Assembly (NCBI GenBank): GCA_963556695.1
Contig: CAUWAG010000006.1
Location: 1-64,000, forward strand
DNA: 64,000 nucleotides
Direction: 5' to 3'
Origin: Anthostomella pinea
Taxonomy: Eukaryota > Ascomycota > Sordariomycetes > Xylariales > Xylariaceae
Under the pieces are notes generated by a model, which saw nothing but the letters and a program-made list of their open reading frames with translations, had not been told where the DNA came from and searched no databases. This document shows, piece after piece, positions 1-64,000 of this stretch. How positions within the stretch are numbered: the stretch's first letter is position 1; each line of letters begins with the position of its first letter. The translations under genes and the position numbers were made by a program.

Positions 1-41
1 ACCCTAACCCTAACCCTAACCCTAACCCTAACCCTAACCCT
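1..41. repeat. Telomeric repeat array (CCCTAA)n
   Basis: Six perfect CCCTAA units followed by a partial CCCT. This is the C-rich strand of a TTAGGG telomere, so the left edge of the window is the chromosome end with the telomere tip to the left. The array is short, probably because the assembly stops inside it. It passes without spacer into retroelement coding sequence at about position 42. Confidence 0.97.
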
Positions 42-42
42 T

Positions 43-1452
43 GCTAAGGACGTTCTTAATCCAAACTGGCAAGAGATCCAACAGTATCTTAACGAGAAGC
101 AGTACCTTGTAAAGATCACGGACAAAAATCTAGGACTGAGCGTCATATCTATAGACTGGTATAGAGAACAAGTGCAGAATCACCTGAATAACAGTGTTGC
201 TTATGAGCTTCATCCTGTGGACTTTAGGATTCTAAATCTAGAACTAGAAGACATCTACAACCTCACAAACCTACCATCACAAATACGAGAGTATCTGCAG
301 GGTAGTTTCAGGGTGGTACCCCGGCTTCATGTGATTCCCAAGATTCACAAGCAGCCGTGGAATTCACGCCCCATCATCCCCAGCCACAGCTGGATCACCT
401 CAAGGGTGGCAAAGGTTATAGATTGGGCACTTCAACCCCTTCTCTCCAACTATCCCTCTGTGCTTACCAGCACAAAGGATCTGATCACGGGCATCAGGAA
501 TATAGAAGGGCCTCTGGACAATCTCTGGCTGGTATCAGGCGATGTAAGCGCCATGTATACTAATATACCAAAGGAGGACGCGATGCAAGCAATTGACAAC
601 ATCCTTCCTCCGGTCCAGAGAAGACTGAAGAAATGGTGGATAAGAAAGATGATGGAATACGTCTTGTCCAACAACTTCTTCGAGTACCAAGGAGCTACAT
701 ACAAGCAGAGATCAGGACTGGCAATGGGAGTGGCCTGCGCCCCCATTATTGCCAACCTGTTCTGTGCTATATATGAAAAAGGCCAATTTAAATATCGCAA
801 TAAGCATGTCAAGTACTACGGTCGCTACATTGATGATATCTTCATGGTCTTCCAAGGTACAGAAACCGAAGTGAAATCCTTTATCCAAGGGTGGAAGTTC
901 CCAAACCTCACGGTACACTGGGAGTACTCTCGCACCTCGGTCTCTTTTCTTGATGTAGAAATAATTGTTCATGACGGAATAATAATTACAAAATTATTCG
1001 AGAAAGCTTTGAATAAGCATCAATATATTCCCTTCTCATCAGCTCATCCGTTGACCGTCAAACGGGGCTTTGTTAAAGCCGAGCGCATGAGATATCGTAT
1101 TATCTGTAGTCGGGATACCGACTGCCTACATGCAGAAGACAGATTATACTACAACCTCTTACGGCGTGGATACCCAGTGAGAGAATTGGATCAGTGGTTC
1201 AGCGAAAGTCTTGAGGATAAAACCGAAAGGACAGAGCCCAAATTTATTCTACTATCAGAATATAATCCAATATGGGAATATATCCGTATAGGGCCCGTCA
1301 AGGAGATATTGCTACGATATTCCCGAGGTGAACTTCTAGGTATCAATGACCTGGTCACCTCGCTGCAACGGGGTAGGAATATGTATGACCATATAAACCT
1401 ACATAATTTAACACTGTTAGAAGTGCTAGAAACCTCAGAGAATAATACCTAG
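43..1452 (+). CDS. Penelope-like reverse transcriptase, N-terminally truncated at the telomere
   Basis: The frame is open from the telomere junction (and through the repeats themselves) to the TAG at 1450-1452, about 469 codons. Near the start is the PLE N-terminal core motif with DKNLGL (about 121-138). Then come PRLHVIPKIHK (about 322-354), RT motif A with GDVSAMYTN (about 538-564), the motif B region with GLAMGVACAPIIANLF (about 715-762), the catalytic YIDD in YYGRYIDDIF (about 815-844) and SFLDVEI (about 943-963). The C-terminal tail has no GIY-YIG endonuclease domain, which marks the EN-minus PLE class. No internal stop or frameshift is seen, so the copy is young or under constraint. The missing start is a real truncation: no initiator ATG lies before the core motifs. 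Confidence 0.9.
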   Translation, partial: AKDVLNPNWQEIQQYLNEKQYLVKITDKNLGLSVISIDWYREQVQNHLNNSVAYELHPVDFRILNLELEDIYNLTNLPSQIREYLQGSFRVVPRLHVIPKIHKQPWNSRPIIPSHSWITSRVAKVIDWALQPLLSNYPSVLTSTKDLITGIRNIEGPLDNLWLVSGDVSAMYTNIPKEDAMQAIDNILPPVQRRLKKWWIRKMMEYVLSNNFFEYQGATYKQRSGLAMGVACAPIIANLFCAIYEKGQFKYRNKHVKYYGRYIDDIFMVFQGTETEVKSFIQGWKFPNLTVHWEYSRTSVSFLDVEIIVHDGIIITKLFEKALNKHQYIPFSSAHPLTVKRGFVKAERMRYRIICSRDTDCLHAEDRLYYNLLRRGYPVRELDQWFSESLEDKTERTEPKFILLSEYNPIWEYIRIGPVKEILLRYSRGELLGINDLVTSLQRGRNMYDHINLHNLTLLEVLETSENNT

Positions 1453-1733
1453 GTGAGCCATGAACTCCCCGCTTGCGGGAGGGAGTCAGCAGCCTAGGTG
1501 AAAACTGGGTGTGCTGAGAATCAGAACGTTCTTGGCGGTTTGTTCTGTTGTAACCATGGCGCCGCAATGCGCTATGGGAAATAGTACTCTCACCGTCTTT
1601 TCTCTGAGACTATAGCATTATCTTGCAAGATTCCCTATATATATACACTTTGTTTATTGTTCTTCTACTTAAAGAAAAACAAGGGTGGTTTCATGGTTCA
1701 AATATCGGTTTAGAAAAAGGTTCAAACCCTTCA

Positions 1734-1785
1734 CCCTAACCCTATGCTATCCTGACCCTAACCCTAGCCACCCTAACCCTATCCA
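1734..1785 (+). repeat. Interstitial telomeric repeats (degenerate)
   Basis: Three CCCTAACCCTA blocks (1734-1744, 1756-1766, 1771-1781) are separated by short non-telomeric spacers. They have the same orientation as the terminal telomere. They lie about 280 bp after the reverse transcriptase stop codon, in the 3' region of the element or at the boundary to a second unit. Confidence 0.85.
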
Positions 1786-2177
1786 TAGGATATAGAAAGA
1801 CAAGCACAAAGAAAGAGACATACTAGCACAAGTCATGTGTCATGGTGTATCCATGACATACCTTGTGAAACTAGGAATATCTTGTGTATACACAAACATG
1901 AGAATGGATTATCAAGCTCTCTTGCCTCTGCTATGCCGCGAACTTGAAGAGAATATGCAGCTTTGACTCTCAGACTGGGGGAGTTGAGTAGCCCGATGCT
2001 TGGTAATCCGGGGGGTTGTCCCTCCGGGTTGGTAAGCAGCGGGGTATTAGACTATCCGAGCTGAGTCATTCAAGGCGGTATTAGAAATCAAGTTCTAAAA
2101 GCCGAAGCGCGATATCTCCTATCTCTATGTATGTACCTTTCTTCTGATAATATATATCAAAAGAATTTCGCTATACA

Positions 2178-2229
2178 GAGTCCCTGAAGAGCCATAGGCG
2201 AAACTACTGTCACGACGGTAGTTGGACTC
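2178..2229 (+). ncRNA. Hammerhead ribozyme (type I-like, minimal)
   Basis: All conserved elements occur in order. Stem I is GAGTCC (2178-2183) paired with GGACTC (2224-2229). The core CTGAAGA (2184-2190) fits CUGANGA. Stem II is a 3-bp GCC/GGC stem with an ATA loop (2191-2199). GAAA is at 2200-2203. Stem III is CTACTG (2204-2209) paired with CGGTAG (2216-2221, one G-U pair) around a 6-nt loop. The cleavage triplet GUU follows (2221-2223), with predicted cleavage after 2223. The very short stem II is common in hammerheads carried by retroelements, and hammerheads have been described in Penelope-like elements. It sits on the coding strand of the PLE, 48 bp before the inner telomeric repeats. 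Activity is inferred from the intact core, not tested. Confidence 0.88.
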
Positions 2230-2276
2230 CTTTGCTCTCAGAATTCAACGCTGCTCACTCGCGCTTCGCGCTCGTT

Positions 2277-2293
2277 CCTAACCCTAACCCTAA
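2277..2293 (+). repeat. Inner telomeric tract, probable old telomere-addition site
   Basis: CCTAACCCTAACCCTAA ends the PLE-like region and abuts a pogo-like transposase remnant on the other strand at 2294. It has the same orientation as the present telomere, so it most simply marks a former chromosome end. Confidence 0.8.
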
Positions 2294-2582
2294 TCTTCTG
2301 GATGATGTACCTCATATTGGCGTGAGTAGGGGCATGGCCGGCCTTTTCTTAGTACAGAATCCATAAAATTACCTTCTTTTCTTGAGCAGGGCTTATTTTC
2401 TGCCCGTGAATATGTCCTTTATGCTGAGTACCAGTTGTAGGTATTGTGGAGTCTTTAATTTTGTGAGAAAGGGTGGTTTTTGGTATTCTATAGCGCTGGG
2501 CAGCCTTCTAGAGGGACAGATCGTCACTGTTCACAGCGGCTATCGCTTCAATAAGGTCTTTTTCGGTATATAAAGGCGCCAT
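2294..2582 (-). pseudogene. Pogo/Fot1-like transposase, N-terminal fragment cut by telomeric repeats
   Basis: Read leftward from an ATG at 2582-2580, the frame gives a Psq-type helix-turn-helix start (TEKDLIEAIAAV, then KAAQRYRIPKTTLSHKI) and the following CENP-B-like segment (SPAQEKK, then EKAGHAPTHA). This order is typical of fungal pogo-class DDE transposases. Two in-frame stops break it, one inside the Psq domain and one just before EKAGHAPTHA. The reading frame runs into the telomeric repeats at 2293, so the rest of the transposase (DDE domain) was lost when the chromosome end formed here. Confidence 0.75.
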
Positions 2583-3213
2583 TTCGACGTACTAAAGCTT
2601 ATAATGCTTACAGAAAAAAAAGAAAAAAAGAACCGCAGAACTTCTGCCTGGTTAGAGGGGATAGGGGGCACGGGTCTCATTACCCCTCAGATTAGGGCCG
2701 GACGTGCTAACTTCCGACCCCCGCCACGGGACATCCCGCTGTAGGACACCTATTAAATTCCACATTGGAAGAAACACTATGAAAAGAAGATTCAGACGAT
2801 ATATTTACGATATCTACAGCTTCGATCCCGATAGAGATGTGGGTGGGTGCAAATGTTGTGTTTTGGTGGGGGAACTGTCCCATCTGGGGGGCTGTCCCAT
2901 CTGCTTGCCCCCGCCGTTATCTTCTAGCTAACACGCGGGACACGGACTACTTGTGTCCATCTCAACACGTCCCGTGACTCAGCTTTCGTTTTATGTCACA
3001 ACATGGGGATGGAGCATAAAAGTTATTGCCTACAATAGACCATCAAGTCGCTAATTCATGAATATAAGCACGCCGTAGCTATGAGATGATCGTCCGCACT
3101 GGAGTGGCCATGACAGCCAACACCGTCGGTCCGGACCACCCTCGCGTAAACGAGACTGGCGAGGGAACCGTGATATGCCACGGAGACTCTGACTCGTCCT
3201 CGTGTCATAAGTC
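2583..3213. other. No gene recognised
   Basis: AT-rich at first with A-runs near 2612-2630, then short overlapping small frames with no recognisable domain. It may include the flank or terminal repeat of the pogo-like element, but I could not find a matching terminal inverted repeat. Confidence 0.5.
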
Positions 3214-3456
3214 GTACAGTTCTATGACGATCTCTCCTCTGGCGCTGGTATCATCGTCGCATCGATTTTCGGCGCCGCTATCTTCGGCACTGCCGTAGCC
3301 ATTATCTTCGTCTTCGGGTGACGAAATTGGGCACGACCTACAGACCCGGATGTGTTGTCCATAGCCTTAGAGACGCTTCCGAGCTCACGACAGCGCGCTG
3401 CCGAGACCCAAATTTTTCTAGAAGACGTCATCGGGAGGTCCACCGAAATCCCGTAG
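3214..3456 (+). pseudogene. Degenerate small ORF with one membrane segment
   Basis: The frame beginning near 3214 reads a strongly hydrophobic stretch rich in Ile, Ala and Gly (IIVASIFGAAIFGTAVAIIF, about 3246-3305), then a TGA at 3319-3321, then about 44 more open codons to a TAG at 3454-3456. The stop could come from CGA by one C-to-T change. The upstream frame is shifted and broken. I do not recognise the family. Confidence 0.3.
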
Positions 3457-4089
3457 GATTTAGTGGGAACTTTGTGTGGTACTATTCTGCCTAAATTTAA
3501 CCATTGTCCGATATATATAGATACTTCCTACGTATATAAATGTGTCCATAACTATACGATCAAAGTGGGGGTGAACCTTGACCGACGCATTCTTCGTAAA
3601 GACCCCTGCAGCTAGGCTTCCGCCCAAATGGCAATTCAGTGTCTACAATTTTGCACCACTTCCTCATGACAGCAGGCTTGTGGGATCTAGCGTTGCGATA
3701 CTTAGCAAGGTAAGTCGTCCCTCGAAGGTAAACATAGTTACATGTGGATCAGTTGTAGGTCCTTCGGATCCACGGCCAAGTGTTCCAGCACTACACTCCC
3801 CTTCTCGACCGCTGGTAAACCCATTTCAGTCCGCAGCTTAGCACTCCGCCCTAGCCTGCTGCCTGGTGCTATTATTATCATCTACTCCGGTTTGGCAAGC
3901 GTCATCTAATTCCACAATTAAGGAAATGGTCCTTCGGTTAACACGCCACCTGAACTGTCCCCAAGGGTTTATGAATACTAGCTGAGCCTGGCCAACATGG
4001 CACGGCTTGGAATTTTGATTCAAGCAGACCTCACAATCCTAGTGCCAACGTTGCTGCAAAGACTACCTAGCTACCAAGTTCTAGAGAGA
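3457..4089. other. No gene recognised
   Basis: Only short frames are present. TATATATAGATA and TATATAAA sit near 3510-3540. Nothing shows domain-like composition or continuity across frames. Confidence 0.4.
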
Positions 4090-4824
4090 TGACAACGACA
4101 ATGCGCGTGATCAAGGTCACGGCGCTGCTGAGTGCAGTCCTTGCTGGCTTAGTAACGGCATATCCGCGAGGACTGAGCGAACGAGGGGACCGCATTTTCG
4201 TCGGCTATCGCTATGTTAGCACGGCAAGTTGACTCCATGCGAACTTTACAGAACGCTGGGCGGCGCATCTAACTCGCACTGACAGTCGATAGCAAAAGAA
4301 TACGAAGACGCAGGCAACAGAATCGTATTCCAAACCGCCACTGACAATTTAGAACAACTAGGGGAGGGCGCCTATGTTATGAACATCCGCGACGGCTACA
4401 AGCCATTCGCATCAATGCGTGATGACCAAAGGTGGGAGGATCTCAGCCATTCAAGCTTCCAAGACTAACCATTTCGATCAGACTTTGCTTAGTCTACACA
4501 GACAAAGACGACCTCAAAGCCTTCCCGAAAATCTGGATCGACATGTTCGACGAATACGGATCGGTCGGAGGTGTACTCTGGTATATGCCGGCGAAAATCG
4601 AGACATATATTCGTGGCTTTGGCCAAGACCCAGAGAAGGCCCTGTTGCTGGCGCGCTATCCACAAGCCAAAGCTGAGCAGGTGGTCATCCCGCCCAAGGT
4701 AGCCAACGGCAAGGATATCATCTTCTCGGTTGACTGCAAAAAGAAGGGAGACGATGTTTCGAATGACAAAGTGGACTATACTGCTGACGAATGGAAGAAT
4801 AATGTGTATCCCAAACCCAAATAA
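4090..4824 (+). pseudogene. Broken secreted ADP-ribosyltransferase (enterotoxin A-like) gene
   Basis: An ATG at 4090 opens a short frame with a clear signal peptide (basic start, hydrophobic Leu/Ala core, small residues before a likely cleavage site). A FVGYRYVS motif follows, resembling the Arg-containing strand at the start of heat-labile-enterotoxin-type ADP-ribosyltransferases. In-frame stops and frame changes follow. A QLGEGAY-like block (about 4357-4377) and a longer open stretch (4485-4824, ending TAA) complete the family's usual order. Such genes are expanded in insect-associated Hypocreales. This copy cannot make a full protein as it stands. The assignment rests on motif order and signal peptide and could be wrong at subfamily level. 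Confidence 0.5.
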
Positions 4825-5532
4825 CTATTGAGAGGACGAATCACAAGACTGAAAGATTTGCGAGCATACCTGCGTGGGTATTCTACTTGAGCATAGGACA
4901 TTGAAAATAGAAGTTGTTCTCATCCCGGCTTTCGCCAATAACTACCCTTGTCGCGTCTGTCTGCCAATGGTGCACATATTCCGCTAACTTGGTGAACAAG
5001 ATTGGAGGACTTCATGTGGTGCGGTCTTGAAGCTGGATCTGATTCCTGTGTCTGGTCCTTTGGTGAGGCTGGTCGAAGGTATTCGAGCCGTCAATAAGAA
5101 AGTCTCCGATGGCATACCCTACAGCAGTGTCCATGAGGCCATAACTTAGTATAGATAACCCGCACCATAGCCACGCGGCTAACTAAATGTGTTACCATGC
5201 AGATATCAGATTGGTATCCTCCCCATGCTATTTCCTGGACTTGCTTCTCAGGGTCATATCTCTATCCTCGCCGACAGCATTCATTGATCGGTGCCAAGCA
5301 TGCCATCCGCCTGCCTTAGACAGTCACAGAAACTGAACGTGGAGTTATGGATCTGCTGCTCACGAGAAGTTCCTTGCGCGTGCTGTATTCTGTTAAGGCG
5401 CTACCTTATGGGCGGATACGCATCTCTCATAGTAGGATCGGATCCTTGTTGGTTTCCCTCATTTTGTCTCAAGGAGATCATGAAGAAGACAGAGGGCTTC
5501 AGTATGGATCCAGACACCATCGAGCAGCACCG
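4825..5532. other. No clear gene; left flank of the solo LTR
   Basis: Short frames only. The last 60 bp before the LTR (about 5473-5532) can be read in frame with the sequence resuming at 6011, so the LTR may have split a gene, possibly the regulator whose C-terminal part is recognisable from about 6200. I cannot name anything between 4825 and 5470. Confidence 0.35.
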
Positions 5533-6005
5533 TGTTACGAACCAACAAACGGGACAGGGGATAAGGCCTGTTGGCAGGCCCGACCAAGAATCATAGGACA
5601 AGAACGTACGGTAACGCACAGACCAGAAAGAAGTCTAGGTCACGTGATCCAGGGGATAGCTGGGATAGCCAGCTATCCAAGATATCCAGGATCGCTGGAG
5701 TCGCTAGCGATCCCAGATATCCAGCCCATCAGTGATGGAGAGATTGGATATATAAGGATGGACATTTCCTAGCTAGCACAGATTGACAGTCTCTACCTCA
5801 GTGATCAATCTAAGCATCTTAGCCAACACTAAGGTGGGAGAAATCTCCTGACGACTCGACTATTCAGTGAACCGAGTTCAGACCAAGCCCCAGCATCTGA
5901 GTGTCTTCTAGTTGACAGAAGCCTCTATCGTCCTTTGTGTTAACTTACCTCAGAACATAAACCCTATAGAACCCTTTAGCCTTATAGGTTAGACGGCTCG
6001 TCACA
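5533..6005 (+). mobile_element. Solo LTR with 5-bp target-site duplication
   Basis: The 473-bp segment starts TGTTACGA and ends TCGTCACA, an imperfect terminal inverted repeat of LTR type. It is flanked on both sides by the same pentamer CACCG (5528-5532 and 6006-6010). A TATATAAGG box lies at about 5750, suggesting + orientation. Two perfect hairpins occur inside: GGATAGCTGG/CCAGCTATCC (5654-5678) and GGATCGCT/AGCGATCC (5689-5713). No internal retrotransposon sequence is present, so it is a solo LTR left by recombination. A related LTR start occurs at 6675. Confidence 0.85.
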
Positions 6006-6199
6006 CACCGCAAGGGCGGATTACGATCCATGTTTTCGACGCATACACAGTCCATCCGGAGTTCAACGTGTTACTAGTAAATCCAAGCACGTGCTGCTAG
6101 GTGCTTTAATATTACTGCAAAACACCACCCAAAATCAGGTACACCGGAATCATACCACGACTCTCGTCCATTACCCGGCACCGTCTGCTCCAGCTCCCA

Positions 6200-6600
6200 G
6201 CCGGCCGCGACGAGGTCTGCCGGCTAGCAGCCACGATTTTCAGCTATGGCGTTATCTATGCAACCACTGACCCGCGACCCATGCGGACCCTAACAGGCCA
6301 GCTCCAGTCGGTTCTCAAGCATCCACGTGCACCAAGAACTAGAACCACGAGCTGCTGCTCTGGACGACTGTGCTCGGAGCCATCGCCTCCGCCAATACCG
6401 AAATGGAGCACTTCTTTGCCTGGCGCCTCCACCTCATGAGCAAGACGATGAAGGTCTACGACTGGCTTTACGCGAAAGCTATGGTGAGGGAATATGTGTG
6501 GCTGGATCGCGCCTGCGATCGCGGAGCGCAGACAATCTGAGGCAAGTATCTGAGCCAGGGGAAGATCATCGTGGCCAGCTTTAGCTTGCGAAGACTTCTT
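6200..6600 (+). pseudogene. Zn2Cys6-type transcription factor, C-terminal domain remnant
   Basis: Two frames carry consecutive pieces of a fungal-specific transcription-factor regulatory domain. First comes a helix-like RLAATIFSYGVIYATTDP segment (about 6220-6275), then after a frame change HELLLWTTVLGAIAS (about 6338-6382). The conserved YVWLDRACDRGAQTI block follows (about 6493-6537), interrupted by TGA at 6538-6540 where the family usually has Trp, consistent with TGG to TGA. The DNA-binding N-terminus is not seen. The solo LTR lies just upstream and may sit inside the same gene. Confidence 0.55.
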
Positions 6601-6674
6601 GCAGGCTGACTCCAAGCTGATGCTGGTGGGATGATGTACACCAAGGACCGGATAGGGCTTGCTTACTATGCGGG

Positions 6675-6960
6675 TGTTACGAACCAACAATACCACAGGC
6701 CCGTTGGCAGACCCGAAGGGAAGGTGACCTACTAGGAGGGCCAATTAGAACATGGGCATAATACGGGACAACGCAGGGTATCCAGTCACGTGATCTTGAA
6801 GACCAGAATCACGTGACTAGACTAGCTCACGTTTACTCAGTAAGCAAAAGGGAGTTGTTCACTCCATCTTAGTGAGTAGTAGTTGTCACGGCGAGCGTAC
6901 TGAGGAGCTGGGACATGGCCGGCAGGAAGCAGCTATTACTCTATTGACGAGAATATCAAG
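6675..6960 (+). mobile_element. Second LTR, 5' part, interrupted by the LINE
   Basis: It starts TGTTACGAACCAACAA like the solo LTR at 5533, shares the GTTGGCAG segment and the GTCACGTGATC motif with it, and otherwise differs. It has no proper end on this side. A sequence ending CCTAACA at 12376-12389 would supply the matching end (TGTTA...TAACA), with AATATCAAG present at both 6952-6960 and 12367-12375. I infer that the LINE inserted into this LTR. The DNA after 12389 (GTGGGGCGCC) resembles a primer-binding-site region. Confidence 0.55.
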
Positions 6961-7129
6961 ACTAGAGAGGAAAGGAAGAGAGAGAGATTGATTGATTGAT
7001 TGTATTTAACGTGGGGGATCGCTCCTCAGTAGTGCAAACCACGCCTCCCAGAGCCTCTGCATCGCAGGGTTGTGGAGGTATCAGAAGCTAAGTACATTCA
7101 GATCCGCTCACGAGCCCATCCCCGCTGTT

Positions 7130-8030
7130 GCGGTGGCATGACTCTAAGGTCATCCATCTGGTCCTCCAAAGAAAAATAGCTATCTATCAAGGGCAGATTG
7201 ATGAAAAGAACTTGCTCTTTTCAACGAACCTTGCCCATTCCGCGCTCCTCTCCCCCAAGTATTGTAAACAAGCTGCCCTCGGCGAGTACCTGGGCAGCAG
7301 TCGGTTTTTCCTAAGCCTTTCGCAAAAGAAAATATGCTGCGGTGTTTTCCTTTCATCGCAGCTGTAGTGGTCATTCGATTCTGTATGCCCGAAACGTTCG
7401 TGGTATCCAGCAAAGTCGCCATGTCCAGACCTGGCTGCTAGAAGTCTGTGTAAAGTGCTTCTTTCGAAAGATATGAGGTTCCTCTTGGTTACCGCATGTG
7501 AGTATACTTCTTGATACCTAGGTTCTGATTGACCTTCTCACTATTGATCGAATTCTCTCTTACCCATCCTCTTGGGATCTCTCTTTACCCAAGAGATTGT
7601 GGGAAGGCTTGTCGCTTCCGTTTTTAGCATGGCACCCTTTTTTGCTAATACGTCAGCAGCTTCGTTGCCATCGATATCTCTGTGTCCAGGGATCCACTTC
7701 ACGGTCACCCCAAGAGTGTGTGCTATAGCAAGTTCTTGGAATCGTAGAAAAATGTTCTGTGATGTCTCGGGTGGAGTCCCATTGAGTCCATCTACCACCG
7801 ACGTGTTGTCAAGGCAGACGTACAGCCGTTTCTCGCGCCCAATCGCCCTGGCTGCTGCGAGACCTTGGAGAGCGCCGTGAACTTCAGCGTCTACCACTTC
7901 TGCTTGGAGAAGTCTGCCCTTTTTCCAATACACTTCTTATGTAGTGCCGCCCTTCCTGAAGGTGAAACCCCATCCCGTGCGGGTTGTACCTTAGTCGTCC
8001 AACTGCGATCCATCCGAGTAGATGACAAGG
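7130..8030 (-). pseudogene. LINE RNase H domain and Cys-rich C-terminus (fragment)
   Basis: On the minus strand the RNase H domain begins with an IYSDGSQ strand near 8010, then changes frame. The stretch 7541-7933 carries VVDAEVHGAL (catalytic Glu), LDNTSVVDGL (catalytic Asp) and GHRDIDGNEAADVLAKKGA (last catalytic Asp), so the acidic active-site positions remain. Below 7541 another frame gives GHGDFAGYHERF and CDERKTPQHIFFC, the terminal domain of fungal LINE polyproteins. Stops lie between the pieces. Confidence 0.85.
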
Positions 8031-9750
8031 TCAGTGTTCACGTCTCTCCTCCGTAGCCATTGCTTGAAAAGCTCTGTTTCTTCGTCTTTGTCCTTGCGGA
8101 CTGGGGGCTTCTTCCACGATGGCTTGGCGAGTGTCTGCTGGAGGAATCTGTGATTCAAAGTGTAGGATATGTCTAGGGTGTGTTTTCCAGACCGGCAAGA
8201 TAGCCCTGATTGCCGTTCGTAGTACGGCATTCATCGTTCCGAGAAGCCCCTTGATACGACACGCTGATGTCATGCCTAAGCTCCTAGTCTTTTCGATTCC
8301 CGGGTACCAGGCCTTTAGGCCGTGTGTAAGAATAGGGATGACGCAAGCTATCACAGCCCTCCTAGTTGACTTGACTGGAAGTCCTTTGACCGTCTTGCAT
8401 AGTCCTCGAAGGTGGTTTGCTACCCTACTAGCCTTCTTGGCCCAGTGGGAAACGTGATCTTTGAAGTTGAGTCTTCTATCCAGCAGGACACCCAGCCATC
8501 GCATAGAATCCCCTGCTGTTTTGTACACTGTGCCGTGACGGACCGGAGGGTTGTCTGAGTTCTTTTTTTGCAAGAAATGCATGATTTCTATCTTGTCGGT
8601 GTCGAATTCAATAGCGTTGTCGTGTCCCTATTGATTGAGCGAGTGAAGGTTTTTAGACGCCTCTGCGGCTATTTCTTCAAAGTTCTTTCTGATGCAGAGG
8701 ATTGCTAGGTCGTCTGCGTATCCAAAGCGTCTCCTTTTCACACCAAGCCGGGCAAAGATTGGCTCTGTATATAGCATGTAAAGGATTGGGGAGGCCGGCG
8801 AGCCTTGTGGTAGCCCACAAGTAAGAGCTTTGACATCAGTCACGATACCTTCAAACCGGACCCTTGCGGACCGCTTGGACATGAACGACTGGACCCATTT
8901 TATGAGAAAGTCCGGCCAGCCCTGTTCTCTCATGCGAACCACCAGCCGTCCCATTAGGGCAGCGTCGAAGGCCCCTGTCACATCTGCTGTGACTACTGTT
9001 GCAATAAGGCCTTGGTCAAGGGCCTGCTCAATATCGTGTATGAGTGCAGCTACCAAGTCGGCGGCAGAGCGCTTTGGCAGAGCTCCAAAATGTTGTGGAG
9101 CTAGAATTCCGAGTTTGATGACAAACCAGGCAATTCTTTTTGTAATGAGTCATTCTAGGCCTTTGCCAAGACATGATAATAGCGATATTGGTCTGTAGCC
9201 CCTGGGGTTAGAGTAGTCTTTCTTGCCTGGTTTTTGGGATCATCACCACCTCGGCTACTTTGAATAGTTTAGGGTGGTGTCCAATCTGTAGACAGGTCTG
9301 GAAAAGCGCTCTGACGTATTCCTCAATCACTAGCCAGCAAGCTTTCAAAATTCATACCGTGAGGGCGTCGACTCCCGGGGAGTTGCTCTTGGTCCTCACA
9401 GTGCACCCCTCGGCCTCTTCTAGTTCGACGTGGTATTCGAGGGGAACGTATGACTTGGGTTGTGCGATCTGAGCGGACCAGGGGTCAATGATATCGTTGT
9501 CTGGGGTACTTCGCTCGAGCGTGGCTGAACGTAGTGCATTCGCCTTGCTCTCTTGTGAGTCGAACGTTCGGCCTCCTATGATTATCGGAGGGGAACGCAG
9601 TCCCGCCGACAGCTTGTGCTAGGAAACGATTCTGTACACGTCCTTAGGTTTGGTTGCTGAATCGATCAGATTCTGCCAGTACTCTCTCCTGGCTTTCCGA
9701 CCACGCGGCGAAAGTCCCATCGAGCCAAGTTCCGCCCTTCTTGGCTTGCG
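8031..9750 (-). pseudogene. LINE reverse transcriptase domain (frame-broken)
   Basis: The minus-strand stretch 8628-9056 holds VTADVTGAFDA (first catalytic Asp), LTCGLPQGSPASPILYMLY and the catalytic box FGYADDLAIL. A stop (8628-8630, TAG) precedes the continuation 8031-8582 with the thumb region (MRWLGVLLDRRLNFKDHV). The first part of the domain, towards 9750, is scattered over other frames. The catalytic YADD residues are intact although the gene cannot be translated as one ORF. Confidence 0.88.
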
Positions 9751-9752
9751 GC

Positions 9753-10721
9753 CTATTTGGATAAGGCCCTGTATGACTTAACTGCTGCTTTGCATTCGTC
9801 GTTCCACCAAGCAGTGGATCTATACTGTCGGGGCTTCTTGCCCACTATCTTGACGCAGCCTTGGATCACGTCGATCAAGCTCTGCGTAAAGACATCCACC
9901 TGGCCAGGGGATGCACCCAGCTGGGGGAGCTCGTGGATCCTGTTCTGGACATTATCAGCTAGCTCCTGTAGTTTATCGTCCGGTACTATCCAGCGATTGG
10001 CTTTGGGGACCCGGTCAAGATCTCCCTGAATTAGAACGACTATTTTTAATGTCTCGTGATCTAAGGTGCACTGGAGTGCATCATTGACCGAAGCTTCGGC
10101 CATAGGGACATCTGAGAAGACAAGATCCAATACGTTTCCGTCGTCATGTGTCGGGACATCTGGCTCGGAGATCAGATCCAGTCCGTGATCTGCCATAGTC
10201 TGCACAAGTGTAGCACCCCTATGATAACCTGGATTGCTCGAGTCCCAAGATGTGTCGCCAGCATTGAAATCGCCGGCTATGACACTGTCGAAGGGTGGGT
10301 CCTATACTTCCAGAATGTCGTCTACTTCCTGCGGATTGTCGCATGGTCTGTAGACACTAGCGAACGTGATGCCTCGTACCTTGACCCAAGTGATGTCTCT
10401 TGTGGCATAAGGCCGAAGTTGGTCTGCTTGAAGGTGTTTTCTCATATAGATGAGAGATCTAGGTCGTGTACTGTCGCTGTCCCAGGAATCCACCGGGGAA
10501 TAGATATCATAATTTGGGTGCGTCTTTACTCCCATCCTCCTGCAAGGTGGTATGCCGACCCAGGGCTCTTGTATCAAAATGATGTCCGCTTGCTCTCCTT
10601 TATAGTCAGCCAGGTTAATGGCCAACTCCGTAGGGCCTGCACTCCTTTGTCCTCCTGCCGCATTCACGGAATGGACGACCAGATGTCCGTGTCGATGTTT
10701 TTCGTTTGGTGTACCTAGCAT
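9753..10721 (-). pseudogene. LINE ORF2 start: APE-type endonuclease domain (broken)
   Basis: The ORF2 ATG (10721-10719) overlaps the ORF1 stop, the sequence ATGCTAG joining both. The first stretch (10302-10721) carries IILIQEPWVG with the catalytic Glu. A stop interrupts it before AGDFNAGDTSWD, and the next stretch (9753-10205) carries GNVLDLVFSD. These are the standard motifs of the apurinic-endonuclease fold that nicks the LINE target. The end of this piece leads into the linker before the reverse transcriptase. Confidence 0.85.
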
Positions 10722-12052
10722 TGACGAACAATAATGGTATTGGGGCCCCTGGTATGAGCTGTATTTGTCGTGTCGACTTGCATTGTGGTGTCTTCGCTGC
10801 TGTTACTAGGCATTGACTCAGCTTGAGTTCTGCCTGCTTCGTTGAAGGCCCTGGATCTGGCTCTTTCTCCAGCCAGCCTTATTTCCTGGATTTGCTCCCA
10901 TGTGGGCTTATGGATGATACCTTTCACGACCTTAGGGCGTGCAGGGCATTTGTTGAAGTCGGCAGCATGAGGCCTCCTGCAATTGATGCACTTTGGGATT
11001 GGTTTTTTGCACTCCCCCTGGTGTACCGCGCTGGCGCAGCGTACGCATATTTGCTTTTCACATTGGTAGTTCCTACTATGGTATCTGAAGCAGCTCGCAC
11101 ACTGGCGAACCTTGGGGGCGTATTGAATGTGCCTCGAGGTCATCGAGTGAGCAAAAAGCGTGAATGGTTTCTTCACTGCACGGGGCAGAGAGATCACCCA
11201 CATGGTCTCTGGATCGGAATCAACCGTGTTCCTTGAGATCATGCACCTCAAAGGTCTGTCGCATGTTTGGGCTTTGACTTCGTCAGCGACGGCAGCGTTG
11301 GTAATGTCGACTGTAAGCCCTTCTGCACTCATAACCTTTCTTGGGCATCTATCGACCTTATAGTGATGCCAGACTGTGTGGGTCTCGATCTTTTCTGCTT
11401 TGAGAATATCAGTGATTTCTTCTTGGAAGGCTAGGAGCTTAGCCTGAGTTGGCTTGTCCCTTAGGTGTAAGGTAAATCTAGAGGGGCACCGGGTCACTTC
11501 TCTAAGCTCTTGAGGGTGGAGCTTAAGTCTTCTGTTCAGTATAGACTTTATTCCGTAAGGCTCTAGGTGGCTATTATCTATGCGGACAAAGACCCGGAGA
11601 TTATCCTGCTTCTTCTTTAGTTGGTTGGCAGTGATACGGGCGCCAGGCTGTATTTTCTTTATGGTAATATTGACTGTCTGTGGATGCTGTCGTTGGCTAA
11701 AGGAGACAGTTTGGGCAAAGGTCATGGTGGGCTTTACCATCCCTATCCCCCCAGGGATGGTCTTCTTTTTAGGCAGATCTTGGGTTTCCAGCCACTCGCT
11801 CAGACATTTAGAGAAGAAAGCGCTGAACTCCTTGGCATGAGAGTATAATTTGGTTCCAGCTTTCTCAAGTGTCTTATCAACCACTGCAGCACACTCTTAA
11901 AATATTGTCATCCTGGCTTCATAAAGATGCTTGTCTTTAGCCAGTATTCTGGCAATTTGGTCCTGGCACTCTGAGGAGGAGGTTTTATTCTCTATACCGC
12001 GTGTAATGGCTTGGTCTGTCGAGATTTCGTTCAATTGAGGTTGTTTCATTCC
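10715..12052 (-). pseudogene. LINE ORF1, gag-like protein with zinc knuckles
   Basis: The open part 10715-11884 (389 codons) ends with Cys/His clusters (CASCFRYHS, CVRCASAVHQGEC, CINCRRPHAADFNKC), the nucleic-acid-binding knuckles of LINE gag proteins. The same frame continues upstream of a TAA at 11897-11899 to an ATG near 12052, so the ORF is broken by one stop that could be a former CAA. It binds element RNA in functional relatives. The stop of this ORF overlaps the ORF2 start. Confidence 0.85.
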
Positions 12053-12426
12053 AGTGGTGCTGCTGTTATTGATATTTTGGGATTTTCCTTTCAGAGGGGA
12101 AATAACGGTGAAGTCAGCCTCAGAGACCTATGACGGGCTGCTGCTGATGTCGTCAAGTAGCGCCTAGCAGAGCCTGCTCGGAGTTGCCGGGCCGTATGTC
12201 TTTCTAGGGGTCGGGGATTTGAGCATGCCGCCGGTGGTCGTCTTTGGGACGGCCACGGGCATGTTTGGGGGCCCGTCGTGGAAGGGTGCCATCCGGCTTG
12301 TGAGAAAATTCTCTTGTGCCTTGGCAGAGATAGTCAGTTACTGAGAGGAGTGCCTGCTTTAGTGCAAATATCAAGGTTGCGCCCTAACAGTGGGGCGCCA
12401 AGAAAAATAGTTGTTTTTGTGAGGCT

Positions 12427-12768
12427 GTGGACGTTGTAAAACTGGTCCAGACTAAAAGGGACCTGGGGAGGACTAAATATGCTGAGCGTGTTCAAAAACA
12501 ACGCCGGGCTACTAAGAATACTCCATTGAAGTCAGGAGGGGTGTTGACAGTAGCTGATGGCCGGTGGATGGTCCAGCAAAAGGAAGAAGACCAGATAGTC
12601 AAGGCGAGGAAGATGGTTGAAGCAGCAGATCTAAGGTCTCGCAAATGCTGCAAAACGCTGTTTTCTGAAGCAGCAAAGGAGTCACGCAAACAGAGGCTTT
12701 CTGGGAGAATGGCACCGGCGGAAATATACGAATCTGGCCACGGTTGCAGGTGGTTGAAGCGTTTCTAG
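12427..12768 (+). pseudogene. Pogo-like transposase C-terminal fragment
   Basis: The 113-codon open stretch contains KSGGVLTVADGRWMVQQKEE followed by a long Lys/Arg/Glu-rich helix, as at the C-terminus of fungal pogo/Fot1-class transposases. No catalytic DDE domain is present upstream because the LINE and LTR boundary comes first. It is on the opposite strand from the N-terminal fragment at 2294-2582, and nothing links the two copies. Other coiled-coil proteins could look similar. Confidence 0.45.
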
Positions 12769-13378
12769 TTGGATAGATCGAAAAACTGGGTGTTTTGGTG
12801 ATCTGAGTGTTTTGGTGTCCAGCACCAGCTTTAGCTGGTGAGCCGGAGCGAATCCTGAATAAAGTGGGGCGTGGCACGGGTACAATGTAGAAAGAACCAA
12901 GGCGCCGGTAACCACCAGTGATGTCTTAATTACGCTCATATTAGATAGATCTTTTACAAATCAAGGCCTACAAGTAACTTCTAATAGGCTTACTTCGAAC
13001 TGGTACAGCAATTACAATAGTCGCTCTGCTGGTAGAAATGTAGTGTAATAAAGCATAAAGACTTATACGTTACGGAAGGCAATAGTGTCTAGCTGCGCGT
13101 ACCACAAGGCACCAATTCTCTCCTTGTTAAACACTGGAGTAGAGTGTGTTCCTAAAAAGCCTATTATGTCTATTGAGGTTTATAAATGGCTTTAGGCTCT
13201 TAAAGCTACTGCGGATGAGTACGCCATTATTTGTCCTTTGTTTCAACGTGCTAAAGGAAGCCGTTAAACCTTGTTTATATATTAAGAAACTAGCTCGCAT
13301 CCCCTACACAACTTCAGAGTGTCGCATGATATTTACTTACATCACCTCTTCATGAATTCGTCCGTATCCGACCAGTAA
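12769..13378. other. No gene recognised
   Basis: AT-rich DNA with short frames, many in-frame stops and no recognisable motif. Confidence 0.5.
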
Positions 13379-13824
13379 CTAAATCAGGTTGTCCCGTCCG
13401 AGGATCTTTTTCTTCCAGATACATGAGCCGGCTTCCACTATCGCCTTCTCAGAACACGTGGTGTTTCTCTTTATACATGCCAGGATTGCGAATGCAACTG
13501 TGAGTGTTTGTTTTGTTTGTTTGTTTTGTATTTAACGTGGGGGATTGCTCCTCAGTAGTGCAAACCACGCCTTCCAGAGCCTCTGCATCGCAGGGTTGTG
13601 GAGGTATCAAGATAATCAACTGTGAGTGTTATGCTCAGTGTAGCGGTTAAAGCCACGAAAACTAAGTACATGCGCCTATACCTCACTCTCACCGGGGACG
13701 GTGGCTGGTGGGATACATGTCTGAGTAGCCTGAAGGTGGCTATCGAGCTTAAAACAGTAATCGAGCTCTCAATAGCTAGTGCTGTGCAGATGACTGAGGT
13801 TTGGAGGATATCAGGAGTTCCCAT
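13379..13824 (-). pseudogene. Small membrane-protein ORF split by a LINE tail
   Basis: On the minus strand an ATG at 13824 opens a frame with two hydrophobic segments (VICTALAIESSITVLSSIA and a second starting MYLVFVALTATLSI). The frame is interrupted at 13617 by a 108-bp LINE tail plus target duplication. When the insert and one duplicate are ignored, the frame continues through AFAILACIKRNTTCSEKAIV to a TAG at 13381-13379, about 110 codons in all. The family is unknown. A related segment (NTTCSEKTIVE) recurs on the minus strand at 14181-14214. Confidence 0.5.
13509..13616 (-). mobile_element. 5'-truncated LINE 3' end (108 bp) with 14-bp target duplication
   Basis: About 90 bp (13530-13612) match the 3' end of the LINE at 6994-7075 with few differences, followed on the minus strand by an (AAAC)n-type tail instead of (CAAT)n. 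The insert is flanked by the perfect direct repeat CAACTGTGAGTGTT (13495-13508 and 13617-13630). This is the usual product of target-primed reverse transcription that stopped early. Confidence 0.9.
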
Positions 13825-14282
13825 AATGCACTAACTAGCAAGAAACCGATGCCGTGCCGGATAGTACAGCCATGGCAGCAAGAACGATATAACCCTTTGA
13901 TAAGTGCTCATAGCTAGGCTAGTACAGAACGTCAATAGCGCATCATTGGGGGGAATCGGCCTCGGGTTGATACGTCTCCGAAGGTGATTGCTTTCAATCG
14001 CAGATGTAAGGACAGGTATTCTCGCTGTAGCAATGACTTGCGGGCACGCCTTCTTCCAGCTTTAAAGCGAGCCGGCTTCCATTTAGAAGAGGAAACACCC
14101 AGATCCGCGCAGTGTTTCTGTCTGTCAAATGACAACGGGAAGCCTACAGAGTTTATAGCATCTGAGGATGACGAATGAGGATTCCACTATCGTCTTCTCA
14201 GAACATGTGGTATTTTCCCATTATCGTGAAAAGGGATGACGAATAGCCGGGCAGCACCGACATACAGTCTCCCATTTACAGG
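13825..14282. other. No clear gene; short repeat of the upstream membrane ORF
   Basis: One small plus-strand frame (13984-14178, 64 codons, Arg/Cys-rich, no known domain) is present. The segment 14181-14214 matches 13434-13467 at most positions; the visible differences include C/T and G/A transitions. It appears to be a copied piece of the small membrane ORF. Confidence 0.4.
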
Positions 14283-14792
14283 CCCAAGGCCCGGCCGACG
14301 TCAGTCGAGGCCCTTGTAGCCCTTTTCCGCAATGGCCGTATTGTGGGGGAGAAGCATGGCATCTCCGGCCCCTTCAATGCCCTCCGCCACCGGCGTTTCC
14401 ACGTGTGGATCGACGATAACTACAGGTTGCCGAAGAACACCTGAGATTTGATCCTGTGGATGGCTCTGTTGCTCCTTATGCTCGGGCGAGCCCTGGACTC
14501 CGACCTGGAGATATACTTCATGAGTCAGCGCAACACTGACGCCGAGAGTCTCGACAACAAGGAACGCCAGAAGTTCGATGCTCTAAGCCAGCTATGGATC
14601 ACCAAGAACTGGCGAGAAGCGAGGAGCCTCGCAGAGAGGACCCCGATACAGCGTGACATGGGTCTCGCAGAATGGATCAATAAACTCTCGCCTGGAGAGG
14701 AGCCAATTCAGCAGACGGGGGCAACGGCGGCGGTGGCGGGCGAGAGCACAAGCTCAGAGCCGTTCGTTATTTACGCGCGATTTCCACTGTAG
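14283..14792 (+). pseudogene. Unknown gene remnant with one in-frame stop
   Basis: One frame runs through EALVALFRNGRIVGEKHGIS (about 14307-14366) and YRLPKNT, meets a TGA near 14441-14443, and continues for 115 codons through a hydrophobic stretch (ILWMALLLLML), FMSQRNTDAESLDNKERQ and a Glu/Ala-rich end. The TGA could be a former CGA. I do not recognise the family. Its 3' end overlaps the convergent gene at 14767 by a few bases. Confidence 0.4.
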
Positions 14793-15940
14793 CTAGCCGT
14801 TCTTGACTTCTTCCAATGCATCGTGTTCCCCACGATCTGCCCACCGCGAGGCTCCCGATCTTTCCAAACTCGCGCTTAAGCTCCTCCTCGTTCGGCGTAA
14901 ACGAGTACTTCTCGAAAAAGTCGTATAGCTCGTTCACGAACTTAACCCAGCCAGTTGAACGTGATCGGTAAGGTCCATCGCCTCCGCTTTTTCGGCTTAG
15001 ATATAGACCAGCCTGAGCGCGCAGCAGGTGGAATTCCTGTAGTACCGTATCGTCTTGGTTGTCCTTGGCTGCTGGATAATGTGTTAACGTTGACCTCAAA
15101 CCAGAATTTGCATAATCAGTAGGCTGCTGGAAGTACTTACTCGAAAGTTCGTCCATAAGAGTGCCAAGCGCCTCGGCCATCTCTGGCGGGAAGACGGCAC
15201 TGGGATTGTGCAACAGCTTCTGGTAAAGCTTTTTCCAGATGGCGCCCGTAATAAAGTAGGACTTCAGTTGATCGTTTTTTTAAGTACTGTTCGTAGCCAT
15301 CGTTCATCTCACTGCAGAAATCCTTGTCGGTCTTTTTGGTTGGGATCTTGAATGGAAAGCCACTGAATCTGCGCTCAGCCAGGCTATTGATTGCATCGTT
15401 GAGCAAGTCGAAGCATGATCGGACAGATTTTTCATCGTTCGGACCTGCTTGGTCACTTGTAGCCCGACTACGGTCAATCTCATCTTTCAGGACACTGATA
15501 TCATCCCGGAGACTGGCAATGATTTCAAGCAGCCCACGAACATGCACATCCTCCGGCTTTGGGGCCTGGGCGGCTGTGGTCGTGAAGCTTGCTCGAGAGG
15601 TGCGCGAGTCGTTGTCGTAAGCCGCAGTAGGTGGATGTCGGGAACCCATAGAGTCGCGAACGGGGTCATGGTTTATGACGTTGATCTTCATGCGCTTCTC
15701 AGATCGCTCGTTACTGGATGTGCCGCTGACGGAGGGTTGCGAGTGATCGGTGGCGGGTCGCTTCTGAGCCTTAGATGATGAGCATCGAGGCTGTCCTGGT
15801 GTGTGCGCTCCTGCATCATGCTTGCAGTGATACGTCGATGGTTGGATTGGCTGTGGGAAAGTGATTATACAAATCGACGGACGAAATATTTTATTGCCGT
15901 GCACCTTGGAGGGATGGAAAGATGATGAAGGTCGCGACAC
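14767..15940 (-). pseudogene. Unknown coiled-coil protein with a frameshift at an A7 run
   Basis: Minus strand. The first stretch (15940 down to 15137) has a basic, Ser-rich start, then a predicted coiled coil (GLLEIIASLRDDISVLKDEI), then KIPTKKTDKDFCSEMNDGYE. At a run of seven A (+ strand T7 at about 15274-15280) the frame shifts. The next frame continues as coherent protein through SYFITGAIWKKLY and PPEMAEALGTLMDELSS to 14767. One extra A explains the break. No ATG fits the first stretch at its 5' end, so the true start is uncertain. Family unknown. Confidence 0.5.
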
Positions 15941-17170
15941 TACCCAAGGGGACGCGGAGGTGTCAGCGCTCGTAGTAAGGCGACACGCCTCATCTCAGCT
16001 CGACCTTGCTCGTTTGTGGCTTGCGGTATCGTTGTACGGAAAGTAGCTTCTAATACTGGTATACGTTTAGCTCTTTTCTTCTGCTGGCAGTATACCGTTG
16101 TCGCGTTGGTATCCTCGGAATCGAAGGTCTAGCAGCACGGCCATGTACCAAAGCGCGATTCTGTTTCATTATCTATATATAAGCAAAGTTTATCTTGTGT
16201 GTTGCTCATATGTTATCCACAAGAATCTTAAGGGGTGATAGATTCGTTTATTTAAAGTGCAGGGAACGGTATACTCGACACGTTTGCCCTCCAAAGTGTG
16301 TCCAGTTAGTAGTGTTGCAGACAACGAGGAAAGTTAACAGTCTTTTCCGTTCACGCATGAGGCGTCACTCGACCATGACGAAGTTAAGGCCGACGTTGCC
16401 CGTCTCTAAACCGACTAAGTTTGAAACCAGTCCAGTCAGCTTTATGGGTGCATGAGCCAGTATGATTCAGCAGTGTCTTTGGCTGGCCCCGAAAGACATA
16501 TTTAGGTTCATAATACTGGGGGGCGCGCCGCGCCGACAGCGAAATTGACGGCACAGACCCTATTTCCTCTCGCCGGCGAGATTACCTAAAGCAAGACCGA
16601 GTAGGAGACCGAAAAGATTGAAAGAATTGTCACTACAATCTTCTTCAAGATCAAGCTACGGCTGAGCTGTGCGATCGAATATCAAGCCAAGTCGTCGTCA
16701 TATGCCGCGACAAAAACCACGAGTTGATCGTGTTTCGTATGTCGATACCGTATTGATACAAATCATCATGTCCCTCGCAGCTGGACCTGTTGGACCTTGT
16801 TGACGGAAGCTTGGTGGTCAGCCCGCTGTCAGATGGTTGCAAGGTGGGGGACCCTACCACATAAGGTGCAAATCACGTGACTCGAAAGTATAAAAGAACC
16901 CGACCTATGACGTGCAAGTATGTAAGGAAGAGGACAAATGTTGAAATATGGAGAGTTGGTGTCAGAAGGGATAAATTTCGAGAATTGTTATTTCAATAGT
17001 TGCCCGATTTCAATAGTACCCCTCTGCCAGCTGCCACATCCCTGCCAGCCGCCACCCCCACCACCCTGCCCTGCCTGCCAGCTGCCACAACCTTGTGCGC
17101 TGCTTTTCTCACACAACTGCAACTGCAATTGCAATTGCAAAACCTGCCAACTTTACCACTTTTCGTCACT
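15941..17170. other. No gene recognised; short repeats
   Basis: Intergenic. TATAAAA lies at about 16890 downstream of a TCACGTGAC motif, which looks promoter-like. Between 17010 and 17140 the DNA is built of degenerate CTGCCA-type and TGCAAT-type short repeats (TGCAACTGCAATTGCAATTGC). Confidence 0.4.
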
Positions 17171-17175
17171 TCTGC

Positions 17176-17530
17176 CACCAATTATCGACCCTCCTGATGG
17201 CAGCGCGAACGGCGGCGAGCTCGCAGATACGTGGGAAGAAGTCTACCGCTCTCTGCTTGCATTCTCGCTCGCCAACGGCTTTGGGATCACATTCGGCGCG
17301 GGATCGAACCGCGTGGATGGCAAGCCGACTCGATATGAGATCTACTGCGATCGGGGCAAGCGCACGAAGCCCTCGCAGGCCAAGAGCCGCGATACCTACT
17401 CGCAGAAGATCGACTGCCCTTAGAAAGGGAACATTACTGCGCTGAAGGAAAATGATCGCAAATGGGGCTTCCGCGTTGCCAGAAACGCTGAAAATGGACT
17501 CTCGTTCACCCACAACCACCCTCCGACCAC
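17176..17530 (+). pseudogene. MULE transposase N-terminal fragment (FAR1/WRKY-like zinc finger)
   Basis: The frame reads TWEEVYRSLLAFSLANGFGI, then EIYCDRGKRTKP, a Lys-rich linker and KIDCP. A TAG at 17421-17423 follows, then KGNITALKENDRKWGFRV and FTHNHPPTTDP. The spacing Cys...Cys...His-x-His is that of the FAR1-like domain at the start of fungal Mutator-like (Hop-type) transposases. The stop lies where Trp or Phe is usual (CPW or CPF). The transposase core is absent: at about 17530 the sequence passes into an unrelated TEA-domain gene. Confidence 0.6.
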
Positions 17531-18800
17531 CGATCCTTCTGTGCACGCGTGCCATGCTCATTGCAAAATACATCTTGCTACGTGGATTGGATATTAACAT
17601 CCCTTGTGACGAAGAATTGATCCCGGATAGCAATGTAGGAAAAGATGACCCTGGAAGGCGATCGCCTCTGGCAAAACAGGCGCGAAAGCGAGTATCAAGT
17701 CATATACATGTCTTAAAGTCCTACCTCGCTACCTTGGTCACTGGTAAGAAAATCGTACCCGATTCCACAGATATCAAACTGATCTTTTCTTAGGTCATTT
17801 TATCTTGCCTGTCAATCAAGCTGTCCCAACCAATCAGGACGTAAACGACTTAAACTACAACAAGCTCCTCACCGCTATTGCTGACGGCATCCTCCCTAAC
17901 GAGCTTCCAAACTACGACTACTTCTCCATGCTGCTAGGTGCAGACGAGGATGTGTTTCTTCGACCAAAGAGATGCTTGCATTCGTCTCGCCACCCAAGAT
18001 TAATGCTAAAGAGAAGCACGGCAATAACCATCCTGCAACAGTACTACACGATTACACGCGGGCACTTTTACAGAAACCGTCGTCATCCATCGAAGAGATA
18101 TCTCGCAAGTGGGCCCTGAGCTTTCCAGAGCTAAGCGGTCGACTCATGAGCGCCCTGAACGACACAGGGTCAGCTAACGAGCGGACATCACGCTATGTTG
18201 TGGGTCCCTGTGATACTTTCCATTTCGAAGTCGCCCTGGATATGCATTCGGGCTCCACATTCCCAAACGACTCCGAGCTCCGAGGCGTGATCGCACTCGC
18301 CATCTGTCTGCCCTCCCTTCAGCACCACAGCTGGAAATCTGTGACGTCCATCGCAAAGCCAAAGAGCTGCAAATTCCTGGGTCTGAGATAGGCTTCTGGG
18401 ACCACAGTGAACTGGTGGAGGCCTTTGCATCTGGAGACGCCGCCGGCTATGGCAACGAGCCGTATGACTTTACCATTGGCGGTCAACACCAAATAGGTCG
18501 TGTGCCATTCCCAGCAAGCAATTGGCCGGAGACGTTCAGTAAACTAGCCTGATACATCACTGCAGAACGCGAGAAGGAACATGGGTGCCCAGTCCACAAG
18601 CCACCAGGGGCAAGCCCGGGTGCTTATCCTCCCATGCCACTGGTTGACAAGGCCTCAAGCGTCATGGAGCTTCTATCTAAGGTTGCCATGTACCAGGAAG
18701 TATGGTCTGCTCGGAATAACGGTGATGGAATATCCGGAGGGACCTGGACACGGCGGGCCGTGATCTTGTTGACTTTTGTCCCTACCCACGAGCATCGGCA
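17530..18800 (+). pseudogene. AbaA-like TEA/ATTS transcription factor remnant
   Basis: TEA factors bind DNA; AbaA controls conidiophore development in ascomycetes. Here KQARKRVSSHIHVLK (about 17673-17717) is the C-terminal helix of the TEA domain. A likely intron follows (donor GTAAGA at about 17744, acceptor TTAG at about 17793). Then come PNYDYFSMLLGADEDVF and RPKRC, a frameshift near 17975, FVSPPKIN, ISRKWALSFPELSGRLM, and after another frame change VPFPASNWPETF, LLSKVAMYQEVWS and WTRRAVILLTF (ending about 18780). This order and wording match the AbaA family, so I am fairly sure of the family although the N-terminal half of the TEA domain is poor or missing. The gene is cut at about 18800 by Copia sequence. 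Confidence 0.7.
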
Positions 18801-18805
18801 TGGTT

Positions 18806-19745
18806 TACATGATTATGCAGCTTGCTAAACCACTATATGGGCTCAAGCAAAGCCCCAGGCAATGGCAGAAGCGCATTCGCAGCGCTCTAAAAGACCTTGG
18901 ATTCAAGCCTCTGGTCTCTGACAACGCTGTCTATACCAATACCAGCCGCGGCATTATCGTCATTAGTTATGTCGACGATTTCCTCATTTTGGGGGCTAAC
19001 TCTAATAAGATCACTACCTTCAAGGAAGAACCGGCTTCTACATTCGAGATGGAGGACATGGGAGCTGCTGAACACTTCCTTGGGGTCCGTATTATTAGAA
19101 ACCGAGCTGAGAGGACGTTGTATCTCTCTCAACAGACGTACGTGAGAAGGACTGCGGAGGCGTTCGACCAGCAGAACACTGGCAAGATGAACGTGCCGAT
19201 ATCTCCCCAAGCAGTGGGACAACGACCTTGAGGTTGATACACGTCCTATTCAGACATACCAGTCTCTGATAGGCTCTGAGAACTTCCCTGCATCGTATAC
19301 GAGACCAGACATTGCGTACTCCATGGGAATCCTCTCACGATACCTTCACAGACCTGGTACAGCCCAATATAAGGCCGCACTGGGCCTCCTTCGCTACTTG
19401 TGGCACTCTTAGGATCTTGGGATTAAATTTGGGGGTCCCGAATATGTCGGGAAGACCCCCTAGAAGGTCCTTGAGATGATTCCGGATCTGCTGGTTGGTT
19501 ACTGTGATGCCAGCTATGCTGGAAGCATCAGGACAGGCGCTAAATCTACCTCTGGCTACTTGCTTACGTTTGCTGGAGGTGCTGTCTCCTAGGCTTCAAA
19601 GCTGCAATCTGTTGTTGCCCAATCCACGGTGGAAGCTGAATATTATGCCCTTAGCGAAGCCGTCAAAGAGGCCGCCTGGTTACGAGAACTAATGCTGGAC
19701 CTGGAAAAGCTTCGAGGCCTCAACTTCCAAGCTGACACGCTCCTT
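18806..19745 (+). mobile_element. Ty1/Copia fragment: reverse transcriptase end and RNase H
   Basis: The stretch from 18824 to 19231 contains KPLYGLKQSPRQWQ, the catalytic ISYVDDFLIL and MGAAEHFLGVRI, all Copia reverse-transcriptase landmarks. After a frameshift near 19200 the RNase H part follows: SYTRPDIAYSMGILSRYLH, then DASYAGSIRTGAKSTSGYL, SKLQSVVAQSTVEAEYYALSE. Three in-frame stops (in HS*DLG, TP*KVL and VS*ASK) are TAG, two of them at places where Gln or Trp is usual. Gag, protease, integrase and LTRs are absent. The fragment joins a TEA gene on the left and a DUF3638-family gene on the right without spacer. Confidence 0.85.
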
Positions 19746-19748
19746 GGC

Positions 19749-22700
19749 ATGACGAACCTGAACAAGCATATCGCGAACATTGGCAGTTTCGGCACAGAGC
19801 ACCCTGACACCAGTGAGACGGGGCATTGTACTCCTTCAATCGTCTTCTCACGAATAGGCCACACGGCTCGTCCTGAGCTTTCCATCGATGAAGCGTCAGG
19901 GACCACGATCTACTCACTGGCGGAATTCGAGGATTGGATCGAGCAGTCCCTGGAGCGCTGGGTCGTCATCCACGTTGGGCTGGAAGACACCTGCCACAGG
20001 CTGGCTGGCCTCGTCGAAGCGTACCACGCACAAGCCAAAACCACCTACCACGAGAATCCAGTCAACCTCTCGCGTATGTGGCTTACAATCTTTGAGTTGT
20101 GGATTGCATGCGACAAGGCAGCAACCCACTTCTACTCCATGCTACTAGATTACGATATCGGATTCCCGCCCAGGTTACTGGACGTCCTCCTCCTCCCCAT
20201 AAAGTCACCGATGGAACGTCTGTCCCGCATCGAGTCCTACATCTATTCACGTCAGAATAGCGCCAGATTCAAGGGCACCTCGGTTTTTGGTGGGTTTGGA
20301 CTAGCCTATTCGTTCGCCGTCTGGTACTTCGATATTTCAGAGACGCATCAGTCTATTCGCAGCCAGATCCAGGATGCGGCCCGAAAAGACAGAGACCGTA
20401 CACTTGATGACTTGGACAGGTGCTGGGCAGCTTACCTTGAGCTCAAGCGCCGCCACGAGACGTCTACCCACCATAAAATCGAGGTCTATAGACGCGGCGA
20501 GTTCGTTCTGGAGTGTACCCAGTCCTAACCCAAATGCCGTTTGCAAAGAGAGATGGACGACTCGACAGTTTTGATCCACGAATGGCCTCTTCCAGCCGTT
20601 GAGTCAGAAGCGAAGGCCGTCGTGTTTGAGCTCCAGGTTCCAGGACCAATCGCCACATGGCGTAGGCTCACACTGAACTTGCTCGTAGACATGCTCGACG
20701 TTGAGCAACGCCCGACATATTCTGGGAGGTCCCCGTATACCCCTTCAAGCTACACTGAGCTCTCTCGACACATCCCGCATGCTCAGATATGTCGACTGGG
20801 CCTCGGATCAGAGGTTAAACCATTCACGGTTGCCCATTATCGAAGCGTGAATGTTTCCGAGGCGACGGCAGACAACATCTGCAAGCCCCACGGATGTAAC
20901 TGGGATTATTACGATCTCGATCATAACTGTCGACCCACCGAGATTATTGGGACTTCAGCAGTACCGTTGAACTGTTCCTTCGCACAGTCTTCAGGCTTTC
21001 CATTGCCTGCGTGGATTCGCGGCTACCAACATCGGTCTAACGAGGTACTCGCCCAGCAGTGCCGATGCCCCGATAACCTGACGTTGGACGAGTTCAAAGC
21101 CTTTGGTCACCTGCGATCCGGTCTCTGCCTGCAGTGGCGCAACATCCTTACGCAAATGGTCATGCCCTGTCTTGACTTCAGCAGAGACGAAGTTGCCATA
21201 TTGATCCTCCAGGCGGCCTGCGAAGCCGGTCCTCAGGACGACTATCCCGGAAGAATACTCCGTGATGCCCATGTGTTTGTCGAGCACAAAGACTACAGCT
21301 TGTCACTTCTAGCTGGCCTCAGACAAGCATTGGAACGAGTGCGCGAGAATTGGGAGTGTGGACGCGCTATGTTTATGTTTGTCAGTCTCTGCGCAAGAAT
21401 CCTTTCGTTGCTACCAACTCGTCGTATTCAGCAGGAATGTTTGGCATTCCTCACACAGGTCAGGTCAGTCTCGTGTCGCTGGATCGCGGTTCTCCTGGAG
21501 AAGCGAGCCAAGACCGTCGAGGAGAGTTACAGGAAGGACTTGAGCGCCTAGATACTCACCATGGCATTGTTATGCAGCAGCACATTTGATGTTGACCCTT
21601 TGCACCTATCATTAGTCTTCGATCCTGGCGAGTCCGTGGCTTGCTTTATCGAGACCTCGATTTACATCCATGACCACCAGGCTCCAAATGAGTCGGAGCT
21701 TTCGCCACTTCTGAGAGTCTCGCTACAGGCATGGCGTAGAGTTTGTTACCACGTGCGGTCAATACTGTTGCAAGGGGTTTCGCGCGACAGAGCCTGCCTT
21801 GACCAGGCCGTTTCTAAATTCTGGGCAGCGTTCGAGCCTGGAACTTCCTGGTCCACGGGTCCGACTGGGGGTGAGCACGTCGTGACCTCTGTATCTTCCA
21901 GCTACAATGGCCGGACTCCTCTGTCCGTCTGTGTTGACCTTCTCGAAGGCAAATTGCTCGTCAATGGGCGTCCCTTATCCCGCTTACCGATCGAGCACTG
22001 TAGACACCCAACCTACTCACGACTGTTTGGCAACCAAATCCTTGATATCACGCCGTCCGACAGGCCTCCAATGGAATACTGCGCAGCCAGAAAGCAGGAG
22101 GGCTGGATTGTCGAATTCGGCATGATGGGTGCTGAGCTAGTGATTCGTGCACGCAAAGATGATAAATAGTGGGAATTTGTCCCTCCGACCAAGCTCGAGG
22201 GCGATGTCCCGAAGGACCTCATCTACCCCTACAGTCACTGGATAGATATACGCACAAGAGATGTCGATTTTCGCCGAGTGACAGAACCCTGGACATCTCG
22301 GGGCGACTCTTGGCGTCTGGATAATCAATCGGCCACGATCTCCCTCGGAGGCGGCCTGAGGACTGTAATCGACGTGCAGAGCAAGACTGCCGAGGAGGTT
22401 TCGTGCATTTTGGAATCTATCGAAGAAAGGGCATACGTCACCATCATATTCGATCAGCTCTCTGGCGCGCTTGAGATAATGCTACCCCGATACGACTTGA
22501 CCTTCACCCTTAGTGCCGGGAGTATCGATCTACAGTCAAAGCACTATCGCGGACTAGTTGTCGACGCCACACAGTCAACTGGCACACTGCTTGGGCTGCA
22601 TAGTCAACTTGTTCTACGTCACAAGAACCCCAATGTCAATCATCCGAGAGCCTTGATTGTGCCGCTTGGGCCTGTTTCGCTCGGCGTCGGTCGGGGTGGG

Positions 22701-25438
22701 CACCCAGCTTCGTCGATTCGAACTCCTTTGGCCCAAAGCCCATCCTATCTCACAGCACTTTCACGGCGTAGACACCATTACTACGAGGTTGACGATACCC
22801 TTGGCCGTCTCGTTGGCAAAGAGTATCTGCATATTAAACTGCTTTTATGCCATCTTCATGCGGTCACCAGTCACTGTCTCCCAGATCCTCTGACAGGCCG
22901 GACAGGCACGGAAGAGGCTTTGCGGATCCTCCGTTCAGCAGCGGTGATGTCTTTCCAACGGATGAGCTATGAGGATGTTAGCATGCTTGCCGAAATCGCC
23001 AAGCTGAGTCCAGTCCGGCAGTTCTATCCGAAGGGAATGATGGAAATGCAGCAGATCCAATGGTCTAGCATACTCAGCCCACTGGCGCAGGATGACCAAA
23101 TACTCGGAGCCGTGCAATCTGTTCTTCAGAAAGGGCAATACTGCGATATTTTTTCCCCAGACGATGTATCAATGCTCGAGCTGTCGACTCAGGTGAACAA
23201 ACGAACCAGCAACCACCTCAGAGATCGGGCAACGAATCGCGCTTCCACTTGGCGGACTCATGGGTTTGGAGCCGAGTGTCATAGCACTGTGTCCGTCGAT
23301 TATCTGTCTCGTGGCAAGATTCAAGAGTCGCCCCTCGAAGACTTGGAGTGCAGAGTATGCCTCATCACGCGGGCCTTGTTTTCTGAGTCGGAGAACCTGC
23401 CTCAGCTATCGCATCTGTCGAAGTTGGCAGTGCCGGCGTTTTACAAGATAATGGGTAACGAAGTTTACGGGCCGACTGCGACGACGCTGGCGCCAGAGCT
23501 GAGCTTCGATCTGCGGTGGCTCAACACCCCCACCAGCAGTATAGGGGCTGACTTCTGCAAGATACAGGAAGAGTTGTCATTCAAACCTCGGGGCGAGAGA
23601 AGATTCAAGTGGATGGCCTTCTTTGGGCTATTGGTCTTTGCCGAAGACCCAAATCTCGAGTTGATACAGCTCCTTCTGGCTTCGGCATGTGTGCCGGACT
23701 TCCAAACACTCTCACAGCCCCAGCACGCCCTGTTCAGGATTAGGGATGGTTTTGACTTCCAAGACCACACTATCAGGGACAGCGTTGCTGAGCGTGAAGA
23801 TAGCTTCAACAGAAGCCCTGAGTCGCGGTTTCCACAATACTCCCGTGAGGCCCCCCACGACCACAAGAATCGACAACGCCAGGCATGGCAGAGCAAGGTC
23901 CGAAACTCCAGAGAGATATTTGTTGCCAACTTGCGTCATCAGTTCGTGGCCTCGAGCGGGCCCAGCGTACCAGCTGATCCTGGCATCGACTTTTATGTTC
24001 AGCCGGCACCGGCAATGCCCAGTATCCGGGAGTGGTTCAAGAGTTGGCACAGAAATCGGGAGTTAGACTCGTTCATGCAGTCGGCCATGGCGCTGGCAGT
24101 TGATGTCCCCAAGGACCTGACAACCCCTTCTACCTACAAGTACTCTGACGATGATCTCGTCACCGCAGGTGCTAGAGTCTCGACAGTGCACTTCACCGTC
24201 TCCCAATTATTCGCCAGCGCCCCGTCGCCCCTTGTCTGTGCAGAGCCCTCGAGCTTTAATCCTCTTTTCAAGGACGATTCCAAGAATTCAGGCCTTGCAG
24301 ATAGCGAGACGGACGAGGGCCATGGACTGAAGGTCCTACTTCAGTCACTTGAGGCTATGGCGAGTCAAAGAGCACTTCAACAATCCCCTGCTGGCCGGTC
24401 GTCAAGATCAAATCGATGCGCTAAAGGACAAGTGTGAACGCTTCCAACTTGCCCATTTTGATTCGGCTTCTCTTCAAGAGGTAAGCCCCTTTATTTTGTT
24501 GCTTCTGCCACAAGTGTCGTGGGACTCCACGTTAGCACTTGGATACCTCTGCCTCTATCCTTGTATAGTTGAGGCGCCGGCCTTCTTAAATGATTGCATC
24601 ACCAACCTCCTCGCTTATGGGTTAGAGTCACGCATATATTGCAGCCATCAGCATTGTGGGCATCTGCTAACGCGGTGTGCTACAGGAACAGGAGCGCGAA
24701 TTGGCCCCAGAGATTGAGCAGGAGAGACAGGTTGAGAAACCTCCTGGGGTGCAACCGGAAAAGCACTCACTGGACCCCAACGTCTTGTCGTTGGTCGAAA
24801 ACAGTGGCGTCCCGGGGAAGGAAAGCTTCCTCGCAGCCTTCCGCACCTTCGAGCGTAGTAGCATGGCCCACTTGATTCGACTCGATCACTTTGGACGCCA
24901 GTTGCTCGTGACAGCCGACTTTGCCCGAACCGTCGTTCTTCCTTCTGGGTCTGACATGGACGTTTTCTATCGGCCGGTGCAGTGGATCCTGTCCCTCGAA
25001 TCTTCAAGCGTTCTGGTAGTGCTCAGCCCCTACGAGGCCAACGAGCTCCTCCCGCGCATTGAGAAGAGCAACCACGTCAGGCTGCGTGTCTACGCTCCTC
25101 GTCACACGCTGTCTCTCCCTTCGCTGCAGCACCTGAGTCTCAACGTCACGCCGCCCAAGTCGTCGCCCTGGACTGCTCCCCGCACAGAGGTGATGCACCT
25201 TAACCTCTTCGCGGGCCAGCTATACTTCCAGTCCATGCACGAGTACAGACACGCCTGTGCCTACCTGGGCCTCTCGGTTGTTCCAAACGAGAGCAGCTCT
25301 GACCTTGGCGAGGACGGTTTCGTTGGCGAAAGCGCATTGTACCCAGACTGCCGCTTTAGAAGGAGCCCGACCGCTTTCCTTCATTTGTTATGGCCAATGT
25401 TCGCCGTAATCGTCAGGATATCAGCAAGACACATGTAA
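19749..25438 (+). pseudogene. Giant DUF3638/DUF3645-family protein remnant lacking its P-loop core
   Basis: The family comprises fungal proteins of about 3000 residues, often labelled ubiquitinyl hydrolase. One reading frame runs from the Copia junction to 24437, broken only by stops at 20526-20528 (TAA), 21549-21551 (TAG) and 22167-22169 (TAG). Family-typical wording includes SFAVWYFD, HEWPLP, KPHGCNWDYYD and WQSKVRNSREI. After about 24355 the frame changes (HFNNPLLAGRQDQIDAL), a likely intron follows (24481 to about 24686), and the C-terminal part resumes at QERELAPEIEQERQVEKPP and runs to 25438 (FARTVVLPSG, RPVQWILSLESS, LNLFAGQLYF). The DUF3638 core with its GEGKS-type P-loop and DUF3645 should lie between these parts and is missing, as is the N-terminal DUF6606 region. 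Non-functional as seen. Confidence 0.75.
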
Positions 25439-26676
25439 GGAGGATGCTGGCGGGGGACATCTTGTGCGAGGGGGATTTCCTGGATAAGGCATGAAGTTGA
25501 GGTCTTTTAGGCAGAGAGACCAGGTTCAACGCTGGTCTGTGCATGCACTTATATCGAGGAGACTTGAATGGTCCAAATCTGCTCCTATGTATGGTGCATA
25601 CAGGTTTTGAAAGAGTGCCCTGATTAATTAAAGCCTTGATTCTTTCGAGAAGCGTACATGAAAACAGAAAACATATTGCGGAAATCTGCCTTGCGTCCAC
25701 GGGTTGTGTAATCAGATTGTCATGGAGCCGGGTATAGCTTCGGCCGGACGCCGCTGTCGTTTGCCTCAGTTCTGCAGATGCTGGGAATTGACAGATTGAA
25801 CCATGATTGACCGTCGGGTGTGGCCCTACTATATTGGTGAAAGCTGTCCCCGTGGTGATTGCGTTTGGTGTTTGTGTTTGGACTGTTTGCCGGGCCAATC
25901 AATCCAACGCACCTAAGGTATGCAACTAGATAGATCTATACGTACCAACTGCACTCATATACGCTTCCTTTGCGTTTCAAGAAAAGACTTGGGTATACTC
26001 TGGTTGGTCTGGCCTGCCTCACTGCTACCTACTTGCCTTCAGCTTCAACTCGCAGAATCAAACGACGGCGTCAAAAAGCTGACCCATCGTACAACGGTGG
26101 ACAAATACAGGTGTTCTCCTCAGGCAGGTGCAGTCAGTCGGCTCTGGGGCTCTCTTTCCATCTCGTCCCCCATTTTTCACCTCTTCCAGTTGATCCTGCC
26201 GCCGCGCACCTCCCACCTTGCGGCTGCCACCTGACACCTGCCACACATCCCGCACCACCACCCATTCGATATTTCTATGCTCGTCTCACACTAGGACTTT
26301 GATGACATGCATCTAGAGATCACAATTGCAAGATAGAAATATCTGGCCTTGCTCGCCTGCAAGCACATGCGTTGATCTCATCAGTGTGCCTACATAGGTC
26401 AGGTACCTGCCGTGGGTTTCTCTTCCCTCACCCTCACCCTCACCCTGTTCCGTCCTCTGGCTATCCACGACCACACACGCGCCGTCCATCTCGCCAGATC
26501 CCAGTGAACTTGGATCTCTCTTCACGCGACGCCACGGCAGAGCCTGAATTGATTTCACAACATCGATACCATCTTTCAATCTGCTGGGTTGGGAACAAAA
26601 AGTCACGCGACGCCGCAACCAGCAACCACCACGAGCAACATATATTGAAGCGAACCTTCTCCGCCGAACTGTGAAC
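25439..26676. other. Boundary region and helicase promoter
   Basis: No gene seen. A CTCACC tandem tract lies near 26426-26450. The start codon at 26677 is in a reasonable context (GAACATGGC). This is the edge between the decayed subtelomere and intact gene space. Confidence 0.5.
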
Positions 26677-29600
26677 ATGGCTGGCCCCAACGATTCTCAG
26701 GCCGTTGGCATCAAGGCAAGCTCTCCCCCCTGTCTGCACTCTGTGAACGACGCATGTGACTCTCTAACCCGTCATATCTGCAGGAACTTGGCATCATCAA
26801 CCAGTGCGTCAATTACGAGCCCACTGCGCTCCCGGGACAGGAATGGCGAGGTTATCCAGAGATTCCAACCGCTCGCGACCTGAACCCGGACTTGACCGAC
26901 CCAAAGCAGCTCGCTGAGGTCCAGAGTCTCCTGCCCAACAACTGGAGAGAGCCATGGAGTGAAAAGGACAAGTACCTGGAAACCCACTATCGCCTCCAGC
27001 GAGAGGAGGCAATCACCATGCTGCGATACTCCATCAAGAAGTACCAGGAGACGCCACGCATGATGGACGATGAGGAGACCTGTATCTACACCAAGGTTAG
27101 GGTTACCATCATGAGTTGTGTTTTGGTCTCGTGCTGACCACCTTCTCTGCCAGGTCTTCGTCAAGGGCTACTTGATGACACGCCTTGGCCCCATGTGCCG
27201 TGTGCAGTTCTCAACCGAGAGATCCGGCAAGAAGATCCGCTGGACCCAGACCCGCCGACTCACCACGGGGAGCCTCGTGGCCTTGTCGACCGCAGAAGAT
27301 GGCTTCAAAACCATCTGCCTGCCTGCTGTCATCGCCGACCATCCTATCCGCGACGGTCTAGATCAGAACCCTCCGACCATTCAGATTCACTGGGCAAGGT
27401 CAGAAGATGCCATCGTAGACCCGACAGCCGAGTTGGTCATCATCGAGGCTCGGACCGGCTACTTCGAGGCCGTGCGCCACAGCATGGTTGGCCTTCAACA
27501 TGTTGCCATGACGGACACCCCGATCGACAAATACCTAGTCGGCGCCGACAAGGGCGACTATGCAGCACAGTATGTGCAGCAGAGCCCTGAGATGAACATC
27601 AGGTCGCTTGTGCATCACGTTCCGAACTCTGCGGGCATGTCCAAAGCTGCCGTCCGACAGAAGATAACCGAAGCCAAGGAACCTCTGGCCAACGCGAACG
27701 TCATTAGAGGTCTCAATGACAATCTGTCCCCGTACACAAACCTCGACAACTCCCAGCTCAGCGCCGTACATCGTATTCTCACAAGAGAACTTGCCATCGT
27801 CCAGGGTCCTCCCGGTACCGGCAAGACGTTCACGTCTGTGCAAGCACTACGGATCCTATTGGAGACGCAAGAACGTGGAAGCAACGTCATCATCGTCGCA
27901 GCCCAGACGAACCATGCCGTCGACCAGATCCTGATTCAGCTGGTCAAGCTCGGTTTTGACGCCGTCCGACTTGGTGGCCGCAGTCAAAACGAGGAGATCA
28001 AACGTTACAGCATGTACAACCTGCGACGCCAGAAGCTGGCCTCTTTCAGACAACGGGCGGATGGGGATTACAAGACGTGCGAATCTGCGCGGAAGAAGAA
28101 TATTTCCAATCTGGAGTGCATGGTCAACGATGTTTTCCCTGGAGGTTTGGTCGATCCGGCGAACCTTCTCGACGCCGGCATCATCACGGTACAGCAGATG
28201 GAGTCTCTGGGATACGACGACGACCAATGGGCTGCTGAACCGCTGCAAGACCGCCCCGCGGGCTCACTTTCCGAGTGGCTGGGGGATGATATGGTGGAGG
28301 CGCCCCCTATGGCCTTCAAGGATCCCGTCTTCGAAACTCCGGAGAATGACGATGCTGTCGACCTCGATGCCGAGGACTACGACCTGGAGCTTGACGACTG
28401 TATCGTGGACGACGACGACGATCGCGGGAGGGTTGATGGCAAGTGGATCCCAATCCGACATCGATGGATCGGTGCGAACCCTCATGGATACTCCGGGACT
28501 GAACTCGTCATTCGCCGAGAGCGAGCGAAGCCGAACTTGTGGGACATTGAGCAGGAACACCGTGGTACCGTCTACGAGTACTGGCAGAGGCAGTTGCTCC
28601 GTGTGCGCGCCGAAGAGTTCCGCGAGGCTTTGGCAGATAACACCCGTATCTGCAAGAGCCTGAAGATCAATCGCTGGTACAAGGACACGCAATATATCAA
28701 GTCGAGCAAGATCGAGATCATCGGGTGCACTACAACGGGTCTCTGCAAGTACCGTGGTTTTCTCTCTGCGCTGCAACCCCGAACCATGCTGATCGAAGAG
28801 GCGGCCGAGACGCGAGAGGCCAACATCATGTCGGCGCTGTACGGGTCCCTCCAGCAGCTCATCCTCGTTGGCGACCACCAGCAGTTGGCACCGCACTGCG
28901 ACACGCCACGGCTCGCCGACGAGCCATACTGTATGCGCGTGTCCATGTTCGAGCGGCTGGTCAAGCTGAACATGCCATTCACTGTTCTGAACATGCAGCG
29001 CCGTATGATTCCCATCTTGCGGGAAGTGCTGAATCCGTTCTATCCAATGCTGCAAGACCATCCTGTTGTCACCAAGAAGGACGCGCGCCCTCCGGTTCCA
29101 GGCATGTCGGTCGAGTCTTACTTCTTCCATCATACCTGGACCGAAGACACGGACGAAAACCTCAGCAAGTTCAACCTCCTGGAGGCCGACATGGTTGTTC
29201 GCTTCATCGACTACCTCCTGATGAACGGAGTTGATGCAGCCCAGATCACGGTATTGACCTTCTACCGTGGACAGCGCAAGCAGATCATATCAGAGGCGCG
29301 AAAGCAGCTCTCGCACTGGGCGCCTTTCAACAATGTCCAAACGGTGGATTCATACCAGGGCGAGGAGAACGACATCGTCATTCTCTCTCTGGTGCGTAGC
29401 AACGGGCCCAACGGCCCCCACAGGCCAGGCTTCCTCCGGGATTGCAACCGTGGTGTGGTGTCCATCAGCCGCGCGCGACGAGGATTCTACATCTTTGGCA
29501 ACATGACCAACCTGACGGAAGGGGGCGAAGAGTCTCGGTACATGTGGGGCAATGTCGAGAAGGTGTTCAAGCTCCAGAAGAGATTCGGAGACAGCGAGAC

Positions 29601-30924
29601 CGGACTTCCAATCACCTGTCAACGGCATGGGACCACGAGCCGCATACGCCACCCCGAGGATTGGATGCTCCACCACGGTGGCTGCAAGCTGCCATGTCCA
29701 GATAAGCTCAGCTGTGGTCATCCGTGTGGACGTCGTTGCCATTGGTAAGTAACTACCCTCATTTTCCCACAGGTTTGGTCTCGCGGTCAGGCCGAGTATG
29801 CTGACAGTTCGCCTAGGGTGGACCACAACCGTCTCATCTGCCTACAGCCCTGTGAGAAGACCCTTCGATGTGGCCACCGATGCCAAGAGGTCTGCGGTGA
29901 GGGTTGCGTCTGCAACTGTTCCGATTTTACCGGCGCATATGCCCACGATGAGGACTGGGATGCGGACACAGCATTGGACGACCAAGAGATGGGCGTCGAG
30001 TTCAATCCCGGTCTTGGCGCAGCTTCGTTCGGTCAGGGGGGTCAGCGCACCACCAGGCGAGGCGACCAGCACGGAAACTACCGATACGGTTCACGTGGGC
30101 GCAGAGGAGGCCTTGGATACAACGGCGGCCGCGCTCAGGCTCCTAACCTCAGTGATACCACCGGTCACGGTACAGAGGCACGCTCGGGTAACGCCCAACA
30201 CCTGCCTTGGGGCGCCTTTGATGCTCGGCAGGACGATGCTCGGCGACGCGGAGCCCACGGCCCAAGCCTTGTCGTCGATGCTCCTCACGCCTCGGGCTCC
30301 AGCAGGATGCCCCGTTACAAGGAGACGTGGCGTCATGTCACCCTGTCTAACGGCGGCAAACGCAACGTCGGGAGAGGTAACGTTATCGTGTCTGGAAGCA
30401 GTGGCACGCCTTCACCCGAGAAGGACGATCCTCATTTATCTGCTAAACCTACCTCGCGCGGTGAGGCGCCAGTGACGGACCTGTTGAGCTTCAATGATAC
30501 TGTCCGTACAGAAGCTCTGGTTCTGCCCTTACGGCTCCATGAAATCAACCAGTCCAAAGTATCCACAAACACCTTCATTAACCCCGATCGTTCAGACGCT
30601 GAGGTAGTTGCCAGCACTCCTGCCCGACAAGCACAACGTTCTTTCAAAGCTCCTGGTGCTTTCCAATACGACGGTCAGCCCAACGACGGCGATTTGGCTG
30701 GGTCGTCTGCTGCCTCCTTGCGGTTCTCGGGACGGAACGACTTCGCTGACCAGGGACCACAATTCCTGCAGCGCATTCGGCCTCTGGTGAACCCTACCAC
30801 GGACGCCGGCCGTCAGCTCGATAAGCCGGAATGGGAGGTTGCGAGCACGGTGGTGGACGAGTCGAACAATGGCGACGCAGATGACGTTGATGACAAGGAG
30901 GAGGAGGATCTTATACACTTCTGA
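26677..30924 (+). CDS. sad-3-like: NF-X1 zinc-finger helicase, Hrr1/SAD-3/ZNFX1-like
   Basis: Superfamily 1 RNA helicase. Fission yeast Hrr1 acts with RNA-dependent RNA polymerase in heterochromatic RNAi, and Neurospora SAD-3 is needed for meiotic silencing. Exons by my reading: 26677-26715, 26784-27095, 27154-29744, 29817-30924, giving about 1349 residues. The first intron starts GC rather than GT (AAG/GCAAGC). Motifs in order: Walker A VQGPPGTGKTFTS (about 27801-27839), Walker B-like LIEEAAET (about 28789-28812), VGDHQQLAPH, VQTVDSYQGEENDIVILSL and VSISRARRGFYIFGN. A Cys/His NF-X1 cluster spans the last intron (HHGGCKLPCPDKLSCGHPC, then CEKTLRCGHRCQEVC). A low-complexity Gly/Arg-rich and disordered tail of about 300 residues follows. 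No breaks are seen. The assignment to the helicase subfamily is firm; orthology to sad-3 is likely. Confidence 0.9.
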
Positions 30925-31949
30925 CCTCGGGGTTGTGTCTCCTTCTCTGGTTTGACTTCGAGTTTCTATTTGGGCAACGCCGTCTTTGGAAGGGGCACAA
31001 ACCCATCTAGCCCGACACTTCAGTTCCTACTAGAAAGACGCCGTATCTCGAAGAGGCACAAACCTCTATCCCGACACTGCGCCTTGTCAGGTGGCGAAAT
31101 CATTTCTCTTGGTCTGGGCTGGGCTAGTTGGCCAGGGTGTGTGCGGAATCATGTGTTTGCTATATCGTTGGCTTGTGCTGGGAGAAGAATGGAGAGTCGG
31201 TGTCTTTGACAACATTACCGCCCAAAATGTGTACCGAACTTTTAGGTACCTAGTTTGGCAGGAGTTCCTGGATGTTTGGCATTTGCCGCGCATAGGGTAG
31301 TATCTGAGTACATAGCTAGGCGAGACAATGACCACTTGCTTGCAACGGCTTCCTGACGTACCATGGTGGTTCTAGTGATCTTAGACTGGCAAATAAGGCG
31401 AGTGACTACTCATGGTAAGGAAAGGATCTTCCTCTGATGTCCATCCAGTATTCTTTGGTATTCGACGAGCTCGAATGAAGACCGGAGACATTGACGATAC
31501 CAAAGGGAAGAAGACTGGATGGACATCAATGTGAAGCGCGGTTGTGACATCAGCCACACTTATTGTACATCATGGCGGTGCTTGTGGCGGTGCTGCCCAC
31601 ATCGCGAGTGGGCACATGCATGCTGCGCGGTCAAATCGCGGTATCCAACCTCCAACGGTACCTTCCTTGGAGTATTTGTCGACCAAAGGTGTCCTGCCAT
31701 TACTTGAATATACCAGCCGCGACGCCCTCGATCTCCAGGCTAATGCACACGCGAGAAAACCTCCCCCGCTTACATCAATCGTTTCCAGACGGACGACCAT
31801 GCGACACGCAATCTGCGCTCCTCCTTCGCCCCGGGACGATCTGGGACCTTGAGCCATCTTGCCAGCCCTGAAGTAGCTGACGATCATTTATTACCTTCTG
31901 TAGCACGTACACATCCTGCCCCTGTTGCGGTGTCTAGCAGCTGCCCGAG
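30925..31949. other. Intergenic, no gene recognised
   Basis: An imperfect direct repeat occurs right after the helicase gene: about 45 bp at 30976-31018 resembles 31038-31078 (both with GGCACAAACC and CCCGACACT). Only overlapping short frames follow, none with a domain. The 5' region of the Spt8 gene lies at its right end. Confidence 0.5.
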
Positions 31950-34127
31950 ATGGACGATTACGAAAGGGACTCCAGCTCTGAGAACGAGCACGAGCAGGAG
32001 GACGACATCACTATGAACGATGCCGACGCCGACAACGACGCCGATGATGACAACGATAATGACAATGATAACGACAATCCCGAGCACGACGAAGACGACA
32101 ACGACAACGACGATGATGATGATGATGATGATCAGGACCAACACGACGACGAGGACGACGACGGCCAAGAGCAACAGCCCAGTGGCTTAAATGGGGCCGC
32201 CAATGCCGCTGCCGCTCGATCATCAGCTACACCAGGACCGCACTTGACACCCAAGTGGCAGCCCACAGTAAGCCCTGAAGTCCTCAACGCCAGGACGTAC
32301 GATATCGTGCCTACCATGGCCGCCCCCATGGCCACCAGCGTCAATGCGATAGCCATCACCCCTGATCTCCGCTACTGGATGACAGGTGGAAGCGACGGGT
32401 ATATACGGAAGTACGATGGGCCAGGCACAATCAACGGCAAGACCCTTTTAACCGTAGCGCAACGTCACCCTTTCGTCGATTCGGTCACCAAAGCTGGCGT
32501 GCTGATGTCGTACTGGGAGAACGCCGAGCCCTCAACTGCCTCGGCGCGTCAGGAAGATGTCGTCCTCAGCCCCGTGTACAGTTTGGCCGTGCAGTCGCAA
32601 GCCCTTTGGCTCCTGTCGGGCCTCGAGAGTGGAGGAATCAACTTGCAAAGCGTCCGCCACGACGAGGGAAAGCGCATCACCTGCTTGCAAAAGCACACCA
32701 ATGCCGTCAGCGTGCTGTCTCTTACCCCCGACGAGAAGAGTGTCTTGAGCGGAAGTTGGGACAAGAACATATTCGATTGGGATCTGAACACCGGGCTAGT
32801 ATCTCGGCAGTTTGACGGCAGGGGTGGCCAAATTTCCGCCATTGAGATCAGACCGGCTGGCGGTGCACCAGTACCTCCGGAGGCTGCCGAGGAGCCAGCC
32901 CCGAGTGACACTCTATCTCATGACAATGGCCAGCCTGGCACCGACGATGACTACGGATTTGGAGTAGACGGCGGGTTCGGCGTCAATGGCAAGATGGAAT
33001 CGAATGGCGCTGGTGCTAGTGGCAACAATACCCAGCCGCCAAACGGAGCCGACGGCATGGGGGACACCCAAGGCAGCCCTGCTAATGACAGTCTGTTCGG
33101 AGGCAGTCCAGCTGGAGGGTCAGATCTCTTTGGCGACGACGACGGGATGGGAGCTTTTGGGGGTGACGACGAGAACGAGTTCTCGCGCGCCATGAGGCAG
33201 GACACGGCACGGGACGCTGATGCGGATGCGGATGCCACATTGGGAGATTACGCTATATCTGGGCCGTCGTTCGATGCTGGAGCTGGCTCGGCACTCACTG
33301 TCCAGCCAGCGCCGGAGCCCCTGAAGCAAGACCCAGGGTCCCTCTTTGGGGATAGCAATATCGACTCGTTCGACGAAAGCCTCGCGAATGGCAACAACAA
33401 CAACAATGAGCCCTCATCGATCCCACCCGTGCCAGACTTTCCGATACCCCCTGTGAGTGATGCCTCGCTGCCGACGGAAAGCACCGTCATGTCGTCAACT
33501 GTGATACCAGCGACCCATGACGTGGCACCGCAGTCGCCATCAACCGTGCTCGCGGCGCCATCCACACTACAGCACGACGCCACGCAAACATCAGACAGCA
33601 CCTTCCTTTCGGCGTCGATCGATGGGATGCTACGGGTTTGGGACAGGCGGATGCCCAACCCCGTTGCGAGGATAGGTAATCGACCCGGTGTGCCTCCGTG
33701 GTGTATGGCAGCATGCTGGAGCCCCGACGGGAACTGGATCTACGCCGGACGTCGGAACGGCACGGTCGAGGAGTTCAACATACACAACGCGAGGGGAGGG
33801 CGGGCCGGCTGGCAGCCAGAGCGAGTGTTCAAGTTCCCTGGCGGCAGCGGGCCCGTGAGCTGCGTGCGGCCCATGGCCAACGGACGGCACCTCATCTGCG
33901 CATCCCACGACATCCTCCGCCTCTACGATCTCCGCTCCGAGCATCATTCGGTCAAGCACTCTCCGCCGCCCTTTCTCATCGTGCCTGGACCTCCCCGTGC
34001 TGGTGTTATATCCAGCCTGTATGTCGACGCGTCCAATCGCTTCATGCTCTCAGCAGCTGGCAATCGAGGATGGGAGGGCACATCCACTGAGGTCCTGATC
34101 GGATACGAGATCAATGTGCCGCCATAG
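31950..34127 (+). CDS. spt8: Spt8, WD40 subunit of the SAGA coactivator
   Basis: Single exon, 725 codons. SAGA is the nuclear histone acetyltransferase coactivator; Spt8 contacts TATA-binding protein and is a fungal-specific subunit. The first 75 residues are extremely acidic (long Asp/Glu/Asn runs), the hallmark N-terminus of Spt8. The propeller then starts with NAIAITPDLRYWMTGGSDGYIRKYD and continues with a blade VSVLSLTPDEKSVLSGSWDKN. A long disordered Gly/Asp/Ser insertion (about residues 305-540) splits the propeller before the closing blades (LSASIDGMLRVWDRRMPNP, CWSPDGNWIYAGRRNGTVEEF, RFMLSAAGNRGWEGTSTEVL). The Asp codon repeats at 32030-32160 are a likely length-variable tract. Confidence 0.92.
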   Translation: MDDYERDSSSENEHEQEDDITMNDADADNDADDDNDNDNDNDNPEHDEDDNDNDDDDDDDDQDQHDDEDDDGQEQQPSGLNGAANAAAARSSATPGPHLTPKWQPTVSPEVLNARTYDIVPTMAAPMATSVNAIAITPDLRYWMTGGSDGYIRKYDGPGTINGKTLLTVAQRHPFVDSVTKAGVLMSYWENAEPSTASARQEDVVLSPVYSLAVQSQALWLLSGLESGGINLQSVRHDEGKRITCLQKHTNAVSVLSLTPDEKSVLSGSWDKNIFDWDLNTGLVSRQFDGRGGQISAIEIRPAGGAPVPPEAAEEPAPSDTLSHDNGQPGTDDDYGFGVDGGFGVNGKMESNGAGASGNNTQPPNGADGMGDTQGSPANDSLFGGSPAGGSDLFGDDDGMGAFGGDDENEFSRAMRQDTARDADADADATLGDYAISGPSFDAGAGSALTVQPAPEPLKQDPGSLFGDSNIDSFDESLANGNNNNNEPSSIPPVPDFPIPPVSDASLPTESTVMSSTVIPATHDVAPQSPSTVLAAPSTLQHDATQTSDSTFLSASIDGMLRVWDRRMPNPVARIGNRPGVPPWCMAACWSPDGNWIYAGRRNGTVEEFNIHNARGGRAGWQPERVFKFPGGSGPVSCVRPMANGRHLICASHDILRLYDLRSEHHSVKHSPPPFLIVPGPPRAGVISSLYVDASNRFMLSAAGNRGWEGTSTEVLIGYEINVPP

Positions 34128-34849
34128 CCCACCGGGCATATGGAATACGCACGTTTGCTTAGTGGCAGACTTGAGTCTCTAGTTGGACCTTTGGCCTGTA
34201 GAAAACCGTATCCCTTGAGAAGCTGTTTCTAAACTCGGTAATAGGGTAATAGTAATGAATAGAGTCGCTTGTGTGGTGAATTACCCACGCTGGCTTCTTC
34301 GTACGGCATGCTACAATCTACAACTTCTATTGTTTGGCCTGCTTTCTGGCCATGTGCTTGTTGTAGCCCTCCGGACGTACGCAGTTATTAACTCGACTAT
34401 GTATTGTGAGGTAAATGTGAGCGGAACACAACTTTATATGTAGGTAGTATGTGCTGGCCAACTTGGTGGGCGATGTGTGAGAAGTACAATTGTGCTCCCT
34501 TTTAACACACCCACCTTTGATACGAAGGTCATACATGTACATGTGAGCAAAGACCAACTCTGACACGCATTATTGAGTTCGTTCTTGTACCATCCGTGTT
34601 ACCAGTGATGTATACCGTTCACAGTGCTTGCAGTATCATGCGCGGGTTGTACTCACATACAAAGTCGCGCACATGTATGTATACAAGTATTTAATCAATT
34701 GCTATTGACGTGAATTAACTCTATGTGACACATTCTACATTATAGTCGTACATCTCCCCGGCAGACCATAGTCGCTGAGGTGTACACAATCATCTTGATC
34801 CAAGTTCCTCCAAGAAAGGTCGGCTGCGTGAACTGTCCAGTCGATCCGT
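34128..34849. other. Convergent intergenic region
   Basis: Lies between the 3' ends of spt8 and the minus-strand Rds1-like gene. AT-rich, with repeated ACATGTA-type motifs near 34535 and 34670. No gene seen. Confidence 0.5.
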
Positions 34850-36250
34850 TCAGCCAGCCTGGTAGATGGCCAAAGCGTTGACGAAGGGGTTGATCATGGT
34901 CAAGTTGAACGGCGTCACGGGCAACTCCCGGTCCGTGATGGCCAGGAACATGGTGCCGTTGGCCGCTGGGTCACCCTCGTACGTGGAGGTGTTGGGTTGG
35001 ATCGTGTACGCCGTGTTGCCGCTGATGTTCATCAAGGGCGAGTAGGTCACGTTGAGCTGGGACACCCAGGCAGCGAACTTGGGGCTGCCCGCGGTGGTCG
35101 AGGTCACGTAGCTGTTGTTGGGACCGACGGGTAGGCCGGGCTCGTCCCAAGACAGGAAGACCTGGCGGCCAGGGTACGACAAGGGGATAGACCGGTTGTG
35201 TGTGATGGCAGGCGCACAGCTCTCGCCCTGCTTGGTAGCATCCACACAGGCCTCGCCGGCGTTGATGTCGGCAGTGCTGAGGGTGTTGGTGTACCCGGTG
35301 GTGGTCTCGTTCCAGACGTTGGAACCGTCAATGCGCGCCGGGTTGGGCTGGTTGAGGATGTTCAATGACGGGAAGTTCTGCCAGATGAGGCGGGTCTGGT
35401 CCTCGGGGCACGACGAGATGTACGGTGCCAGGAGCGTCCAAGCCCAGGATTGCGGAATACCGACTTCGAACCACACTGGCATGGGGAAGAGTCCTTCGAA
35501 CTGGCGGAAGATCATCTGCTGTCGGGCCTCGGTGGAGATGGACTGCAGCAGGAGCTGACCGGTCTCGCGAGAGTCGAGGTGGTTGAGGAAACCGTAGACG
35601 CCGGACTCTCCGAATCGGGTCAGCTTCTGCGAGAAGTCGATGTACTCGGTGACATTCATGGCCGGGTAGTTGTACGTGCACTGCTTGGGTGCTTGGGGCC
35701 CAAGCATGTTGGTGAGCAGAGTAGCATGACCGACTTCCTGATCGGCCATGAACTCCAGGAGGGCGCGGTCCTCGGCGGTAAGGCCTACAGCCTCAAAGTC
35801 CTCGACGGAAAAGGTGGCGAGTCCCCAGTGGAAGAGATCGAGCTCGATCCACTCCTGATACAGACCCAGTGCGATGGACTCGTAGTCGAAGTCGCTCTGG
35901 ACTCGGTACACGGGCTCGGAGCCATTGGTGCCTAGACCGCCAGCAGGGGTATAGGGGGCAGGCTGAGGCTCATGAAGCTTTCCGTCGGCGGGATACTGGA
36001 GCTTGTAGGGCTCGGGCGGGTGGGCGGCGACGGTGGCCGCCAGGACGACGGTCGAGAGTGCACCGGTGGTGGTTGGCGGCGGCCCGGTGTAAGATCCGTG
36101 AGAAGTGACGTTAGTGACAGGCACTGTTTCGTCGGTGACGGATGGCATGGAGGTGAAAGTAGTCGTTGCCTCGGAGACGACGGGGACTGCGAGAGTTCGC
36201 GAGACGAATGTGATGACGCTGGCGCGCGCCAGTGCCTTGTGTCCGACCAT
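34850..36250 (-). CDS. Rds1/LsdA-like protein with ferritin-like domain
   Basis: Single exon of 466 codons. Relatives are S. pombe Rds1 (stress-responsive) and Aspergillus LsdA (late sexual development); biochemical function is unknown. The N-terminus (MVGHKALARASVITFVSRTL) may be a weak signal sequence, followed by a Thr/Pro-rich stretch. The ferritin-2-type helical domain begins around residue 120 (IALGLYQEWIELDLFHWGL, then EFMADQEVGHATLLTNML) and includes the conserved Glu/His pairs. The C-terminal half is a beta-rich region with many N-glycosylation sites (NVT, NNS, NWS-like), fitting a secreted protein. TATATA lies at about 36327, some 75 bp before the start codon. Confidence 0.85.
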   Translation of the reverse strand: MVGHKALARASVITFVSRTLAVPVVSEATTTFTSMPSVTDETVPVTNVTSHGSYTGPPPTTTGALSTVVLAATVAAHPPEPYKLQYPADGKLHEPQPAPYTPAGGLGTNGSEPVYRVQSDFDYESIALGLYQEWIELDLFHWGLATFSVEDFEAVGLTAEDRALLEFMADQEVGHATLLTNMLGPQAPKQCTYNYPAMNVTEYIDFSQKLTRFGESGVYGFLNHLDSRETGQLLLQSISTEARQQMIFRQFEGLFPMPVWFEVGIPQSWAWTLLAPYISSCPEDQTRLIWQNFPSLNILNQPNPARIDGSNVWNETTTGYTNTLSTADINAGEACVDATKQGESCAPAITHNRSIPLSYPGRQVFLSWDEPGLPVGPNNSYVTSTTAGSPKFAAWVSQLNVTYSPLMNISGNTAYTIQPNTSTYEGDPAANGTMFLAITDRELPVTPFNLTMINPFVNALAIYQAG

Positions 36251-38411
36251 TTTGGCTGATTGTGATGGGTGGTGATGGTGGTGTGGGAGTAGATTTCAAG
36301 CCTTATTGCGAGAGGAAGGGAAAGGTTATATATGCGTCTCGCCGCCTTCTGGTAACCACTAGGTATGGGTCACACTGCTGCCGTGAAGACAACTCCGAAA
36401 TGAGTAGACATCGTGTGCCACCGCGGACACGTCGGCGGCGTCATCGTTGCAACCTGGCAGTACCTTGGCAAGGTAGAGCTACCAGAGACCACAGGTAAGT
36501 TTGGCCATGACCAAAGTCACCAGCAAAGTAGCACACCATAGCGTGTCGTGATGGTTACGTGACCGAATCTTGGTGAAGCAGGGGGTGGCCCTTGGGAGGT
36601 TGACGAGTGATGACATCGACCACTTCGCTCGATGCCTCCCGCATGCCGGTCGTCTCGGCAGTTGAAAGGCAGTTGGACAAGGCGCAACACGTGCGAGGCA
36701 GGGGAGCTCCATGTTCATTGTTGGAGCGGACTTGCATCCGTCCACTCGTGATAGATGGTCTCTTGTACCTTGCATCTTGATGAGGAATCATTGAGGATCG
36801 CCCGCTATGACTGATATCGGATCGGCGTCAAGACAAGCAATTTCTCCCCACAAACAACGTTCACTAAGAACTGCCGGAGCTTTCTGGCAAGTGACCGGAC
36901 CTACCTGTTGCAGTGGTTTCGACGCAAGCCCAGGACCGAACTTGTTGGCAGCGTCACTTTGGCAGTTGCCAGTTGGCGCTGGCAAAGACGGACGATATCT
37001 GCGCAGGCAGGCGTCCAAGGCGTTCGGGGGTCGCCTCATCAGCCTGGTGTTATGGTGGCCGTTCTGCCGTTGTTGGGGTCCGGGGACACTCCCGAGGTCA
37101 ACAGGGAGGAGGGAAAACCGTGACACCGTCTCGGCCATCTTGCCAGCTTGCGCGTGCATCTGCATCTGCATCTGCATCTGGAATCTGCAGTGCACCGTTG
37201 ACCATTGACCACCGGCGCATACCCTCCGGCGACAGGCATACAAGCATATTGGCGAAGACCACCCCCTGGTCTCTGGTCTCTGGTCTCTTCTCTCGTTGGT
37301 ACGTAGCCGACACAGAATGGTGACGTTGGGAAATGAAGAGCCAGTCTGGAGAGGTCGATGACGACAACGATTCGAGGTCGATCATTAATGATTCCAAGGT
37401 TGGTTGCCAGTTGCGGGCCCCCGGGCGCGGATGTTGTGCGGAGCGGGCCACCGGGCCCCAGCATCGTTCAAACTTCCAAGAGGCAAGAACCAGACAGCCA
37501 AACAGCCCAGGTCTGCTACTACAACTTTGCGACTTCTCTCGGGCATGGGCCGGCATTGGAAATAGCGCAGTTGATAAACCACGGCCCGTTGATTAAGGTA
37601 AAGTAGGTAGAGATCCACAGCAGGGCGGGTGACTCGTCTAGCCGTCTTGAGGACTCGATGGAAACTCCCCAGCCACTCTGCTTTGTCGGTGCCAGTGGTC
37701 CTACAGTGGTTCAAACTGTTCATGTGAATAAACCAAACAGCCACAACACCACCTATCATACAATACAACAGCAGTCGACCCAAAAACGAGGAAAGAAATT
37801 TGGGGGAAAATATCATCAGTATCTCCGAGTATTTCTCTTTCTGTAGTTTTAATTAGCATTATCATTGCTTAAACGATCGTGGTTTTATTGCTTTGCGAAT
37901 TGAAAGTGGGGTGTTTGTCAGGTTTATTCTGTCCAGCGGATGACAAGTCCGGTCCTTGGTTGTCCACCAAACGAGACGTCGGCCAACGGTTCTATGGTAT
38001 AGGTAGTATATTTATAAAGAGTCTTCCGACCACCAACATTGGAACTTGACTGCATGCGTTGACATGGTGAGGGGGTGATGTGCAGACACAGGTGGTCTTT
38101 CCATGGGGAACATTAAAAACGGCTTCATTAGGAAGGTCATATTGAGAATTGGAGAAACAGCTGCACACATACCTTACCTAACCTACAGAAGGTACCTTAC
38201 ACTGGCCTATACGAGAATGGGGTAGGATGCACTGTTATTCCGTCTGCAACTTTGCTGTCGTTCACTCACCGACATTGCAGCATTATCCATACTACTATCA
38301 CCAATGGTTGCAGGCAATAGAGATATTCAGGTGAGGTCAGCTTTCGCGACTATCCAAACTTGGGTATTCTGTGAAATATAATCATTCCCCATCACAGCTG
38401 GACGAGCGAGC
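36251..38411. other. Long intergenic region with microsatellites
   Basis: Divergent promoter space for the Rds1-like and GH92 genes. It holds a (GCATCT)4 tract near 37157-37181 and a (GGTCTCT)3-like tract near 37265-37287. Overlapping short frames on both strands show no domain, and I see no gene in it. Confidence 0.5.
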
Positions 38412-40836
38412 ATGGCTCCTTGTAAGCGGTCGAGCTGGATTTCCCCGCAGCTCTGTCTTCTCCTCGTCCACCTCGTCTTGCCCTTCGCAGTGGCCGGCGC
38501 CGATGTTCTGCAGTTCATCGACCCTCTCATCGGCAGTACGAACGGGGGCAATGTTTTCGCCGGAGCCACACGACCATACGCTCTGGCAAAGCCCGTCGCC
38601 GACGTCGACGGGCAGAACACCGGAGGCTTTGCGACAGATGGGTCGAACATCGTCGGCTTCTCCGCCGTGCACGACTCGGGGACCGGCGGAAACCCGAGCT
38701 TGGGAAACTTTCCGCTGTTCCCTAAGCTCTGTCCGGGAGACGAGGTCAGCAACTGCAAATTCCTGATCGCCGACCGCGCGACCCCCTATGTCACAGACTC
38801 GGTCGTCTCCAGGCCGGGCTATTTTGGTGTGGACATGGCATCCGGAGTCAAGGTGAGCATGACTTCCAGTGAGCATGCCGCCCTGTTTCGATTCGAATTC
38901 CCAGACGGGGAGGGTGAGCACCCCATGGTACTGCTGGACCTCACGGATCTGTGGAAAAGCCGCCAGAACGCGTCCATCAGTGTCGACGCCGACGGCGCTC
39001 GGATGAAGGGAAATGGCACCTTCCTCCCGAGCTTTGGCGCTGGTTCCTATGTGATGCACTTTTGTGTCGACTTTTTCGGAGGGCAAGTCTTCGACGGTGG
39101 GGTGTGGGTGAATAATCGTGGCGGCACGGAACCAAAGGACCTCTTCGTAACCCGTGGCTTCAACCTCTTCTACCTTGAAGCTGGAGGCTGGGCACGCTTC
39201 GAGGGTTTGTCGAACAACACGTTGACCGCGAGGATGGGCATCAGTTTCATCAGTGCTGACCAGGCCTGTCAGAGCGCCACAACGGAGATTCCTGATCCAT
39301 CCAACGATTTCGATAGACTTGTGGCCGAGACGGAAGATGCCTGGCGGGAGAAACTCAGCCCGATGTCCATAAATCCGGGCGGTGCGAGCGAGGAACTGCA
39401 GTCGAGTTTCTGGAGCGGGCTGTATCGAAGTATGATCTCCCCGCAGAACTACACAGGCGAGAACCCACACTGGGACAGTGGTATCCCGTATTTCGACTCC
39501 TTCTACTGCCTGTGGGATGCCTTCCGTGTTCAACATCCGATTCTCACCATCGTGGACCCCAATGCACAGGTGCAGATGATCAACTCGTTGCTTGACATAT
39601 TCGAGCATGAGGGCTGGCTGCCCGATTGTCACATGTCTCTCTGCAATGGATGGACACAGGGCGGGTCCAACGCGGACGTGGTCATCGTAGATGCCTACGT
39701 CAAAAATCTGACTGGCATTGACTGGGATCTCGCTTTGAAGGCAGTCGTCCAGGATGCTGAGGTCGAGCCGTTAGAATGGGCCTACCATGGGCGAGGGGGC
39801 CTCGAGAGCTGGAAAGATCTCTCGTACATACCGTATCTGGACTTTGATCCGGCCGGGTTTGGCACAAATTCGCGGAGTATCTCGAGGACCCTCGAGTACG
39901 CCTACGACGATTACTGTCTCGGTGTACTGGCGCAGGGGCTTGGCCATGACGACCTGTACGACAAGTACGCGACGAGAAGCACCAACTGGCAGCATCTCTG
40001 GAGAGCGCAGCAGACTTCGCTCATCAATGGTAGTGACACGGGATTCGAAGGATTCTTTCAACCCAAATACCAGAATGGCACCTGGGGATTTCAGGACCCG
40101 ATTGCCTGCTCGTCACTTGCCGACTTCTGCTCGTTGACCACCAACCCGAGCGAGACCTTCGAGGCGAGCGTGTGGCAATACCAGTTGTGAGCCGGCCGCA
40201 ATTATGCCTATTCTTGCCCCTCGGAAGTATACTAACGTCCTCTACAGTCTGGTACCTCAATCAATGTCGACCTTGATCGTACTGATGGGTAGCGAGGAGT
40301 CATTCATAGAGCGCCTCGACTTTTTCCACACATCGGGGCTGGCGGACATCTCGAACGAGCCAGTCTTCTCGACGGTCTACCTGTACCACTATGCCGGTCG
40401 GCCGGGTCTGTCTGCCAAACGTCTGCACACGTATATTCCGTCGGCCTTCAATGCCTCTCACGGAGGCCTGCCTGGCAACGACGATTCAGGCTCGATGGGA
40501 GCGTTTGTGGTGTTTGGCATGCTGGGTCTCTTTCCCATGGCCGGACAAGATGTATACCTGATATCTGCACCGTTCTTTGCCGAGGTGAACATCACGAGCC
40601 CCCTCACAGGCAAGACGGCGCAGATTAAGACCACGGGGTTCGATGCCGGCTATGAGAACATCTTCATCCAGAACGTCACGGTCAACGGACAGCCGTGGAC
40701 AAAGTCTTGGATTGGCCACAGCCTCTTCACCGAGGGCTGGACGATGGAGCTGGTGCTTGGAAATCAGGAATCCGAATGGGGTACGAAGGTCGAAGACCGG
40801 CCGCCGAGCTGGGGAGGAGCGAACGTTGTTGTGTGA
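38412..40836 (+). CDS. Glycoside hydrolase family 92 alpha-mannosidase, secreted
   Basis: GH92 enzymes are calcium-dependent exo-alpha-mannosidases acting on mannans and N-glycans. Exons 38412-40186 and 40248-40836 give about 787 residues, a normal length. The intron has a perfect TACTAAC branch site (about 40229). A signal peptide (LCLLLVHLVLPFAVAGA) precedes the family opening FIDPLIGSTNGGNVFAGATRPY. Further family blocks are SAVHDSGTGG, SFYCLWDAFRVQHPI, GWLPDCHMSLCNGWTQGGSNADVV (usual pattern G-x-P-x-W...GDSA, here divergent), ISNEPVFSTVYLYHYAGRP and LPGNDDSGSMGAFVVFGMLGLFP with the acid residues of the second domain. The Trp-to-Cys/His changes near the substrate loop suggest altered specificity, not loss. 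Secreted. Confidence 0.92.
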
Positions 40837-41677
40837 AGCATTCAAATGCTTTGGCCACTCCTACCGGTACTTACCTATGCATACATGTACGCCATAGTGA
40901 GGGCTTGCACCAACTGATAGTATACAATTCTGTGTATCCCTACATGGGCACCTGTGGGCAGGCTATCACGGGCAACGCGAGTCGAGTCGGCAAACCACAA
41001 ATTTCGGCTGTATGCCAAAGTGATGGTTGACGTGTAGGTACACTGAGCTCCCTCATAAGTCTCTGTACACCACCCGTCTCAGCAAACAACGGTAAGCTAA
41101 ATCTATCGAATTGGAATAAGCGTACCGGAATAAGCACTCACTGTAGTGTACCAAAATAAAGCTGCTTATTCCTGTACGCTTATTCCAGTAGCATACGGTA
41201 TGGGCAGCCTGTCAAGATAGGGGCCCAGTGTGTGCCTGCGTCTGCCAGCCGGCACACTGCTTCCGCAGCTGGAGGTGCCAGGTGGGTGCCAGGTGGGTGC
41301 CATTCTGCCGTCTGTCAGATTAGGGTAGCCTGCAGGTGCCTCTAACGTTAGTGAGTGACGCAATCAATCAATGCCACCTGCACCTTGGAAGGTCCGTTGT
41401 CTTTGTTCATGCCGCGTCCAGATGAATACTTCCACCATCTCGTCGCGAATACATACTTTACCTATCAGCGTATGAACACCGGCTTACCTCCACTGCCCTA
41501 TCTGCACTGAGCCAGTATCACACGCTCAAACAGGCAGCCCCATTCGACACCCACGCCGACGACGACGACTTGCGGAACGCCCGTTCCCAACGCAACACCT
41601 TGCGCAACTGACTACTTGCAAGCAGCTAGCCCCTCGACCCTCGACCCTCGACCTTGGACAACAAGATTTGTTCTAGC
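40837..41677. other. Intergenic region
   Basis: No gene seen. It holds a 76-bp inverted-repeat structure (listed separately) and, at 41272-41302, tandem GGTGCCAGGTG-type repeats. Three CCCTCGACC-like copies at 41630-41653 precede the next gene. Confidence 0.5.
41112..41187. repeat. 24-bp inverted repeat with 28-bp spacer
   Basis: The left arm (41112-41135) and right arm (41164-41187) are reverse complements over 24 bp with one mismatch. Each arm is itself two direct copies of GGAATAAGC around a GTAC core. It could be a tiny MITE-like remnant, a hairpin in a transcript, or a paired regulator-binding site. No target duplication is obvious. Confidence 0.75.
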
Positions 41678-42871
41678 ATGGGCATGGGCATGGGCGTCGA
41701 CTGCGACACACCGAGCAGCGCCGGCCCTGCAGCCAATCCGGCGCTCTGCTCGTCCTCGCGAAAGCGCAAGCTCCCCGATACGTGGACCGACGCGCCGCGA
41801 CCTTCCAACCGCGCCAACACACCCAATCTCGACAGTATCGGTGCAACAAAGCAACCAGACGGAGGCAAACCCAAGAAGGCGAGAAAGGCACAGGCAGAAC
41901 AGGAGGAGAAGCGCCTGAGGAGGTCAGCATTGGCCTGTTGGTTTTATAACGAGAACATGCGCATGCTGACTGCTGGTTCCTCACCCAGGTTTCGCGCCAA
42001 AGCTCCCCAAACCTTCAATGATGTCTACGAAAGGGCGACGTCGCAGCGGTCCGTCACTCCAGCCCTCTGCAGAGCACCACGAATGCCGCTAACCCTCTAC
42101 CCCCAGTTTCTACGTCCTAAACAGATCCCGAGCTGGCACCGCTGAATGCCCCGAGGAACTCGTGGAGATGACTGGGTCTACCGGCAATATCTACGCCGTA
42201 CACGTCGCCCAGCAGCCCACGTGTACCTGTCCCCATTCCCAGAACGGTCACCAGTGCAAGCATGTACTCTACGTGAGCGCGCATCCCCCTGTGTACACGC
42301 TCACGTTGACCTGACAGCCATCGATAGGTTCTGTCGAGAGTGCTTCACGCGCGTTTCGACCTAGTATACCAGCTTGCTCTTCTATCTACCGAGCTCCAGG
42401 ACATATTCCGAAGTGCGCCCCCTATCGAGGTTGGCGACGATACCAGCAAAAAGGGTGCCGACAAGAACCGGAAGGCCGTAGAGGGAGACTGTCCGATCTG
42501 TTTCACGCTTTTCGAAGCTGGCGAAGATATCGTCTACTGCCGTGCTACCTGCGGCCAGAATATCCATCAGGAGTGTTTCGAGATGTGGGCTGCGACCAAG
42601 CGCAAGAGTGCCAGGGACCAAGTCACATGTCCCATGTGCCGAACCCCGTGGCAAGGAGACGACGACATGGTCAAGAAAATCAAAAAGACAGGCATTCCCG
42701 GCCCAGATGGATACGTCAACGTCGCTGACCAACTTGGACTCAGTCAGAAAAGAGGTACGATGGTATCGAGCACGTCCCATTTCTCCAATCCACTGTTAAC
42801 GATTAGATACAGACACGAGCACCTACTACTCCGGTCCTCGCCGCGGTCAGCGATACACGGGTTGGTGGTGA
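41678..42871 (+). CDS. SWIM and RING zinc-finger protein, probable E3 ubiquitin ligase
   Basis: Five exons by splice signals and frame: 41678-41922, 41989-42048, 42107-42272, 42328-42754, 42813-42871; about 318 residues. The ATG chosen begins MGMGMGVDCD. A disordered basic N-terminus leads to the SWIM finger (HVAQQPTCTCPHSQNGHQCKHVLY, Cys-x-Cys...Cys-x-His). The RING finger follows (CPICFTLFEAGEDIVYC, CGQNIHQECFEMW, CPMCRTPW). A short Arg/Gly tail ends in TGWW. The architecture resembles ZSWIM2/MEX-type ligases and small fungal SWIM-RING proteins. Substrates are unknown. Confidence 0.85.
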
Positions 42872-43405
42872 GGTTCTTGAGCATCCATATCGCATCCAAC
42901 TACCGTCAAGCCTCGCCCGACGTCCATTTACGCAAGCTACAAAGCTCAACAACAAATGTGGCTCAGCTTCCCTCGTGCCAGTCAACGTCCATTGCGAAGC
43001 TCATACTTGGAAGGGAGCGTTGATGGCAATAACAGGGGAGTTAACGTATACGCCGACGAACTTTCATCTCATGCGCAATGGCAATCGATCACTTGTAGCA
43101 ACCCATTGCAACACCGTCAGTTTGGTACGATTCAGCACATCGCGACCAAGACAGAGATTGAACATCAGGCTGCTGAGCTTATACCTTATGGTATATATTC
43201 TGATGCGGCGGCGGCCAAGCACCCGTCCCAACCACCATCAGTAGGTCTGGTTGACAACATAATTACAGCAACCAAGCTGGCTACACAGTCATGATCCATA
43301 GCGTGTTAGGTGACACTCACGAGTCGCCCTATGCGAATGTAGGGCAATTCCACCCTGAGTGAGCATGCGTACTGACGATACATTGCAAGCAAGGCCAACT
43401 TATAC
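42872..43405. other. Convergent intergenic region
   Basis: Between the 3' ends of the SWIM-RING gene and the SnoaL-like gene. Short frames without domains; nothing further seen. Confidence 0.5.
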
Positions 43406-44364
43406 CTAGGAGGACTTGGCATCTCGAACTGCTTTCATCTTCATATCTTCTTCGTCGTTCTTCGGCACCTTGACAATGGTAGGAACAGTGACAGCATTGA
43501 GCTTTCGGAATGCCTACAGCCTCGTTAGCAACTGATGTATGGATCTTACCTGCTCACTGCAGAACCTGGAGCCTCATCACCCGCCCCCCATTAAGGAGTG
43601 TTGCCAGTCGCCCGCCAGCACAAGTCGAATTCGCCGACCACGGCAGTCAACCCGAGCGAATAGCACCACGAGAGGATGAACATTGGGGAAGCTCACTTCG
43701 CTGATACTGCCTTCGGGCAACTTGTTGTTCCACCTGTCTTCGACCTTGTCAATCTTGCCGTCGTTGCCAACGTGAATACGCACGACCGAGTCGATGACCT
43801 GTTCCTTCTTGATACCCTTGACCACGTACTTGTTTGACAGGTTCATCTCAATGGGATTGCCCGCCGACGTAACAGTGTGGTTCTGGATCTTGATGGGGCT
43901 AAAGACGGCTGGCAATCCGTACCACTGCGCGGCGTATTTGTCGTAGCCCTGGGCGACGGTGAGAGGATCCGTGAAGAGAGCATTACGCGACCAGAATCCG
44001 AGGTGCTTGAGCGTCGGGTTGCCCTCGAAGAGCTACGAGACTGTGAATCAATCATGTATGGCGGCGCGTCATTCTCGAAACTAGCGGGATAACCAACATC
44101 GAGAACGCTGCCGACAAGGACTTTCTGCTGCTGTGACAGCGTGACTCCAGGGCCCTCGTTGATCCTTGTCGTCCTGATGTCGTGCGACTCAAATGAGGGG
44201 CCAGATGAGTCGGCATGAGCCTGGGTCTGGGCCATCTCAGAGGGGGCTCCAGTTGCCATTGCTCTCAAGCAACACGTAGGTGCGTTTCTGATGATGAGTG
44301 AACCTCTCGAGCTCAGTGATGGGGCGGCTGCTAGTGAGCGAGCGAATGTCGATCGCGAAAACAT
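43406..44364 (-). CDS. SnoaL-like (NTF2 fold) protein, possible mitochondrial targeting
   Basis: Minus strand, exons 44098-44364, 43697-44032 and 43406-43513, about 236 residues. The frame and wording are continuous across both introns (VGSVLDLFEGNPTLKHLGFW, EGSISEAFRKLNAVTVP). The first intron of 65 bp starts GTTGGT, a weak donor. The family is a common fungal one with the NTF2-like core (FTDPLTVAQGYDKYAAQWYGL, NKYVVKGIKKEQVIDSVVRIH); no catalytic role is established. The first 35 residues are Arg/Ser/Ala-rich without acids (MFSRSTFARSLAAAPSLSSR), which fits a mitochondrial presequence. An internal ATG (MATGAPSE) would give a cytosolic form. Confidence 0.82.
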
Positions 44365-45240
44365 AGATCCAGAATACTTGATGATTCTGTTTACGAGCCG
44401 GGACAGATATTATTTAGCAATATGAGCCTGTAGATCCAGGTAAGAGACTGGTGGCTATATGCAGATATAATCAACACAGCTATATAGTATGGATAAGTTG
44501 AGCATGACTGCGTTGGGCCGTTGTGCATGTATGGCCTATCATCTGCCCTCATCGTCATCGATTCGATCCCGGGTTGCCGCAATTGTGTTTGACGTCATGG
44601 TACCTTTGAGCCGCACAGAGAGACCAGGGGGTTGCTTCCAGAGCAACTCCAGTTGAGATCCATGGATGGATATTGGGCATACGCAGTCGGCACAAGACAT
44701 TCCAGCCCTTCTCGCCTCATCGCTCCGAGCTGCAGCCCATCCGTCCCACGTCCCACCTCCCTCACAGCTGGAGGCACAATGGTGGACATAGGGGGTGCCA
44801 ACACCAGCTTCAAATAGGCATATAGTGATTTGCAGGTTTGCACTATTCTTCCACTGTCAAGAACGGCAGCCGTGGCGCCTCGTTTGACGCATCAGACATG
44901 CTGAGCGGCCAGGTCCGTTTACGGCTTACCTAGGTATTCGTACTTGCACCTTGGATATGGACTGTTGAATCCCTGTGCATGAAGTTCTTTGCTTATCACA
45001 TTTCCCGAGTTGGGGTGCTTGCATGGAAACCACCGGTAGGAAGAAACACAACCATCCAACTCTACTGGTTAAACATATTTCAATCCCGGCTTAAGGCCAA
45101 GGAGAAAACAAATCAAGATTTCTTTACTGTAGTATATCATTATTCCAAGTCCAATTGCACCGAGAAACATCGTCCAACTCCATTCAACCCCTAACGTATT
45201 AAGCTTATAGCTTCCCTCCGAGCAAGTCATAGTCGATAGC
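44365..45240. other. Intergenic region
   Basis: No gene recognised. It includes the promoter of the SnoaL-like gene and the 3' flank of the protease gene. Confidence 0.5.
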
Positions 45241-47082
45241 TTAGGTCTTCCAGAACTTTGACTTCTTGGCCGCTGGTCCGGACGGCATGGATCCAAACAT
45301 GTTGGCTTTCCGCTTTGCCTCAGGCAACGCTTTGCCGAGGGCCCCGGGTTGAGGCTGCGGCGGCTTCTCTGCCTCGGGAACGGCTGGTGATGGGAACCTG
45401 CCAGGGGGAACGTAGGGGTTCTCCCCTCTTTCCTCTCCCGGGTACTCCGGCTCGCGGGTGGCTGAGGGGAAGACGCCCTCGAGGCCGATATACTGCCCGC
45501 TGTTTACCTTGAAGTCCGGCGCGATCTTGTGATGGTGAGGCTCGCTCGAGAGAAGGAGATTCCGCCACTTCTGCGCCGTTGTTTGCGTGCTGGGCGTGGG
45601 CGTGGTTCCTTGCAACCCTCCCTTCGTATTGGTCGTGAACAGTACATCGTCGTCGATTGAATTTCCTACGGGTATCGCCGTTCTAGGCTTGCTGGTTGGC
45701 TTGCTGGTTGGCTTGCTGGTGGGCTTGCTGGTTTTGGTTCCTTGCGACGTTCCCTTCGTATTGGTCGTGGACGGTCCCTTCGTATTGGTCGCGGATGGTT
45801 CGTCGTCGTCGATTATAATTACTACGGGTATCGCCGTTGTTGGCTTGCTGGTCTTCTTGGTTCCTTGCGGCCATCCCGTCGTTCCCTTCGTTCCCTTCGT
45901 CCCGGTCGGGGGTGGTGTGGGCATCTGGCCATTTGCCCCATCGGTCGGCTCTGGTGTGGTCTTGGATGACGGCAGCGCCTTTCTTGGATAATTCGGGCGC
46001 TTTGCGGGCTTTTCATCCACGAGTGGCTCAGGCCGCAGGGTCTGCTCGGCGTTACGAGACGGCTTAACCTTGTCAACCAACTCGACGGCTACTCGTGCTC
46101 TATATTCCATCTGCTGGACTGCACGCCAGGCAAGTCTGCCAATCATCTCTCCGCGTACAAAGTCCTTATTGAGCCAGCCGCTTTGGTCTTCCCAAATACT
46201 CTCGTTGTAGCCTATACCCGCCTCGTACAGTTCGAGAAGACGGTCCAAGGTCTGTTTCGCCGCCCAGTAACAGCGAGGTCCGCATGTGTATGAATCATTC
46301 TGCACGGGCACCCACACATCGCGCTTGTAATCTTTAGAGAATTTAAAGCCAGCATCGCCCTCGAGCATCCGCCTCAGCCGCTGGTGTACCCTCGTCGTGC
46401 TTCCTGTACTTGGCAACGTGCCCCGTTGGGGGTCGATAACGGCGAGTTGTGCAACACGCGTAAATCTCTGCGACTTCACACTGCCCGCTGGAATGTTGGC
46501 CCACTTCTCCTTGCCCTTCGCCGTGGGGTCTTCCTTGTGTATAACCACCAAGACCCAGTGGCCGCCTGTGTTGGCGGGGAATATAGAATAGGGCGACTGG
46601 CGCATTCGTCGGTAAAACGCAGCGTTTTCTTTCAACCCCAACTGGTCTTCGAATGCCTTTTGCCCCTGGAACATATTAGACCTAGAGAACACACCAAAAT
46701 CTGCGTCTACCTGCTCTCGCAGCTCTCTCGGCAGGCCTGAGCGGTAGGCCGCAATGGCCTCCTCGGTGGTAAGGTCACCCAGCCATTCCGTGCAATCTGT
46801 TTGAAGCTGGCTCAGTGAGTTCACGTTGGGCCAGGAGCCTTTGAGTCCAGTAGTAGTAGGCTTTTGAAAAGCTTTTAAGGGGGCGCCAGTATGCTTGCTG
46901 TTGCAGTATATTGAACACAGAACCTGTCCAGACTGATGCATCGGTAGATCTGCCATGCTGCAGATAATGTCTCGGGCTGTCTTAAGACCGGCCCAATATA
47001 GTTGTCCTTCGGTTGTTAGACGACTAGAAAGGCTGGCGATTATCGTATACTTTGATGTGAACTGTATACATTCAACGTCCAA
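45241..47082 (-). CDS. Ulp1/C48-like cysteine protease with C-terminal SUMO-interaction motif
   Basis: Open frame of 613 codons on the minus strand. The catalytic set of C48 peptidases is in order: His in GGHWVLVVIHKED, Asp in AVIDPQRGT, and Gln/Cys in VQNDSYTCGPRCYW. This points to a SUMO or ubiquitin-like deconjugase, or a domesticated transposon protease, since similar domains occur in Mutator-type elements. The long disordered tail contains IPVVIIIDDDEP, a canonical SUMO-interaction motif (hydrophobic run plus acids), and a decayed second copy, IPVGNSIDDDV. TSKP and TNTKG repeats surround both. It ends in a basic stretch (AAKKSKFWKT). The true start is unclear: a coherent upstream frame at 47120-47389 may be a first exon. 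Confidence 0.75.
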   Translation of the reverse strand: MDVECIQFTSKYTIIASLSSRLTTEGQLYWAGLKTARDIICSMADLPMHQSGQVLCSIYCNSKHTGAPLKAFQKPTTTGLKGSWPNVNSLSQLQTDCTEWLGDLTTEEAIAAYRSGLPRELREQVDADFGVFSRSNMFQGQKAFEDQLGLKENAAFYRRMRQSPYSIFPANTGGHWVLVVIHKEDPTAKGKEKWANIPAGSVKSQRFTRVAQLAVIDPQRGTLPSTGSTTRVHQRLRRMLEGDAGFKFSKDYKRDVWVPVQNDSYTCGPRCYWAAKQTLDRLLELYEAGIGYNESIWEDQSGWLNKDFVRGEMIGRLAWRAVQQMEYRARVAVELVDKVKPSRNAEQTLRPEPLVDEKPAKRPNYPRKALPSSKTTPEPTDGANGQMPTPPPTGTKGTKGTTGWPQGTKKTSKPTTAIPVVIIIDDDEPSATNTKGPSTTNTKGTSQGTKTSKPTSKPTSKPTSKPRTAIPVGNSIDDDVLFTTNTKGGLQGTTPTPSTQTTAQKWRNLLLSSEPHHHKIAPDFKVNSGQYIGLEGVFPSATREPEYPGEERGENPYVPPGRFPSPAVPEAEKPPQPQPGALGKALPEAKRKANMFGSMPSGPAAKKSKFWKT

Positions 47083-48382
47083 CTTGGATGGCCCCAGGCC
47101 AGCGCGGTGAAATAAGGCATCAACCCGACAAAGGTTTCCGCACTTGGCGCCGGCGGCCAGTATGCGATGGCTCTTTCAGTTCGTTCGCATCCAAGACAAT
47201 GCAGTGGTGGTAGAGCCATCCGAAATCCCGCATGCGATCAAGTCTGCTTTGTCCTTGAACGCTTTTCACCAACCCGAACCCTCGGAACAAGGCCAAAGCG
47301 GCCGCAGCGGGCTCCTTGCGGATCTGCATTGCTCTGTCGAGAGAAGGCCTCTTTGTTGAGTTGATGGTCCCCATTGTCTCCCATTCCACTGGCTAGGTCG
47401 AGACCTCTAGGTGCAGGCGTGACGGCGGGCCCAGTCGAGTCTTCGTACTGGACCTGGGATTCTCACCAAAGCGGCCTCGAGAGTCGTGCCGGCTCGTCGT
47501 CCGGGCGGGGACTGAGGCATTCTCCGGCGACAAGGCGTGAGACTGCGGAGGGAACCTTCCATCTCCCATCATCTGGGTGGATCGTTAGCACATATATAAT
47601 AATGAGCCAGCCGAGCGACGGTGATAGTCATCAGTGACTGCAAGCCACGCCCGTCTCTCCCCGACGAAGAAAGTGGTCCAGTCCCCACCAATCTAGGACG
47701 GCGCGGTTAAGAGGCCGAAACCCAACAACAACAACCTTGGAAGTTCTCCAGCTCCAAGCCTCCCGCACACCCGCCCAGACTAATAACGTGGCTAAGCCCC
47801 TCGGTTAGCACATAATAAGTCTGGACGGGTATATTTGACGTAGATAGGGTAGGCAGTGACTGTGCAGTGACTGTGAAGCCTCCCGTCGATATCATTTTCA
47901 TGTCCCGCAGCCGCTCGGCACAAAGCCCACTGTAATTACAGCGGCAGCACGTATGGATATACGCTCCACTGCCACGGCCTGTTCACTGACTGAGGCCCCG
48001 AAATCGGGCCGAGGAAGCAATGTGGATTATGGGGTGGTCTGGCTGTCTGGGCGGTCTGGGTGGCCAAGCCTCCAAGCAAGCCAAGGAGATAGGACGGCGA
48101 AGGAGGCAGCCAAGCCCGAAGGAAGGGAGGATGGATCGAAGGGATGAAAGACAATGTGGCACAGCCAGTCGAGCTGACAAACTGGAAATGGAAATGGAAA
48201 TAAAAAATGAGAAATGAGAAAAAGGATGGCGTCTCTCTTGTTGTTGCTGTCCATTCCTCACCAAACCACCCACTCACTGTCCGTTCCGCTTGACGACGAC
48301 GAAGACGACGACGGCGACGACATTTTGGTAGAAAGTCTCTCTCTCGATGTCCAGGTAAGGCGGTGAGCAGTCCAGTCCGGCA
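47083..48382. other. Upstream regions of the protease and PGAP4 genes
   Basis: The frame 47120-47389 on the minus strand (89 codons, HHCIVLDANELKEP near its end) could be a 5' exon of the protease gene. The rest has overlapping short frames only, including an antisense frame covering the start of the PGAP4-like gene that I regard as a shadow. Confidence 0.4.
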
Positions 48383-49767
48383 ATGCTCCATGGTGGCTGC
48401 ACCCAGGCCCGGACCCGCGGCATCGTGTCCTTCTTCCTGGGGTTTCTGCTCTGCTACGCCCTGGCGGCCGCATACCTGAGTTCGACGTGCTACCGCGATC
48501 CCTCTTCGGTCTTCTTCCGCCCCGAGCACGCCCGCGTCCTGTCGTACTCGTCCTTCCGAATTGCTGAGGCCACCGAGTTCGGAGACCGGGCCGCGCTGCA
48601 CCCACCGCCCAAGTCGACAAACTCGACGGGCCCCGACTTCTGCATCGGCGTCGCGTCCGTGAGCCGGCATGGCTTCTCCTACCTCAAGGAGACCCTTGGC
48701 TCCGTCCTCCAGGGGCTGGATCGTCTCGAGCGCCGTCGCATCCACCTAGTCGTCTTCCTCGCCCACGCCAACCAGTCCCAGCACGAGGATCACCGCCAGC
48801 CGTGGCTTGTCAACATGGCTGACAACCTGCCGGCCTACCCCTCCAATCCCGAGACGAGGCGCCTCGTCCAGCAGCTCGAGGCCGACAGCAGCTACGAAGC
48901 GCATGCGCTGAAGCAGAAGATGGACTACGTCGTCCTTCTCACCGAATGCGCCAAGGTCAACCCGAAGTACACAATGACCTTGGAGGACGACGTGGTCGCG
49001 GTTGACGGCTGGTATCACCGCGCGCTCGGCGCCCTGCAGGTTGCCACGAGAAAGACCCACGACCTTGGGCGGGATAGCTGTACGTCCTGGCGGTCCTTGC
49101 GCTTGTAGCGTTGCTGACCTAGTTACCTCGTGTGTCTGCAGTTCTGTACCTGCGACTCTTCTACGATGGGCGTCTGCTCGGCTGGAACGCCGAGGAATGG
49201 CCCATATACGTAGTGTACAGCATGGCGGTGCTACTTGCCGAAGTCGTCATCACCGCAGCCCTCCGCTGGCGCTTCACCGTCCTACGTCAGTATCTGACCC
49301 GAGCCGTGCTGCTCATTCTCTGCGGGGTCTGCACGCCTATGCTGATCGGCCTCTTCTTCGCTGCCGGTCGTAGCTGCATGTTACCGAGGCCCAGTGGTAT
49401 TGATCTCATGTCCAGATACGGCTGTTGTGCACAAGGGCTGGTGTTCCCACAGGACCAGGTCGTCAATCATCTCCTGCCCATGTATCGCAACAGCCAAGAC
49501 TCCCATGCCGCCGTCGATACCTTCCTCGAGAACTGGGCCGATAGTCGGGATGAACTTCGATGGGCCGTCACACCCGTTCTAATCCAGCACGTTGGGGGCA
49601 AGAGCTCGCATGGCGCCGGCGACCAGCAAACGGGACGCCTCACCGACGACATGCCCTTTGATTATTCTTTCGAGATGAATGACCCTGTGGCGCTTGCCGA
49701 GGAGCATCGGGCATGGATTGCAGGTGCGATATATGAGCCGCACCCTGGTGCCGCCAGAGACGGCTGA
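48383..49767 (+). CDS. PGAP4-like GPI glycosyltransferase, membrane protein
   Basis: Exons 48383-49079 and 49142-49767 give about 440 residues. PGAP4/TMEM246 is a Golgi transferase that adds N-acetylgalactosamine to GPI anchors in animals; fungal homologues are widespread and less studied. One N-terminal membrane segment (GIVSFFLGFLLCYALAAAYL) is followed by the transferase domain with the acidic metal-binding motif TLEDDVVA. The domain is split by two close membrane segments (YVVYSMAVLLAEVVITAAL and AVLLILCGVCTPMLIGLFFAA), a PGAP4 signature. The C-terminal part resumes with GCCAQGLVFPQDQVVNHLL. The intron joins DS to FLYLRLFYDG. Confidence 0.82.
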
Positions 49768-50726
49768 ACTACTTCTCCAAGTTTTCGGGTTACTCTACCT
49801 CGCCACCTCTTGTGCTGTGTCGCAGTCTGTTAGGGACGAGTGATGTTGCTTGAACCGAAAATCGAATACTGCCACGAGGCTGCCCTGGCGGCTTCAGTCG
49901 AACCTGAGCTGGGACGACGAATACAGCCTGGATACGTCACAAGGTTCCAGCTACGATCCCGAGACTGCGGCTTTGGATATGACTGCATCGCCACGTCCTC
50001 ACATTCTCTAACACGTGGAGAGAAGCATGGCATTGCCTTTGAAAGCTATTTGTGCCCCCGAGGCGGTCCATTCGAACCCCTTTGGTTCACGAAGACGAGC
50101 TTCCAGACATCACACTTGCAAGTCTGGGTATGCAACCGAACTAAAACATTCCGTCGGCACTCTTAGTCCCAAGGCGGGAAAAGGAAGCCTGGGTACTGGA
50201 TCGTTCAAGTTGCGGGCTCAACTAACACACGTCTTTCAAATAGACCAGAGCTGTCCAAAGGGACGAACTGGGTTAGCAAGGGAGGCACACTGAACTTCCT
50301 CGGGGCTGTCGCGAAGGTATCAAGCAAGCCGTCCTCCCTGTGCCAGCTACTCTGTGCCTTGTGTACATGCACTACTTCCCGGGGTTTGATTGCTCTACAC
50401 GTAGTACTCAGCCTAGTCCGCATAGAGCACTGGGGTAGCACTTCAGATAGTCAGACAGAAAAAGTGCAGAGACAATCTATGTTGACTGTGGATCGACCAC
50501 CGGCGCCGCCGTATCTTACTCCCTGCGGTCAGTCATTCGTACGTAGAACCCGATGCGCAAAAGCTTCAGCGAAAGCACGATGTTTGAGCAGCAACTCGCT
50601 GAACCTTGACCGTCTACCTCGATCGTAAAGTAACTCAGCCTGTATAGAATTGTTCCGGTGGACTCTCTGCCCTGTAGACCTGATATCTACTTCAATCGTT
50701 TCCTTCCTCTCCAAGGCTCGTGGCCT
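49768..50726. other. No gene recognised
   Basis: Several short frames on both strands, none with domain-like wording. Probably decayed or intergenic DNA next to the pseudogene patch. Confidence 0.4.
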
Positions 50727-51464
50727 TTAAGCTGAATTCGCGATATATGGGATTCCCTTGAGCCGGAAGCCACGTTCGCTCAGCTGTACAGATATTCTCG
50801 ATTTTCCATTGTAGGGACAGGACTTGCCATCTCGTATGATGGGAACAGCCCCAATGTGAAGGGCATTGGGCCAGTGCGTTGTACCCTCGGTGTCCTCAAA
50901 AGCGGACTTCTTGCGGACGAGGTCCTCCTAACTAGCATAGCCGGCGAGTATATAGCAGGTGTAGGTACAGAAGCGCGGACTATTGCCGGCAGGAGAGAGA
51001 TTGTAGTGAGGCGTTCGCCAGTCCCGGGGCAGTAGATCGCCTGGCTCGGCATCAAGCTTATTCCACTCGCAGCCTTGGTTTCTTAGCCAGTTCTGCGGTG
51101 AACCCGTACCATTCCTTTGTTCAGATCCACACCTTGTCTGACTCCATGAACTCCTCGTGGAACTCCTTTGATAGTAGGTGCGTGCCCTTGAAGACAACGA
51201 GTCCGCCATCCTCCGGTCCGTTCTGCAGGATGTTCAGCAGTCCTTGCAGGCAGCGGAATCCGGGCCTCGCGGGGTCCTGGTCCTCATGCGACCAGCGACC
51301 GTTCGTTCTCGAGTCTTGACGGGCCGGGAAGGGAAGTTGACTGCGTCGAACGAGGCGATCAGGCTATCTGTGTCGGAGACCTTCGCGAAGGCATCTAGGA
51401 CGCCGGGCTCTTGCCAGATGTCCCTTGTGAGATTCTCGTGCTTTACACCATAGGCCATAAACAT
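50727..51464 (-). pseudogene. PhyH-type (phytanoyl-CoA dioxygenase-like) gene, broken
   Basis: On the minus strand three frames carry consecutive family pieces. First is LTRDIWQEPGVLDAFAKVSDTDSLIASFDAVNFP (51464 to about 51330). Then another frame has GPEDGGLVVFKGTHLL and EEFMESDKVW. Then a third has LDAEPGDLLPRDWRTPHYNL, TYTCYILAGYA and EGTTHWPNALHIG, ending in TAA at 50729-50727. These match fungal Fe(II)/2-oxoglutarate dioxygenases of the PhyH fold, including the second metal His (TPHYN). Frameshifts and a stop after the HxD-bearing region break it. The N-terminal part may continue beyond 51464 across an intron (RQYYRRESIITTLTALP near 51520) but is also interrupted. Confidence 0.6.
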
Positions 51465-51911
51465 ACCTCAGTATTAAGTGGAAGCGCAGTCAGCGTGGTG
51501 ATGATGCTCTCGCGACGGTAGTATTGGCGATAGGGGACAGTATGTCAACTAATCTTGTAGGGTCTGGCGTACAGCTTATATCTACTGTTAGCCTCGACTG
51601 TATAATCCTGTTGGATTTCACTCGGAAGTCATCGCCACAGCTCTTTCATGCTGCCGTCCGCTCTCTCATCTGACACGAACTTGGGAGGTCTGACGCGGGA
51701 CGGGGAGCCAATTCGGGACGAATACGGGGTCTCGCAGATGCAGAAGATAGAACTCGAGCGGACTATGCTTCCTAAGTGCTGTTCTTGGCCTCGTAGCGCG
51801 CCTTACGCCTGCCTTCGTGCGTGTCTCGTCGAACAGTGTGCAGTTGTGACGTTAAGTCGGCGAACCATGTCACCAACTTGAACAAGTTGCTAGCCTTAGT
51901 GCTGAGTAGCA
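51465..51911. other. Junction between two broken genes
   Basis: Minus-strand traces of the dioxygenase N-terminus may reach about 51640. Beyond that only short frames occur, up to the xylanase fragment on the plus strand. Confidence 0.35.
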
Positions 51912-52266
51912 TATACCGAGCTCGACATCAACACAACATCCCCAGTTGGCGTCGCCGCTCGCACAGCGGGTCAAAGACTACGCCACCGTCGTGAACGCGT
52001 GCAAGTCTATTCCAAAATGTGACGGCATCACCGAAAGGGGCATCACGGACAATTACACCTGGATATCGGGAGGAGCACCTGTCCCCTGGAATTATAGCCT
52101 CAACAAAGGGCCAGCTCACAGCTCGATGATGTCGGCATGGGGAACAGCGGCGGCGACACAAATGACCACGCTGACGACCACGGCCACGACACCAGCGACT
52201 ACTTCGGGCGGTGGAAGCGGTTGCCTGGCTGCCATGTATGCACAATGTGGTGTGGTGGCTGAGGGG
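51912..52266 (+). pseudogene. GH10 endo-xylanase C-terminus with CBM1 start, fragment
   Basis: The fragment begins at TELDINTTSPVG, which contains the catalytic nucleophile Glu of GH10 (TELD). One frame change follows, then RVKDYATVVNACKSIPKCDGIT, GITDNYTW and PVPWNYSLNKGPA, the usual last strand-loop blocks of the barrel. A Thr-rich linker and the start of a fungal cellulose-binding module (CLAAMYAQCG) come next. The acid/base half of the enzyme is missing. The CBM1 is cut at a GTACG that could be an old donor site. The gene is a partial copy and cannot be active. Confidence 0.65.
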
Positions 52267-53049
52267 TACGTATTGTTCCAGATTTCCCTCCCAGCCCCTC
52301 TGATTAGTGGAGCGAGTACTGACTCTATTCACTTCGGTGTACTGGTTACACGTCGTGTGCATCCGGGTCAACCTGCACGTTTTCGAATGAGTGGCATTCG
52401 CAATGCTTGTAGGACCGTCGACAAGTAATGGTTGGGTGGGTAGTTATCTTCATTGGTTGTGGTGCTCGTAAGACATGGTGCGGGCCATACAAGACTCTTA
52501 CCGCCCGAGACCCCATGACATATGTTGTGGATGGAATCTGCGTGAGCCTCATCTTGACCTCGCTTGTCCGACTTGCGGGATACCACGCACGAGTCGTCTT
52601 CTACAGAGGACAGGAAGCGAGGACTTGTATCATCCACTGAGACTTCAGACCTGTGGTTACTGGCTACAGAAACCAACAAGATCTCGACTCGCATCGCAGA
52701 TCACATAACCAGCGTTGTTTCTAAATCATCGTCTTGATGCCACCTAGCTCGCATATTTCGTGGGACATGCTGCTGTTCCCTGTAGATTGCACGGGGAATA
52801 ATAACAGTGGACGGGGCAGAGGTCGGGGTGTAGTCGAACGTCTGTAGAACCGCTGGTCGTTTCCCCATGATGGGCCAGGATCTGATAGTGTGAGAAGTGT
52901 AACGAAGCAGTGCGAGAATATTTGGAGCCCTGGGGCGGGTCGTTGGTTTATGTGGTAGGCAGTTGTTAGCAGGATGATCGTGGCGCTGACTGCGCGATGA
53001 CTTGGCTTCTGTATGCAACAATGGAGAATTCCATGGACAGATGGTGACT
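52267..53049. other. No gene recognised
   Basis: Decayed or intergenic DNA; short frames only, up to the 3' end of the SRR1-like gene. Confidence 0.45.
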
Positions 53050-53923
53050 TCAGGTCGTATCCCCTTTCCTCCAGTGGATACTGGTGCTCGAGAATATGGT
53101 ATCATCGTGGTACTCTGGGAACCTCGCTTTGTCGCACAGCTGGTCCAGCTCTTTCATCCGGGACCAGTTCAGATCGCTGGAGCCGTGAAAGCTGCCATAA
53201 GTTAGCTCGATTATTGGAGAATGCTTGGGGACGGCAAGCCTGGATTGTTCAAGCGCGTGCCTTGTAGGTAATATGCACTTACTCTTCCCATACGTCATAC
53301 GGAGTTCCGACGAATATTGCTGGTGTATGCTTTGCAAGGGCCTGTGAGTAGACAACTCTGTACAGGTGGATGCCGAATACCATGGTCGAGGAGTCGACAA
53401 GCCCAAAGCCCTCGGGAGACTCCACGACCTGATGGCCGAGGCTCTCAAGGAATTCCCTGTCTGCAGAGTTGAACAGTGGTTCCTGGAAGAAACAGCGTAT
53501 CGACTGCTGGTGGCCGGTTCGCATTTGTTCGACGATGGAGAGGAAGGCGGCCAGCTGCAGGTGCGCTCTCCGCCGGGCTTCCCATGCTCCGTCTGCCGGA
53601 TTAAAAGATCCCAATCCGAAGCAGATGGCCTGGGAGATGCTGGACTCGGCGCCATGTGAGGCAACCAGCTCTTGAAGTTGTCGACAACAGATCGAAGACT
53701 TCCATTGGCCGGCAAGCCTTTGACGATCCCTCTCGATCTCGGAGACAGATAGACAAGGGGCGGATGGCATGGGCGTCGCAGTAGTCGCAGGCGACTGTTC
53801 GGTCTGAGTTTGAGTTTGAGGCCGACCGGCTCCCAAGCCACGGCGGCCTTTGCGACGGACCCGGGTCCACTCCTCCTGCGTCTCCGGGGGCCCCGGGAGG
53901 TGGTGGTCGCCATCGACCGACAT
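53050..53923 (-). CDS. SRR1-like domain protein
   Basis: Minus strand, exons 53283-53923 and 53050-53191, about 260 residues. SRR1 proteins (Arabidopsis SRR1, yeast Ber1) are linked to light/clock signalling and tubulin or proteasome-related phenotypes; the molecular activity is unknown. Family blocks visible are ICFGLGSFNP, the helix LQLAAFLSIVEQM, FFQEPLFNSADREFLESLGHQVV and STMVFGIHLYRVVYSQAL. The second exon ends IFSSTSIHWRKGD, the common last strand. Intron 1 is phase 2 with a clean GTAAGT. The start ATG (MSVDGDHHLPG) was chosen because upstream codons lack conservation-like composition. Overlapping plus-strand frames are shadows. Confidence 0.75.
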
Positions 53924-56167
53924 GATTGCACGCCGCTGGCAGGATGGGCAGGATGGTGCCGAAACTGCCAGGGTCTGGTGGTATATAATGTGCAGGTACC
54001 ACGGGTTGCTGTTACACTCGGCTCGGGGCAAAGGGTGCTACTCCAGAAATATGAGCATCCCTCTGGTGGACATCTCTCGTAGGACGAACCCCGAAGTCGG
54101 ATGTGCTGTACAGTGTAATAAGGAGGTTGGTAGTCACCAGCATGCCGTGGATTGCTTCATCGACGGGTGACGGGTGACGGGTGACGGACGGGATTTGGCC
54201 AAACATGTAAAATTGTTATGCAAGAAATGGTGAGCCATACCCCGGTATGTTCATAACCCTGTTTACCATATCTCAATCTTTAGATATATGCGTCCTATGC
54301 AAGTAGGACAACTGTGTAGCATCAGCACCAAAATACTCTCGGTTATTGTTAACCAACCTCTACAAAACAGTAAAACACAAGGTGATGACGCTCTGGTGCA
54401 CCCTGACTCTGCCTGATGAATACCACTGACACCGCAGTGACCGCACGGCGCACTCCTTGGCGGGATGAAGCTGTGCAGACGGACGGCTCGACGCCATCGG
54501 GTCGCATGCGGACGCGGCCCATCCGTCGCAGCCGTCGCAGCCGTCTCCCTCTAAAGTATCTGTCCGAAGCATCCTGTAGGTTTCATCTTCCGTCTGTCAT
54601 CCATCGTCTTTCATCAACATCCGTCCATTACCTTGTGTGTTGAGGCTCGCCATCTCGTTCCCAAAGGCGAAGGCCTGTATCCCTTACCTCACCTTATCCT
54701 TCTCTGGTAGGTATCTTGACAAATTGTGCCTTCGACAGACTCGGAATGGCAGTCACATTTGATTTATGTACGGCGTCTATTTCGGTCCGTCGCTCATGTG
54801 CCATGCAATGCTACATTACCCTTGGCGCTTCCAAAAACCCTCCCAGTCACACACACACTCTCTCTCTCTCCTCTCTTTTTCTTTCTCTCTTTCTCTCTTT
54901 CTCTCTTTCTCTATCTCGGCCTGGCGGCGACGTTGTTCCTTCAATACGGTCAAAGAGCGCCATGGTAATAGTCTCTTCCACCCGGGAGCTTCTGGTTTTC
55001 ATCGCGCAAATTGGTGTAGATGGACTGCCCGACTGCCTATGGGCCCAGCGACCTTGGAGTGGACTTTCAAACATCTCTCTGCCATCTGGATGGTGCCAAT
55101 GAGTGGTCCAAGATAGCCCCCAAAGCTCCGACAGCTTGGATTGGCTGTTCTTCTTGCAGGGCTCGCCTGTCTATTGGTCAGACGAGTGGTCGGTGGTGGT
55201 GAAGTAGCCTTCCCAAGTGGGCTTGCTCGGCGCTTAAATCAGGTGTCTGTGTGATGAGGGAGTCTGCACTGCAAGTTACCAGTCGAGCAGAGAGCAGAGA
55301 GCAGAGAGCAATGCCAGTCTGCCAGCTTCCTGGCCAAGCCGCCCTTGCGTTGTAACCCCGGAGACCTCGCCGCCATTGGCTGCGCGCGGGCAAATCACTG
55401 GATTCACTGGAATCGCTCTTGATGAGACTCTGGCCCCGGCGAGTCGCTGTCCCGCCCCAGCGCCCTCCCATTGGTCCTGTCCGATCATCAAGCACGGGAC
55501 AGGGAACTCGGCTGCACATGGTCGCACACCTACCCGGGGTCCCAGCCCTTCTCACTGGTCCGTCTGGCCTGAAATGCCGCCCGTTCTGAGGGAACCCTGG
55601 CCCCAGTGGCCCGTCGTGGCGGGGGTGGTGTCGATATTGGCCAAGCCATGCAAGTTCGTCAACCAGACGCACGAGAGAACCCGGAAGGGCGAGACCGAGT
55701 GCACATAGGGTGACAGTGAGGGAGAAGGCCGGCGGTTGGTTGGATAGAGTGATGTATGCGCATTTTTAAATAGTAATATCTGCTCTCTCCCACCCTGCCA
55801 TTCTCTTCCCACACTCCCCTCTTCCCAAATCCGATATTCAACTCTGACCTGCCTCGCCCAAGCATCACGACAACCGCACCCACTCCTTACCCCAGAGCCG
55901 CAGCACAATCGTAACATCTTAGAACGACGGGATCTTGAAGTGCAGCCACCTATCACATACGCCCAGAACGAACAGTCTTAGACGGGCGTGGCTTGTCATA
56001 CATCAACAGTTGTGCGTCTGCGAGTCCATTCTCCGAGACAAGGCGAAGGCAGCGCAGTCAAGGGCCGAAGAAGTGGCAGTTGAGATAGCGTCGATCACCC
56101 GGCGGCCGAACATCCCATAAACTCCAGGTCTAGGACCGTCCATCCGAACGGCTTCGGACGCTGCAAT
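53924..56167. other. Long intergenic region with simple repeats
   Basis: No gene recognised in about 2.2 kb. It contains a GACGGGT-type heptamer array (54161-54191) and a long pyrimidine tract built of CTCTTT units (about 54857-54912), followed by GC-rich stretches. Triple AGAGAGC copies occur near 55281-55309. The last 200 bp serve as promoter for the copper-protein gene. Confidence 0.5.
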
Positions 56168-57059
56168 ATGCTTTCCTCGATATTACTGGCTGTAGTCGCC
56201 TCGAATCTGGCAACAGCGCATACCATTATCACATATCCCGGATGGCGAGGAGATAACTTGATCACGAATTCAACATGGCCCTACGGCATGCAATGGATAT
56301 ACCCATGTAAGCGACCGCAATCTCTTCCCTTGTTGCTAGCCGACATGCATTGCGACGGATGGACAGCAGCAGAATGATGAAAACAATGAAACAAGCCGCT
56401 GACAGCATCTACACAGGCGGCGGCATGTCCTTGACATCTAACAGAACATACTGGCCGACGACGGGCGGAGCGGTAGCGTTTCAGCCCGGCTGGTTCCAGG
56501 GCCACAAGACGGCCTTCCTCTATATCAACCTGGGCGTGGGAACCGACGGGCCCGACCACGGGCCTGCGAACATGTCCTTCCCGATGATCTCGCCGTTCCA
56601 ACTGCTGGGGGCATCGGCGGGCCCCTACCCCGGCACGGTCTGTCTGCCACAGGTGCCGCTGCCGGCGAACATGACGTTCAATGCCGGCGACAACGCCACG
56701 ATCCAGGTCGTCGAGATAGCGCAGCACGGCGCCGCGCTGTTCTCGGTAGGTCACGCCCGATGTTTCCGTGTGAGGGAGGTGCGTAGTGCAGAACTCCCGC
56801 TAACGGCTCATTCTTCTAGTGTGTCGACATCACATTCGCCGAGCCCGGCGACGCCAGGATCCCGCAGGTCAACGAGACGAACTGCTTCAACAGCACCGAC
56901 CTCGGGTTCGCCGAGATCTACACCGTCACGACGCAGGAGATCGGCTCCGCGGCGAATATGACGAGTGCAGCGGCCATCTCATGGCATGCGAGCAACCCCG
57001 TCTGGAGGTGGCTGGGATACCTGCCGGTGCTGATGGGCGGCCTGTGGTTGGTGATGTAA
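56168..57059 (+). CDS. BIM1/X325-type copper-binding GPI protein
   Basis: Exons 56168-56306, 56417-56745 and 56820-57059, about 235 residues. The signal peptide (MLSSILLAVVASNLATA) ends just before HTIITYPGW, so the mature protein begins with His. An N-terminal His binds Cu(II) in this LPMO-like but non-oxidative family; Cryptococcus BIM1 helps copper uptake. Intron 1 lies between WIYP and CGGMSLTSNRTYWP, a junction expected in the family. Further blocks are AVAFQPGWFQGHKTAFLYINLG and HGAALFSCVDITFAEPGD. Multiple NxT/S sites and a Ser/Ala-rich C-terminus with a hydrophobic end (WLGYLPVLMGGLWLVM) indicate a GPI anchor. It acts at the cell surface. Confidence 0.88.
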
Positions 57060-58001
57060 TCGGGCACGACGGCTTGCATGACTGGAAGAGGAGCGAAGAA
57101 CGAAACCAGCAGACTGGTTTTCGTACGCATCTTGAATGCTACTTCGTTGGCTATACCTATATATAACTATTTTTCTTCACGGCATTCTCCCATCAGTGGC
57201 GTATATGGCGAACAGGTGTTCATGGAGGCTGGTGTGTTATCTGTCTGTCGGGCCTTGGGAATGATTGGAAAGACTTTGATGGCACTTTCTGCTCAACTAT
57301 GTCACTACTATCACCAGCATAGACATGATCTCATTGCGAGAACTACCATATATGTTTAAAACACCTTCATCTGCGGCGTGACGACGGGAGTATTATGTGG
57401 ACTGTTGCACGTAGACTTCATGAAGGATGTACTCTCGAGAGCCCCTGTCTCGCAATCTGCGCATTCCTGACAGCCGGTCAAAGTGCCGACCGCTAGGTTT
57501 GCCTGTCCACACATGTGGGAGTACACAAGTTAGAGTAGGCGCCTCGTCCGGCGATCGCGATATTGGTGAAACCTGTGATGGATGGACGCTCATTGAACTC
57601 CTGACGTAGCACATGGGGATATATCGATGGTCCCAACCCGGGCCGCCGCACTAGAATGGAATCGTCAACTCATGGTCCCATGGAGAAAGCTTGTCACAGA
57701 AAAATAGGTTGTCACAGAAAGATAGACGCACTGGGTAGTTAGTTAGCAGCTGATCTGTAACATACATGGCGTAATATATTATGCGCCGTTGGTCTATTCC
57801 CATTTACTACCATCTACAAGACATTGCTTCGGCGTAGGCTATTCCACCGTTGCAAGTCTGCTAGCCAACCACGTATCCTCTTTGAAGGGTCGGCTGAGGA
57901 TGCTGTAAAGCCGTGGAGACTCTTGAATATGCCCATCTGCCACGCAATGGGGCGTCTGTAAATAGTTGTGCCGCTTTCTGATAATCGCATGCACATGTGT
58001 G
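57060..58001. other. Intergenic region
   Basis: Between the 3' ends of the copper-protein and Doa1 genes. Short frames only; no gene seen. Confidence 0.5.
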
Positions 58002-60602
58002 TCATCTCAGCAGCGCCAGACACTCATCTGCTACCTCCTTAACTCTGGGGTCTGAGACTCGGTCCTTCGCCGATGCTATCGAAGAAGACAAGCTCTTCGC
58101 CTCAGGAGCCGCTTTGCCAATGACAGTAATCAATGTACCGGCAGCTATCAGTGCGCGGAATACCACCTCCCCATCGGTCTGCTTCTGTAAGACCAGTGCT
58201 AGAGCCGATAGTAGACGGACCTGAGCATTGGTCGTGACTTTGCCCAACTGCTTGGACGCCAACACTGCAAAATTGACCATTGCCGTTGTCAAAGCGATCA
58301 GTAGATTTCGGTTGAACGGGCCGATGGCAGGCTGGCCTCCGATACCCAACACCCGGTCAATAAATGATATAGCACGGAGTGCCTCCGAAGGTTGGGCAAG
58401 TAGCTTTCGACCTTCTGCGGTTCGGAAGAGGTTGACAATCGTTCGTACAGCCATCATGACACAATTCTCGTTCGGTTGGCCCCCACTAGGGATCCCGTCG
58501 AGAGCAGCTGAGACTGCTATCTGGACTGGAGTCCCGAGGCTCGGTGTGCTGAACTTGGCAGTAGCAGGCGACGTCGCGATGCATCGAAATAAGTCTAAAG
58601 GGGCAAGGCGGTCGGGATAATCCCATTGCGTACACATCACCACGATCAGGTTGACCGAGTCCGCATCCGCTAGGGGCTTGTTTGCCTCCAGTGCCTGTCG
58701 CACTGCGCTGATGGTGTCTTGTGCTGGAGGGTTGAGAGAGAGTTCTTTGCGGCCTGCAGCGACAAGCGCCGAGTTGACACTCAGGATCTTTTTGAGGATT
58801 GCTAAGACAATAATCAGTACGAAAAGCCACCATGAACAGTATCATTCGATGCTGAACCTACGTTCGTATTTGGCGGAAGTGATGTCCAGGTACTCCCGTT
58901 GCGGGATGGCCCTTGTTCTAGAAAAGGTCGACTCCTCGCCAGGGCGGTACCGTGACTCTGTGCCGTATGGGTCTGGCCCAGCAGATTCATCAGCATCCTG
59001 GCCGATTGTTGCTCCTTCGGTGTTCTTGATGAGGAACTGCGCTACCTGATCCAGGTAGTTGGGGGAAAGCTCGTTGTCGTCGATGAACTTCTGAGCCCTC
59101 GTGTAGGGATTCTCAGAGAGGTTATAGGGTAACTTGAGAGCGGGTTGGCCTTCTTCAATCGCAACATCAAAGACATAATCGTATGATTGCCCGTTGTAAT
59201 CGACCTTGCGGCCACTGCTGCCAACTGCATCCACGACAGTGCCGACGTTGATCCATTGCTGCTGGCCCATCGACCATTGGTGAGCTGTGACAGAGCCATT
59301 CTCCTCCTTGATCATCTGTACCTGTCCTTCCTTTGTACCAGACTTGTTCTGGAGGAAGTCTGGGCCGGGGAGCTTCTCCTTGTTGACATTGCCGACCTGC
59401 TGCTGTGGTATGGATGATGCTTTGACCGATTCCTCAAAATGTGATAGGGTCTCCGAGCTGGCAGCACGTTCCGAGCTCCGAGAGAAGACCCGAACAACAC
59501 CATCGCTAGCACCGGAGACTATATCGCCATTGGCAGTGCATACATCGACAGTCCATACCGAGATAGCAGGGTGCGTGATGGTCTGGACACACTCTGAGCC
59601 CCGCCATATCCGAACAGTCCGGTCTTCTCCCGAGCTGACGAGTTCGCCAGTAGGCAGTGCCGCGAGGGCATATATGAAGCTTTCGTGGCCACGCAGTTCA
59701 CCGAGCTGCTGGCCATTCAGCTTCCAGAGACGGATGACACCGTCATTGCTGGCGCTGGCAACATCTGCACCGCTAGGGTGGCCCTGAGGGACCCGGCATA
59801 TGGCCCGTATGACCTCAGGGGTGTGGATGGTGGATTGGGGTGCGACCTCACCAGCAACGCTGTTCCGCAGATCGTATATGCGTATGTTCTTGTCGGCGCA
59901 ACCGGTCACGATGATAGTTTCGCTCAATGGCAGGACGTCCCAAACCGCGCCCTCGTGGCCTCCCAAAACAGCTTCGACCTCCCACTTCCCAATGCTCCAT
60001 ATGCGGGCGGTGTTATCCCAGCTGCCGGATACGATGTGCTTTCCACCGGGAACAACGGCCAGGGCGCATATATTGTGTGCGTGGCCGATCAACAGGCGTT
60101 CGGCATTGTCCGCGGGCGTCGAGGTGGCAGTCCTGACGTCAATGATGGTGTCGGTGCCGCCAGAGACGACCAAGCCATCGGGTAGTTCAGAGGAGGGAGG
60201 GAGGTACGTGAGACTATTGACAAACTCGGAGCCTTGGTTCGTGATGGACGGTTCGAAGTTCGGGAGCGATGTAGAGGTTCGCTTCCAGGCGCGAACGGTG
60301 TGATCCCTCGAAGCAGACAGAACAAGGTCTGGGGCAGGGAAGCAGACGTCTCGGACCTGCAACAACAAAGTTAGCGCGATGGCAAAAGGGCACCCATCAT
60401 CAAAAGATGGGCATATGAGGAGAGTGACGAGGGAGGAGGGACGAAGCGGTTGTGTGCCGTGACACAGCTGGAGGCACCCCGGGTGGTTTTGTGATGGGCG
60501 GCTGTCTGCTTCGGAGCTGGGGAAGTGACGCGGGTTGGAATGTGAAGCACGTACATCCGCATCATGGGCGGCAAGCTGCGCCGAAAGCTTGAAGTCGGAC
60601 AT
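58002..60602 (-). CDS. doa1: Doa1/Ufd3/PLAA homologue: WD40, PFU and PUL domains
   Basis: Minus strand, exons 60555-60602, 58862-60356 and 58002-58801, about 780 residues. Doa1 is a Cdc48/p97 cofactor that binds ubiquitin and controls ubiquitin recycling and sorting. The WD40 propeller starts in exon 1 (MSDFKLSAQLAAHDAD joins VRDVCFPAPDLVLSASRDH) and has seven blades (HIVSGSWDNTARIW, IIVTGCADKNIRIYD, ELVSSGEDRTVRIW). The PFU ubiquitin-binding domain follows (EGQVQMIKEENGSVTAHQW, YDYVFDVAIEEGQPALKLPYN, NELSPNYLDQVAQFLIKN). The PUL armadillo domain fills exon 3 (RQALEANKPL onward, ending LALVLQKQ, ADECLALLR), which docks on Cdc48. Intron 1 is 198 bp. No defects seen. Confidence 0.93.
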
Positions 60603-61819
60603 GGCGAGGGTCTGGACGTCGAGGAGTCGTTGTGTTGGTTTGCTTGCGCCTTGCCTGCAAAGAGAAAGAGCAGCGACCGGGCATGCGGGTGTGGGTGAGA
60701 GAGAGAGGTAGGCTCGCAGCTTTGGAGGGGCACAGAATGGCTCTGAACAGCAGAATGGGGATCGCTAGAGGTAGGCTTGCTCGACTACGAAGTGTGAGAG
60801 TGAATTCAAGGGGTCTGAAAGGCAGATGGCCAACGAAGCAAGAGAGGAATGTGTCCCGCCTCTTGAAGATGTCGTGGATTGACGGGTGCGGGTGTTTGGC
60901 CTCCAAAGCAGGAAGTGGAAGTGGAAGTTGTTGGAAGGATGACATACCACAGCGTACCTAGCTGATCCCAGCTGGACGGGAGCTCTCGCTGGGGCGGCGG
61001 CGACTAGATGTTAGCCCCTCCAACTACCTAGGTAGAGAACCCCGCAGTCCCCGCCGGCATATCTTCGGATCGGCATCAGCCCCGACCTGGGGCCGGCTGC
61101 AGGTGCTCAGTGTTCACCAGCAAGGGACTCACGGTCTCACGGTCTCACCACCACCACCACCACCATCACCGTGCCATCAGGAGCAGCTGGACGGGAGGTA
61201 CTGCATTTCAATTTCCTCCATCAGCACATGTCCCCAGGTTCTGTGTCGAAATTCACGATCCCTGACTATATACACAACCACGATACGCCTGGGAGGTCTT
61301 GCCATTCCTTGGTTCTCTATTATATTTCGTCCTTCTTAGTAGGTGGATGCATGCGCCTCTTCTTTGGTGACGACTGGAACGAATAGGCAGTCCTTTCCCT
61401 TCCAACTCTTTGACGACCCATTTACGACTGGACGCGAACGCAGATGAGAACGACATCAAACACGAATTGACCACGAGAACAAGAAAAAAACAAGAACCCT
61501 GATCAGTTGACTGCCTCACTCTCTCTTTCTCGACTCGCCCTACCGGTTTCGCAGCCTGCGACAAAAGACTTCCCAGATCTCGCGATCCACCTTTGCCCTG
61601 AACCGTAATTCGTTGAACGCACTCGTACCTCTTTCAGGTCTCGAGACGCCAACAAACAAACAGACCCGATTGACACGATACCGAAGATACCCAGCCATAG
61701 ACATCCTTGCGCATCCCCTGTTGCGCTCTGCCTCAAGAACCACTCCTGTGACCGCCTGAGGACTTGAGACCCTTCCTTCACTCCCAGTCCGACTCCGAAT
61801 TCCACCATCTCCTGTCACC
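60603..61819. promoter_or_regulatory. Divergent promoter region of doa1 and the STRAP gene
   Basis: About 1.2 kb between two divergent housekeeping-type genes. It has a (CAC)n-like run at 61147-61167 and C/T-rich tracts just before the plus-strand start codon. No clear TATA box is seen near the STRAP start. No further gene seen. Confidence 0.45.
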
Positions 61820-63124
61820 ATGGCTGCCGACGCCCCCAGACAATACGTCCCTCTGACCTGCCACGGCCACTCGCGCCCAGTCCCGCATATCAGCTTCTCG
61901 CCGCTTGAGAAGGACGACGTGTACTACCTGATTTCGGCTTGCAAGGGTACGTGCGCCTGGTCGAATCTCCCGCGCTGTACCATGTTGGAATAGTGCTGAC
62001 CCTGAGCTCTGCAGACGGCAATCCCATGCTTCGTGATGGTCAGACTGGCGACTGGATCGGCACCTTCATAGGTCACAAGGGCGCTGTCTGGCAAGCCAGG
62101 CTGAGCCCTGACGCTTCCACTGCTGCGACCGCCTCTGCAGACTTCACAGCGTGAGTAATCCCGCCGCGCGCCCAGGCTGCCGCAGGCATATACCACCAGA
62201 GATGCTTGCGACGCCCGCTGACCCCATCACAGGAAGATTTGGGATACCCATACTGGCGAGGCCCTGTTAACCCTCCAACACGACCACATCGTCCGTGCTG
62301 TCGCATACCCTCCCGATAACTCCGATTTGGTCGCAACCGGCGGCATGGAGAAGAAGCTTCGCATCTTTGACTTGACCGAGATGAAGCCTGCGTCTGGTGC
62401 AGGCGACTCTTCCTACAACGGGAACGGTGTCGGTGCTGCTGCTTTGGCATCCACGATTCCGGCTTCTTCAGCTTTCGAGATTGGAGCCGGAACCCATACT
62501 GCGTCGATCAAGTTCATCGTCTGGACTAGGGACCCGAACATCTTGATCACAGCCTCTGACAACACTCTACGCTGGTTTGATCTGCCCTCCCGAAGCATTA
62601 TCAAGCAGGAGGTTCTGGACGGAGAGATCGGCTCCTGTGAGTTCTGTGCGCTGGCTCCCGAGTACACCTCCAAGACGGACATTGGCGAAGGCTTCCCGGT
62701 CCTGGCTGTTGCAGCTGGCAAGTCGATCTATTTCTGGAGTGGGATCCGTGCAACCGAGGAGCTCAAGCGCGTCAAGATGGACTACAAGGTTGCCAGTGTC
62801 GCATTGGACCCCAAGGGCAGGAAGATCGTCGTCGGGGAGGATATTCCAGCTACGTGGGCAAGAGTCTATCGTTGGGACGATGGTTCCGAGATTGGTAAGT
62901 GTTTGGTACTCCATGGTGGAAGTTCTGCCCATGTTAATGTCTCTCAAGATATCCACAAGGGCCATCATGGACCGGTCTGGTCCGTCGCGTTCTCCCCGGA
63001 CGGGAAGCTGTATGCCACCGGCTCAGAGGATGGAACGATCAAGATGTGGAAGAACTGCGAGGGCTTCTATGGCCTCTGGCGCGGTGGTCCAGGAGGAGGA
63101 GGAAATGAAGCGAACGCCCAGTAG
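61820..63124 (+). CDS. STRAP-type WD40 protein (serine-threonine kinase receptor-associated protein)
   Basis: Exons 61820-61946, 62015-62150, 62233-62894 and 62949-63124, about 366 residues. Animal STRAP/UNRIP is part of the SMN complex and of signalling scaffolds; fungal orthologues are conserved but little characterised. The opening PLTCHGHSRPVPHISFSP, then GNPMLRDGQTGDWIGTFIGHKGAVW and KIWDTHTGEALLTLQHDHIVR, are characteristic of the family. The last blade ends DIHKGHHGPVWSVAFSPDGK, ATGSEDGTIKMWK. Intron 3 is only 54 nt, has GTAAGT and AAG borders, and keeps the frame open, so its retention would add 18 residues. No defects seen. Confidence 0.9.
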
Positions 63125-64000
63125 GGTGGCGCATCGCTTCGACGTCCCTCGACTAGCTCAGACCACTGTGGTGCACACTTCTCCGCCGGCTCCTTGTCTA
63201 TAGACTCTCCGCTGGAAATCCCGCCCACGTTCCCTAAGATGAGGTCAGGTAACATCTGAGTGGTCTACAGTACAGTTTAGCCTAGGTCCGCTCTTGTCTT
63301 TTGGGTGCCCGACTCCCACATCTGGCAGAGTATATATCTGGCGCAGTGGCATCGCACAGCACGGTCCATCCTTTGGGATTTGGACTGGAATATGCTGGCT
63401 GGTATCACTTAATGGGCAGCCAAAATCATCAGGGAGTACTTTTTGGACTCGATGTTACAGCAGGCAGTTCGCAAGTTACCACGTATGCAGCAGCCCGGCG
63501 TCAAGGAGACAACGACATAGGTAGATATGCAGTACGTAGTTGACCATATCTTCTCACTGTCAATCACGCTCGTCCCCCTTCCCCTATCCTGATCAAGTTG
63601 CTGAAGCGCTCTGCCCCAGTTCAAGGAGCTTACCTGAGGTAATGCATCCACGATATTTCCAACGTACCTGCCTTAGGGCAAAAGGGCGCGAGAGCCATCA
63701 TACATCACACATGAACATTGAGAGTCCCTCTTGCTCCCCTTCATGCACCAATACACCTGCCTCTGCTACTTCACTGGTGCTCACCTTCCTCCTCTACCGC
63801 GAGTCATCTCGGTTGGCTTCTCACCAAACTACCCCAATATTCACCCTCTTCTTCTCAACACCACCACACCACCACACATCACCCGTCACTCCAGCACATC
63901 TCCAGCACCTCAATCCACTGCAACTGCAAGACTGCACGCCTTCTGGAACAGCTACCGGTTAGTCGATTCCTGCACCCATGACGAATCCATCATCTGAATC
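63125..64000. other. Downstream flank; possible gene start at the window edge
   Basis: No complete gene. An ATG at 63978 opens a frame to the end of the window (MTNPSSE), preceded by a CA-rich leader of promoter type (63840-63970). It may be the first exon of the next plus-strand gene, but seven codons cannot prove it. Confidence 0.3.

Follow-up and report, generated by a model that had tools for sequence, protein, structure and literature searches.

A complete hammerhead ribozyme motif beside the 3'-terminal telomeric run of a putative telomere-attached Penelope-like element in an ascomycete

Introduction

At the left end of contig C4, a reverse transcriptase (RT) ORF adjoins the terminal telomeric repeats directly, with its 5' side cut off, and downstream of it a hammerhead ribozyme (HHR) motif lies shortly before a second, short telomeric run. 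What would a putative ribozyme do in such a place? It could be a fold beside a telomeric tail, or it could be what produces an RNA end, and the locus allows these two ideas to be separated. A preliminary description of this DNA had favoured the second, proposing that an intact hammerhead in a Penelope-like element (PLE) at an ascomycete telomere processes transcripts so as to leave a defined RNA whose 3' end is rich in CCCTAA. What makes the case valuable is that a single assembly offers seven mapped copies, that stem III of the ribozyme is long and closed, and that the junctions are exact.

Results

Organization of the chromosome end

The window, that is, the whole stretch of DNA analysed, comprises the first 64 kb of contig C4 in a 53.7-Mb assembly of 16 contigs. 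The features of the element are collected in Table 1. The RT reading frame is also open in the copy named C9L. The best named matches of a neighbouring ferritin-like gene (34850-36250) were about 82% identical and came from Xylariaceae and other Xylariales; judged from these matches, the host is an ascomycete of the Xylariales.

Table 1. Features of the element and its surroundings at the left end of contig C4 (window positions)
Feature	Position	Strand	Evidence
Terminal telomeric repeats (CCCTAA); chromosome end at left	1..41	+	sequence
5'-truncated reverse transcriptase ORF (frame from 40), YIDD motif, ends without GIY-YIG domain	42..1452	+	RVT_1, E 1e-8
3' untranslated region, part 1	1453..1732	+	present in copies C4L and C9L only
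Degenerate internal telomeric tract; start of 4/7 copies, merged there with terminal telomere	1733..1788	+	copy alignment
3' untranslated region, part 2	1789..2177	+	copy alignment
Rfam RF03152 RAGATH-1-hammerhead match, below gathering score	2151..2228	+	35.5 bits, E 0.0017
Hammerhead ribozyme motif: stem I, core CUGAAGA, stem II, GAA, stem III, U17	2178..2229	+	read, fold, descriptor
Predicted cleavage site, after U2223	2223..2224	+	position within motif
GCUCUCAG, complement of core strand CUGA(A)GAGC 2184-2192; possible competing off-state	2234..2241	+	folding energies, weak
3'-terminal telomeric run CCTAACCCTAACCCTAA, element end	2277..2293	+	copy alignment
Host flank	2294..2920	+	90% identity to C7L 1936-2563, read as empty site, continuous past junction

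The hammerhead motif and its predicted fold

A type I hammerhead is defined by the core CUGANGA, GAA, A15.1-U16.1 and an H17 other than G, together with three stems. All of these were found at 2178-2229, with zero mismatches in the core. Stem I pairs GAGTCC (2178-2183) with GGACTC (2224-2229), the core strand CTGAAGA occupies 2184-2190, stem II is GCC-ATA-GGC (2191-2199), GAA lies at 2200-2202, stem III (2203-2222) has 8 bp and a CACG loop, and T2223 is H17. A type I descriptor (core, stem II of at least 3 bp, stems III and I of at least 4 bp each) matched here alone when both strands of the 64 kb were searched, and 60 dinucleotide-shuffled versions of the window gave no match, on which ground a chance motif was rejected. 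The minimum-energy fold of the 52 nt is a three-way junction that additionally pairs A14 with U17 (-18.9 kcal/mol, z -3.0), and 2 of 200 shuffles folded as well. At the level of sequence, the reading of an intact hammerhead given in the preliminary description is confirmed, and cleavage is predicted after U2223. With its U17 and a stem II of 3 bp, the motif would probably cleave slowly. No second hammerhead was found elsewhere in the element by Rfam or the type I descriptor.

In the longer RNA (2178-2294), the predicted ribozyme fold is less stable, by 4.6 kcal/mol, than an alternative fold in which 2234-2241 is paired with the core (ribozyme-constrained -24.9 versus free -29.5 kcal/mol). The alternative fold is identical in six copies tested, a set outside which C2L lies, and 101 of 2,000 shuffled tails (about 5%) formed an equally good anti-core helix. 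The strand at 2234-2241 is thus a possible off-state for the ribozyme, a weak suggestion from folding energies that also favours an inert motif.

Covariance-model and pattern searches

No Rfam family matched the window at the gathering level. When positions 1-3000 were ranked by E-value, the RF03152 match fell 20.8 bits short of the cut-off (35.5 versus 56.3 bits; E 0.0017 for 3 kb), and the four matches with E<=10 included neither RF00008 nor RF00163, nor any other hammerhead model. The Infernal check proposed in the preliminary description hence came out in part: a hammerhead family matched, below its cut-off, but the two families named there were not listed. In agreement with RF03152, model positions 1-77 are aligned in full, stem III is long and stem II is small; unlike it, the upstream hairpin is only weakly kept here, and the score stays under gathering. 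The possibility that this hairpin acts as a loop partner of stem II was set aside, as merely short complementarity was seen by eye.

The remaining telomeric copies (6/6) matched RF03152 with 32.4-37.7 bits (E 0.008-0.11 for 42 kb), and locus L044, an end without the element, gave no match to this model. A genome-wide RF03152 search, in which 58 of 5,049 candidates were scored, listed five matches (E 0.002-0.008), all of them element copies; C9L and C2L were not among the matches listed, and both matched as single loci. In control genomes, matches at E<=10 occurred in 8 of 14, none above the cut-off, and scores this weak are not rare at genome scale. The core pattern alone matched 12 times in the 53.7-Mb genome, namely in six element copies at chromosome ends and at six scattered places, and the reversed core pattern, used as a control, matched twice; the core pattern alone is weak evidence for a ribozyme. 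The case for the ribozyme is built instead on its full set of core bases and stems, on where it sits in the element and on its copies, and not on the Rfam score.

A pattern search also hit two IMG/VR contigs (L071 4913-4966 and L072 4949-5010), in which hammerhead-like cores are followed by CCCTAACCC within about 20-30 nt. These are probably unrelated viral hammerheads.

Copies at chromosome ends

Copies were sought in this one assembly by DNA search and by a scan of all 32 contig ends over 5.8-6.6 kb. The element adjoins seven of the 12 telomeric tracts (C2L, C4L, C5L, C5R, C7L, C9L and C14R), a count from which copies may be missing, as several contig ends lack telomeres in the assembly. Telomeric repeats without the element occur at C3L, C3R, C16L, C16R and C14L. 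The copies are 96-98% identical, and the hammerhead core is intact in six of the seven; in C2L, the G of GAA is changed to A. The recurrence of the motif at other chromosome ends, which the preliminary description had proposed to look for, was thereby borne out.

In all seven telomeric copies, the 3' end points towards the centromere and the telomere lies on the 5' side. The 5' starts fall into about three classes: within the ORF (C4L at window position 42 and C9L at 49), at the internal telomeric tract (C5L, C5R, C7L and C14R) and at 2076 (C2L). So few classes would also be compatible with spread by recombination. A tblastn search of the assembly yielded two RT copies, both 5'-truncated, and none of full length, so that any present activity of the element is hypothetical. 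Comparison of the C4L and C9L RTs gave 17 differing codons (8 synonymous, 9 nonsynonymous), too few to judge selection on the RT.

The degenerate tract at 1733-1788, the truncation point of four copies, may be a seed for telomere regrowth or a site of recombination. It also bears on whether 1789 to 2293 is a separate non-autonomous unit, on top of which an RT element ending at about 1732 was attached. We consider this improbable. Four copies do consist of this part alone, with telomeric repeats bounding both sides; however, compared with its neighbours the tract is more degenerate, and C4L and C9L both have it, as for an inherited part of one element, and C5L retains its base pattern (TATCC).

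One further copy is internal (C4:4704194-4705795, minus strand; L047 4195-5796). It comprises the 3' part of the element in two portions, 86% and 96% identical, and its ribozyme core is changed. A 1.35-kb Tc1-type transposon, whose ORF matches HTH_Tnp_Tc3_2 and DDE_3, interrupts it within stem III.

The seven telomeric copies (5 distinct rows) are 99% alike in the ribozyme, and because they are so alike, no covariation could appear (0 compensatory changes). Two stem-III pairs vary on one side yet remain paired, and one outer stem-I pair is lost in one row. The motif could thus be an inert, hammerhead-like relic preserved through the youth of the copies, as would fit their high overall identity, the absence of covariation, the sub-cut-off Rfam score, the broken core in C2L and the internal copy, and the alternative fold of the longer RNA. 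Against this stand the complete core with its three stems, the 60 shuffled windows devoid of such a site, and the description of a hammerhead at this very place in telomeric PLEs of rotifers (PMC6431247, excerpts), and we regard an inert motif as unlikely.

Both telomeric tracts of C14 sit inside the contig, 1.2 kb from its right end and 1.9 kb from its left end. Outside them lie about 1.9 kb (L044 1-1929) and 1.2 kb (L049 5403-6630) of non-telomeric DNA, either an assembly artefact or a real extension.

The shared 3' end and the host junctions

All seven copies end alike, in ...CTCGTT(C/T)CTAACCCTAACCCTAA, and their sequences diverge beyond this point into different flanks. The telomeric run before host sequence measures 17-18 nt in five of the seven and is about one repeat longer in C9L and C14R, so that the telomeric repeat between element and host sequence amounts to 17-23 nt only. 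For five copies (C4L, C9L, C5L, C2L and C14R), the flank could be compared with related sequence that runs on beyond the junction; the "empty sites" used are related repeats elsewhere in the genome rather than the allele, and the junctions rest on the assembly alone. The bases common to junction and empty site number 1 in C4L, 1 in C2L, 1-2 in C9L and 0 in C14R. Past the junction, telomeric repeats are absent from four of the five sites read, and the fifth, C5L, lies at a natural CCTAACCCTA-like stretch, where the border is not placeable to the base because related host copies read alike there. The flanks of C7L and C2L are dispersed repeats matched from the first base (at least 45 matches each, including the own place and fragments), and that of C5R has no relative in the genome.

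These junctions suggest that the element joined ends on which little or no telomere was left, and that some of these ends lay inside ordinary repeats. The 17-nt run is not divisible between RNA and host, and the host share at attachment may have been up to 17-23 nt; prior healing by telomerase therefore remains a rival. In the published Terminon model, which names exposed G-rich repeats as the target (PMC6431247, excerpts), telomerase would first have added a few repeats to heal broken ends, and to these the element would then have attached. The extra repeat in C9L and C14R and the CCTAACCCTA-like stretch at C5L are in line with this order of events, which is possible though doubtful, given that healed ends should vary in length and the run is 17-18 nt in five of the seven copies.

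Alternatively, the element could be immobile by itself, broken ends having captured it from other ends by microhomology-mediated break-induced replication starting at the CCCTAA run. The small number of 5'-start classes, the lack of a full-length copy in the tblastn search and the 0-2 nt common with the empty site at four of five junctions examined all speak for such a process. However, five of the seven copies share the same 3' end position, for which initiation at the end of a template is a better explanation than invasion anywhere in the run. Moreover, the 5' starts of C4L and C9L differ by 7 nt, and these two are not mutually closest in the 3' region. On balance, capture by replication appears rather unlikely.

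Affiliation of the reverse transcriptase

At E<=0.001, the RT has 110 relatives, the named ones including Podosphaera, Pyricularia and Blumeria. A GIY-YIG domain was present in two of 35 rows scanned (34 relatives and the window's own), and the window RT aligns over 88% and 67% of its length with these GIY-YIG-bearing RTs (P0062 and P0069). None was found in the window RT ORF at E<=0.01, whose N-terminal part, where such a domain is possible, is absent. In a midpoint-rooted tree of 37 rows, the window RT falls beside three other sequences; the 12-member group to which they belong also contains the powdery mildew sequences, and both GIY-YIG carriers lie apart from it. The RVT_1 match, the GIY-YIG-bearing relatives and the tree assign the RT to the PLE lineage, as judged against a reference set without any sequence named as PLE. 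Matches among solved structures comprised two distinct sequences, both of the retron Ec67 RT (E 0.018). No RT relative was found in the viral collection, where 73 stretches matched a pattern and none was confirmed.

Reverse-complement telomeric 3' repeats, an inward 3' end and a telomere-truncated 5' end characterize all seven telomeric copies, and the HHR lies directly upstream of the 3' repeats. By this structure, the element is best classified as a telomere-attached, endonuclease (EN)-deficient PLE on the Athena/Terminon plan. Together with the host assignment, the RT and the copies thus uphold the earlier view of a hammerhead motif in a telomere-attached PLE of an ascomycete.

Discussion

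The role of the ribozyme

Cleavage is predicted after 2223, and 53 nt separate this cut from the telomeric run, which lies downstream. The predicted products are an upstream RNA with the ORF and without the 3' telomeric run and a 70-nt downstream RNA carrying the run, and cleavage would therefore strip the tail from the coding RNA. All seven telomeric copies hold both sides of the cut, so that the copied templates must have been uncut, in agreement with an animal PLE whose ribozyme mutants insert normally in vitro (PMC11167929, excerpts). The proposal that ribozyme processing yields the CCCTAA-rich 3' end that primes at telomeres has in its favour the neighbourhood of ribozyme and run in 7/7 telomeric copies. 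It was nevertheless rejected on geometry and on the copies spanning the cut, and we give it hardly any probability. The published reading for rotifer elements, in which a 3'-terminal fold exposes the telomeric run and cleavage is regarded as auxiliary for template preprocessing (PMC6431247, excerpts), fits better than end processing.

The explanation that we consider probable is that the sequence is the 3' part of a telomere-attached, endonuclease-less PLE primed by broken ends, with the hammerhead as a 3'-end recognition fold. From the anatomy, the orientation, the copies at seven telomeric tracts, the common 3' end and the different flanks, we infer the following course of priming. A broken or eroded chromosome would offer its 3' end as primer to the RT, which would start at the 3'-terminal CCUAACCCUAACCCUAA of the RNA; host telomere would be nearly or entirely absent there (no more than the 17-23 nt now seen). 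Copying would then proceed through the ribozyme and on for a variable distance upstream, and the 5' truncation would be capped by telomerase. The ribozyme would most likely act as a folded element for recognition and positioning of the 3' end, rather than creating the end used in priming. Cleavage, if it occurs, would be a separate RNA-processing step removing the 70-nt telomeric tail, for example from read-through or surplus RNA. If attachment to broken, nearly telomere-less ends is true, such elements would be linked to chromosome healing.

A bolder version of this link, which taken as a whole we think quite unlikely, makes the element a natural healer of chromosome ends. An RNA with just 17 nt of telomere complement would let the RT seal broken ends inside ordinary transposons, and the hammerhead would be a switch deciding whether the tail is retained, cleavage removing the priming tail. 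The anti-core strand at 2234-2241 would keep the ribozyme off until the protein binds, and the internal degenerate telomeric tract would be a second seed for telomere regrowth upon end erosion.

Comparison with known systems

The closest counterparts are the Athena/Terminon elements of bdelloid rotifers, which likewise have an EN-less PLE RT, 5' truncation by telomeric repeats, and a 3' end made up of an HHR and, after it, reverse-complement telomeric repeats (PMC6431247, excerpts). Unlike them, the present element is fungal, has a CCCTAA repeat and places 53 nt between cut and run. Its junctions to host sequence lack telomeric repeats at four of five sites read, and no long arrays were present at the ends examined here. 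The 8-bp stem III also differs from PLE hammerheads, which are said to be usually minimal (PMC6155905, excerpts).

Among ascomycetes, telomere-localised PLEs are known from Mycosphaerella graminicola; they are subtelomeric, carry 1-3 TTAGGG units at the 3' end and point that end away from the telomere, as here (PMC4522978, excerpts). The comparison is by description and not by sequence, and the word "hammerhead" occurs 0 times in the text of PMC4522978 as retrieved. The FoTeR and MoTeR elements of Fusarium and Pyricularia are also telomere-associated retroelements of ascomycetes, and FoTeR copies have TAACCC 3' repeats (PMC12857005 and PMC10088271, excerpts); in contrast to the present element, they are non-LTR (LINE-type) elements, and the FoTeR paper has "ribozyme" 0 times in its retrieved text (PMC12857005). 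The PAc element of Anolis is a PLE with an HHR that inserts in vitro from unprocessed RNA; HHR mutants do not affect this insertion, and cleavage occurs only with added protein. Unlike the present element, PAc has a GIY-YIG endonuclease, and its HHR lies near the ORF start (PMC11167929, excerpts).

The novelty implied by the preliminary description is accordingly smaller, as an HHR with telomeric 3' repeats is known in rotifer Terminons (PMC6431247, excerpts) and telomeric PLEs in M. graminicola (PMC4522978, excerpts). What is new is a fungal member of the HHR-bearing telomeric PLE plan, one whose junctions are unusual. In the open-licence PMC literature, we found no hammerhead reported from a telomeric PLE of an ascomycete; primary papers could contain such a report.

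Other observations

Further into the window, 27 kb from the chromosome end, an ORF at 27118-29748 has ZNFX1 and AAA helicase domains. A 389-aa ORF on the minus strand (10715-11884) has zinc-knuckle-like cysteines and by eye resembles a retrotransposon ORF1, with no Pfam match at E<=0.001. Elsewhere in the host genome, the rDNA spacer (L060, about 5030-5630) contains repeated TACCCTGTAG units.
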